This document shows, in pieces, positions 1 through 35,362 of a stretch of 35,362 bases of DNA; within the stretch, counting starts at the first letter, position 1, and each line of letters starts with the position of its first letter. The notes beneath the pieces are model-generated. The model was given only the letters and a program-made list of their open reading frames with translations, did no database searches and was not told where the DNA came from. The DNA comes from a virus: positions 1 to 35,362 of IMG/VR virus record IMGVR_UViG_3300028920_000175; one strand, 5' to 3'. A program made the position numbers and the translations under genes.

Positions 1-13
1 AAATATGTTAAAA

Positions 14-37
14 CAGAAGGCCGTAAAAAACCTTCTG
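14..37 (-). terminator. Hairpin terminator after the capsid gene
   Basis: A perfect 7-bp stem (CAGAAGG / CCTTCTG) with a 10-nt loop lies just beyond the capsid stop codon. On the minus strand a short TTTT tract follows; on the plus strand the tract is longer (seven T). It could work in both directions. It probably limits readthrough of the head operon into genes left of the window. Confidence 0.6.
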
Positions 38-60
38 CTATTTTTTTATAGTCTAAATTA

Positions 61-1278
61 CTATGCTAAACCAATATTAATACCTAATACACAAGCATCA
101 CTTTCTTCAATTTCAACACCAACTTTTACAGTCATTGCAAATTCTGTAACGCTTGTAAAAATATTTCTATCTCTCTCAATTCTGATATCTCGGCCAATAG
201 CTAAAATCATATTTCTATATTCAGTTAACCAAATTTGAGATTCTGATTGATAAGTGATTTTAATATCGCTTGGGTCGGCAATAGCACCTGCAAGTAATGT
301 TATTGTACCTGCGGCATAATCCATTGAGTAATCAACACCCTCTACAAATGGTGTTACAGGATTTTTTGGATTAGCATCAATTGATTGTAGAGTAACAATT
401 TCCGAACCGCTTACAATGTTTTTATGGGCCAATGCAAATGGTGAACCTGCAATTGTAACAGTTAAATGCTCGGTAACATAAGGTGTTTGTGGTAACAATG
501 CCAATGGTACTAATTCAATTCCAAATGGTTTTAAATTAATTTCACTGGTTGAAGCTGTATCACCTAATGAAGTTGCCCTAGTTGCCAAATTATTTCTATA
601 AAGTTGTTCAGTTGTATCACTTGCAAAAAATTTCAAGTTTCGTTTATTTCTTTTAAACTTACTTGGCATTTCTACAATCATATCAGAAAAAATTTGATTC
701 TGAATGTTTTGACCATCATGATCTACAACATGAGTTTGGCCTGCTTGTTTTAACCAACCATTTTGTAATTTTAGATAAGTATCTACAATAACATCTGTGG
801 CACTACCACCCTCAACCAACTCATTTTCATAACGTAACATACCAAGTTTATCACCTTGAATATATAACTCTTCAAGGTCATTACTTAATTGTGTGGCCAT
901 TAGTCTCATGATTGTTTCATCGACTGACTCACCTTCTAAATTTTCCATTACAAATTCATCGGTCAATTCCCAAGGGACCATAATTTCTTCTGGTTGTAAT
1001 ACAACTTTTGACGTTTGAATTTTTCTTCTTATAGCAGGGTCTTGACCTTCACGCTTTGGAACTGCAACACGACTACCAACACCGATTTTATCAATGTCCA
1101 TTTTATCGTTTCTAAATCGTACAGTTCTTACTTTGTTTTTTAATCCTGTTACATCTATAACAAAATCAATAAACTTATCGGCCTGTTTATCATTCAACTT
1201 TCCACTTGTAACTAATTCTTGAGTTGAAATAGCGGCCAATTTTAAAATTTCTTCATTTGACATTGTTTTCTTAGACAT
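61..1278 (-). CDS. Major capsid protein (HK97-fold, putative)
   Basis: 405-residue protein, last gene of the head operon in this window. The order terminase, portal, gp7-like protein, protease, scaffold-like protein, then this gene is the classic place for the major capsid protein, and the length fits an HK97-fold subunit. The N-terminal 60 residues are helical and charged; the middle has a segment on the pattern IMVPWELTDEFVMENLEGES followed by a long helix and an L(E)ELYIQGD element, as seen in capsid subunits; the C-terminal part is beta-rich. The start has a perfect Shine-Dalgarno AAGGAGG at 1286-1292, the strongest in the operon, fitting very high expression. There is no separate decoration gene before the window edge. 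The family is inferred mainly from position and overall shape, not a diagnostic motif. Confidence 0.8.
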   Translation of the reverse strand: MSKKTMSNEEILKLAAISTQELVTSGKLNDKQADKFIDFVIDVTGLKNKVRTVRFRNDKMDIDKIGVGSRVAVPKREGQDPAIRRKIQTSKVVLQPEEIMVPWELTDEFVMENLEGESVDETIMRLMATQLSNDLEELYIQGDKLGMLRYENELVEGGSATDVIVDTYLKLQNGWLKQAGQTHVVDHDGQNIQNQIFSDMIVEMPSKFKRNKRNLKFFASDTTEQLYRNNLATRATSLGDTASTSEINLKPFGIELVPLALLPQTPYVTEHLTVTIAGSPFALAHKNIVSGSEIVTLQSIDANPKNPVTPFVEGVDYSMDYAAGTITLLAGAIADPSDIKITYQSESQIWLTEYRNMILAIGRDIRIERDRNIFTSVTEFAMTVKVGVEIEESDACVLGINIGLA

Positions 1279-1342
1279 TTTAAGTCCTCCTTAACTTTTT
1301 ATTCTTGTCTAAATCCATATAGACATTTACAAAAAATTGTTT

Positions 1343-2515
1343 TTAATCTTTTAACGTTTCGTATTTCTTTTTTATTTCACCAATACCAATAATATCAGAA
1401 AAACCAACTTCATCATTTTTTTCTACTTGGTTTTCTTCATCATCATCTAAGGAATTGCTTAAACCACCTGCAAGACTTAATGTTTCAAATTCTTTAGTTA
1501 AACCACTAAATTTTTCTTCCATTCCTTTAATTAAGTCTGTATTTTTTTGAGTTAAATTTTTTAACTCATCAATACATTGGATACTTTTTTCTTTACTCTC
1601 TTTTATTGATTCACCTGATACAGATTCAATAAGTTGAGTAAGTTTTTCTGCTATATCCCTTAATGTTTGGAGTCGTGAAGATGATATTTTGGCCCCTGCT
1701 TTAGAAACATTTTCTTTACTTAATATATCCTTTATATCTTTTACTGATTTACTTGTTTCATCTGATTCACTTTCAATCATACCTAAAACTAAATCTAAAG
1801 CTGAAAAAGTAAGACCTACAATTTCATTAAAACCCATTGCAGTTTGTTCATGTATGCCTAATGATGTTGAAAGCATATCTTTAACATCATCCAAACTTTT
1901 ATGTAGTTCTTTTGATTCGTTTTCAAGTTTTTCTAGTCTATCAATATCCGAAACTTTTTCAGTTTCATCTTCATTATTTTCTACTTCATCTTTTTTCTTA
2001 TCGTCTTTTTCTTCATCTTCTTTTTCTTTACTTTCTGATTCGTCTTCTTTTTTACTCTCTTCATCTTCTTTTTCTGTTTCGTCTACTGATTCAGATTTAT
2101 TTTCTGTTTCATCTACTGATTCTGATTCATCTGTTTTAAATATTTCATCATCTGGAAATTCAGACTTAAATTTTTCAAAATCAAATGTACCTTCAATACA
2201 TTGATCGAATACCCCTTTTTCCATTCTTTTAAATGCACAATCAAAACATACACCACAAAGCAACCCTAAACCTAATGTTTGACTTTCTTGTTCTTTTGTA
2301 ATCCCACAAAAAAGACATTTTTCATTTTCAGTATTAACGGCTTTTTTTACTGACTCATTCCATGTTTGAGTTGCTTTGTTTAGAGTTACTTTGTTAGTCA
2401 CTTCTAAACCCCTTTTTACATTTTTTGTTATTATAAACGTTTCACCAATAGCAGGTGAATCCACCATTGATAATTCATTAACATCAATATCTAATAAACG
2501 TTTTTTCTTAGACAT
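1343..2515 (-). CDS. Acidic scaffold-like head protein
   Basis: 390-residue protein between the XkdF-like protease and the capsid gene, where a scaffolding protein is expected. It opens with LDIDVNELSMVDSPAIGE, resembling the short motif at the start of many head maturation proteins encoded beside XkdF-type proteases. Next comes a CxxC...CxxC cluster (CLFCG and CGVCFDC), suggesting a zinc site. Residues about 130-200 are an extremely Glu/Asp/Lys/Ser-rich low-complexity stretch with SESVDETE repeated, and the rest is predicted coiled coil. I chose ATG at 2515, preceded by AGGGG; an in-frame GTG two codons earlier is less likely. The internal plus-strand open frames here are shadows of the acidic repeats. 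It could instead be a minor capsid protein. Confidence 0.6.
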   Translation of the reverse strand: MSKKKRLLDIDVNELSMVDSPAIGETFIITKNVKRGLEVTNKVTLNKATQTWNESVKKAVNTENEKCLFCGITKEQESQTLGLGLLCGVCFDCAFKRMEKGVFDQCIEGTFDFEKFKSEFPDDEIFKTDESESVDETENKSESVDETEKEDEESKKEDESESKEKEDEEKDDKKKDEVENNEDETEKVSDIDRLEKLENESKELHKSLDDVKDMLSTSLGIHEQTAMGFNEIVGLTFSALDLVLGMIESESDETSKSVKDIKDILSKENVSKAGAKISSSRLQTLRDIAEKLTQLIESVSGESIKESKEKSIQCIDELKNLTQKNTDLIKGMEEKFSGLTKEFETLSLAGGLSNSLDDDEENQVEKNDEVGFSDIIGIGEIKKKYETLKD

Positions 2516-2526
2516 TTGCACCCCTA

Positions 2527-3933
2527 TTAATTTTCTTCTATAACAGTTGATTGACCACCGATACTAAAACCCCTTATCTTATTCGATTTAACAAGGTTCC
2601 ATACTTCATCATCAAATACTTTCATGGTTACAATCCATGTACCTTTTGTAATTACCCTATTATTCAAATTAAATTCAATAGGAGCTATATAAGATTCTAC
2701 AATTGCAATTTTTCTATTAAACTCTACATGCATAAAACCACGATCTGATTTATTATTCATACCCAATTCATTTTTTAAAAATTCTGGGTCATCCCTAAAA
2801 GATAATTTAATCATATATCTATAGGCCGCTTTTTCAACTTCTTCTTTACTTATAATATCATCTTGTAAATCATATACATCTGGAATTAAAGCAGGGCCAG
2901 TGACTAACCTTTTTTCATTATTTACTTTGCATATTTCTATATAGTTTTTAAATGTATTGTTATCTTCACTACCACGGCCTTTAGGTTTTTTTCCACATCC
3001 TTTTTTTTCTATATCATACATTTCAAAAACTTTTTTAGCTTTATCTTTTAATGTCTCCATTTTACTTTTTCCTAAATCTGACATTTCATCAATTGAACCT
3101 TCTAACGTTTCATTACCATTAGAAACTTGTTGGCCAATTTCATTATCTAATAAAAAACCAACAACGGCTTCAACACCCTCTGTTATCCTTACTCTTTGCA
3201 ATGTACTTTCTAAAAATCTATCTTTTGACATTATACTAAATGTAAAAACACCTTCACTTTCAATAACGTTTGATTGTTTTATATCTAAACCATTATCCAG
3301 TACAAAACGTGTTGCATCTCCAATATCATTAAATCTTTGTCTGGAAAGAATCAAACTTTCTATTTTTAAACCATCTGATAAACGTGTTAGATTTTTTATA
3401 ATGTTTTTTACAATTAATGTTTTGACCATCTTATATTTCAAAAGTTTATTTAACTTTTGCAAAGTAAAAAAATCATTTTCTAATGGAGAATCATTATTTC
3501 TTTTCAATTTAAATTTTTTAAATTTTGGTATACCTCTTATTTTATTTTCAATTGTCTTTATTAAATCCGAAGGTAACATTGTTAAATAATTTTCATCATT
3601 AACTTTTAAAACATGAGCATGTAAACCTGATAAAGTTGTTTTTTCACTTTGTATTTCATGAGAATGGCCAACGCTTTTTTCTGTAAATATAGATTCAACA
3701 CCATCCCTTGTATTAATTAAAAGTTTATGTACATGATTTTCATTTTCCGACATTACAATATTATTTTGCTTGTCTATTTGGTGTGAATGTTGACCATCTA
3801 ATTCAGTCATTAATATTCGATCATTGATATAAAAAAGATGTTTATGCAGTCCGTCAATATCTGTTAAACTTTCATTTTTAAATACATGCAAATGAACACC
3901 ACCCTCACCCATTTTTGTATTTTCATTTGACAT
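2527..3933 (-). CDS. XkdF-like prohead protease with N-terminal His-x-His repeats
   Basis: About 468 residues. The C-terminal ~150 residues match the XkdF family of putative phage serine proteases: VTGPALIPDVYDLQDDIIS, then a HVEF element, IVESYIAPIEF, TKGTWIVTMKVFDDEVW and KIRGFSIGG at the end. This family is thought to process the prohead scaffold. The N-terminal ~125 residues carry six H-x-H motifs (HLH, HKH, HSH, HVH, HSH, HAH) spaced about 20 residues apart and alternating with short beta-like segments, which looks like a repeated metal-binding strand-turn unit. The middle is helical with no recognised domain. I prefer ATG at 3933 because AAGGATG lies at good spacing; an ATG three codons upstream overlaps that site. 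Stop and next start are 12 nt apart. Confidence 0.8.
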   Translation of the reverse strand: MSNENTKMGEGGVHLHVFKNESLTDIDGLHKHLFYINDRILMTELDGQHSHQIDKQNNIVMSENENHVHKLLINTRDGVESIFTEKSVGHSHEIQSEKTTLSGLHAHVLKVNDENYLTMLPSDLIKTIENKIRGIPKFKKFKLKRNNDSPLENDFFTLQKLNKLLKYKMVKTLIVKNIIKNLTRLSDGLKIESLILSRQRFNDIGDATRFVLDNGLDIKQSNVIESEGVFTFSIMSKDRFLESTLQRVRITEGVEAVVGFLLDNEIGQQVSNGNETLEGSIDEMSDLGKSKMETLKDKAKKVFEMYDIEKKGCGKKPKGRGSEDNNTFKNYIEICKVNNEKRLVTGPALIPDVYDLQDDIISKEEVEKAAYRYMIKLSFRDDPEFLKNELGMNNKSDRGFMHVEFNRKIAIVESYIAPIEFNLNNRVITKGTWIVTMKVFDDEVWNLVKSNKIRGFSIGGQSTVIEEN

Positions 3934-4001
3934 TTTTTTCATCCTTAAAAAAAATATTATACTATTCTATATTAAACTTATTTCTATATACAATGCAAAA
4001 A

Positions 4002-6053
4002 TTAAAAATAAGGTTCGATAATTGATCTACAATTTGAACCCCAACAAACCCTACCATTTCTACGAACTAAAAGAGTATGATGTTTAGGTAAAGATATATC
4101 ATATACATAACCATCATAATTTTTTACCCATTTTTGAATATTTGGATGCCTATATTTTGAATTTATTTCTCTTATATCCCAAATATCATAATTAATAATA
4201 TAATTACCATTTCTAAATTCCTGTATATTACCTTTAACTTTTCTTAGAGTATAACTACAACTTTTACCTATTTTAATTAAGATCTCTCCAATATCATCTG
4301 CTAATGTTTTTGATGTCGTGAAATATATTCTACAACCTTCAAAATTACCATCTTTGTATTGAGATGGTTTTGCTATATGTCCATCACAAAAAATAAAAGA
4401 ATCTAAAAATATTTTTAGATAATTTGATGATAATTTTTTGATTGCATTCGGTACAAATTTCAAATTACACTTTCCAAATTGTTCACAATATAAACCTAAT
4501 CTTTTATCATATATATTTATTTTTCCCTTAGTCATAGTCACATTCTTAAATCCCATTTTAGATACCCTATCAAAAATATATTTTTGATTATCTGTTTGCG
4601 CTATAACTGGATAACCTTGCCTTAAACTACCATCGGCCAAATAATAGCCCATAAACTCACAAAAATCATTCATATCTATATATAAATCATCTATAACCAT
4701 CATTTCTACATCTTCACCTTTCCAATTTGATGATAAATATAATTTTACTTCTGAACCTGATTCTTGAAATTGTTTTATATCCTCAAAATAATATTTTAAA
4801 CTTCTACCTTTTTTACCATTATCTACTCTTTTATAATAAAACATTTTATGATCTGGAGTTACAAGTAAATCTAATGAATGTTGATTGTTAGTTAAATATA
4901 ACATTTCACCTTTATGATGCTTTTTTATTACATTTATACTCTCAACCCATTCTAAATTTTTTGTTTCTGGATTAAGACTAAGGCACTTGTCACCTACATT
5001 AACATCTGAAAACATTACAAAACCTTTTTCAGTATAAACTTCTGTAACGCTATCATAGCAACTAAGGTGAATAGGTGGCATTGAAACACCTGCTTTAATT
5101 AAAGATTCAGAAACTTTGGCATCATTTAACTTTTGGCCTTGTCTTAATTTAAATTCTGATAAATTTCTCTTAAATGGTGCTATTTCTTTTAAACTTTCTA
5201 CACTATCAGATTCTAATATTTTATTCATATGGGTCATTGCCTGACTCACCTCAAAAACTCGGCCATTCATTTGTAAACAGATTGTACTTGTAACTTTATC
5301 AATAACCGACCGCCAAATATAACTTTTTATCCCTGCTTGGTGCATATAATTTAATTGACCATAATTTTGGGCCATTGTAACATTTGTGGCCGATAAATTT
5401 TTAAAATATGCGTTTATTGCTTTTTGCCCTTGGGCCTTTACACTTGGTGGTACGGCCAAATTACCACCTAATTTTTTAGTTAAATTATTTTTTAAAAACT
5501 CACCTGCTTGGGCCTTATTCAAACCTTTATCAACTACACTTTCTTTAATTATTTTACTTACACTTGGTTTTAAATTTTTTGGGTAATGGTCGCCTATTGC
5601 AATGTTTTCCAATCTTGTTACATCGTCAATTATACCTTTATCAGTTTTATCTAATTTAACCTTTACTACTTTTTGACTTTTTACTTTACTGGAAAATGAA
5701 TCTAAGTTTAAAACATAAATTTTTTCCATATCTTTTTTTACACGTTTATCTACTTTTTTATCAAAATCCTTAAATCTTGAATCTAAAATAAACATTGTTC
5801 GATCTAAATCTTTGTTTGTATAAGGTTTACTTTTTGCACCTAAATCATTAACACTTAAAACTTTATTAATTGCTTTAGTTGCTATCTTATTCCACTCACC
5901 AACTATATAATTAACTAAATCATTTTCTATTTTTCTAATCTTTGCATTGTTATTTTTTACGGCCTTTTGAATAACATCATTTAAGAGATTAAATATAGAT
6001 AACCTTTCTTGATAACTGAATGCTTTTTTAATTTGTAAAGGATGCATGACCAT
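4002..6053 (-). CDS. Mu F / SPP1 gp7-type head morphogenesis protein, intein-interrupted
   Basis: 683-residue precursor. Residues 1-331 plus the last nine form the host protein: a long helical N-terminal part, then a Phage_Mu_F-like domain with KSYIWRSVIDKVTSTICLQM (the W...D..T...C signature), GRVFEVS and MPPIHLS joined to CRSIIEPYF. Without the intein the end reads PPIHLSCRS, the conserved family terminus (PPxHxNCRS). Proteins of this family are minor capsid components made next to the portal and help head assembly. Residues 332-674 are an intein (separate entry), so mature extein is about 340 residues, normal for the family. Starts 3 nt beyond the portal stop codon with GAGGA upstream, implying translational coupling. 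Confidence 0.88.
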   Translation of the reverse strand: MVMHPLQIKKAFSYQERLSIFNLLNDVIQKAVKNNNAKIRKIENDLVNYIVGEWNKIATKAINKVLSVNDLGAKSKPYTNKDLDRTMFILDSRFKDFDKKVDKRVKKDMEKIYVLNLDSFSSKVKSQKVVKVKLDKTDKGIIDDVTRLENIAIGDHYPKNLKPSVSKIIKESVVDKGLNKAQAGEFLKNNLTKKLGGNLAVPPSVKAQGQKAINAYFKNLSATNVTMAQNYGQLNYMHQAGIKSYIWRSVIDKVTSTICLQMNGRVFEVSQAMTHMNKILESDSVESLKEIAPFKRNLSEFKLRQGQKLNDAKVSESLIKAGVSMPPIHLSCYDSVTEVYTEKGFVMFSDVNVGDKCLSLNPETKNLEWVESINVIKKHHKGEMLYLTNNQHSLDLLVTPDHKMFYYKRVDNGKKGRSLKYYFEDIKQFQESGSEVKLYLSSNWKGEDVEMMVIDDLYIDMNDFCEFMGYYLADGSLRQGYPVIAQTDNQKYIFDRVSKMGFKNVTMTKGKINIYDKRLGLYCEQFGKCNLKFVPNAIKKLSSNYLKIFLDSFIFCDGHIAKPSQYKDGNFEGCRIYFTTSKTLADDIGEILIKIGKSCSYTLRKVKGNIQEFRNGNYIINYDIWDIREINSKYRHPNIQKWVKNYDGYVYDISLPKHHTLLVRRNGRVCWGSNCRSIIEPYF
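4032..5060 (-). other. LAGLIDADG intein inside the gp7-like gene
   Basis: 343-residue in-frame insertion (residues 332-674). Block A begins at Cys1 (CYDSVTEVYTEKGF) with NVGDKCLSL; block B has the TxxH box TPDH; two LAGLIDADG endonuclease motifs are visible, FMGYYLADGSL (about 467) and FLDSFIFCDGHI (about 549); block F reads VYDISLPKHHTLLVRRNG. The C-terminus is WGSN followed by Cys+1 of the extein, so splicing chemistry is Cys1, Asn-terminal and Cys+1. The usual penultimate His is Ser here, which some active inteins tolerate. A complete homing endonuclease domain suggests this element can still spread. The insertion site is the invariant CRS of the head protein. Confidence 0.92.
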
Positions 6054-6055
6054 TT

Positions 6056-7879
6056 TTAATCCTCTTCACTATCTATAGTTTTTTCAAATGAATCTCTTAA
6101 ATCGGTTAATGTTTTTACAAATGAAAATTCATTTGTTTTTTTTAAATGATCGTCTAATATTTTATGTGGACTGATACCATTAAAAATCATATCAACTATT
6201 TCTTCTTTTTGATTATCATCTTTTTGATTATCATCTTTTTCATCATCTTCTTTTTCATCATCTTCTTCTTTTTTAGGTCGCCCATTTTCTTTTTTAGGTT
6301 TTTCAATTTGCCCTTGCGTTGCCAAGGTTCCTTCTTGGTTGGCCATTGCTAAACCTTGAGTTATTTTAGCAAGTGACATTGAAAAAGGTAAATCAGGGTC
6401 GAAAACATCATCATTTTCTTTTATTGGTGGTAACTCTTTATTAAAAATATCTTCTAAAATCATTCTGGCAATTCTTGGAGTTAAGGCCCCTGATTTTTCT
6501 GCACCGCTTAATATTTTTACTAAATCCTCATCATTTGTAACATTTGGTGAATTAGTTTTTAATGTCCAAAATCTAATTCCTTGTTGTACTAATATTTTAT
6601 TCCAGTCACAATCTAATGTTTCACGAATTGGATTATATACATATTTTTCGGCCAATCTTTCAGATTCTTGGGCCGTTGCCCTATTTAAATTTTTCGTGTC
6701 ACCTGTCATTAAACTAGGCAACCTGAATGACCTTCTTATTTTATCTGCATTTTTTTCATCATAAGTTTGCCATAACGCATCTGTATGTTGATCGTTTGTT
6801 AAAGGTTGTATTTCAACTTTCATGCTATTTGTATTAGATAAGCTATCATGATTGGATTCACCTTCTAATATCAAAAATTTTGAATAATTTAAATCACCTT
6901 TAATTGATTGGTCTACAAACTTTTCTAGTCGGTTAATTGAACCCTCTGTCAACATACCACCCGAAACTAAAACGGCCATTGACGGTATATTATTATTTTG
7001 TTGCGTTAATATATTAGCTTCATCGGCCGTTCTTGAACCTTTAATAGCAATAATGTTACCTGCAAACCTTGGCATCCCATAAGGTGTACTTCTATTTGTA
7101 TAAAGATTAAAATGATATATTTCAGTTGCCCTATATTTTTCAGGTAAATTTTTATCTGCAACTTTTCCATTTCTTTTATCAATTATCCTTTCATCTCTGA
7201 ATTCTTTAAAATAAACATATCTATTATTTTTAACTTGTACATACCGTCTTAATCTTTCATAAAATATTTTAGTTTTTATTTGAAAATTACTATCTACATA
7301 TTTAACTTTAATCGGTGTAAATTTTTCATCCCTCATAGTAATTCGCATTTCTGCGGCCTCTAATTTATTAAATGAGGTGTAACCATCAAACTTAGAAAGC
7401 CGTGGCCGTATCAACTCCAAATAAGCGTTACCAGTTGACTCTATATCATCTAATATATTTTTTCTAATTTGTGTTAGATTATATTTTAAACTAGGTAAAT
7501 TAATTAAATTAGTTTCTAACCATTCTTTTTCTTTTTTTATATCTGTTTCATAAATTAATTTTTGTGCATCTGTTAAATCTTTTAACATTAATCTTTGGCC
7601 AAATCCTTCAACACCAATAACCATTGATTCTATTGTTTGGCCTAACTCACTGGAATACTCTTTTAAAATACTTAAATCATCTGTAGATAAAGGTGGTTTA
7701 ATAAATTTAGAATCAATCGTATTAACATACTCACTTTGATCTTCATTAGTCTTATCTTTTTTTAGACCTATTACCGTTGCTTTTAAAACTGCACGATTAC
7801 CATTTTTAGTTTCAACTGGAATCAATTTTGATTCTTTCTTTACCATTTTATTATTATTTTTTCTTAATTTAACTTTCAT
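6056..7879 (-). CDS. Portal protein (PBSX/XkdE-like)
   Basis: 607 residues, directly downstream of the large terminase. It forms the dodecameric channel for DNA entry and exit. Supporting features: the QTIESMVIGVEGFG region, DIESTGNAYLELIRP, an IYHFNLYTNRSTPYGMPR segment (the H...Y....YG.P pattern of portals), ADEANILTQQNNNIPSMAVL, FRLPSLMTGDTKNLNRATAQ, and a wing/crown helix EKYVYNPIRETLDCDW. The C-terminus is an acidic low-complexity tail rich in repeated EDDEK and QKDDN units, then a short helix. Such tails often contact scaffold or the gp7-type protein encoded next. It starts 10 nt after the terminase stop with AGGGTT upstream. Confidence 0.87.
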   Translation of the reverse strand: MKVKLRKNNNKMVKKESKLIPVETKNGNRAVLKATVIGLKKDKTNEDQSEYVNTIDSKFIKPPLSTDDLSILKEYSSELGQTIESMVIGVEGFGQRLMLKDLTDAQKLIYETDIKKEKEWLETNLINLPSLKYNLTQIRKNILDDIESTGNAYLELIRPRLSKFDGYTSFNKLEAAEMRITMRDEKFTPIKVKYVDSNFQIKTKIFYERLRRYVQVKNNRYVYFKEFRDERIIDKRNGKVADKNLPEKYRATEIYHFNLYTNRSTPYGMPRFAGNIIAIKGSRTADEANILTQQNNNIPSMAVLVSGGMLTEGSINRLEKFVDQSIKGDLNYSKFLILEGESNHDSLSNTNSMKVEIQPLTNDQHTDALWQTYDEKNADKIRRSFRLPSLMTGDTKNLNRATAQESERLAEKYVYNPIRETLDCDWNKILVQQGIRFWTLKTNSPNVTNDEDLVKILSGAEKSGALTPRIARMILEDIFNKELPPIKENDDVFDPDLPFSMSLAKITQGLAMANQEGTLATQGQIEKPKKENGRPKKEEDDEKEDDEKDDNQKDDNQKEEIVDMIFNGISPHKILDDHLKKTNEFSFVKTLTDLRDSFEKTIDSEED

Positions 7880-7889
7880 GTTTTTAACC

Positions 7890-9833
7890 CTATATTAAAT
7901 CAGGTTCATTTTCTCTTTGTTTCTTTTTACCTTTAAAAGCAACTCTAATAGCAATATCTAACGCATCAAATAAATCTTTGTAACGACCATCGGGCATTTG
8001 CAAAAGGTGTTCTTGTAATTCGTGCATACCTTCAAGTAAAAATACTTGGCCTCTTTCAAAATATGCTGATAATTTCCACGCCCTCATTGTTTTATCTGTT
8101 TCTGTAAAAACTGGTACGGCCCTTACTTTTGATAACTCTTTATCTGCTTTCATATCTTGTAATATTGCTTCTTGATATCCATTGGCCTCAATGCCAACCC
8201 TAATAGGGTCGTATTTTAAATGTTTTTCATCTATAACTTTTTTTTGATCTGTATAATGAGTTATCCTATTATAATAGTTTAACACAAAAATATTAAATGT
8301 CTTTGGGTCTACACCTATAGTTACATGAGCGAATTTATCGGCATTTTCTTTTTGCTTTATTGCTAAATCTACACCTTGAAATATCATTAACTCTTTTAAT
8401 TTTAAATTTTCAATCCTTGCCCAATTAAACCAGTCAACTTTAAATATTTTACCTTTCATTGCCCTAACATCATTCATATATTGACTGTTAAAAATAATAG
8501 TACCTTGATCTTTTTTCTTTTTTAACAAAAATTTAACACTAAACTTTGAAGGCCAAAAGGAAATTAATTTTTGATGTTCTTTTAATTTTTCAGCGTTTTG
8601 TAAATTCTTTTTCTTAATTAGTGCTTTTATTCTTATATAATATCGTTTTAATACTTTTCCTTTACTATTTTTTTTAGTAAATACCGATTCAATTAAAGAA
8701 CCATATAAATCAGTAGGATGGTATCTTGTACCTATTATGTTCATTTCTCCATCTGGTTCTAAAGTTGGGTCAAGTATCTTATAAAACCATGTATATAATT
8801 TTAATCTTTGTACCTCTGTTTTACTATTTTCTTCATCAACTAAATCATCTGCATAAATTTTATCAAAATGTTTTGACGCTAAGGCCCCTGTATATCCTAC
8901 CGTTGTTACTGTTTCTTCTTTATGGGCCGCTGTCCTTGTATTAATAACAATGGCCCCATCATTCCAAATACGGCCAACTAAATCACCAAATATCTGTACA
9001 AATTTTTTACTTTGAATTTTTTGTTTTATTTCTGATAAAAACGCTATAGCATTGGCATCTGTTTTTGATGCAATTAAAATTCTAATATTTGGATTCTGTA
9101 ATATATCCAATATTATTTTTGAAATAGTTAATACGGTTGAATTATGAGTATAAATATTCTGGGCCACAAAATTATGATTTTTTAATGTTTGTAAATCATA
9201 AGTTTCTTTTATCCCTTTATACTCAATTGACTCTATTGAATCCCAAAAAACATCTGAACCCATTTTTAAATTTCTAGGTACTGCAATTTTTTCACCTATT
9301 TCAAAATCAGAAAGTTTTTTCCATTCATTAAAAGACCTATATCTATGGTCTAATGTTGATGTTATTTCACGACCACTTTTTAATTTTAATGTATAAACTT
9401 TTTTTCTACCTGATTTAACCTTAGCAACAACTTTATCAACATCCTGTTTTAAAGTTTTATCATTAAGAGATAATATTTTATCTCCTACTTTAATATCTTT
9501 TATTTTTTTTATATCACCATTTGATAAACTAATCTTGACTGATTCACATAAGCATTTACCGCTACCCCTTGGTGCTAAAAGTAAATGCCATTTTTGATTT
9601 TCTAATTTTCTATATGAATATGTATTATGATAAAACATCAATAAATGAAAATCCATAACATCTGTATAACCTAAAACTTCACGCATTAATAAATCAATTC
9701 TATTATGATTTATTATTTGATCTTTTAAAAATGCGTTTCTTTTTAATTCAGTTAGTTTAATGTTATCAATTGCCTTTTGACGCTCTTTAATTTTTTTTAA
9801 ATGTTTTGGATTCTGTATAAAATCTAGGCCCAT
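7890..9833 (-). CDS. terL: Terminase large subunit, intein-interrupted
   Basis: 647-residue precursor. Extein: residues 1-93 and 232-647. The ATPase Walker A is LAPRGSGK joined to STVLTISK after splicing. Walker B is the region KIYADDLVDEEN, followed by GTRYHPTDLYG (coupling motif). The C-terminal RNase H-like nuclease domain shows FQGVDLAI (first Asp), VGIEANGYQEAI and DLFDALDIAI (last Asp). The protein powers DNA packaging and cuts the concatemer. The mature size, about 509 residues, is typical. Three nucleotides separate it from the small-subunit stop codon, and AGGA lies upstream of the ATG. The intein disrupts the ATP-binding loop, so the enzyme is dead unless splicing works. Confidence 0.93.
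   Translation of the reverse strand: MGLDFIQNPKHLKKIKERQKAIDNIKLTELKRNAFLKDQIINHNRIDLLMREVLGYTDVMDFHLLMFYHNTYSYRKLENQKWHLLLAPRGSGKCLCESVKISLSNGDIKKIKDIKVGDKILSLNDKTLKQDVDKVVAKVKSGRKKVYTLKLKSGREITSTLDHRYRSFNEWKKLSDFEIGEKIAVPRNLKMGSDVFWDSIESIEYKGIKETYDLQTLKNHNFVAQNIYTHNSTVLTISKIILDILQNPNIRILIASKTDANAIAFLSEIKQKIQSKKFVQIFGDLVGRIWNDGAIVINTRTAAHKEETVTTVGYTGALASKHFDKIYADDLVDEENSKTEVQRLKLYTWFYKILDPTLEPDGEMNIIGTRYHPTDLYGSLIESVFTKKNSKGKVLKRYYIRIKALIKKKNLQNAEKLKEHQKLISFWPSKFSVKFLLKKKKDQGTIIFNSQYMNDVRAMKGKIFKVDWFNWARIENLKLKELMIFQGVDLAIKQKENADKFAHVTIGVDPKTFNIFVLNYYNRITHYTDQKKVIDEKHLKYDPIRVGIEANGYQEAILQDMKADKELSKVRAVPVFTETDKTMRAWKLSAYFERGQVFLLEGMHELQEHLLQMPDGRYKDLFDALDIAIRVAFKGKKKQRENEPDLI
9141..9554 (-). 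other. Mini-intein in the TerL P-loop
   Basis: 138-residue in-frame insertion (residues 94-231) placed between the Walker A Lys and the following Ser. Block A starts at Cys1 (CLCESVKISLSNGD) with IKVGDKILSL; block B has ITSTLDHRY (TxxH = TLDH); block F reads YDLQTLKNHNFVAQN and ends THN before Ser+1. All splicing residues are present, including the penultimate His. There is no room for a homing endonuclease, so it is a natural mini-intein that cannot home by itself. Loss of function would block packaging ATPase activity, so removal must be precise. Confidence 0.93.
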
Positions 9834-9835
9834 TG

Positions 9836-10486
9836 TTAATTCCTAAATTTTAATTTAAGTTTTTTCTTAGTAACTTTTTTCTTAACTGGTTTTTCCACTT
9901 CCTTTATATCAACTGGAAAAAACTTTTGTAACTTTTCGGTATCCTCATCTAATGTTTCCAGTAATTCGGGCCGCATTTCAATGATGTTACCTTTGGCCAT
10001 TTGATTAAGTTTTTTCATTTCTTTTTCTAATTCTTGTTTAATCTCTTCGGTTGTATAACTAGCAAAAGACATTTCACCTTGTATTTTTATTTCATTAACT
10101 TTTCTTTCAATAAAACCAAAATCTTGACCTAGTTTAATAACATCCTTATAGATTGTATTTTTTTCTTTTACGGCCGCAACTAAGGCCGTCCACTGGCCAC
10201 GGTTAGAAAACTTTACTTTAAGTTTATCCAACTCTTTAATCATTTGACGGGCCTTTTCTGTATAATCTGTATAGACCGAAACGGAATCTAAATGTTGGAA
10301 TTTTTCTTGATCTAAATCATAAATGCGTTGACGATAATATTTTAAAACGTGTGGTTGTAGGCCTAGTTCTTCCAATATTTCTAAATCAGAATAACACTTA
10401 CCTATCAATTTTCTAACTTGGCCCTCTAATTTTCTTTGTTCAATGGCCGTTAGACTATTACTTTTTTTCTTTTTTTTATCGGTCAT
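9836..10486 (-). CDS. terS: Terminase small subunit (putative)
   Basis: 216 residues, immediately upstream of the large terminase. The N-terminal part is Lys-rich, followed by a likely helix-turn-helix (QVRKLIGKCYSDLEILEELG, then HVLKYYRQRIYDLD), consistent with DNA recognition at the packaging site. The middle is a long helix with RGQWTALVAAVKEKNTIYKD, typical of the oligomerisation/linker part of small terminases, and the C-terminus is a Lys-rich tail. The position is the strongest evidence. The start has two AAGG motifs within 15 nt upstream. Confidence 0.75.
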   Translation of the reverse strand: MTDKKKKKSNSLTAIEQRKLEGQVRKLIGKCYSDLEILEELGLQPHVLKYYRQRIYDLDQEKFQHLDSVSVYTDYTEKARQMIKELDKLKVKFSNRGQWTALVAAVKEKNTIYKDVIKLGQDFGFIERKVNEIKIQGEMSFASYTTEEIKQELEKEMKKLNQMAKGNIIEMRPELLETLDEDTEKLQKFFPVDIKEVEKPVKKKVTKKKLKLKFRN

Positions 10487-10506
10487 CCTTAACCCTTAAA
10501 AAAAAC

Positions 10507-10842
10507 TTATTTCTTTACAAAACCCGAACCATTACACTTTTTACAAGGTTTTCTTTCCCATAAAACCGATTCCAGTATTTGCCTGATTTTATCACCTAAA
10601 TTAATGCCCCGATCTTTTAATCTTTGCAATTCTTCAATGTCACGATAGTTAATATTAATATTATCACTTTTATCTAAGATTAAAATATTATCGTCTATTG
10701 TATAACCATCGCCTTTACAAGCATCACAAATTTTATGGTGTTTGAAAAACTCTTTTAAAATCTTTGTGTACTCTGTATAAGTTTCTAATTTGCCATTTTT
10801 CGGTACTGGAACCCCTCTAATCGCTAAATATTTTGTACCCAT
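10507..10842 (-). CDS. Small protein with two DnaJ-type CxxCxGxG zinc motifs
   Basis: 111 residues, first gene of the head operon. Two cysteine motifs of the DnaJ central-domain type are present: CDACKGDGYT near residue 40 and CKKCNGSGFV at the C-terminus. Together they can form one four-Cys zinc site. There is no J domain and no peptide-binding domain, so it is not a co-chaperone of standard build. Position before the small terminase suggests a packaging- or regulation-linked role, but this is inference. Start chosen at ATG 10842 with a strong AGGAGG eight to nine nt upstream. Confidence 0.7.
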   Translation of the reverse strand: MGTKYLAIRGVPVPKNGKLETYTEYTKILKEFFKHHKICDACKGDGYTIDDNILILDKSDNININYRDIEELQRLKDRGINLGDKIRQILESVLWERKPCKKCNGSGFVKK

Positions 10843-10921
10843 ATATATATCCTCCTATCTAAAGTAATATTTCTATTAAAAGAGAGATATATATATTTAA
10901 ATTCCTTTTAAATCTTTCCAT

Positions 10922-10938
10922 AGTATACAATGTAATAA
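10922..10938. promoter_or_regulatory. Degenerate copy of the 17-bp palindrome
   Basis: AGTATACAATGTAATAA matches the regulon palindrome variant ATATTACAATGTAATAT well in the right half and poorly in the left. It lies 80 bp upstream of the head operon's first gene. A promoter here is not clear: a TTGACT box is present at 10953-10958 (minus) but its -10 partner is poor. Confidence 0.35.
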
Positions 10939-10948
10939 CACACTATAT

Positions 10949-10984
10949 ATAAAGTCAACAATAATAAATCATACTTGACTTTAT
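10949..10984. repeat. 10-bp inverted repeat with TTGACT at both ends
   Basis: ATAAAGTCAA (10949-10958) and TTGACTTTAT (10975-10984) are perfect reverse complements separated by 16 bp. It sits between the recombinase 3' end and the head operon. Each arm contains a consensus-like -35 hexamer (TTGACT) facing outwards, so it could be an operator or paired promoter elements; it is too AT-rich and lacks a T tract for a good terminator. Confidence 0.45.
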
Positions 10985-11007
10985 CACTCTCTTTATTATT
11001 TTTTTAA

Positions 11008-11547
11008 CTAACTAGCATTTTTTACATTCCATAATTTTTTTAATTCCTTTTTTAACTCTTTGTTACTTTCTACATAATTCATATAGATCATTGTATTATC
11101 TATAGATTTATGGCCTAGTATCGTTTTAACCGCATGTATATCTTTTGAGGCCTTATAAAGTCTAACCCCTAATGTATGTCTTAAACAATGAAAACCAAGG
11201 TCACTATTTGGCCTGTATGAATCCCAAATTCGCCTTACTTGCCTTGTTGTTACTGGAAATAGGCAATCATCATTTGATAAGTTTTTCATGTACTTTAAAA
11301 GGGTATTATAAAAATCATCGGGAATTGGTATTGATCTATCATTTGAATTCTTTATTCCTTTTACAATTACCACTTTATTTTTAATATCTTTTTTTCTCAA
11401 ATTTAAAATTTCTTGGCATCTCGCCCCTGTAAAAATGGCCATGAAAATCAAGATTGAATCCCTTGATTCTTTATTTTTATTTAGAGTTTTAACCAAAGTT
11501 TCCAACTCATTATCATTTAAAAATTTATCTTGAGTTAAATTTTTCAT
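11008..11547 (-). CDS. Minimal tyrosine recombinase
   Basis: 179 residues. The catalytic domain is complete: first Arg in FTGARCQEIL, the beta-hairpin Lys region VVIVKGIKNSNDRSIPIP, HCLRHT (HxxR), LGHKSIDNT (second His) and the nucleophile Tyr in MIYMNY. The N-terminal SAM-like core-binding domain of standard Xer/integrase proteins (about 100 residues) is almost absent, with only about 12 residues before the catalytic fold. It is likely a phage-type XerC/D-like recombinase for integration, dimer resolution or gene inversion. No attP core could be recognised nearby. It is under a promoter with the shared operator at 11583-11599. Start ATG 11547 follows a run of G (AGGGGGGCCAGG). Confidence 0.85.
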   Translation of the reverse strand: MKNLTQDKFLNDNELETLVKTLNKNKESRDSILIFMAIFTGARCQEILNLRKKDIKNKVVIVKGIKNSNDRSIPIPDDFYNTLLKYMKNLSNDDCLFPVTTRQVRRIWDSYRPNSDLGFHCLRHTLGVRLYKASKDIHAVKTILGHKSIDNTMIYMNYVESNKELKKELKKLWNVKNAS

Positions 11548-11579
11548 CCTGGCCCCCCTGTTTTTTTCTTTCTATAATC

Positions 11580-11607
11580 ATAATATCACATTGTGATATA
11601 ATTACAA
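11580..11607 (-). promoter_or_regulatory. Recombinase promoter with 17-bp operator in the spacer
   Basis: Minus strand: -35 TTGTAA (11602-11607), 16-bp spacer, -10 TATTAT (11580-11585). The perfect palindrome ATATCACA-T-TGTGATAT occupies 11583-11599, filling the spacer and overlapping the -10. Such a placement fits repression. The same palindrome recurs exactly at 12060 and 15817 in the same promoter geometry. Confidence 0.72.
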
Positions 11608-11633
11608 GAAAAAATAACGCTTTTTGTTAAAAA

Positions 11634-11663
11634 ATATTACAATGTAATATCAGTAACTTAGGG
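11634..11663 (-). promoter_or_regulatory. Second operator variant plus conserved upstream box
   Basis: A second perfect 17-bp palindrome, ATATTACA-A-TGTAATAT (11634-11650), lies 51 bp upstream of the recombinase operator and differs from it mainly by C to T in each arm. It is followed at 11651-11663 by CAGTAACTTAGGG, a relative of the CAGGCACTTAGG box found 50-60 bp upstream of the other two operators. The two-site arrangement would allow cooperative or looped binding. Confidence 0.5.
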
Positions 11664-11687
11664 ATTAAGGGCCATAAGGCCCTATAT

Positions 11688-12026
11688 TTAAAATAATCTT
11701 GTATACATGCCAGTAAATTCAGTGAATAATTCTTGTAACTGGTCAAAATAAATACCCTCATGCTTTTTCAACTCTTTTAATTCCATTTTTGCGTATCTGA
11801 AAAAAGTCATGTCATAAGTATCATCTGGCCTTAACTCTATACAAATTTTGTTTGCTTTGCTTGAATTCCTACCAATTCTAAATTCCAAGGCCCCACAATT
11901 TTTACGGCCGCTTGAAAAAACTAAATCTTTTGCCCCTGTCATGACAATAAACTTATTGCCCCCAAGTTGTTGTAATATCGTACTTGCAACTTCTTTATTT
12001 CTTTGTGTTTTTTCTTTTGAATCCAT
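11688..12026 (-). CDS. Conserved small phage/mobile-element protein
   Basis: 112 residues. The pattern TILQQLGGNKFIVMTGAKDL, then a DDTYDMTFFR segment, EGIYFDQLQELFTEFTGMYT, matches a widespread small protein of phages and mobile elements whose function is unknown; I recognise the family pattern but no name. No signal peptide or membrane segment. It has its own promoter with the shared operator (12057-12085) and is divergent from the secreted leucine-rich-repeat gene. The ribosome site is an unusual run of seven G followed by CCTT just before ATG. Confidence 0.7.
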   Translation of the reverse strand: MDSKEKTQRNKEVASTILQQLGGNKFIVMTGAKDLVFSSGRKNCGALEFRIGRNSSKANKICIELRPDDTYDMTFFRYAKMELKELKKHEGIYFDQLQELFTEFTGMYTRLF

Positions 12027-12056
12027 AAGGCCCCCCCTGTTTTTGTTTCTATAAAT

Positions 12057-12085
12057 ATAATATCACATTGTGATATAATAGCCAA
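12057..12085 (-). promoter_or_regulatory. Promoter with 17-bp operator in the spacer
   Basis: Minus strand: -35 TTGGCT (12080-12085), 17-bp spacer, -10 TATTAT (12057-12062). The exact palindrome ATATCACA-T-TGTGATAT is at 12060-12076. It drives the 11688-12026 gene. The sequence between -10 and start (TATAGAAA... then G run) also resembles that of the recombinase promoter, so the whole leader appears to be a duplicated module. Confidence 0.72.
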
Positions 12086-12136
12086 CACTATGCACAAAAA
12101 AAATAAGATAATATCGCATTTTTTTTTATATACCGA

Positions 12137-12153
12137 TTTTCAGGCACTTAGGG
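12137..12153 (-). promoter_or_regulatory. Conserved upstream box CAGGCACTTAGG
   Basis: TTTTCAGGCACTTAGGG lies 60 bp upstream of the operator at 12060. The core TTCAGGCACTTAGG recurs exactly at 15888-15901, 54 bp upstream of another copy of the operator. Constant distance and identity in otherwise unrelated AT-rich DNA suggest a binding site or promoter accessory element. Confidence 0.5.
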
Positions 12154-12158
12154 CATAA

Positions 12159-12187
12159 TTAACAATACAATATCATTGTGCTATAAA
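12159..12187 (+). promoter_or_regulatory. Plus-strand promoter of the LRR gene
   Basis: -35 TTAACA (12159-12164), 17-bp spacer, -10 TATAAA (12182-12187). The spacer contains ATATCATTGTGC, a shortened and degraded form of the operator found in the three minus promoters, again in the spacer position. This suggests that the secreted protein may be controlled by the same regulator, more loosely. Confidence 0.55.
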
Positions 12188-12207
12188 TAAATATCATGGA
12201 GGTTATT

Positions 12208-12966
12208 ATGAAAATTTTTATTCTTTTATTCCTTTTTATTTTTGTAAATTTTAGTGTAACAAAAGAGATTAATTTTTTAGACGTTTGCAAAAATAATAAT
12301 GATTACTCAACTGGAACCCAACACACTATTAAAGTTATACTTGAAAAGTATAATACTAATAATTGTGAAACTGCATATAATATTATAAAGAAAAATAAAT
12401 CTTTAACCTTAATGGACACTGTTACAAATTTTTATGCAATTTCCAAATTAGATTTTTTGACTCATTTAACATTAATGGCCAGTAAAACCCCTGATAAAAA
12501 AATTAGTATTAGATATCTAACCAAACTAAAAAATCTTAAATTTTTAAATATCTCTTTTTATGTTTTTGCTAATTACAAAGAGTTTAAAGAATTAGCACCA
12601 CTTGAACAATTAGTCTTATTAAGTCCTGATTTAAATTATGGCCAAAACGCTTTATATGATGATTTAGATATTAATAAAATTGTTATATACAAAAACATGA
12701 GACATATAAAATATCTAACTGTATCAGGTTATAATATAACCCACGTTGATAAAATAAAATATCTAACCAACCTTTATCAATTATTTATTGCAGATAATAA
12801 CATACAAGATTTAACTGGAATTAAAGACCTTAAAAATTTACACCAACTTGATTTAAAAAATAACCCCCTTAAAGATTACTTTGAAAAAATAAACTATAAG
12901 GGGAGCTATTTAATGCTGCAAAGGGAAGATGTCACGACCTTAAAATATTTAATTAATATGCAATAA
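12208..12966 (+). CDS. Secreted leucine-rich-repeat protein (moron)
   Basis: 252 residues, the only plus-strand gene in the window. The N-terminus (KIFILLFLFIFVNFSVT) is a signal peptide. From about residue 95 there are leucine-rich repeats of about 22 residues: LTKLKNLKFLNIS, MRHIKYLTVSGYNITHVDKI, LTNLYQLFIADNNIQDLTGI, LKNLHQLDLKNNPL, an internalin-like pattern. LRR proteins of this kind act in protein-protein contacts outside the cytoplasm. Isolated orientation, its own promoter and export signal mark it as a moron gene that may alter the host envelope or its interactions. I place the start at 12208, not the in-frame ATG at 12196, because GGAGG (12198-12202) lies 5 nt before it. Confidence 0.82.
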   Translation: MKIFILLFLFIFVNFSVTKEINFLDVCKNNNDYSTGTQHTIKVILEKYNTNNCETAYNIIKKNKSLTLMDTVTNFYAISKLDFLTHLTLMASKTPDKKISIRYLTKLKNLKFLNISFYVFANYKEFKELAPLEQLVLLSPDLNYGQNALYDDLDINKIVIYKNMRHIKYLTVSGYNITHVDKIKYLTNLYQLFIADNNIQDLTGIKDLKNLHQLDLKNNPLKDYFEKINYKGSYLMLQREDVTTLKYLINMQ

Positions 12967-13002
12967 GTCCAACATTAAAAAAACGTGGAATATCGAATTT
13001 TA

Positions 13003-13030
13003 AAAAGATATAATTTTATTTATATCTTTT
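13003..13030. terminator. Weak AT-rich inverted repeat between convergent genes
   Basis: AAAAGATATA (13003-13012) and TATATCTTTT (13021-13030) form a 10-bp stem with an 8-nt loop just after the convergent LRR gene; its right arm overlaps the 3' end of the ribbon-helix-helix gene. A T-rich run follows on the plus strand. The stem has only one G-C pair per arm, so termination would be weak. Confidence 0.3.
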
Positions 13031-13189
13031 CAACTCTTTTTTTTCGTAAAGATTAACTATATACTTTAACGCTTTTGTTAATAAATCTTTTGTTTTAATA
13101 TTTTTACGAATTGCTATTGATCTAAAACGATTGTATAAATCCAACTCTATATCAAAACCCCTCCTTACATATTTTTTATCTTTGTTCAT
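13016..13189 (-). CDS. Ribbon-helix-helix DNA-binding protein
   Basis: 57 residues. It begins MNKDKKYVRRGFDIELDLYN, with a short beta-strand (RRGFDIE) followed by two helices (LDLYNRFRSIAIRKN and TKDLLTKALKYIVNLY), the Arc/MetJ ribbon-helix-helix plan. Such proteins bind DNA as dimers at palindromic or repeated operators. ATG overlaps the TGA of the preceding gene as ATGA, so it is coupled to it. It is a candidate for the regulator of the palindromic promoters nearby, or a plasmid-copy/antitoxin-like factor. Confidence 0.7.
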   Translation of the reverse strand: MNKDKKYVRRGFDIELDLYNRFRSIAIRKNIKTKDLLTKALKYIVNLYEKKELKRYK

Positions 13190-13434
13190 ATATTTTTTAA
13201 CTTCCTTTTAAAAAAATATTTTAATACTCTTTTGTTATATTCTATTTCTTTATTTAAATATTTTGCGTAAAAACAACTATTAGTTTTTCTACAAACTTTC
13301 AATGGTTTTTTAAAAATTATATTCGGTAATGGGTCTAGTACATCACCAACATTAATATCATTTAATGTTAATGCCCTTCTTACTCTCTTACAGCTTTTTT
13401 TATTTCTTCTAACATTTCTAATATCACATTCCAT
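13186..13434 (-). CDS. Small basic protein, unknown
   Basis: 82 residues, strongly basic at both ends (RRNKKSCKRVRRA; YFFKRKLKN) with a central NDINVGDVLDPLPN segment that looks like a beta-hairpin entrance. Four Cys are present but not in a clear zinc pattern. The 5' part overlaps the preceding 50-residue frame by 55 nt, so either the overlap is real or one start is wrong. No family recognised. Confidence 0.5.
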   Translation of the reverse strand: MECDIRNVRRNKKSCKRVRRALTLNDINVGDVLDPLPNIIFKKPLKVCRKTNSCFYAKYLNKEIEYNKRVLKYFFKRKLKNI

Positions 13435-13532
13435 TTTTTTAATCCAAACGACACTAAAGGATATTCAGAATCTAAATTTTCAAATACTCCAATAACTGTA
13501 TGGCCCCTATAAGCATACCTTTTAACAATCAT
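13380..13532 (-). CDS. Small ORF, 50 residues
   Basis: Begins MIVKRYAYRGHTVIGVFENL and ends with a Lys/Glu-rich helix (MLEEIKKAVRE). The ATG overlaps the previous stop as ATGA, a common coupled arrangement in this region. The pattern is beta-hairpin then helix. Function unknown. Confidence 0.5.
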   Translation of the reverse strand: MIVKRYAYRGHTVIGVFENLDSEYPLVSFGLKKWNVILEMLEEIKKAVRE

Positions 13533-13759
13533 GAAACATACTCCATTGATTCTTTACCATGCTTTAACATAGTTATCATATAAAACATTTCCAAAAAATC
13601 TTTTTCTATTTTATTTTTAAACCATCGCTTTAATCTTAAATGATATAACCAGTCCACATCATTTTTATCATAAAGTCTTTCAATTCCAATAAAATAGAAA
13701 CTATCATAAGACAAACAAATTCCGTCAAAAGACCATTGACCTATTACAATTTCTTTAAT
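13529..13759 (-). CDS. Small protein, possible AUU start
   Basis: The frame has an ATG at 13714 with no ribosome site, but the open frame continues upstream for 15 codons to ATT at 13757-13759. A perfect AAGGAGG (13766-13772) lies 6 nt before that ATT and serves no other start. The extension (KEIVIGQWSFDGICLSYDS) reads as a natural beta-rich N-terminus. Product 76 residues from ATT or 61 from ATG. The rest (IERLYDKNDVDWLYHLRLKR) is unrecognised. Confidence 0.5.
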   Translation of the reverse strand: MKEIVIGQWSFDGICLSYDSFYFIGIERLYDKNDVDWLYHLRLKRWFKNKIEKDFLEMFYMITMLKHGKESMEYVS

Positions 13760-13789
13760 ACTTAACCTCCTTGTTAAATAAAAAGTGAA

Positions 13790-14434
13790 TTAGGGCCACA
13801 TTGCATAATCAGGTTCATACATTTGACGTAATATACTAACAACTGGTATTGCATGTTTTTGTGACTTTCTTAATTTTGCAATATTGAATTCCCAAAAATC
13901 TTCAAGTGTAGTTTTTTTAGCATCACAACGTGACTTCCAATCAAAAAACATAATTATAATTTGATCTAATGGCATTTTCTTATTTCTCTTCGTCCAGTAT
14001 TCAGGATGATGCTTGTTATTTTTTATATGGTGTTGTATAGCATCACTTTTTAAATGTTTTTGATATTCTTTATCTAAACCATCTTTGGAGTTTCTTAAAC
14101 TATCTAAAGAATCTATAAATCCAAAATATTCTTTATCACCAAATTTTGACATATCGTGTATGATTGCCTGACTCAAAAGACGGCCAGTAAATTCTAAAAT
14201 ACTTTTTTGTAATCTTTGTATATGGTCTATTTGATCTAAATTATATTTTAAAACCTTGTCTTTTTCAATTGGTTCACTCTCATACATATCATAGGACTTT
14301 GAAGGGAAAATGATATGACCACCATTTTTTTTATAGTATGCTTCTTGTGTATGTGCATTAATTTCTACATTTAAAACTTTACCATTAAACTCTTTATCAT
14401 ACATGTTAAAATCATTTCGTATTTTAATTTTCAT
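13790..14434 (-). CDS. DUF5662-like protein (HD-like)
   Basis: 214 residues. The second half shows DQIDHIQRLQKSILEFTGRL, AIIHDMSKFG, a HHIKNNKHHPEYW block, and IIIMFFDWKSRCDA. This spacing of H...HD.SKF...HH...N.HHPE...DW matches the DUF5662 family of phage-associated proteins, whose His/Asp set resembles HD-domain phosphohydrolases. The N-terminal ~75 residues are an additional beta-rich part. Substrate unknown; a nucleotide-hydrolysing role is only inference from the HD-like residues. Confidence 0.7.
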   Translation of the reverse strand: MKIKIRNDFNMYDKEFNGKVLNVEINAHTQEAYYKKNGGHIIFPSKSYDMYESEPIEKDKVLKYNLDQIDHIQRLQKSILEFTGRLLSQAIIHDMSKFGDKEYFGFIDSLDSLRNSKDGLDKEYQKHLKSDAIQHHIKNNKHHPEYWTKRNKKMPLDQIIIMFFDWKSRCDAKKTTLEDFWEFNIAKLRKSQKHAIPVVSILRQMYEPDYAMWP

Positions 14435-14443
14435 TTATCACCT

Positions 14444-14773
14444 TTACAAACACTGGTACTTTCCAATAATTAATAATAAAAAATTTATAATGACAGCTAT
14501 TATAAATATATGCCAATTACCCTCTGTAACTGGATTATTTATTACAATATGTACAGAAACCATTAATATATAAATTCTAATAACATTTACTAAATCACTT
14601 ATTCTTTTTTCTACTGGTAAATTGAAAGTTATTTGCTGAACAAAGAAAACACAAAAAATAAAAATTGGAATGTCAAAGTTATTATTGGAATTAGAAAATA
14701 ATTTGATGCTGATAAAAAGACTTATAACGGAAATTAATCTAAAAAAATTTGCTATTGTTAAATATTTTTTCAT
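14444..14773 (-). CDS. Small integral membrane protein
   Basis: 109 residues with three or four hydrophobic segments (IANFFRLISVISLFISI; FIFCVFFVQQITF; YILMVSVHIVI; IFIIAVIINFLLLIIG). No charged catalytic motif is seen. It ends about 10 nt before the DUF5662-like gene and probably shares its transcript. It could be a holin-like or superinfection-immunity protein; nothing in the sequence decides. Confidence 0.55.
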   Translation of the reverse strand: MKKYLTIANFFRLISVISLFISIKLFSNSNNNFDIPIFIFCVFFVQQITFNLPVEKRISDLVNVIRIYILMVSVHIVINNPVTEGNWHIFIIAVIINFLLLIIGKYQCL

Positions 14774-14870
14774 TCTATATATACCAACTAAAATATTAAT
14801 TAGTATAGAATCTTCAATCCAATTTAAAAAGTCAACTTATCACTTGTATTTTTTGTGTTTATTTTTTTGA

Positions 14871-14921
14871 AATAAAAATGACCTTTAATCAAAAACTCAC
14901 TAGTAAAAAATTAAAGGCCAT
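14871..14921 (-). terminator. Terminator-like hairpin
   Basis: ATGACCTTTAAT (14878-14889) pairs with ATTAAAGGCCAT (14910-14921) with one mismatch; on the minus strand the stem is followed by TTTTATTTC. It lies upstream of the membrane-protein gene and may end transcripts coming from the right. Confidence 0.5.
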
Positions 14922-15084
14922 TATCAATTAGATTATCACTTACTCAAAAAAGAAGAGAGAGTAATTATGCCTCTATACGGAAGCGTAAAAACATCAAAAT
15001 AATACTATTGTGCTTTTAATACAAATTCAACTTAAAAATAAAAAAACTTTTTACACCATGCATTAAAGTTGATTTAAATAGTAG

Positions 15085-15165
15085 AAAAAAAAGATGCACT
15101 TTTAAAGGCCACAATTACCCTTAAATGATAAGGTAAATTTTTTAATGGTCTTAATTGCACCTTTT
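15085..15165 (-). ncRNA. Structured RNA element ending in eight U
   Basis: On the minus strand a 10-bp outer stem (AAAAGGTGCA / TGCATCTTTT, with one G-U pair) encloses a second partial helix (TTAAGACC / GGCCTTTAA) and an inner hairpin (TTACCTTA / TAAGGGTAA). Eight T follow directly from the outer stem. Together this is a three-part rod of about 80 nt, larger than an ordinary terminator. It could be a small RNA with its own terminator or an elaborate second terminator after 15198. No clear promoter is seen in the 35 nt upstream. Confidence 0.4.
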
Positions 15166-15197
15166 CTTAAAATCAAAAATCTAGGCCTAAAGGGATT

Positions 15198-15224
15198 AAA
15201 AAAAGGGCCTATAAATATTGGCCC
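15198..15224 (-). terminator. Rho-independent terminator
   Basis: GGGCC / GGCCC stem with a 10-nt loop (15205-15224) followed on the minus strand by seven T (15198-15204). It lies about 90 bp after the 15317-15577 gene and likely ends that transcript. It is the cleanest terminator in the window. Confidence 0.85.
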
Positions 15225-15316
15225 CTTTCTGTATTTCCTGAAAATAGCACTCTCATTTCCATTGTTTATTAAGTAATCTTTTTAGAAAAAAAAGTCTACA
15301 TGATATCTAAAAATAA

Positions 15317-15577
15317 TCAACATTTTTTTATGGCCTCAATAAAATTTAAAACCCTTTTTTCATCATTACTTTTTTTACTGGAATGATACTTTTCAAAATC
15401 TTTAGAGTAATGTAATGCCCTTTCAAAATTTAACTTTATGCCATAGTATGATTCCCAATATCGTCTTTTTTGTATTGGCCCCAACTTTAAAGCAATAATA
15501 TTTTCCATTACCATTGATTCACGTTTTGATTCATTGGCCATTAAAATTTCTGAAATATCGTACTTTGCTTTTTTCAT
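15317..15577 (-). CDS. Small helical protein, unknown
   Basis: 86 residues, Lys-rich and mostly helical (ISEILMANESKRESMVMENI; YYGIKLNFERALHYSKDFEK). No known domain. Its ATG overlaps the stop of the preceding gene (ATGA) and GGAGG lies upstream. Same transcript as the 15738 gene, from the operator-bearing promoter at 15814-15842. Confidence 0.6.
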   Translation of the reverse strand: MKKAKYDISEILMANESKRESMVMENIIALKLGPIQKRRYWESYYGIKLNFERALHYSKDFEKYHSSKKSNDEKRVLNFIEAIKKC

Positions 15578-15738
15578 AGTGCCTCCAATATTTTCTTAAA
15601 TTTTTCAGTTGCTTTTTCTAAATTTTTAAATGTAAACTTTTTATTAACTGTCACAATTTCAAATTTCACTTTTAACGATTCTGTTATCAAGGCCATGATT
15701 TTTACATTTTTTCTTTTTATTAATGTTACCCTTTTCAT
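15574..15738 (-). CDS. Small protein, unknown (two possible starts)
   Basis: 54 residues from ATG 15738, which has a strong GGGAGG at 15743-15748, or 68 residues from the in-frame ATG at 15780 behind GGGG. The strong internal site favours 15738. Pattern: basic strand (KRVTLIKRKNVKIMALI), second strand (KVKFEIVTVNKKFTF), C-terminal helix (LEKATEKFKKILEAL). Unknown function. Controlled by the third copy of the operator promoter. Confidence 0.6.
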   Translation of the reverse strand: MKRVTLIKRKNVKIMALITESLKVKFEIVTVNKKFTFKNLEKATEKFKKILEAL

Positions 15739-15813
15739 ATATACCTCCCTTTGATATATTTCATTTTGTGTTTTGGCCATGATTTACCCCTTTTTTTATC
15801 TTATCTCACCTTT

Positions 15814-15842
15814 AGAATATCACATTGTGATATTATAATCAA
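15814..15842 (-). promoter_or_regulatory. Promoter with 17-bp operator in the spacer
   Basis: Minus strand: -35 TTGATT (15837-15842), 17-bp spacer, -10 TATTCT (15814-15819). The palindrome ATATCACA-T-TGTGATAT is at 15817-15833, identical to the two other copies. It drives the two small genes 15317-15738. Confidence 0.72.
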
Positions 15843-15887
15843 CACCCTGCGTTAAAAAAATGTATATTTTTTAATATTTTACATGAA

Positions 15888-15901
15888 TTCAGGCACTTAG
15901 G
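15888..15901 (-). promoter_or_regulatory. Conserved upstream box TTCAGGCACTTAGG
   Basis: Exact repeat of the 14-bp box at 12139-12152, here 54 bp upstream of the operator. The spacer between box and operator is not conserved except for a GCGTTA/GTTAAAAAA flavour, which makes the box itself the probable functional unit. Confidence 0.5.
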
Positions 15902-15941
15902 AATATACGAACTAAATGGATTTTATCTATATTTCTCTGAT

Positions 15942-16067
15942 TTATCTCTTTGATTTTACTACTTTGTGCATTTCTCTAAAAACATAATGACTATTTGTCA
16001 AAAAATATTTTGATTTATGGGCCTTTGGTTTTACTAATTGTGAAACATACGCCTCAAATGTAATCAT
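15942..16067 (-). CDS. Small ORF, 41 residues
   Basis: Begins MITFEAYVSQLVKPKAHKSK and ends in a basic tail. The start has AGAGAGG 5 nt upstream and lies 4 nt beyond the stop of the 170-residue gene, the usual spacing in this operon. Basic and soluble; function unknown. Confidence 0.55.
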   Translation of the reverse strand: MITFEAYVSQLVKPKAHKSKYFLTNSHYVFREMHKVVKSKR

Positions 16068-16070
16068 AAC

Positions 16071-16583
16071 TTACCTCTCTTTTAAATATAATACTGTTTT
16101 ATTCCTACAAGAAACTGGAATATAACAACCGTCAAATAATGCATCCTCTTTTTCCTGTGGTGTATACTCCAAATTTGGAATATAACGACTAGAAACTACA
16201 TTATAATCAACTCCATTGTTAATATACGTTTTAGACTTATGTCTACCCTCTATAACTTTAACTATACAATCATAACTTTCTATTTCATTAAATTGAAAAT
16301 TATCCCTTTTACCTAAAATAAAATCCACAATTGCATTTATTGTTTTAAAACTAAATTTATACGCTTCAATTATGTCACCATTTAATTTAAAACATATCGG
16401 CATTATCCCCAATTCTGCATAAATACCTGACCAATTTTTTGAAAAATTAAATTCATTTTTAATACCATGACTTTCAAGGAATTCAAAAGTTAACTTTTTT
16501 TCCAAAAGTAATTTTCTAATTTCTTTTTTCAACTCACGTTTTATTTTAAAAACACTGTTGGATAAATCTTTATATCTACACAT
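16071..16583 (-). CDS. Unknown protein of the toxin-antitoxin operon
   Basis: 170 residues. Basic helical N-terminus (KIKRELKKEIRKLLLEKKL), then mixed alpha/beta with ELGIMPICFKLNGDIIEAYK, a NAIVDFILGK helix, and a C-terminal part with YIPNLEYTPQEKEDALFDG and YIPVSCRNKTVLYLK. No family recognised. It follows the HigA-like gene by 14 nt, with AGAGGG before the start. The position leaves open that it is a partner or target of that antitoxin-like protein, but no toxin fold is visible. Confidence 0.6.
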   Translation of the reverse strand: MCRYKDLSNSVFKIKRELKKEIRKLLLEKKLTFEFLESHGIKNEFNFSKNWSGIYAELGIMPICFKLNGDIIEAYKFSFKTINAIVDFILGKRDNFQFNEIESYDCIVKVIEGRHKSKTYINNGVDYNVVSSRYIPNLEYTPQEKEDALFDGCYIPVSCRNKTVLYLKER

Positions 16584-16597
16584 ATTTTATACCCTCT

Positions 16598-17074
16598 TTA
16601 CAGAAATACTTTAAAATCTATTTTAAAAAACTCACCTAATTTTTTAGCTTGATCTACAGTTATTTTTCTTAATCCGTTACAGGCCCTACTTAATGCACTC
16701 TCTGAATTAAACACTGGGCCAATCAACTCTTTACGTTTTATGTTTCTATTTTCCAACAAGTATAATAAAAAATCATTTGGTTTAACAGGATCAAAAGGAT
16801 AATTTTTAGTCTCAAATTCCTCTATGTAATGACCTAATGTTTTTAAATAATCATCAATATCTTTTTTTGCTTTAGTGTCTACATTGTTTCTAATTTTTAA
16901 CAAGTCATTCATAATGTTTAAATTTTTATGTAACTCGTTTTCACTGGAAATCAATTTTGGAATTAAAACATAAAAATAAGTTTCTCTTAAAAACTTTTGA
17001 TCTTTAGTCAAAGAATCTTTAACCTTGTTTAGCATTTGACTTGTTTTTGTTTTTTTAAAGTTTAAATTATGCAT
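16598..17074 (-). CDS. HigA-like (COG5499-type) antitoxin/regulator
   Basis: 158 residues. The middle and C-terminus follow the COG5499 HigA plan: ISSENELHKNLNIMNDLL, KDIDDYLKTLGHYIEEFE, a short Pro-containing linker, then the HTH part FLLYLLENRNIKRKELIGPV, SESALSRACNGLRKITVDQA, KKLGEFFKIDFKVFL. Members neutralise HigB-type mRNA interferases and repress their operon. Here it is the second antitoxin-like protein in the same operon, 5 nt after the XRE gene, while only one clear toxin is present. Confidence 0.72.
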   Translation of the reverse strand: MHNLNFKKTKTSQMLNKVKDSLTKDQKFLRETYFYVLIPKLISSENELHKNLNIMNDLLKIRNNVDTKAKKDIDDYLKTLGHYIEEFETKNYPFDPVKPNDFLLYLLENRNIKRKELIGPVFNSESALSRACNGLRKITVDQAKKLGEFFKIDFKVFL

Positions 17075-17079
17075 AAAGA

Positions 17080-17415
17080 TTAAGCACCTTTTTTAAAGTT
17101 TACTTTAAAGTTTATTTCCAACCCATTTCTATCTAAAGAATCCTCAACCTTAGCTAAAGAATCTTTAACTGCATAAAAAACATATTGGTCTACTGGCATT
17201 TCTAACTTGGTTGCTATTTCAACAACTTTATCAACGCTCGGTATTTCTAACCCTTTTTCAATGTTATTTAACCTTAAAACACTAACACCAATTAAATCAG
17301 CAAATTCTTTTTTACTCATTTCTAAACATAACCTTTCAGTTTTAATTATACTGGAAAAGGTTATTGGCCCTAAATTTAATTCCTTTAAAAATGTTTTTGC
17401 ATTTTTAGTAGTCAT
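17080..17415 (-). CDS. XRE-family antitoxin
   Basis: 111 residues with a canonical helix-turn-helix: RLCLEMSKKEFADLIGVSVL, RLNNIEKGLEIPSVDKVVEI, ATKLEMPVDQYV. It is encoded directly after the RelE/HigB-like toxin, overlapping it by 11 nt, the normal HigBA order (toxin first). It should bind the toxin and repress the promoter at 18205-18233. The ~30 residues before the HTH and the C-terminal KVNFKKGA tail probably contact the toxin. Confidence 0.82.
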   Translation of the reverse strand: MTTKNAKTFLKELNLGPITFSSIIKTERLCLEMSKKEFADLIGVSVLRLNNIEKGLEIPSVDKVVEIATKLEMPVDQYVFYAVKDSLAKVEDSLDRNGLEINFKVNFKKGA

Positions 17416-17683
17416 GTTTATTCACCTCAATTACTTCAATTATTTCATATTTATTATTTCCAAGATCAATATAAATGGCCCTATATGATCTGGATAACCT
17501 TATTGATCTTTGGCCCTTCCTATTGCCCTGTAAAGGTTCATCATGATAACCCTTAACTTTCATTATAGATTGTATCCCTTTAGTTTCCACACCATCAACC
17601 CATAAATCAAATTTTCTAATTATATGAATCGGTAATCTCTTTAAATCTTTTTTTGCCTTATGACTAAGTTTAACTTTAGTCAT
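17405..17683 (-). CDS. RelE/ParE/HigB-family toxin
   Basis: 92 residues. The pattern VKLSHKAKKDLKRLPIHIIR, a KGYHDEPLQGNRKGQRSIRL segment, SRSYRAIYIDL and the end VIEVNKHDY fits the RelE/ParE superfamily, closest to HigB-like mRNA interferases (basic residues plus C-terminal His/Tyr). The product would cleave ribosome-bound mRNA unless held by the antitoxin. The ATG overlaps the stop of the preceding coiled-coil gene (TAATG). Confidence 0.85.
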   Translation of the reverse strand: MTKVKLSHKAKKDLKRLPIHIIRKFDLWVDGVETKGIQSIMKVKGYHDEPLQGNRKGQRSIRLSRSYRAIYIDLGNNKYEIIEVIEVNKHDY

Positions 17684-17910
17684 TATTTAAGACCTGATTC
17701 AATTTCACTAATTATATCTTTTAACTTGTCTAATTGTTTTTTTGCTTTAGACGCTTCCTTATTGGCCATTTCAGTTAAAAATGAATCAGCTTTTAAAGAT
17801 TCTAAATCATAATTTATACTGTCAATATGATATTCAATGTCTTTTACTCTCTGGAAAAGGTTACTCATAAACTTTAAATTAAATTCTTTTTTTGTTTTTG
17901 TTTGTTTCAT
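17683..17910 (-). CDS. Small coiled-coil protein upstream of the toxin
   Basis: 75 residues, almost entirely one long helix with heptad pattern (LFQRVKDIEYHIDSINYDLE; KEASKAKKQLDKLKDIISEI). No enzyme motif. It is coupled to the toxin by TAATG and may be a third component or simply an operon passenger. The ribosome site is AAAGGGGAGGGCCTT just before ATG. Confidence 0.55.
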   Translation of the reverse strand: MKQTKTKKEFNLKFMSNLFQRVKDIEYHIDSINYDLESLKADSFLTEMANKEASKAKKQLDKLKDIISEIESGLK

Positions 17911-17964
17911 AAGGCCCTCCCCTTTAAAGTTTAAATTTAATCACTGGTAAAAGATTAAATACTT

Positions 17965-18174
17965 TCATTCATGTAACCTTATCGGTGTAACATCAACGCA
18001 ACAATCATATTGGCCAGTAATCTCACACACACCGTTTATATCATTGCTTTCATCCGCATAATCATTTATTACAAAACCAAAATTTACTTTTTCTGCTAGT
18101 GCCTTGGTTTCATCACTTAAACCTGAAAAATCATCGTTTACTAATGCTATTGCTAAAGTTTTTGATATTTTCAT
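17965..18174 (-). CDS. Conserved small phage protein
   Basis: 69 residues: LAIALVNDDFSGLSDETKAL, FGFVINDYAD, then VCEITGQYDCCVDVTPIRL. This short acidic protein with the ending ...EITG.Y..CVDVT resembles small proteins common in phage early regions and beside antirestriction-like genes, but the function is unknown. First gene after the promoter at 18205-18233; its leader has AAAGGGGGCCTT before ATG. Confidence 0.6.
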   Translation of the reverse strand: MKISKTLAIALVNDDFSGLSDETKALAEKVNFGFVINDYADESNDINGVCEITGQYDCCVDVTPIRLHE

Positions 18175-18204
18175 AAGGCCCCCTTTAAAAGTCTTTATAA
18201 TTTG

Positions 18205-18233
18205 ATATTAAACTACACTTGCCAAATTGTCAA
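18205..18233 (-). promoter_or_regulatory. Near-consensus sigma70-type promoter
   Basis: Minus strand: -35 TTGACA (18228-18233), 17-bp spacer, -10 TAATAT (18205-18210). It is the best consensus match in the window and would drive the toxin-antitoxin operon. An imperfect inverted repeat ACTTG...CAAGT (18217-18235) overlaps the -35 and part of the spacer and is a candidate autoregulatory operator. Confidence 0.75.
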
Positions 18234-18481
18234 GTTTATAATTTTCGTCCGAGTCATGTAATTTCATAAACATATAAACACTGGAAAACATAAACCGTTA
18301 AAAACATTAGGCCCTATAGCAAAAAAAAATTAAAAAATTTTTTCACGAAACATTAGCCCATAGAGTAAAAATATTGTGCAAGTGTGGGAGGGTTGCCTAC
18401 AATATAAACAAAAAAAATTTCCCGAACTGCTGATACCTGGGGAGGGTTAAGTTATTGTTTTCTCGTAACGTTTAATTGGCC

Positions 18482-18509
18482 ACGTCCGATTATGTATATA
18501 GTCGGACGT
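18482..18509. repeat. Perfect 8-bp GC-rich inverted repeat
   Basis: ACGTCCGA (18482-18489) and TCGGACGT (18502-18509), separated by 12 AT-rich bases. In DNA this AT-rich, such a stem is unlikely by chance. No T tract follows on either side, so it is not a simple terminator; it fits an operator or an RNA stem. Confidence 0.7.
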
Positions 18510-18560
18510 ATTATATGTTTAATATCATTCATGTTTTCAATCATCAAAAAATTCTATTTA

Positions 18561-18585
18561 GTGTGGCCCGAAAAGGGCCTCACAC
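18561..18585. repeat. GC-rich hairpin with GAAAA loop
   Basis: GTGTGGCCC - GAAAA - GGGCC(TC)ACAC: nine base pairs with a two-base bulge. On the minus strand it is followed after nine bases by six T, so weak termination is possible; otherwise it is part of the structured region. Confidence 0.65.
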
Positions 18586-18604
18586 ACAAGGCGGACGGTG
18601 ACCA

Positions 18605-18990
18605 CGAGAGCGGCCAACTTCTTATTAAACATAAGTTATTTAATGTTTTCTTTTTTATGTTACTGGATAAATAATCTTTAATTACTATCTATAACTAGGG
18701 ATTAAATTAATTTATGTTTAACTATCAAAGACATCTTTACTTTATATCTACTGTACAGGTAACTAATGATATATTAGTTTATATCTTATTATTACCCCAA
18801 CGAGTGACCAACTTCTTTATAAACATTAATTATTTTATGTTTTATTCTTTTATGTTACTGGATAGATAACCTTTAAATGCTATATATAACTAAAGATCAA
18901 TTGATTTAATGCTTATTAATTAGATAAGTATTTACTTTATATCCACTGTATAGGATATTAATTAATTATTTATTAATGTATATATATATA
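18605..18990. repeat. Diverged tandem repeat, about 195-bp unit
   Basis: Copy 1 starts at CGAG 18605 and copy 2 at CGAG 18801. Shared blocks in order: CCAACTTCTT, TAAACAT, TTATGTTACTGGATA, ATAACTA, then TTTACTTTATAT and CACTGTA/TACTGTA with AGG. Similarity is clear but imperfect, so the duplication is old or under selection. A third, weaker partial copy may begin near 19000 (GGTATAGATTAATGATTACTTTAT). Confidence 0.75.
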
Positions 18991-19179
18991 TATATTATGT
19001 ATAGGGATAAATGATTATGTATTAGGTATAGATTAATGATTACTTTATCTTTATATAGTTAGTCATGTAATTAACTTTGTACCCTTTATTGATTATTATA
19101 TTTTTGTATATAGTTTTTACCGCTTTTATTTATTGTTTCTGATATATTTAATTGTAGACCTAAATCTAAACTTATTTGG

Positions 19180-19338
19180 TTATTCTCTTTTATGTTCATC
19201 TGTATTGTTTAAGTAATCTAATATATCGTTTAAAGAGTTGTATAATTCATCATGTTCTAAAACATAATCTAATTTAAGTAAGTTTTTTATTATTACTGTA
19301 ACTTCGTCTTTTTCTGTCATGTCATTTGGGTCTTTCAT
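19180..19338 (-). CDS. Small acidic ORF, 52 residues
   Basis: Begins MKDPNDMTEKDEVTVIIKNL and is an amphipathic helix-rich, acidic protein ending EHKRE. AAGG lies 8 nt upstream of ATG, and it follows the 226-residue gene by 10 nt, typical of the dense operon here. Function unknown. Confidence 0.5.
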   Translation of the reverse strand: MKDPNDMTEKDEVTVIIKNLLKLDYVLEHDELYNSLNDILDYLNNTDEHKRE

Positions 19339-19348
19339 TTAATTATCC

Positions 19349-20029
19349 TTAAAGTTTTTTTACAATCCAATTTGTGATTAAATCATTGCATCTTTCCAAT
19401 ACATTTTCATTAACTTCTAATTTAATTACTGTATTTTCTACCGCTTTTGTTATCCAATGTTTTTTTTCTGTTTCAATATCAGTTACCCTTTCTTTTATTA
19501 TTTCACCTTCTTCAATTAATACACCATAAGGAAACTCTAATATTGAGTTATTAACATACCTTGCTATTTCATATCCTATAAATTCTAATTTATAACCAAA
19601 CTGGTAAGCGTTTTCTTTTGCAGTTATTTCAATTGGTATTAAGTTGGAATTAAATATTTCATCCAGTTCTTCGGCCCTGTTATATGCTATTGGATGAAAT
19701 TCCCATATTTTATTTTCTCTGTTAAACCTACCTGACATTTTTTTAGCTAATTGTATAAACATTGTATTGTATTTTTCTAGTTTTATGAAATATGGTATTG
19801 GTGTTTCTGGTTTTTCTTCTTGTACTGCTTCAAATAACATTGAACTACCAAAACTTGTTACTACTGATAAATCTTTAACTTGTAATTCGTATGTAAGGCC
19901 AACTTCAAAATTTTCTGTTATATTATCTATTTTTAACCTTGCATTATAGATATCATTTAACTTAGTTTTAAAATACTTTCTTCCCTTTTTTACAATTGTA
20001 AACTTGTTAATTAATATTTCATTTTCCAT
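19349..20029 (-). CDS. Unknown 226-residue protein
   Basis: The N-terminal third has KFTIVKKGRKYFKTKLNDIY and a long beta-rich domain. The middle contains FIQLAKKMSGRFNRENKIWE, which resembles the short module seen in front of SNF2/HARP-type and other DNA-repair proteins, in which a strand-turn-strand reads GGRWN...KVWE. That resemblance is weak. The rest is acidic alpha/beta. First sizeable gene of the early cluster after the non-coding region. Confidence 0.6.
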   Translation of the reverse strand: MENEILINKFTIVKKGRKYFKTKLNDIYNARLKIDNITENFEVGLTYELQVKDLSVVTSFGSSMLFEAVQEEKPETPIPYFIKLEKYNTMFIQLAKKMSGRFNRENKIWEFHPIAYNRAEELDEIFNSNLIPIEITAKENAYQFGYKLEFIGYEIARYVNNSILEFPYGVLIEEGEIIKERVTDIETEKKHWITKAVENTVIKLEVNENVLERCNDLITNWIVKKL

Positions 20030-20040
20030 TTATTTTACCT

Positions 20041-20430
20041 TTATGTTTCTATTTCTACACCTGTTCTTTTCCAAATTAAACCATCATGTACATTTGTTCT
20101 TGTTTTATCTAACTGGAAATTACCTACATAAACATAATTATTTTTTAACTTGATAAACGTTATTCTAGTTTTAACGTTTGTTTTTTCAAGGTAATCATTT
20201 ACATGTGATACCCTTTCCATGTCTACTCTGTATTTTTCTTGTATTGTTTGGCCATTATCCAATAACTCATTTATCCAAGGGTTGTTTTTTTTAACTGCTT
20301 TTGGGAACCAAAATAATTCATTTTTAGTATGTCTCAATGTTGCTTTTCGGTATCCTCTATAGTTGTAACCAAAAGCATTACATATATCTACTATTATTCT
20401 AAATTCATCACCTAATTTAATCATTTTCAT
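20041..20430 (-). CDS. Unknown protein with a YVYVGNFQLDK segment
   Basis: 129 residues. Helical N-terminal half; the C-terminal half is beta-rich, RITFIKLKNNYVYVGNFQLD followed by a WKRTG element. That end resembles a small domain (F.GVF.LD...W.R) found in some phage and restriction-associated proteins, possibly PUA/SRA-like, but the match is loose. Overlaps the start of the preceding gene's stop region by 14 nt. Confidence 0.5.
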   Translation of the reverse strand: MKMIKLGDEFRIIVDICNAFGYNYRGYRKATLRHTKNELFWFPKAVKKNNPWINELLDNGQTIQEKYRVDMERVSHVNDYLEKTNVKTRITFIKLKNNYVYVGNFQLDKTRTNVHDGLIWKRTGVEIET

Positions 20431-20800
20431 TGTTTTGATCTCTTAACGGTATTATTTTACTTTCGCCTTTTTGTAACTCAATTCTTTGTTCTATATCTTT
20501 AGTGACTTGATCGTTAAACAACCACATATTAGTTAACATTCCTTGAATGTTATATAATGCACTTATTGTTTTATTAGATTCTTCTTTCATTGTTTTATTG
20601 TAGGCCTTTAAATGTACTGCAATGCCTTTTTCTCTTTTAATAAATCTAATTGTAGACCATGTTGGTTGTTCTATATAATTACTAAATTCACCATTGCCTA
20701 GACCATCTGATAAAAAAACACATCCTGCAATGTCATAATCTTTTAAAATATCATTTATCTCACTCATGGCCTTTTTTAACTTTTTACTTACACCTTTCAT
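20417..20800 (-). CDS. Conserved phage early protein
   Basis: 127 residues. The opening LKKAMSEINDILKDYDIAGC is followed by VFLSDGLGNGEFSNYIEQP, SWSTIRF-like strand and a helical end. The pattern ...I.eILk.yDIaG.v.L...G..Ey...i.PSws is a common small phage protein of unknown function. Its ATG comes directly after the TAA of the 56-residue gene (TAAATG). Confidence 0.6.
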   Translation of the reverse strand: MKGVSKKLKKAMSEINDILKDYDIAGCVFLSDGLGNGEFSNYIEQPTWSTIRFIKREKGIAVHLKAYNKTMKEESNKTISALYNIQGMLTNMWLFNDQVTKDIEQRIELQKGESKIIPLRDQNNEND

Positions 20801-20971
20801 TTACTCACCTTTATGTACCCTATTAAATATTTCTTTTAATTCTATATATATTTCTTTTAATGTACCCCTTGAATATTCTTTATTGTTAACCTCTTTTAAA
20901 TGTTTTTCTAAATGTATTAAAGCATCACAAACTATATCTAATTCAGGTATATATGATATGTTTTTAATCAT
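20801..20971 (-). CDS. Small helical ORF, 56 residues
   Basis: Begins MIKNISYIPELDIVCDALIH; nearly all helix with ELKEIFNRVHKGE at the end. The start overlaps the previous stop (ATGATTAA) and the stop abuts the next ATG, so it fills the gap between two genes exactly. Function unknown. Confidence 0.55.
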   Translation of the reverse strand: MIKNISYIPELDIVCDALIHLEKHLKEVNNKEYSRGTLKEIYIELKEIFNRVHKGE

Positions 20972-21326
20972 TCTTTTTTCCAGTATTAAATACTAGTAAT
21001 TCATCGGCCAATTTTATTATTTCTTTTGTTTCTTTTTGTACTTGTTCTAAACTTTCTTGGCCTTCTTCAATTACTTTATGTATATATTCAAAAACTAATT
21101 TCATTTCTTTAAAATTTAAATCACTGAAGAGTATTTCATTTAAATATATTTTACCTTGAGAACTATTATTATACTCAAATGATAATTTATAGTGTTTGTT
21201 TATTTTTATTTCAATGTTATTTTTATATACTAATGAAGTAACGAATCTTTCTACTTCATCTAGTTTATTATGTAATAACCTTAATTCATTTTTTATTTTT
21301 GATTGACTTAATGTTTCCCTACTCAT
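20964..21326 (-). CDS. Coiled-coil protein with central beta-hairpin
   Basis: 120 residues: N-terminal helix (KIKNELRLLHNKLDEVERFV), a middle beta part (IEIKINKHYKLSFEYNN) and a C-terminal long helix (YIHKVIEEGQESLEQVQKET). It overlaps the HAD-like gene by 4 nt (ATGA type). No family recognised. Confidence 0.55.
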   Translation of the reverse strand: MSRETLSQSKIKNELRLLHNKLDEVERFVTSLVYKNNIEIKINKHYKLSFEYNNSSQGKIYLNEILFSDLNFKEMKLVFEYIHKVIEEGQESLEQVQKETKEIIKLADELLVFNTGKKND

Positions 21327-21688
21327 CTTTTATTCCAAGTTTTAAAGTTTTTTATTACATCCTTATTTGGAAACTTACCCTTGAATGTAATGGCCCTATC
21401 ATCTATTGTTATAAACGCAGGGCCTTTTTTTACTGGAAAGTCTATTTGACTTAGTTCTTCTTTTGTTAGACCATATTTTAATAGATAGTTTTTCATTGTT
21501 TCTATACCATCTATAAATTGTGACCTTGATGAATAGATACAAACTTTTAATTCTTTATCCTTAATTAAATCTTTTAACCAGTCAATTGCACCCTCTACAG
21601 GTTTATCTATTGCTTTGTTATCGCCTTGCCAACCACTAGTATATGAATGTATTACACCATCAAAATCTACATATATTGATTTAATCAT
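21323..21688 (-). CDS. HAD-superfamily phosphatase-like protein
   Basis: 121 residues. Motif I is YVDFDGVIHSYTSGWQG (DxD-type nucleophile region DFDG), motif II is VCIYSSRS, motif III Lys is in the PVKKGPAF region and motif IV is ITIDDRAI. Phages carry many small HAD proteins with the GVIHSYTSGWQG start; roles include nucleotide or end-healing phosphatase, not known here. Cap domain is reduced. Coupled to both neighbours by 4-nt overlaps. Confidence 0.8.
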   Translation of the reverse strand: MIKSIYVDFDGVIHSYTSGWQGDNKAIDKPVEGAIDWLKDLIKDKELKVCIYSSRSQFIDGIETMKNYLLKYGLTKEELSQIDFPVKKGPAFITIDDRAITFKGKFPNKDVIKNFKTWNKR

Positions 21689-21990
21689 TGCTTTACCTTG
21701 TCCTTTTCACTTAAACCTAAAAATTCCGTATATTCTTTAGGTGTCATTGTATCAGGGTTAGTTATATCACATCTTTTTACTGCATAATCCTCTACACTTG
21801 TTTTAAAATCTTCTGGAATAACAACATCAAAATCTGCAAATACTCTAAATGGTTTACCTAATGATTTAGCATAATCAACTTGATCTTTTAAATCACCACC
21901 TTCATTATAATCATTAAAATAATTCTTTGTTCCTACAACCATAAATATTTTTGAATTTCTTATATTTTTTTTGTTCTTATTACTTAACAT
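21685..21990 (-). CDS. Small alpha/beta protein, possibly nucleotide-binding
   Basis: 101 residues: basic start, KIFMVVGTKNYFNDYNEGGD, a YAKSLGKPFRVFADFDVVIP segment, and a C-terminal helix. The order strand-G-T...yAKSLGKPfrVF resembles minimal nucleoside-processing Rossmann-like (SLOG/deoxyribosyltransferase-type) proteins, but key catalytic residues are not evident. Overlaps the HAD-like gene by 4 nt and may act with it in nucleotide metabolism. Confidence 0.45.
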   Translation of the reverse strand: MLSNKNKKNIRNSKIFMVVGTKNYFNDYNEGGDLKDQVDYAKSLGKPFRVFADFDVVIPEDFKTSVEDYAVKRCDITNPDTMTPKEYTEFLGLSEKDKVKQ

Positions 21991-21993
21991 TTT

Positions 21994-22422
21994 TTAAATC
22001 CATGTTTCTACAATTGTAGGGTCGTCTTTTAAAAATAATTCTAACTGTTTAAGATTAGTACCTGCAAAATAATCTACAATGTCTTGGTAGTTATTTGATT
22101 CAATGATTATTTCACTGGCCTGTGGTGATTCTGTTCCCTGTAAAACATCCCATGCTCTTACAGTATATATTTTATCCCTGTCCTTTGCATTTTTATAAAC
22201 TGTATAAATTCTTATTGAATTTGACTCTTTTTCTTTAATGGAATTTATGGCATTAATTTTATTATCATATTGACCTAACCATAAAAGAGATTCTTCTATT
22301 TTTGTTTTTACTAATGCTAATTCTCTTAAACCTTGTTTTTTAGCTTTTAATATTTCTATATTTGTATCTATTTCAATAATTAAACTTTTTATATGTCGTA
22401 TTATGTATTCATGATCTGTCAT
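21994..22422 (-). CDS. Acb2/Tad1 hairpin-domain-like protein
   Basis: 142 residues. Residues about 1-55 are two antiparallel helices: EYIIRHIKSLIIEIDTNIEI, then GLRELALVKTKIEESLLWLG. The RELAL..TK.EE...WLG ending is the hallmark of the Acb2/Tad1 hairpin of phage proteins that sequester cyclic nucleotide signals of CBASS and Thoeris defence. The C-terminal part (SNSIRIYTVYK, RAWDVLQGTESPQASEIIIE) is a small beta-rich domain with a terminal helix. Start is ATG 22422; an in-frame TTG five codons upstream overlaps the preceding gene and is unlikely. Binding residues cannot be judged from sequence alone. Confidence 0.5.
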   Translation of the reverse strand: MTDHEYIIRHIKSLIIEIDTNIEILKAKKQGLRELALVKTKIEESLLWLGQYDNKINAINSIKEKESNSIRIYTVYKNAKDRDKIYTVRAWDVLQGTESPQASEIIIESNNYQDIVDYFAGTNLKQLELFLKDDPTIVETWI

Positions 22423-22424
22423 TA

Positions 22425-22706
22425 CTAATCCACCCAAATGTTTTTATTTTTCATGTACTCTATAACTTTAAGGTTATTCTTTAAATTTTCTTTTTTCTTG
22501 TACTCTCTTTTTATATTTATAAAGTTTTTTGCGTTTTCTTCATTGTTTGAATCTAAAACGATATCATATCCCTTTAAATCATTTCTTAAATGCTCTGTAT
22601 CTCTTTTTTTCTGGAAATATAACAATTGTCTTTTAAAAAACCTTATCATATCCAAGTATGTTTTTAATTCTGTATTTTTTACATCCCAAGGTGCATCTAT
22701 TTTCAT
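22425..22706 (-). CDS. Small basic helical protein
   Basis: 93 residues; helices MIRFFKRQLLYFQKKRDTE and a Lys-rich KREYKKKENLKNNLKV. No known domain. It ends just before the hairpin-domain gene and is preceded by a clean terminator at 22724-22755, so it probably starts a separate transcript or depends on readthrough. Confidence 0.5.
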   Translation of the reverse strand: MKIDAPWDVKNTELKTYLDMIRFFKRQLLYFQKKRDTEHLRNDLKGYDIVLDSNNEENAKNFINIKREYKKKENLKNNLKVIEYMKNKNIWVD

Positions 22707-22723
22707 CTTTACCCCTTTAAACT

Positions 22724-22755
22724 AAAAAAAGACACAATGTTATTTTGTGCCTTTT
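22724..22755 (-). terminator. Rho-independent terminator
   Basis: Stem GACACAA / TTGTGCC with one mismatch, extended by A-T pairs; on the minus strand it is followed by TTTTTTT (22724-22730). It lies after the zinc-finger gene and divides the early cluster. On the plus strand a TTTT run follows, so it may be bidirectional. Confidence 0.75.
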
Positions 22756-22785
22756 ATTATATATGTATAATTTTTAAACTTTTTA

Positions 22786-23001
22786 CTAATCCTTTTTCTT
22801 TCTGGTTAAATTAAATTCCCTTATACACTGTTTACAATAACTATTGTAACCATCTTTTTTTGATTTATTTTTATAATATTCTAAAACAGGTTTATACGTT
22901 TTACATTTTGCACATCTTTTATCTATCGACTGGCAACTAAACAACCCACTTTGTGAATTATTTTCTTTTTCTTTTAATGCTTCCATTTCCTTCATTTTCA
23001 A
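22786..23001 (-). CDS. Zinc-ribbon phage protein
   Basis: 71 residues. After a polar N-terminus it has RCAKCKTYKPVLEYYKNKSK then YNSYCKQCIREFN, the common phage pattern C.kCk..K....fyk...kkdG..syCk.C, a single four-Cys zinc site. Such proteins accompany HNH or other DNA enzymes; no catalytic residues here. The 3' end is followed by the 22724-22755 terminator. Confidence 0.72.
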   Translation of the reverse strand: MKMKEMEALKEKENNSQSGLFSCQSIDKRCAKCKTYKPVLEYYKNKSKKDGYNSYCKQCIREFNLTRKKKD

Positions 23002-23209
23002 AACCCCTATAAATTTCCAGTTTTAATATCTTTAATAATGTCACTGTAACAGTTCCAATAATAAATGCTTTAAGTATTAAATATTCATTGTTACCTAAAA
23101 TAACTACATCATGAAATATATACATAGTTGTTATAAAGTGTATTACTGCAATTAAGATACAAATAAAAGCAAATCTTTTATCTCTCTTTATAAACTCACT
23201 TATTTTCAT
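22958..23209 (-). CDS. Small membrane protein
   Basis: 83 residues from ATG 23209: MKISEFIKRDKRFAFICILI then IHFITTMYIF and a second hydrophobic run ILKAFIIGTVTVTLLKIL, so two transmembrane helices with a basic C-terminal tail (GNGSIKRKRK). Upstream in-frame codons lie inside the previous gene and have no ribosome site. It overlaps the zinc-ribbon gene by 44 nt and the previous gene by 14 nt. Confidence 0.55.
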   Translation of the reverse strand: MKISEFIKRDKRFAFICILIAVIHFITTMYIFHDVVILGNNEYLILKAFIIGTVTVTLLKILKLEIYRGFENEGNGSIKRKRK

Positions 23210-23789
23210 TTTTATACTCAAAATAATTAAATATGTTTTGTAACAATGCACTTGGGTCAACTGTACCAAAAGCAAAACATTTTTCCACTTGGCTTTTATT
23301 GATAGTTTTATCTTTTAATAAAGCTGTAAATATTGGCCATTTTAAATATATACATATCCCTTTTATTACTTCTAAATTACTATTTATTATTTCATCCTCT
23401 GATTGTGTATATTCCTTTAACTCTTTAAATGTAAAAGTTTGATTGCAATATGCTTTCATTAAAATAAATTCAAAAACATAATATATAGATGATGGTGTCG
23501 GTGTTTCTGATAATTTAACTTTTATTTTATCTTTTCTTTCCGACTCGTATTTACGTCTATTTTCTAATTTACATTTATGGGAAACATTTATTAAATGAGT
23601 ATTAACTAATTCAAATAAATCATCACTATAATCAGATTTTCTTGATTTTAAATCTATTAGCATAATATCATAAAAAACATTTACTAATGATTCCAAAGTT
23701 GCATCTATTGCTTTTTCATCTATCCCTTTACTAATTTTTGAATGTTGGAAACATAGAAACTTTAATTCTGTATAAAAATCATTATTCAT
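23196..23789 (-). CDS. Unknown 197-residue helical protein
   Basis: All-helical protein: LKFLCFQHSKISKGIDEKAI, ESLVNVFYDIMLIDLKSRKS, then AFKAYC-like segment and a C-terminal FNYFEYKNENK. Start taken as ATG 23789 behind AAGGG; the upstream GTG is weaker. No family recognised. Similar in size and helical build to the 186-residue protein at 25900. Confidence 0.55.
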   Translation of the reverse strand: MNNDFYTELKFLCFQHSKISKGIDEKAIDATLESLVNVFYDIMLIDLKSRKSDYSDDLFELVNTHLINVSHKCKLENRRKYESERKDKIKVKLSETPTPSSIYYVFEFILMKAYCNQTFTFKELKEYTQSEDEIINSNLEVIKGICIYLKWPIFTALLKDKTINKSQVEKCFAFGTVDPSALLQNIFNYFEYKNENK

Positions 23790-23895
23790 TATTTTTACCC
23801 TTGTCTTTCCATATCTCACTTGATAATTTTTTAAACTCTCATTATAATTTGTGATAGATTATGTTTAGATGAAAAAGGAATTTCATTTAAACATT

Positions 23896-24189
23896 CTAAA
23901 TATACTTATTATATATATCCTCATGATCTTTATTTACATTAGAATTTATCATTTTAGGTATTAGATTTTCATCTTCAAAATAGGCATTTAATATATTCCT
24001 TAAATATGTTTTAACGTAAATCTCTAAAGTTTTTTTATCCATACCTTTCTTTTTACACTCTTCAACTAATAGTCTAATTGCACTTAACACCAGTGCATCT
24101 AATAGATCATCTACTTTTAATAAATCTAATTCATTTTCTAAATTTGATTTTTTATAAACAAAATCAAAAACTTCATCTATAAAATTCAT
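23896..24189 (-). CDS. Small helical protein (cluster family?)
   Basis: 97 residues: FIDEVFDFVYKKSNLENELD, LLDALVLSAIRLLVEECKKK, GMDKKTLEIYVKTYLRNILN. Three amphipathic helices, acidic overall. It resembles in build several other small helical proteins between 25254 and 27829. Overlaps the following gene by 4 nt. Confidence 0.5.
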   Translation of the reverse strand: MNFIDEVFDFVYKKSNLENELDLLKVDDLLDALVLSAIRLLVEECKKKGMDKKTLEIYVKTYLRNILNAYFEDENLIPKMINSNVNKDHEDIYNKYI

Positions 24190-24497
24190 TTTGATATCTC
24201 TCTGGATAACGCCTCAACACCACTGATTAATTCACCATTAACATGTACAAATGATACTGCAAAACCTACATCAATCATTTTTAACCATTCATTATATGTT
24301 GCAGTCCTTTCACCTGAGGCCCTAATTTCATTTTCAACTAAATATTTTGCTAAATCTTCTTTCATTTTGAAAACAGGTGTTATTGGTTCATCAATTGTAC
24401 TCGACCACATTTGATATCCATCACCTTTTGGAGGTTCCATTTCTTTTTTTATAGTCCAGTCATAATCTAATGGTACTCTAAATACTTCTCTTCCCAT
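24186..24497 (-). CDS. Conserved phage protein (GDGYQMW family)
   Basis: 103 residues. FRVPLDYDWTIKKEMEPPKG then DGYQMWSSTIDEPITPVFKM, then GVALSR-like end with VGFAVSFVHVNGELISGVEA. This is a recognisable phage protein pattern (RVPLdFdWp...PP.GdGYQLWe....sPisPvF.t.eeLa.yl...sfv..g.l.sGve); longer relatives carry an inserted Cys-rich part that is missing here. Function unknown. Confidence 0.72.
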   Translation of the reverse strand: MGREVFRVPLDYDWTIKKEMEPPKGDGYQMWSSTIDEPITPVFKMKEDLAKYLVENEIRASGERTATYNEWLKMIDVGFAVSFVHVNGELISGVEALSREISK

Positions 24498-24517
24498 TTA
24501 ATAATCCTTTAAATAAA

Positions 24518-24847
24518 TTATTTTCTTGGTATAATTAATGCTGTATAACCTCTATTCTGAAACATTCTATAAAATATTGAATAATTCTTTTTTAAATTAA
24601 ACATCTCTGCTATTTGTGGATACTCTTTTAAAAATATATTTGCAAATACTTTTGTTTTATCTATTTTTGAAACGCCTAATGTCTTTTGCTTCAATCCTAT
24701 ATTTGTTGTTTCCACACAATAAGTTAAAATATAATCATCTAACTGTATTGTATTTTCTACATTACTAGTATAATTTTTATATTCACTTTCACCTTGCATT
24801 TTAAATCTTTTAATAGTGTTTATTTCATCATTTTGTAAAACTCTCAT
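24518..24847 (-). CDS. Unknown 109-residue protein
   Basis: Begins MRVLQNDEINTIKRFKMQGE and continues as alpha/beta: LDDYILTYCVETTNIGLKQK, FLKEYPQIAEMFNLKKNYSI, then GYTALIIPRK. A GTG four codons earlier overlaps the stop of the preceding gene (GTGA) and is an alternative start. No family recognised. Confidence 0.5.
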   Translation of the reverse strand: MRVLQNDEINTIKRFKMQGESEYKNYTSNVENTIQLDDYILTYCVETTNIGLKQKTLGVSKIDKTKVFANIFLKEYPQIAEMFNLKKNYSIFYRMFQNRGYTALIIPRK

Positions 24848-24855
24848 ATAACATC

Positions 24856-25020
24856 TCACTCTATACTGGAAGTAACTACAATCTTTATATTTTCTTTTAT
24901 TTGATTTATTTTTTCTTTTATTTCTATTTCATCATCTGCAACTTCACTTTCATCAATATTATTTAAATCCAATGCATAATTTACTAATTTTTTAAATATC
25001 TTTTCCTGCTTTGTGTTCAA
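24856..25020 (-). CDS. Small helical protein, start uncertain
   Basis: About 54 residues from TTG 25020, which has AAGAGG 6 nt upstream; the only ATG (25068) lies deep inside the preceding gene. Sequence NTKQEKIFKKLVNYALDLNN, then an acidic EVADDEIEIKEKINQIKE. Two helices with acidic middle. It ends in TSSIE with the stop next to the start of the following gene. Confidence 0.4.
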   Translation of the reverse strand: MNTKQEKIFKKLVNYALDLNNIDESEVADDEIEIKEKINQIKENIKIVVTSSIE

Positions 25021-25270
25021 CTTCAACCTCTTCTTTTTTACAATACATAACCACTTTAAAATAATCATTTGCTATGGCATCAATTATTTTTTCTCTTACA
25101 TTCTTTATATCTTTTAAGTTATCTTTATTTATTATTTTCTTATCTAATAAATCTTTATCTGTAGTATTAAATACATTCCATAACTCTTTTTCTAATGAAT
25201 CTTTTATTTCCTTTTCTGTGTAATCACCTTTTATTAAATCCTCAAAATATTCTTCACTCAATAGTTCCAT
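24992..25270 (-). CDS. Small acidic helical protein
   Basis: 92 residues: LSEEYFEDLIKGDYTEKEIK, DSLEKELWNVFNTTDKDLLD, then a basic helix and IIDAIANDYFKVVMYCKKEE. All-alpha. It overlaps both neighbours. Unknown function; similar in length and composition to the other helical proteins nearby. Confidence 0.5.
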   Translation of the reverse strand: MELLSEEYFEDLIKGDYTEKEIKDSLEKELWNVFNTTDKDLLDKKIINKDNLKDIKNVREKIIDAIANDYFKVVMYCKKEEVEVEHKAGKDI

Positions 25271-25439
25271 ACTTTATTCCATTTTTAAGTATTTTTAATT
25301 TTGAAATAATATCTCTTAATTTAATTTGTGCAAATTTAAATGATGGTTCATCATTATTCATAGTTAACTTTAAACAATCAATCGCCTCATCAATTAATTC
25401 ATCTACATTATCACATAAAATTTTTGTTATTTTTTCCAT
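25254..25439 (-). CDS. Small helical protein
   Basis: 61 residues: KITKILCDNVDELIDEAIDC, LKLTMNNDEPSFKFAQIKLR, DIISKLKILKNGIKYG. It looks like a shorter version of the neighbouring helical proteins, with a conserved order helix, loop with DEP/ND, helix. Overlaps the following gene by 17 nt. Confidence 0.45.
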   Translation of the reverse strand: MEKITKILCDNVDELIDEAIDCLKLTMNNDEPSFKFAQIKLRDIISKLKILKNGIKYGTIE

Positions 25440-25442
25440 TTC

Positions 25443-25883
25443 TTAAACGTCCATTTTTAAGACTTCTATTTTAGAATTATCTTTTATGACATAATCGTAC
25501 ATATTTAATTCTATATCAGTATTTATTCTAACTGCATTTACACCCAACTTTGTTATTACATTACATGTACTAGGCATAAAATGTATCACTTCACTTATAT
25601 TACTTCCTTTCCATTGTACATAAGGATAATTATTAAGTTTATGGATTTTAAAAAGTACCTTTTTATAATCATTGAAAAACATTATTACACTGGAATAAAC
25701 TAAAATTAATATCAGTATAGCTATTAAACCTACTAAATTATAATTTTTAATTTTATCCGTATTATATATAATATAAAGAACAACTATATAATTAATTACA
25801 AAGGCCAAGATTAATATAGATGTTAAATTCTTTTCTCTTTGTTTTAATGTTTTTTCCAAGTAGGGTATATTTTTAACTTCCAT
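25443..25883 (-). CDS. Two-helix membrane protein with soluble C-terminus
   Basis: 146 residues. Residues about 20-40 (TSILILAFVINYIVVLYIIY) and 50-70 (LVGLIAILILILVYSSVIMF) are transmembrane helices; the rest is a ~75-residue soluble beta-rich part with YPYVQWKGSNISEVIHF. A phage inner-membrane protein of unknown role, possibly exclusion or regulation at the membrane. Confidence 0.6.
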   Translation of the reverse strand: MEVKNIPYLEKTLKQREKNLTSILILAFVINYIVVLYIIYNTDKIKNYNLVGLIAILILILVYSSVIMFFNDYKKVLFKIHKLNNYPYVQWKGSNISEVIHFMPSTCNVITKLGVNAVRINTDIELNMYDYVIKDNSKIEVLKMDV

Positions 25884-25899
25884 AAACTTTTACCAATTA

Positions 25900-26460
25900 T
25901 TATTCATCTAATGCATAGGGCATTTTAATTGATTGCATTAAGTCTTTTGCACTTTTTATTTCATCTTTAGCTGTAATTTTTATCAACTCTATCATTTTAT
26001 CATTAACAACTTCAAGTGAATCATAATCTCTTAAATAATACCTTGATAAATATAATATAAATTCCGATATTTGTTTTATTGGTTCTTTTGAATCTTCACT
26101 CACTCTAAATTCTTTTATTAAACCAACCAAGTCTTTAAGATATGTACTATTATATACTAGGCCTTGATATAGAATTAAAAATTCTTCATCATAATTTTCA
26201 TATTCACATATTTTAATTGTTTCTATTTCAATTAGATTTAAATAATTTTTTATCGTTTTATCCAAACATAAAAAACAATTATATGATTCTTTATATTCTT
26301 CTTTATAATGTAATCCTCCATTGCATTTAATCAGTCTTTTTAATCTATTAAACTCGAATCTTGTATCTCTTTTTAAAACTGGTAATTTTGATAACGTATA
26401 AATTATTGACCTAGACAATTCTAACTTATCAACAATACCTTCTTCATTAACTACGCTCAT
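25900..26460 (-). CDS. Unknown 186-residue helical protein
   Basis: Begins MSVVNEEGIVDKLELSRSII; several long helices with KLPVLKRDTRFEFNRLKRLI and YNCFLCLDKTIKNYLNLIEI. Start at ATG 26460 because GAGGA lies at good spacing; the ATG five codons upstream has no ribosome site. One CxxC (CFLC) only, so no clear zinc site. No family recognised. Confidence 0.55.
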   Translation of the reverse strand: MSVVNEEGIVDKLELSRSIIYTLSKLPVLKRDTRFEFNRLKRLIKCNGGLHYKEEYKESYNCFLCLDKTIKNYLNLIEIETIKICEYENYDEEFLILYQGLVYNSTYLKDLVGLIKEFRVSEDSKEPIKQISEFILYLSRYYLRDYDSLEVVNDKMIELIKITAKDEIKSAKDLMQSIKMPYALDE

Positions 26461-26574
26461 TTTATTTATCCTCATTATTTATAGGTTATTCATTGCTTTA
26501 ATGCCAAGCATTACTAAAAATATCTTTTATCATTTTTATAATTTTTTTACTGGAAAGTCCAACCTATTTGTCTC

Positions 26575-26850
26575 TTATACATCCTTGTCTAGTTCATAAA
26601 AATCAGTTTTTAATGCATAATCTAAACGACTCATTAAAATAGATTTAAGTATTACCTTGCTTGTATCATTTTCTATACCTGTATAGGTGCAAAGTTTTCC
26701 ACACTTAATAAGATATTTAATTAATGTTATTGCCAAACTTGTAAATCTTTCACTTTTATCATTTTGATTTTTATTTACAAAATTATTTGTAACTGTTTGT
26801 ACTTTTTCTGCAAAAATATCAAAATCATCATTTTCATCAACTGTATACAT
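26575..26850 (-). CDS. Small helical protein
   Basis: 91 residues: VDENDDFDIFAEKVQTVTNN, FTSLAITLIKYLIKCGKLCT, and LKSILMSRLDYALKTD. Acidic start followed by hydrophobic amphipathic helices. It begins at the last base of the preceding gene's stop. Member of the small helical group of this cluster. Confidence 0.5.
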   Translation of the reverse strand: MYTVDENDDFDIFAEKVQTVTNNFVNKNQNDKSERFTSLAITLIKYLIKCGKLCTYTGIENDTSKVILKSILMSRLDYALKTDFYELDKDV

Positions 26851-27140
26851 TAAATATCTCCATTAAAAACATCATCCATAATCCCACTAATCATCATAAT
26901 TATTCTTTCATTTTTTTTCTTAATATCTGTTTCATGAAAAGAATAAACTTCATTAAAAAAATGTAAAAGCATTCCTTCAAAACCTACCAATAACCTTGTT
27001 GCCAACCTTCGATTAATTACCCCATTTATTTTGAATGTTTCCATACAAATATCAATTTCCTTGGATAGCTCTTTACAAAGACTTTGTATTTTTTCCTTTC
27101 TCTCTTCATCTTCATTATTATCATTTTTTAATAATTTCAT
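26850..27140 (-). CDS. Small helical protein
   Basis: 96 residues: KIQSLCKELSKEIDICMETF, NRRLATRLLVGFEGMLLHFF, NERIIMMISGIMDDVFNGD. The three-helix order with a hydrophobic second helix parallels the 27280 and 23896 proteins. Directly coupled to the next gene (1-nt overlap). Confidence 0.5.
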   Translation of the reverse strand: MKLLKNDNNEDEERKEKIQSLCKELSKEIDICMETFKINGVINRRLATRLLVGFEGMLLHFFNEVYSFHETDIKKKNERIIMMISGIMDDVFNGDI

Positions 27141-27279
27141 AATAAACCTATGGTTGACTTATAAAGTTAATTACTTTTTAAATGTGATAGTAGACCTACA
27201 TTAAAATTTGCTTTTTAAGCCGTTTAAATTGCCTTATTTGAAAGATTTTTCCTTACAGGTATAAAGTCACATACATTTT

Positions 27280-27585
27280 TTAAAAAACTCTCTCATCAAT
27301 ATCAGAATGAACAAATTTTAATATTCTAATTATATCTATTAAACAATCATTTCTATCAACTTTACTATCTAATTGCATTATAATATTTGAGTGTACTTGT
27401 ATAAAATAGGTGAATAAAATTCTTGATAAATGTAAATTGTAATAATAAATTTCTATATCACTTAAATCATCAACCGTTGCTTCTAACAACTCATAGAGTA
27501 TACTATCGAACGACTCGGCCAAAGATAAAACTTTTTTTTCTATTTTTTCAATTACCTTTTCATCAAAATTAATTACATCACCCAT
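27280..27585 (-). CDS. Small helical protein
   Basis: 101 residues from ATG 27585 (an upstream TTG four codons earlier overlaps the previous gene). Helices EKIEKKVLSLAESFDSILYE, IYYYNLHLSRILFTYFIQVH and CLIDIIRILKFVHSDID. Same layout as the 26850 protein, so a paralogous pair is plausible. About 140 bp of AT-rich DNA without clear features separates them. Confidence 0.5.
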   Translation of the reverse strand: MGDVINFDEKVIEKIEKKVLSLAESFDSILYELLEATVDDLSDIEIYYYNLHLSRILFTYFIQVHSNIIMQLDSKVDRNDCLIDIIRILKFVHSDIDERVF

Positions 27586-27829
27586 TATCACCTTCAATAA
27601 TCTTACTTATATCATCATTCATTTTTTCTAAATAATTTAATAAATCCATGTTTGCCTTGGAAACTACACCACTTATTTTCATTAAATATTTTTTTATTTT
27701 TTTCTTATCCTGTAAATCTTTATTTTCAAACAATATAACATTTAAGACGCAGGCCAATGTATTAGTTATTTCTGATATTTTTTTTAGATTATCTACTCTA
27801 CATTCACTTAACTGTATTTTGTTCATCAT
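27578..27829 (-). CDS. Small helical protein
   Basis: 83 residues: VDNLKKISEITNTLACVLNV, LFENKDLQDKKKIKKYLMKI, SGVVSKANMDLLNYLEKMND. Another member of the small all-helix group; GGAG upstream of ATG 27829. Overlaps the following gene by 8 nt. Confidence 0.5.
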   Translation of the reverse strand: MMNKIQLSECRVDNLKKISEITNTLACVLNVILFENKDLQDKKKIKKYLMKISGVVSKANMDLLNYLEKMNDDISKIIEGDNG

Positions 27830-27877
27830 TGTTATTTACTCCATAAAAACAATTACCCATTCACTAACTTTTATGCA

Positions 27878-28138
27878 TTATTCGTACCTTTCTATATGTA
27901 CATCTGAATTATTTTCAATAAATTTCCAGTATTCATCTAATAATTCTTTGTACTGATATTCGGTCAACTTTTTTAAATCTGTTTTAAGGAAACTATTTAT
28001 CTCTTTCCAATTTTCATACAATAAAACAATTCTGGAACCGTTAACCCTAAATCTAATACCCTTTTCTGTTAACTCAATAATCTTTAAAAGAGTACCATCA
28101 TTACACACAAATTTATCATTCTTTTGAAATATCATCAT
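27878..28138 (-). CDS. Small alpha/beta protein
   Basis: 86 residues beginning MIFQKNDKFVCNDGTLLKII then GIRFRVNGSRIVLLYENWKE; a beta-rich half, then a helical EYQYKELLDEYWKFIEN. Possibly a small KOW/Tudor-like barrel from the strand pattern, but this is weak. Overlaps the preceding gene by 23 nt. Confidence 0.5.
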   Translation of the reverse strand: MMIFQKNDKFVCNDGTLLKIIELTEKGIRFRVNGSRIVLLYENWKEINSFLKTDLKKLTEYQYKELLDEYWKFIENNSDVHIERYE

Positions 28139-28514
28139 TTTCTCTTGGTTTTATAAAATATAACATAAAAGATAAGTCTATATTGTATAAACCACTAATA
28201 CCCTTTTTCTTTGATATTTCAAACGTTAATGTTTCATCTTTTTTTAATAATTGAAACTTAAATAGCTTTTGATAAACTTTTGTAGATATAGGACTAGTAC
28301 AACATTTGGCCCTTAGCTCCAATTCTTTTTTATCTTTTACTGGAATCTTTAAATCTATATTTAGATAATTTTCGGATAAGCATAAAAAGGAATTTATGCA
28401 ACAATTAGATGGTGATGTTATTTTTATTTTTTGCTTTGATTTATAACCTTTTAATCTGATTACATACTGTACACCATTTTCACTTTCATTTTTTATTATT
28501 TCTTTCTCATTCAT
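28116..28514 (-). CDS. Unknown beta-rich protein
   Basis: 132 residues: GVQYVIRLKGYKSKQKIKIT, CCINSFLCLSENYLNIDLKI, then TLTFEISKKKGISGLYNIDL. Many short strands and clustered Cys without a clear zinc order. Its ATG overlaps the preceding 56-residue gene by 8 nt. Confidence 0.5.
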   Translation of the reverse strand: MNEKEIIKNESENGVQYVIRLKGYKSKQKIKITSPSNCCINSFLCLSENYLNIDLKIPVKDKKELELRAKCCTSPISTKVYQKLFKFQLLKKDETLTFEISKKKGISGLYNIDLSFMLYFIKPRENDDISKE

Positions 28515-28677
28515 TGACCACTTCTTTTTTTACATTATCTTTCATAATCTTATGTAACAATTTTTTACTGACACTTAAATTTATAGGTATTGTTATTTTT
28601 CTTAAATTAATTTCTTCCTTGGTTTTTGAGTTTCTTAAAATAACATCGAAACTAATCTTTTTTACACTTCTTTTCAT
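28507..28677 (-). CDS. Small basic ORF, 56 residues
   Basis: Begins MKRSVKKISFDVILRNSKTK and continues with a strand (LRKITIPINLSVS) and a basic helix (KKLLHKIMKDNVKKEVVNE). It fills the gap between two genes with overlap at the 3' end, matching the packing of this operon. Unknown function; DNA or RNA binding is possible from the charge. Confidence 0.5.
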   Translation of the reverse strand: MKRSVKKISFDVILRNSKTKEEINLRKITIPINLSVSKKLLHKIMKDNVKKEVVNE

Positions 28678-28684
28678 TGTTGTT

Positions 28685-28900
28685 TCATATAAAATTTAAA
28701 TTTGGATTATCAATATCAATTGGTTTTTCTTTGAAATGACTATCATGCTCAAGGGTATAACAACCACCCTCCACAATCATTATATTTTTTAGATTTTGAA
28801 AAGATCGCAGGTGTTCTTTCATTTTTTCTTTAGTACAAAATGTTGCATATAAAAAATAAGAATCTTTATAGATCAAATGTTTTCTTAATACAAAATACAT
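28685..28900 (-). CDS. Small unknown protein
   Basis: 71 residues: MYFVLRKHLIYKDSYFLYAT, FCTKEKMKEHLRSFQNLKNI, then GGCYTLEHDSHFKEK. The order strand, FxSKEKA-like helix, strand is that of small phage proteins of the type that react to frame y.vl......F.skekA; function unknown. Confidence 0.5.
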   Translation of the reverse strand: MYFVLRKHLIYKDSYFLYATFCTKEKMKEHLRSFQNLKNIMIVEGGCYTLEHDSHFKEKPIDIDNPNLNFI

Positions 28901-28910
28901 ATAATTCCTT

Positions 28911-29207
28911 TTATCTAAATTTCATTAAAATATCATTTTTAATGTTTTCTAAATCATTCAAACTTGGCACACTATTTATATTGAATTTTCGGCCGTTTTT
29001 TATAAATTTGTGCTTTTTGTTTTTTTCTGGAATTATACATAATCGGGTATTATTTAGCAATTGACTATCCGTGTTATTATTTTCTTCATTGCCCTTGGTT
29101 ACTAATAGTTTTAACTTTTTTTTTAATGATGATTTATTTTTTTCTTTTGCGTGTAAATTACTTGGCCTTATGTTTTTTACATAAGACTTTTTCATACTGA
29201 AAACCAT
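28911..29207 (-). CDS. Basic unknown protein
   Basis: 98 residues, strongly basic in the first half (KKSYVKNIRPSNLHAKEKNK, SSLKKKLKLLVTKGNEEN) with a disordered look, then a short C-terminal helix (LNDLENIKNDILMKFR). Either ATG 29207 or the internal ATG four codons later could start it; neither has a good ribosome site. Confidence 0.45.
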   Translation of the reverse strand: MVFSMKKSYVKNIRPSNLHAKEKNKSSLKKKLKLLVTKGNEENNNTDSQLLNNTRLCIIPEKNKKHKFIKNGRKFNINSVPSLNDLENIKNDILMKFR

Positions 29208-29270
29208 ACCAAAACATAAAACATGCCATGGTACTTCAAGGTGAGATTAGATATACTTTGATTCGTAAAT

Positions 29271-29474
29271 CTATAATAAATGCCAAGGGCCAGTTTCATC
29301 TACTACACTCCATTTAAAAATTTTTTTTTGTAATAAAATTAAATTACCGTGGAGCTTATAAACTAACTTTAATGTTGAGTCGGTTTTAACCTTGTCCTTT
29401 AGATACTTAACTTTTTTTAATCTTTTTTCTATAAGGAATATATTTGGTTTTAATTGATAAATATATGTTTTCAT
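29271..29474 (-). CDS. Small basic beta-rich protein
   Basis: 67 residues: KTYIYQLKPNIFLIEKRLKK, then VYKLHGNLILLQKKIFKWSV and a VDETGPWHLL end. Lys-rich strands; no known family. Confidence 0.45.
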   Translation of the reverse strand: MKTYIYQLKPNIFLIEKRLKKVKYLKDKVKTDSTLKLVYKLHGNLILLQKKIFKWSVVDETGPWHLL

Positions 29475-29512
29475 AATTTAATTTTAAATTATAAGAATAT
29501 ATATTTCAACAC

Positions 29513-29725
29513 TTATAGTGTAAATGCTACATCAAATTCAACTTGATATAATCTGCTCATCTTACTTCTTACTAATCTAGTCAACTTTAATAGTTCCGAA
29601 CTATCTTCATTTGATCTAAAATTTAAAATTGTTATTTCAATCCTGTATTGATATTGACCGACAAGATCAATTGAAAAATTCTTCACTAAAAAACAATTTT
29701 CCAATATTAATTCAATCTCACCCAT
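29513..29725 (-). CDS. Small beta-rich protein
   Basis: 70 residues: MGEIELILENCFLVKNFSID, LVGQYQYRIEITILNFRSNE, then a basic helix and VEFDVAFTL. Its start overlaps the stop of the Cys-containing protein at 29725 by one base. Function unknown. Confidence 0.5.
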   Translation of the reverse strand: MGEIELILENCFLVKNFSIDLVGQYQYRIEITILNFRSNEDSSELLKLTRLVRSKMSRLYQVEFDVAFTL

Positions 29726-30189
29726 TACAACCTCTTTTTTAATTTTACTTTATTTTTTAATGATATAACCTCAATTGGGTCTGGAAGTTTCCTTTCATCT
29801 TTATAAAAAATAACACCGCATGTTGGACAATAATTTTTTATGTCATTTGTTCTTATTTTCAACCTACCCTGTTTTATAAAATATTTAAGGTCACTATCTT
29901 TCAATTTCTTTTTACACTTTTTAAAATTATCCGAATCCAATTTTTTAATCTTATTTTTAATAGCTTCACATTTATGTACTATAGTTGTTGTTGTACTTTT
30001 TATTTTATAACTTATAATTTTTACTCTAAAACATGGTTTGGCCTGTTCACCTAATCCTAAATCCTCATAAACTTCATAATTAACATCGTTAATCATAAAA
30101 ACATCACCAACCTTTAATTTTTTTTCAAAATCCCTAAAAACAGGTTTTTCTAAATTTTTATCAAAGAATGAAAATAAAACATGTTCCAT
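29725..30189 (-). CDS. Protein with a C-terminal CPTCG zinc motif
   Basis: 154 residues. The first half is beta-rich (VGDVFMINDVNYEVYEDLGL); the centre is a Lys-rich helix; the C-terminal part has NYCPTCGVIFYKDERKLPDP. Only one CxxC is at the end; a second pair might come from CEAIKNKIKKLD... or KCKKKLK nearby, so zinc binding is possible but not certain. Confidence 0.55.
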   Translation of the reverse strand: MEHVLFSFFDKNLEKPVFRDFEKKLKVGDVFMINDVNYEVYEDLGLGEQAKPCFRVKIISYKIKSTTTTIVHKCEAIKNKIKKLDSDNFKKCKKKLKDSDLKYFIKQGRLKIRTNDIKNYCPTCGVIFYKDERKLPDPIEVISLKNKVKLKKRL

Positions 30190-30192
30190 AAA

Positions 30193-30666
30193 TTAAATTC
30201 CAGTTTTAAATGAACCTACATTACCTATTTTACTTTTTCGTGCCTCTTGAGCGTGTGTAATTATTAAAGCTAATCTGCCTGAAAATGTAAACCTTTCCAT
30301 TTGTTCTGCTGTCATATACTGTTTATTATTTAAAAGGTAAATAAATGCTTTCCTACAACTGGCCACGACTTCATTTATTTTATTATCAGGTACACCAAAA
30401 ACACCTGAATTATCAAATTCATCCTTAACTTTTTTAGCCGTTTGTTTCCATGATTCATCTAAATCACCTTTCTTATCGTAACTTCGGCCGCATAAAATAC
30501 ATGACTTATTAGCATACTGTTTATGTTTTATTTTTTGATATTGCATTAGCTTAATAGCTAAATCTCTTTGATGGTTAACTAGTTTATTATAAATTTCTTT
30601 TTTTGTGACACTCTCGTTTGGATGCAATCCTACACAATTTACACAATGCAATATTCCGTTTGCCAT
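30193..30666 (-). CDS. Two-CxxC zinc-binding protein
   Basis: 157 residues. Opens MANGILHCVNCVGLHPNESV and has CILCGRSYDKKGDLD at about residue 55, so two CxxC pairs can form one zinc site. The rest is helical with FIYLLNNKQYMTAEQMERFT. First gene left of the IS element, and the interrupted ORF ends 40 bp upstream of its start. Unknown function. Confidence 0.6.
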   Translation of the reverse strand: MANGILHCVNCVGLHPNESVTKKEIYNKLVNHQRDLAIKLMQYQKIKHKQYANKSCILCGRSYDKKGDLDESWKQTAKKVKDEFDNSGVFGVPDNKINEVVASCRKAFIYLLNNKQYMTAEQMERFTFSGRLALIITHAQEARKSKIGNVGSFKTGI

Positions 30667-30808
30667 TTTTAAAATCCTTTTTAAAAAATGCTTTTATTTT
30701 TTTATTTACGGTATAATAAATCTTTTTACTAAATACCTCGCATCAAAATCTGTTTCATGTAAAGAAGTATTTGTTGTTATTATTACACTCATTTTACTTT
30801 CTGGTAAA

Positions 30809-30890
30809 CTGACATCTCCCCATGCCTAAAGGCAGGGGGTTCTTGCTTCCTGACATCTCCCCATGCCTAAAGGCAGGGGGTTCTTGCTTC
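30809..30890. repeat. Exact tandem duplication of the 41-bp right end
   Basis: Copies at 30809-30849 and 30850-30890 are identical, with no spacer. Each contains the right-end hairpin with stem CCCC..GGGG and GCCTTTAGGC. The tnpB stop codon lies in the inner copy. In this family the right end also forms the end of the guide (omega/reRNA) scaffold, so the duplication alters what sits next to it. Confidence 0.9.
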
Positions 30891-32009
30891 ACAGATTCCT
30901 CTAGTGAGGATATCTCCACAAGACTTCAGGACGCTGTCCACGCCCCTGTTTTTTATATTTATTGACGCGTTTATATCTCTATCATGATGAGTTTCACACT
31001 TAGGGCAAATCCATTCACGAATAAAAAGTTTAAGCTCTTTATTTACATGACCGCAATCGGAACATTCTTGTGAAGTTCTTTTGGGATCTATTTTTACAAA
31101 GTATTTCCCATACCATTCGCATTTGTATTCTAATTGTCTGAAAAATTCGCCCCAGTTCATATTTAGAATAGATCTTGCTAACTTATGATTTTTTACCATA
31201 TTTTTAATTTGCAATTTTTCTACTGAGATTAAATCGTGGTTTTTGACTAAATCTTTGCTGAGTTTATGCAAGAAATCATTTTTGATATTTGTTATTTTAT
31301 TCCAAATTCTTGCTATTTTTAGTTTCCATTTTTTAAAATGCTTGCTTCCTTTTCTGCATTTCGCTTGCTTTCTCTGGTAAAACTTCAGTTTTCCCTCGAT
31401 TTCTTTTAACTGATTAGGAGGATGATATTTTTTGCTATTTGACAGAGTGGCCATTGTTTTTATGCCGACATCAATACCTATTGAATCTTTTATCTCTTTA
31501 ATTTTTTCAGTTTTCTTTAAATCATCAATACAGAAAGAAACAAAATATTGACCGGCCGGATTTTTTGAAATTGTAGCAGTCTTAATTTCTCCACAAAATC
31601 TTCTTAGACCTCTACAATTCAAAAGACCAATTTTAGGGAATTTGATCTTGCTATACGAAACACTAACACTCCCAACAACTGAATATGATTGTTTATCTGA
31701 TTTTTTTTTGAATTTTGGGAATCCTTTTTTTTCTTTGAAAAACTTCCTGTAAGCAGAGTCTAAATGCCTTAACGATTGTTGCAATCCTTGAGCATTTGCA
31801 TCTTTTAAAAAGGCCCTCTCATCTGTTTTTTTCCAAAAAGTGAGCATTTTAGATATTTCAATTATAGACAAATTTTCCTTGTACTCTTCCCATCTATTGA
31901 TTTTAAGAGCAAGGGCCTGATTGTATACAAAACGCGCACAACCAAATGATATATTTAGTTGCTTAGTTTGTTCTTGTGTTGGATATACTCTAATTTTTAA
32001 TGCTCTCAT
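30867..32009 (-). CDS. tnpB: TnpB, RNA-guided nuclease
   Basis: 380 residues, typical TnpB length. The N-terminal helix-turn-helix part begins MRALKIRVYPTQEQTKQLNI with FVYNQALALK; RuvC catalytic residues are present in IGIDVGIKTMATL (Asp), LISVEKLQIKNM (Glu) and HHDRDINASINI (Asp). The zinc finger is CSDCGHVNKELK with ICPKCETHHD. TnpB cuts DNA guided by the omega RNA from the element's right end, keeping the element at its site. Codon use is richer in CTT/GCA than the phage genes around it, which suggests recent transfer. The frame is intact. Confidence 0.93.
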   Translation of the reverse strand: MRALKIRVYPTQEQTKQLNISFGCARFVYNQALALKINRWEEYKENLSIIEISKMLTFWKKTDERAFLKDANAQGLQQSLRHLDSAYRKFFKEKKGFPKFKKKSDKQSYSVVGSVSVSYSKIKFPKIGLLNCRGLRRFCGEIKTATISKNPAGQYFVSFCIDDLKKTEKIKEIKDSIGIDVGIKTMATLSNSKKYHPPNQLKEIEGKLKFYQRKQAKCRKGSKHFKKWKLKIARIWNKITNIKNDFLHKLSKDLVKNHDLISVEKLQIKNMVKNHKLARSILNMNWGEFFRQLEYKCEWYGKYFVKIDPKRTSQECSDCGHVNKELKLFIREWICPKCETHHDRDINASINIKNRGVDSVLKSCGDILTRGICEARTPCL

Positions 32010-32055
32010 ATTTATTTTTTAATCGTTTTTTATCACTAATTCAAGGGAAAATCCT

Positions 32056-32099
32056 CGCCGAAGGGCGTAGCCTTATATCCCCATAAATAAATTTAGGGG
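32056..32099 (-). repeat. Left-end hairpins of the IS element
   Basis: CGCC-GAAG-GGCG (32056-32067) and CCCC-ATAAATAAATTTA-GGGG (32079-32099) are imperfect hairpins near the left boundary, the usual subterminal structures recognised by TnpA. They lie between tnpB and the interrupted ORF. Confidence 0.65.
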
Positions 32100-32172
32100 T
32101 TTTACGGCCACATTTGATAATTTTTTAACAATCAACTTCTTATGCTCTGCTGTATAATCATTCCAATTCATT

Positions 32173-34221
32173 TTAAATTACTCCAAATTCTATTTTATTA
32201 AATTCAGGATTATTTCTTGTTATATGTTTTAACAATTTTTTTATTTTTATTCCGATTTCTTTAAATGTCATAAATGGTTCTGTTTGCAATAAACATGCAC
32301 ATTCACTTTTTGCACGATCTAAATAATATCTTAAATTAAGTTTATCACAAATATCTGTTACAAAATTATATGCTTTTTGTTCACGTTCAGATATTTTTAT
32401 TTCTTTTTTAGTATCTTTCAATTCTTCATATTTTTGTAAAACTAAATCACTAATTATCATTCTTAATTTATCATCAACTTTTTTATACTGAACATGCCAC
32501 GGTTTAAATTTCTGTAATATATCAAATTCAAACTCATTCAATTGTCTCATTGCTTTTTCTTCAATCTTATCAAATTCACTTCTTAAACCATCTTTACAAT
32601 CTCTTAAAAAATTTACTTTATTTTGATACTCTCTTTGGCCTACTTGCTTTGGTGAATTATATTCCCTTTTTCTTTTTGCTTCTTCCCTCTCAAATTTTAT
32701 ATCATTCAAGATTTTTTCAACTATCATACCTTTACCATCTTTATTCAATTTCAAATACTGGTCTAAAGATATTTCTATGTTTTCATTTTTATCTCTGTTA
32801 TGTGGCCACGCACCTTTTGTTTCTAATCTTTCAAATATTTTATAAAGCAAATGATTGTGACTATGACTTTTAAAGTATGAATTATTAGAAATTATTTTTC
32901 TTATGTCATTAATGTTTTTATGTCTATAGTCTTTTCCATTTTTACTTGGTGTAAGATTAAATCTACTTATCAAACCGAAGTTAGTATTTCTATTTTTTAC
33001 TTCATCAACTTTTAGTTTTTCTATAACTGGAATATCAACTTGATTAGTCTCAATTTTGAATGAAACATCTTTTACACCTTTCTTTGTTTCGATTTTTTTA
33101 ATTTCAGTTTGATTAGTCTCAAGGTTTTCAATTATATTTTCAAGTGTCACTTTTTCATCATCAACTTTTTCAACTTCTTTCAGATTAAATAAATCTTTAA
33201 AAATTTCTATAGTTCCTTTTAACGCAGTTAGTCCGAAAATTTTATCACTGGTTTTATTTTCTTTATCTGCACTACTTTCACTTAAAGGATTTATGGTACT
33301 TTCTACTCTATTATAATGTATGCATTTTTGTCGTTTTTCCGATGCATTTTTGTCATTTTCCGATGCATTTTTGTCATTTTCATTTTCTAAATTCTCTTTG
33401 ATAGTGGATTCTTTCTTTTTTGACTCACTGTATACATTATCTAAAAATCTGGGATGGATTATGTAACCATAGGATTTACCATCATGTGCCTGACATTTAT
33501 TTATATAAATTATTTCATCTTTCCCAAGTTTTGTTAAAGTAGTTTGTAATATTCTACCACAAACTTTATTTGATAAATCTGCAATCCCTTGAATTGAATT
33601 TGTATAAAAATCGTTATGGTATCCCTTTTTTAAAGTTTCATACAAAATAGTAAAAGCAACATAAACATCATTTGAATTATCTGCTTTTCTTATAATTTCA
33701 CATATTGTTTCAAGATCAATTTGTGTAAAAGATTTCCCTTCAATTTTTTTTGCTTTTTTAATTGAAAAATCAAAATATTTTTTTCTTTTTATTACGATTA
33801 AACCATCATCTATAAACGCATCTATACATCTTTGTATAGTCTTTAAACTTATTAATTTATTATCACCCTTAATTTCTTTTATTTCATTTTCAACTCTTAC
33901 AGCTAAATTATTTAACTTTATTAACTCAAAAGTATTTTCATATAAATTTGCTATTTTATTTAAAATTAAAAAAACAAGAAACTTTTTTGTACTATCTAAA
34001 GCATCATTAAAATATAAAACATTTTTTATATCTGAATCGTACATTTGTATAAAACATGCATTATCTCTTCTTATCAATTTTTTATGTTTATTAAATGAAT
34101 CAATGGGTAAGTTATCAATATCTAATTTATTGGGCGGCCTGCATTGCGTTTCTGATTTTTTTGCACTAAAATTGAAAATTTCTTTTGTATTATGTTTGAC
34201 AACTTCACTTAATTTTATCAT
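32173..34221 (-). CDS. Replication-initiator-like protein with embedded repeats
   Basis: 682 residues. Residues about 80-275 hold two winged-helix-like segments (KFLVFLILNKIANLYENTFE; LISLKTIQRCIDAFIDDGLI and SNKVCGRILQTTLTKLGKDE), the build of phage and plasmid initiators. A Lys/Glu/Asn-rich linker follows, including the repeated ENDKNAS from the DNA repeats at 33320-33383. The C-terminal 250 residues are charged helices. I infer an initiator or helicase-loader function from the N-terminal DNA-binding fold plus iterons in the gene; no direct replication motif (RCR, primase) is seen. ATG 34221 follows the stem-loop leader. Confidence 0.6.
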   Translation of the reverse strand: MIKLSEVVKHNTKEIFNFSAKKSETQCRPPNKLDIDNLPIDSFNKHKKLIRRDNACFIQMYDSDIKNVLYFNDALDSTKKFLVFLILNKIANLYENTFELIKLNNLAVRVENEIKEIKGDNKLISLKTIQRCIDAFIDDGLIVIKRKKYFDFSIKKAKKIEGKSFTQIDLETICEIIRKADNSNDVYVAFTILYETLKKGYHNDFYTNSIQGIADLSNKVCGRILQTTLTKLGKDEIIYINKCQAHDGKSYGYIIHPRFLDNVYSESKKKESTIKENLENENDKNASENDKNASEKRQKCIHYNRVESTINPLSESSADKENKTSDKIFGLTALKGTIEIFKDLFNLKEVEKVDDEKVTLENIIENLETNQTEIKKIETKKGVKDVSFKIETNQVDIPVIEKLKVDEVKNRNTNFGLISRFNLTPSKNGKDYRHKNINDIRKIISNNSYFKSHSHNHLLYKIFERLETKGAWPHNRDKNENIEISLDQYLKLNKDGKGMIVEKILNDIKFEREEAKRKREYNSPKQVGQREYQNKVNFLRDCKDGLRSEFDKIEEKAMRQLNEFEFDILQKFKPWHVQYKKVDDKLRMIISDLVLQKYEELKDTKKEIKISEREQKAYNFVTDICDKLNLRYYLDRAKSECACLLQTEPFMTFKEIGIKIKKLLKHITRNNPEFNKIEFGVI
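33320..33383. repeat. Three iteron-like direct repeats inside the initiator gene
   Basis: Copies at 33320-33341 (22 bp), 33342-33362 and 33363-33383 (21 bp each). Each starts ATGCATTTTTGTC and continues TTTTCCG or TTTTCAT. They are in frame for the protein (a repeated seven-residue ENDKNAS), yet also form an evenly spaced array of the palindromic core ATGCAT with helical period. The layout parallels lambda, where iterons lie in the initiator gene O. Confidence 0.75.
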
Positions 34222-34236
34222 AATGGGCCTGTGTTT

Positions 34237-34322
34237 AAAGTGGTTTCAAACCACTTTGTTTTTGGGCCAACTTCTTAGTTGGCCTGTGTTTTGTGTTCTT
34301 TGTTTGAGGTGATTTAGCCTCA
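34237..34322 (-). promoter_or_regulatory. Three stem-loops in the initiator leader
   Basis: Hairpins at 34237-34257 (10 bp, AAAGTGGTTT), 34265-34284 (8 bp, GGCCAACT with TCTT loop) and 34305-34322 (5 bp, TGAGG). On the minus strand each is followed by a CAAAACA/AAACACA-type linker and AAACACAGGCC occurs twice, the last one ending just before ATG 34221. They lie in the untranslated leader, suggesting translational, attenuation or replication control. Confidence 0.72.
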
Positions 34323-34448
34323 TGTTTAAGTTTAGTCTGGATTATTTTTTTATAGAATCGGGTCAGCAAAACAAGAATCTATTTAGAAATAAAAAAGACG
34401 TTTTTAATGTTTTATAGTCTTGAGTATAAAAGTTCAACTAAAAAACAT

Positions 34449-34928
34449 TCACACCTTAAAAAGATTTTTATATGGAACGTTCAAAAAATCTTTCATCAAA
34501 AAAAACACTAGGCCTCTGTTAAGTAAGAAATTTTTTATTTTCTTACTTAACCCTAGCTGTTTAAAAACATTTTTTTCCAAACAAATATAATCAGTGTCAA
34601 AATTTTTAGTGAAAATCAAAACAGGAATTTTTTTTGAAATTTTTGAATCTCTTACTGACTGTTTCCACCAGCTAAGTATACCAGTCTGTATATTATTGCC
34701 TGTCAACAATTCCGTTAATTGCCAACCTTGTCTATTTTTTAATTCAATATTGAAAGGCCAGTCAACCATGTCTTTTGGGTCTACAGGTGTTATATCGCCT
34801 CTCGAATTCCAACCGCCACTTTGAGGACTTCTTCTAAGCTTTATATTTGACCAGTCACTTAACTTTTTTGCAATTTGTCTTTCATAGGTTGCACCTTTTT
34901 TTCTACTATTTATTTTTTTCTTTTTCAT
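34449..34928 (-). CDS. PDDEXK nuclease, Hjc-like
   Basis: 159 residues from ATG 34928 (a GTG four codons earlier is possible). The motif order is GATYERQIAKKL (Glu of motif I), GDITPVDP (Asp), then FNIELKNRQGW (E-x-K) and QLTELL: the PDDEXK core seen in archaeal-type Holliday junction resolvases and related phage nucleases. It could resolve recombination intermediates or replication forks. C-terminal KIPVLIFTKNFDTDYICLEK completes the fold. A parS-like palindrome lies 27 bp upstream. Confidence 0.75.
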   Translation of the reverse strand: MKKKKINSRKKGATYERQIAKKLSDWSNIKLRRSPQSGGWNSRGDITPVDPKDMVDWPFNIELKNRQGWQLTELLTGNNIQTGILSWWKQSVRDSKISKKIPVLIFTKNFDTDYICLEKNVFKQLGLSKKIKNFLLNRGLVFFLMKDFLNVPYKNLFKV

Positions 34929-34954
34929 AGGTCGCACCACTTTTTTTATTAAAT

Positions 34955-34970
34955 TGTTCCACGTGGAACA
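34955..34970. promoter_or_regulatory. parS-like palindrome
   Basis: TGTTCCACGTGGAACA is a perfect 16-bp palindrome, one base from the well-known ParB-binding site TGTTCCACGTGAAACA. A second, degenerate half (CATTCCACGCAAAACA, 34980-34995) lies 10 bp away. No parA or parB is in the window. Host ParB (Spo0J) may bind it, or a phage regulator may use the same kind of palindrome. Confidence 0.6.
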
Positions 34971-35002
34971 TCATAAAAACATTCCACGCAAAACATTAAA
35001 TA

Positions 35003-35362
35003 TTAAAACGTGTAAATAAATGATAAGGCCGTATAATTGGAATCAAAATCTTTATTCTTATTTTTTCCAAATACAAATTCACCACCAACACCACTGGTAA
35101 ATAAAATTTGGAATCCTAAACCATATTTATAATAAAATAAATTTTTACTATCATTTTCTTTTACACCTATCATTGATTCAAACTCTACAACGGCATGATC
35201 TAAACCAAGGCCCAATTCTAAAAATGGTTTTAACTGAAAACTTTTTATTGGTGCTTTGTAAAAAAATCTTTGTAATACGCCGTATTGATATCGCTTAAAT
35301 CTGTAGGTTGCTAATTCTTGGCCTTGATATGCCAATGTTTGTTTATAACCTGTAAAGGAAAA
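35003..35362 (-). CDS. Outer-membrane beta-barrel protein, C-terminal part
   Basis: The frame is open to the window edge, so the gene continues to the right; 119 codons are visible plus stop. The sequence alternates hydrophobic and polar residues in strands (FQLKPFLELGLGL; YKYGLGFQILF; VGGEFVFGKNK) and ends SFIYTF with Phe last, the BAM-recognised signal of outer-membrane barrels. It is a phage-linked or host OM protein; a superinfection-exclusion or receptor-modifying role is inference. The left neighbour nuclease is 20 bp beyond the parS-like site. Confidence 0.7.
   Translation of the reverse strand, partial: FSFTGYKQTLAYQGQELATYRFKRYQYGVLQRFFYKAPIKSFQLKPFLELGLGLDHAVVEFESMIGVKENDSKNLFYYKYGLGFQILFTSGVGGEFVFGKNKNKDFDSNYTALSFIYTF

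What the first reader, a model, noticed from the sequence alone, without database searches (positions are those of the whole stretch)
30809..30890. Exact tandem duplication of the TnpB right end, shifting the guide
The 41-bp right end is present twice with no spacer. In TnpB systems the RNA scaffold ends at the right end and the flanking bases form the guide. If the inner copy ends the scaffold, the guide would be the second copy itself (GAAGCAAGAACCCCCTG), not the phage flank. If the outer one does, the guide is TTTACCAGAAAGTAAAATGA. The duplication may disarm or re-target the nuclease.
Basis: partly seen in the sequence, partly recalled or inferred. Interest (0 to 1): 0.65.

Follow-up and report, generated by a model that had tools for sequence, protein, structure and literature searches.

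The report
TnpB element with doubled right end
A small jumping gene in a phage carries its right-hand end, which also ends its guide RNA, twice in a row; both copies look usable, and the predicted RNA fold keeps the normal guide instead of disarming the enzyme, although an assembly error cannot be ruled out.

Summary
The repeat is real in the record: 41 bp, exactly two perfect copies, 30809-30849 and 30850-30890. It lies at the right end of an IS200/IS605-type tnpB-only element, about 32116 to 30809 on the minus strand, apparently inserted 3' of TTAT in a small phage ORF. Comparison with relatives shows that elements of this type end exactly after TCAN, so the repeat's outer edge is the transposon terminus. 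Each copy carries a whole transposase right-end signal (guide GAAC, bulged-T hairpin, cleavage site TCAG) and the 3' part of the wRNA scaffold (stem-2 strand, stem 4, pseudoknot strand GUC). 'Disarmed' is not supported. The computed fold merges the two stem-4 hairpins into one longer stem and leaves the outer GUCAG next to the phage flank, so the flank guide is kept. The inner register would make the guide a copy of the right end, matching only the joint left by excision at the inner end. No tandem end was seen in 70 relatives. An untrimmed assembly overlap, of which one apparent example turned up in a relative's genome, remains the main rival. Ordinary mechanism, unusual arrangement; modest interest.

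The parts
30867..32009 (-). tnpB, 380 aa, RNA-guided nuclease of the ISDra2 TnpB type; RuvC residues D180, E264 and D343/D345 (HDRDIN) and a CxxC...CxxC zinc ribbon present; the C-terminus is encoded by the inner right end
   Evidence: Pfam OrfB_IS605, Cas12f1-like_TNB and HTH_OrfB_IS605; phmmer to ISDra2 TnpB 8bf8/8h1j E 4.6e-71; residues located
32117..32120 (-). TTAT: inferred left cleavage site CL, insertion target and TAM
   Evidence: pairs with GL AAAA by the IS608 code (inference); joining the flanks here restores a 24-aa ORF
32079..32116 (-). left end: CAAATGTGGCCGT-AAAA(GL, 32103-32100)-hairpin CCCC TAAA TTTA TTTA T GGGG (32099-32079) with bulged T
   Evidence: same hairpin layout as the right end
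30928..30946 (-). wRNA stem 1, 7 bp, loop GGACA (30939-30935); GAC is the inferred pseudoknot partner
   Evidence: loop GGACA also in L051, L055 and Brevibacillus relatives
30919..30922 (-). CUUG, 5' strand of wRNA stem 2 (pairs with CAAG in the 41-nt unit)
   Evidence: CUUG/CAAG versus CCUG/CAGG in relatives
30850..30890 (-). inner right end (copy 1): GAAG-CAAG-A, GR GAAC (30883-30880), hairpin 30879-30859, CR TCAG (30853-30850)
   Evidence: GR/CR rule
30809..30849 (-). outer right end (copy 2), identical: GR 30842-30839, hairpin 30838-30818, CR TCAG 30812-30809
30789..30808 (-). phage flank TTTACCAGAAAGTAAAATGA = guide in the outer register
   Evidence: follows TCAG of the outer right end
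30830..30849 (-). first 20 nt of copy 2, GAAGCAAGAACCCCCTGCCT = guide in the inner register

Best explanation
A tnpB-only IS200/IS605 element (1,267 bp to the inner right end, 1,308 bp to the outer) sits 3' of TTAT in a phage gene and has gained an exact second copy of its 41-bp right end. Each copy is a complete right end: it can be cut by a transposase acting in trans, and it can close the wRNA scaffold. In the transcript the two stem-4 hairpins most likely merge into one long stem, with stem 2 formed by the inner CAAG and the pseudoknot by the outer GUC. The scaffold then ends at the outer copy and the guide remains the phage flank, aimed at the empty site TTAT-TTTACCAGAAAG. A minor share of RNA may use the inner copy, with the guide GAAGCAAGAACC..., which fits only the joint left by excision at the inner end. 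Shown: the repeat, the element anatomy, the end rule, the predicted fold. Inferred: TTAT as TAM, mobility, RNA use, nuclease activity.
For: Exact repeat. TnpB homologous to ISDra2 TnpB with intact RuvC motifs. IS608 code GAAT/TCAA and AAAG/TTAC (PMC5934647) extends to relatives: GAAT/TCAA, GAAG/TCAC, GAAC/TCAG (L055, G546). Multi-copy relatives show conservation stopping right after TCAG or TCAC. LE and RE hairpins share the bulged-T layout. Joined flanks restore an ORF whose stop overlaps the next start. Ensemble sampling: 99.8% merged stem 4 with inner stem 2. Forced folds: outer guide via merged stem -63.2, inner -58.7, outer with separate hairpins -55.8 kcal/mol; with the guide kept single-stranded -61.6, -48.4, -54.2. 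In ISDra2 the stem-4 UUUA loop joins the crRNA-like and tracrRNA-like parts, and stem 3b can be removed without loss (PMC10097598). L051 and L068 have an extra hairpin between stem 2 and stem 4.
Against: The fold leaves out the pseudoknot, protein binding and co-transcriptional order. A transcript ending at the inner copy folds as a normal scaffold first, so the inner register could be captured early. [quoted passage not shown] No TnpA in the record. No empty site found. TAM not confirmed by multiple insertions. Assembly artefact not excluded.
Confidence: 0.45

Rival explanations
1. Assembly artefact. The assembly graph branches exactly at a transposon end because flanks differ between insertion sites; two contigs sharing a k-mer overlap of 41 were joined without trimming, giving a false tandem copy that ends at the transposon terminus.
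For: An apparent case of this kind was met: L084 has its scaffold twice, the second an exact 127-bp copy after 10 N, ending at the same right end; 127 is a common assembler k (own knowledge). It would explain why the outer edge of the unit is the transposon end.
Against: No N in the window. 41 is not an assembler k that I know from common JGI settings (own knowledge). The whole 82-bp array fits within one short read. No other 41-bp duplication in the record. No other copy of this element in the record to make a branch.
Confidence: 0.25
2. The inner register dominates. TnpB captures the first complete scaffold, the guide is the second right-end copy, and the nuclease no longer protects the site in the phage: it is disarmed, or acts only on the joint left by excision at the inner end.
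For: The inner scaffold is contiguous and folds normally when transcription has reached only the end of copy 1. 3' padding is tolerated and only about 12 guide nt matter in Dra2 TnpB (PMC10278001). GAAGCAAGAACC has no TTAT-flanked site in the record.
Against: The full transcript strongly favours the merged fold. The inner guide would be locked in the outer hairpin, about 10 kcal/mol to open.
Confidence: 0.2
3. The duplication arose through the element's own chemistry: a TnpA cut at TCAG, or joining of the free right end to a second copy of the same end, and not by ordinary replication slippage.
For: The unit ends exactly at the transposon terminus with no microhomology at either junction.
Against: The inner boundary CTGT|GAAG does not fit the TTAT or TCAG code, and no intermediate or second example is known.
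Confidence: 0.1

Closest known systems
ISDra2 (D. radiodurans) TnpB and its wRNA (PMC8612924, PMC10097598)
   Same: homologous TnpB (E 4.6e-71); wRNA from the 3' end of tnpB plus RE; pseudoknot of the 3' end with the stem-1 loop, stem 2, stem 4 with UUUA loop; guide is the flank
   Different: single RE and TnpA present; TAM TTGAT (here TTAT inferred)
IS608 (H. pylori) transposition ends (PMC5934647)
   Same: bulged-T hairpins at both ends (the bulge in IS608 from own knowledge); GL/CL and GR/CR pairing code; cut right after CR
   Different: here GAAC/TCAG and AAAA/TTAT, two right ends, no TnpA in the record
tnpB relatives in Brevibacillus, Bacillota MAGs and viral contigs (L002-L086)
   Same: about 30-47% TnpB identity, same scaffold plan, RE ending after TCAN
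   Different: none of 70 loci tested has a tandem RE; L084 has one that looks like an assembly overlap
H. hydrogeniformans IS605 type-2 right end (PMC7290912)
   Same: right end lengthened in a natural element
   Different: a 28-nt insert that disrupts hairpins, not a duplication of the whole end

Membership tests
TnpB (IS200/IS605 OrfB) | OrfB_IS605 and zinc-ribbon domains with RuvC D-E-D | tested here: met
IS200/IS605 element ends | subterminal hairpins with 5' guide tetranucleotides matching the cleavage sites | tested here: met
   GAAC/TCAG twice, AAAA/TTAT once; rule supported on relatives
IS200/IS605 element ends | TnpA Y1 transposase in the element | tested here: not met
   PF01797 absent from the record; elements with isolated tnpB are known (PMC8612924), so filed as a tnpB-only element that needs TnpA in trans
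IS200/IS605 element ends | insertion 3' of a fixed tetra- or pentanucleotide, shown by an empty site | tested here: inconclusive
   no empty-site relative found; joined flanks restore an ORF
TnpB wRNA | scaffold with pseudoknot between its 3' end and the stem-1 loop | tested here: met
   GAC loop / GUC end in the window by inspection; in 49 candidate RE ends 30 have a matching loop for -5..-3, against 9-15 for five control triplets (the set includes false ends, and the script's stem filter missed the window's own stem 1, which has G-U pairs)
TnpB wRNA | guide taken from the flank next to the right end | not testable with these tools
   needs RNA sequencing; two registers possible here
CRISPR-like array (repeat-spacer) | repeats separated by variable spacers | tested here: not met
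   no spacer between the two copies

The most novel reading that the evidence does not exclude
A TnpB element with two working right ends that makes two guide RNAs: one fixed and self-encoded, recognising the joint left when the transposase uses the inner end, and one from the flank, recognising the joint left by the outer end. The nuclease would guard both excision outcomes.
Probability: 0.07. Interest if true: 0.65.

Novelty: new variant of a known kind. Interest (0 to 1): 0.3.

Why it matters
In TnpB elements one short sequence sets both where the transposon is cut and where the guide starts. A natural tandem copy of exactly that sequence is a clean test of which copy the RNA and the transposase choose, and of whether the scaffold tolerates a lengthened stem 4. 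If real, it also shows one way by which an element could acquire a fixed, self-encoded guide.

Tried and rejected
Rfam search of the window: no match. Tandem-RE pattern in 2.9 million viral contigs: one hit, L024, spurious on inspection. Exact RE core in viral contigs: none. LE pattern in viral contigs: two hits, both spurious. Empty site and solo-RE joint patterns: none. Neighbour protein and portal protein as queries for related phages: none. RE scaffold in plasmids and phages: only short matches to the hairpin. My constraint 'without cross pairs' was faulty (its P value is not used); one search replaces it. Changing the energy parameter set gave identical energies, so it is not used as a robustness test. 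An inner-boundary origin by TnpA mis-cutting at CTGT was considered; it does not fit the guide code. A CRISPR-like array was rejected because there is no spacer.

Full report
Observation. The 41-bp unit CTGACATCTCCCCATGCCTAAAGGCAGGGGGTTCTTGCTTC occurs twice without a spacer at 30809-30849 and 30850-30890, 100% identical. No other perfect direct repeat of this length and short period exists in the window. The boundaries are unambiguous because neither junction has microhomology.

What it belongs to. On the minus strand, 30867-32009 encodes a 380-aa TnpB with OrfB_IS605, Cas12f1-like TNB and helix-turn-helix domains. It is clearly homologous to ISDra2 TnpB of solved structures 8bf8 and 8h1j (E 4.6e-71). 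The RuvC motifs (D180; E264; HDRDIN with D343/D345) and the zinc ribbon are present. The record is a 35-kb viral contig with portal, terminase, head, integrase and RusA-like genes. It has no Y1 transposase. The nearest relatives found are 43-47% identical.

The ends. IS608 ends have a hairpin, a guide tetranucleotide just 5' of it and a cleavage site that pairs with the guide: GL AAAG/CL TTAC and GR GAAT/CR TCAA (PMC5934647). In the window each 41-bp unit has GAAC, a hairpin CCCC-TGCC-TTTA-GGCA-T-GGGG with a bulged T, and TCAG. The left end has TTAT, 13 nt, AAAA, and the hairpin CCCC-TAAA-TTTA-TTTA-T-GGGG with a T bulged at the same place. By the IS608 rule AAAA asks for TTAT, which is there. 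In relatives the fourth positions of GR and CR go together: GAAT/TCAA, GAAG/TCAC and GAAC/TCAG. In genome G546, four copies at different sites share TTGAT at the left and lose similarity right after TCAG at the right; G532 and G396 do so after TCAC. Thus the outer edge of the repeat is the transposon end, and each unit is a complete right end. If the window's flanks are joined at TTAT|TTTACC, a small ORF MNWNDYTAEHKKLIVKKLFYQKVK is restored whose TGA overlaps the next ATG. That supports these limits but is not a found empty site; none was found.

The RNA. ISDra2 wRNA has stem 1 with a loop that pairs with positions -5 to -3, stem 2, stem 3, stem 4 with a UUUA loop, and then the guide (PMC10097598). 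The window has the same plan: stem 1 GGGGCGU/GCGUCCU with loop GGACA, CUUG pairing with CAAG, an AU-rich stem 3, stem 4 with UUUA, and the end GUCAG. The loop GAC can pair with GUC. Relatives with end UUC tend to have GAA or GGA in the loop, and L019, with loop CAA, ends GUUG. The repeat unit therefore holds the stem-2 3' strand, stem 4, the pseudoknot strand and the last scaffold base; the 5' half is single.

Which guide. Three arrangements were compared. Merged stem 4 with the outer pseudoknot strand free: ensemble -63.2 kcal/mol. Inner scaffold with separate hairpins: -58.7. Outer scaffold with separate hairpins: -55.8. When the guide must be single-stranded: -61.6, -48.4 and -54.2. Free sampling put 99.8% of structures in the merged form with inner stem 2. 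That form amounts to an insertion in the stem-4 loop, the place where ISDra2's crRNA-like and tracrRNA-like parts are joined. It leaves the outer GUCAG in front of the phage flank, so the normal guide is kept. L051 and L068 show that relatives carry an extra hairpin between stem 2 and stem 4. Limits: no pseudoknot, no protein and no kinetics in the model. A transcript that has reached only the end of the inner copy folds as a normal scaffold, and TnpB tolerates 3' extra sequence (PMC10278001), so some inner-register RNA is plausible.

Coupling of cut and guide. This is inference from the anatomy. Excision at the outer end would leave TTAT-TTTACC..., the target of the outer guide. Excision at the inner end would leave TTAT-GAAGCAAG..., the target of the inner guide. 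Neither target exists with its TTAT in the present record. So the duplication does not by itself uncouple guide and excision, and 'disarmed' is not the expected outcome.

How rare. None of 70 TnpB loci examined, a few of them redundant, has a tandem copy downstream. A pattern search of the viral collection for an RE end followed by GAAGCA found nothing real, although that pattern covers only ends of this sequence type. I found no paper describing a duplicated right end in the library searched; that is weak evidence, since most subscription papers are not held.

Artefact. L084, one of three copies in genome G396, shows the scaffold repeated as an exact 127-bp copy after 10 N, again ending at the right end. 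It looks like an untrimmed contig overlap at a graph branch, and such branches fall at transposon ends. A 41-bp overlap joined without N would look like the window. I put this at one in four. Reads would settle it.

Verdict. It is an IS200/IS605 tnpB-only element of known kind with an unusual tandem right end, most likely still armed with the flank guide.

Noticed in passing
L084 (G396:C2:397100-399800): wRNA scaffold present twice: an exact 127-bp second copy after 10 N, ending at the same right end; looks like an untrimmed assembly overlap at a transposon end.
   Followed up: partly
window 7890-9833 and 4002-6053: Intein-like insertions in the terminase large subunit (strong match) and in a minor head protein (weak, below Pfam cut-off).
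   Followed up: no
window 30789-30808: The flank guide TTTACCAGAAAGTAAA can itself form a 5-bp hairpin (TTTAC/GTAAA).
   Followed up: no
window 32171 and 30690-30808: The element splits a small phage ORF; joined flanks give a 24-aa ORF with a TGA/ATG overlap to the next one.
   Followed up: partly
window 17405-17683: RelE-like toxin (PHROG 1213) followed by a helix-turn-helix-like ORF at 17080-17415, a likely toxin-antitoxin pair.
   Followed up: no
window 33320-33381: 21-bp tandem repeat, 2.9 copies, within the coding sequence of the 682-aa ORF.
   Followed up: no
L051, L068: Relatives whose wRNA scaffold has an extra hairpin between the stem-2 strand GAAGCAGGAA and stem 4.
   Followed up: partly
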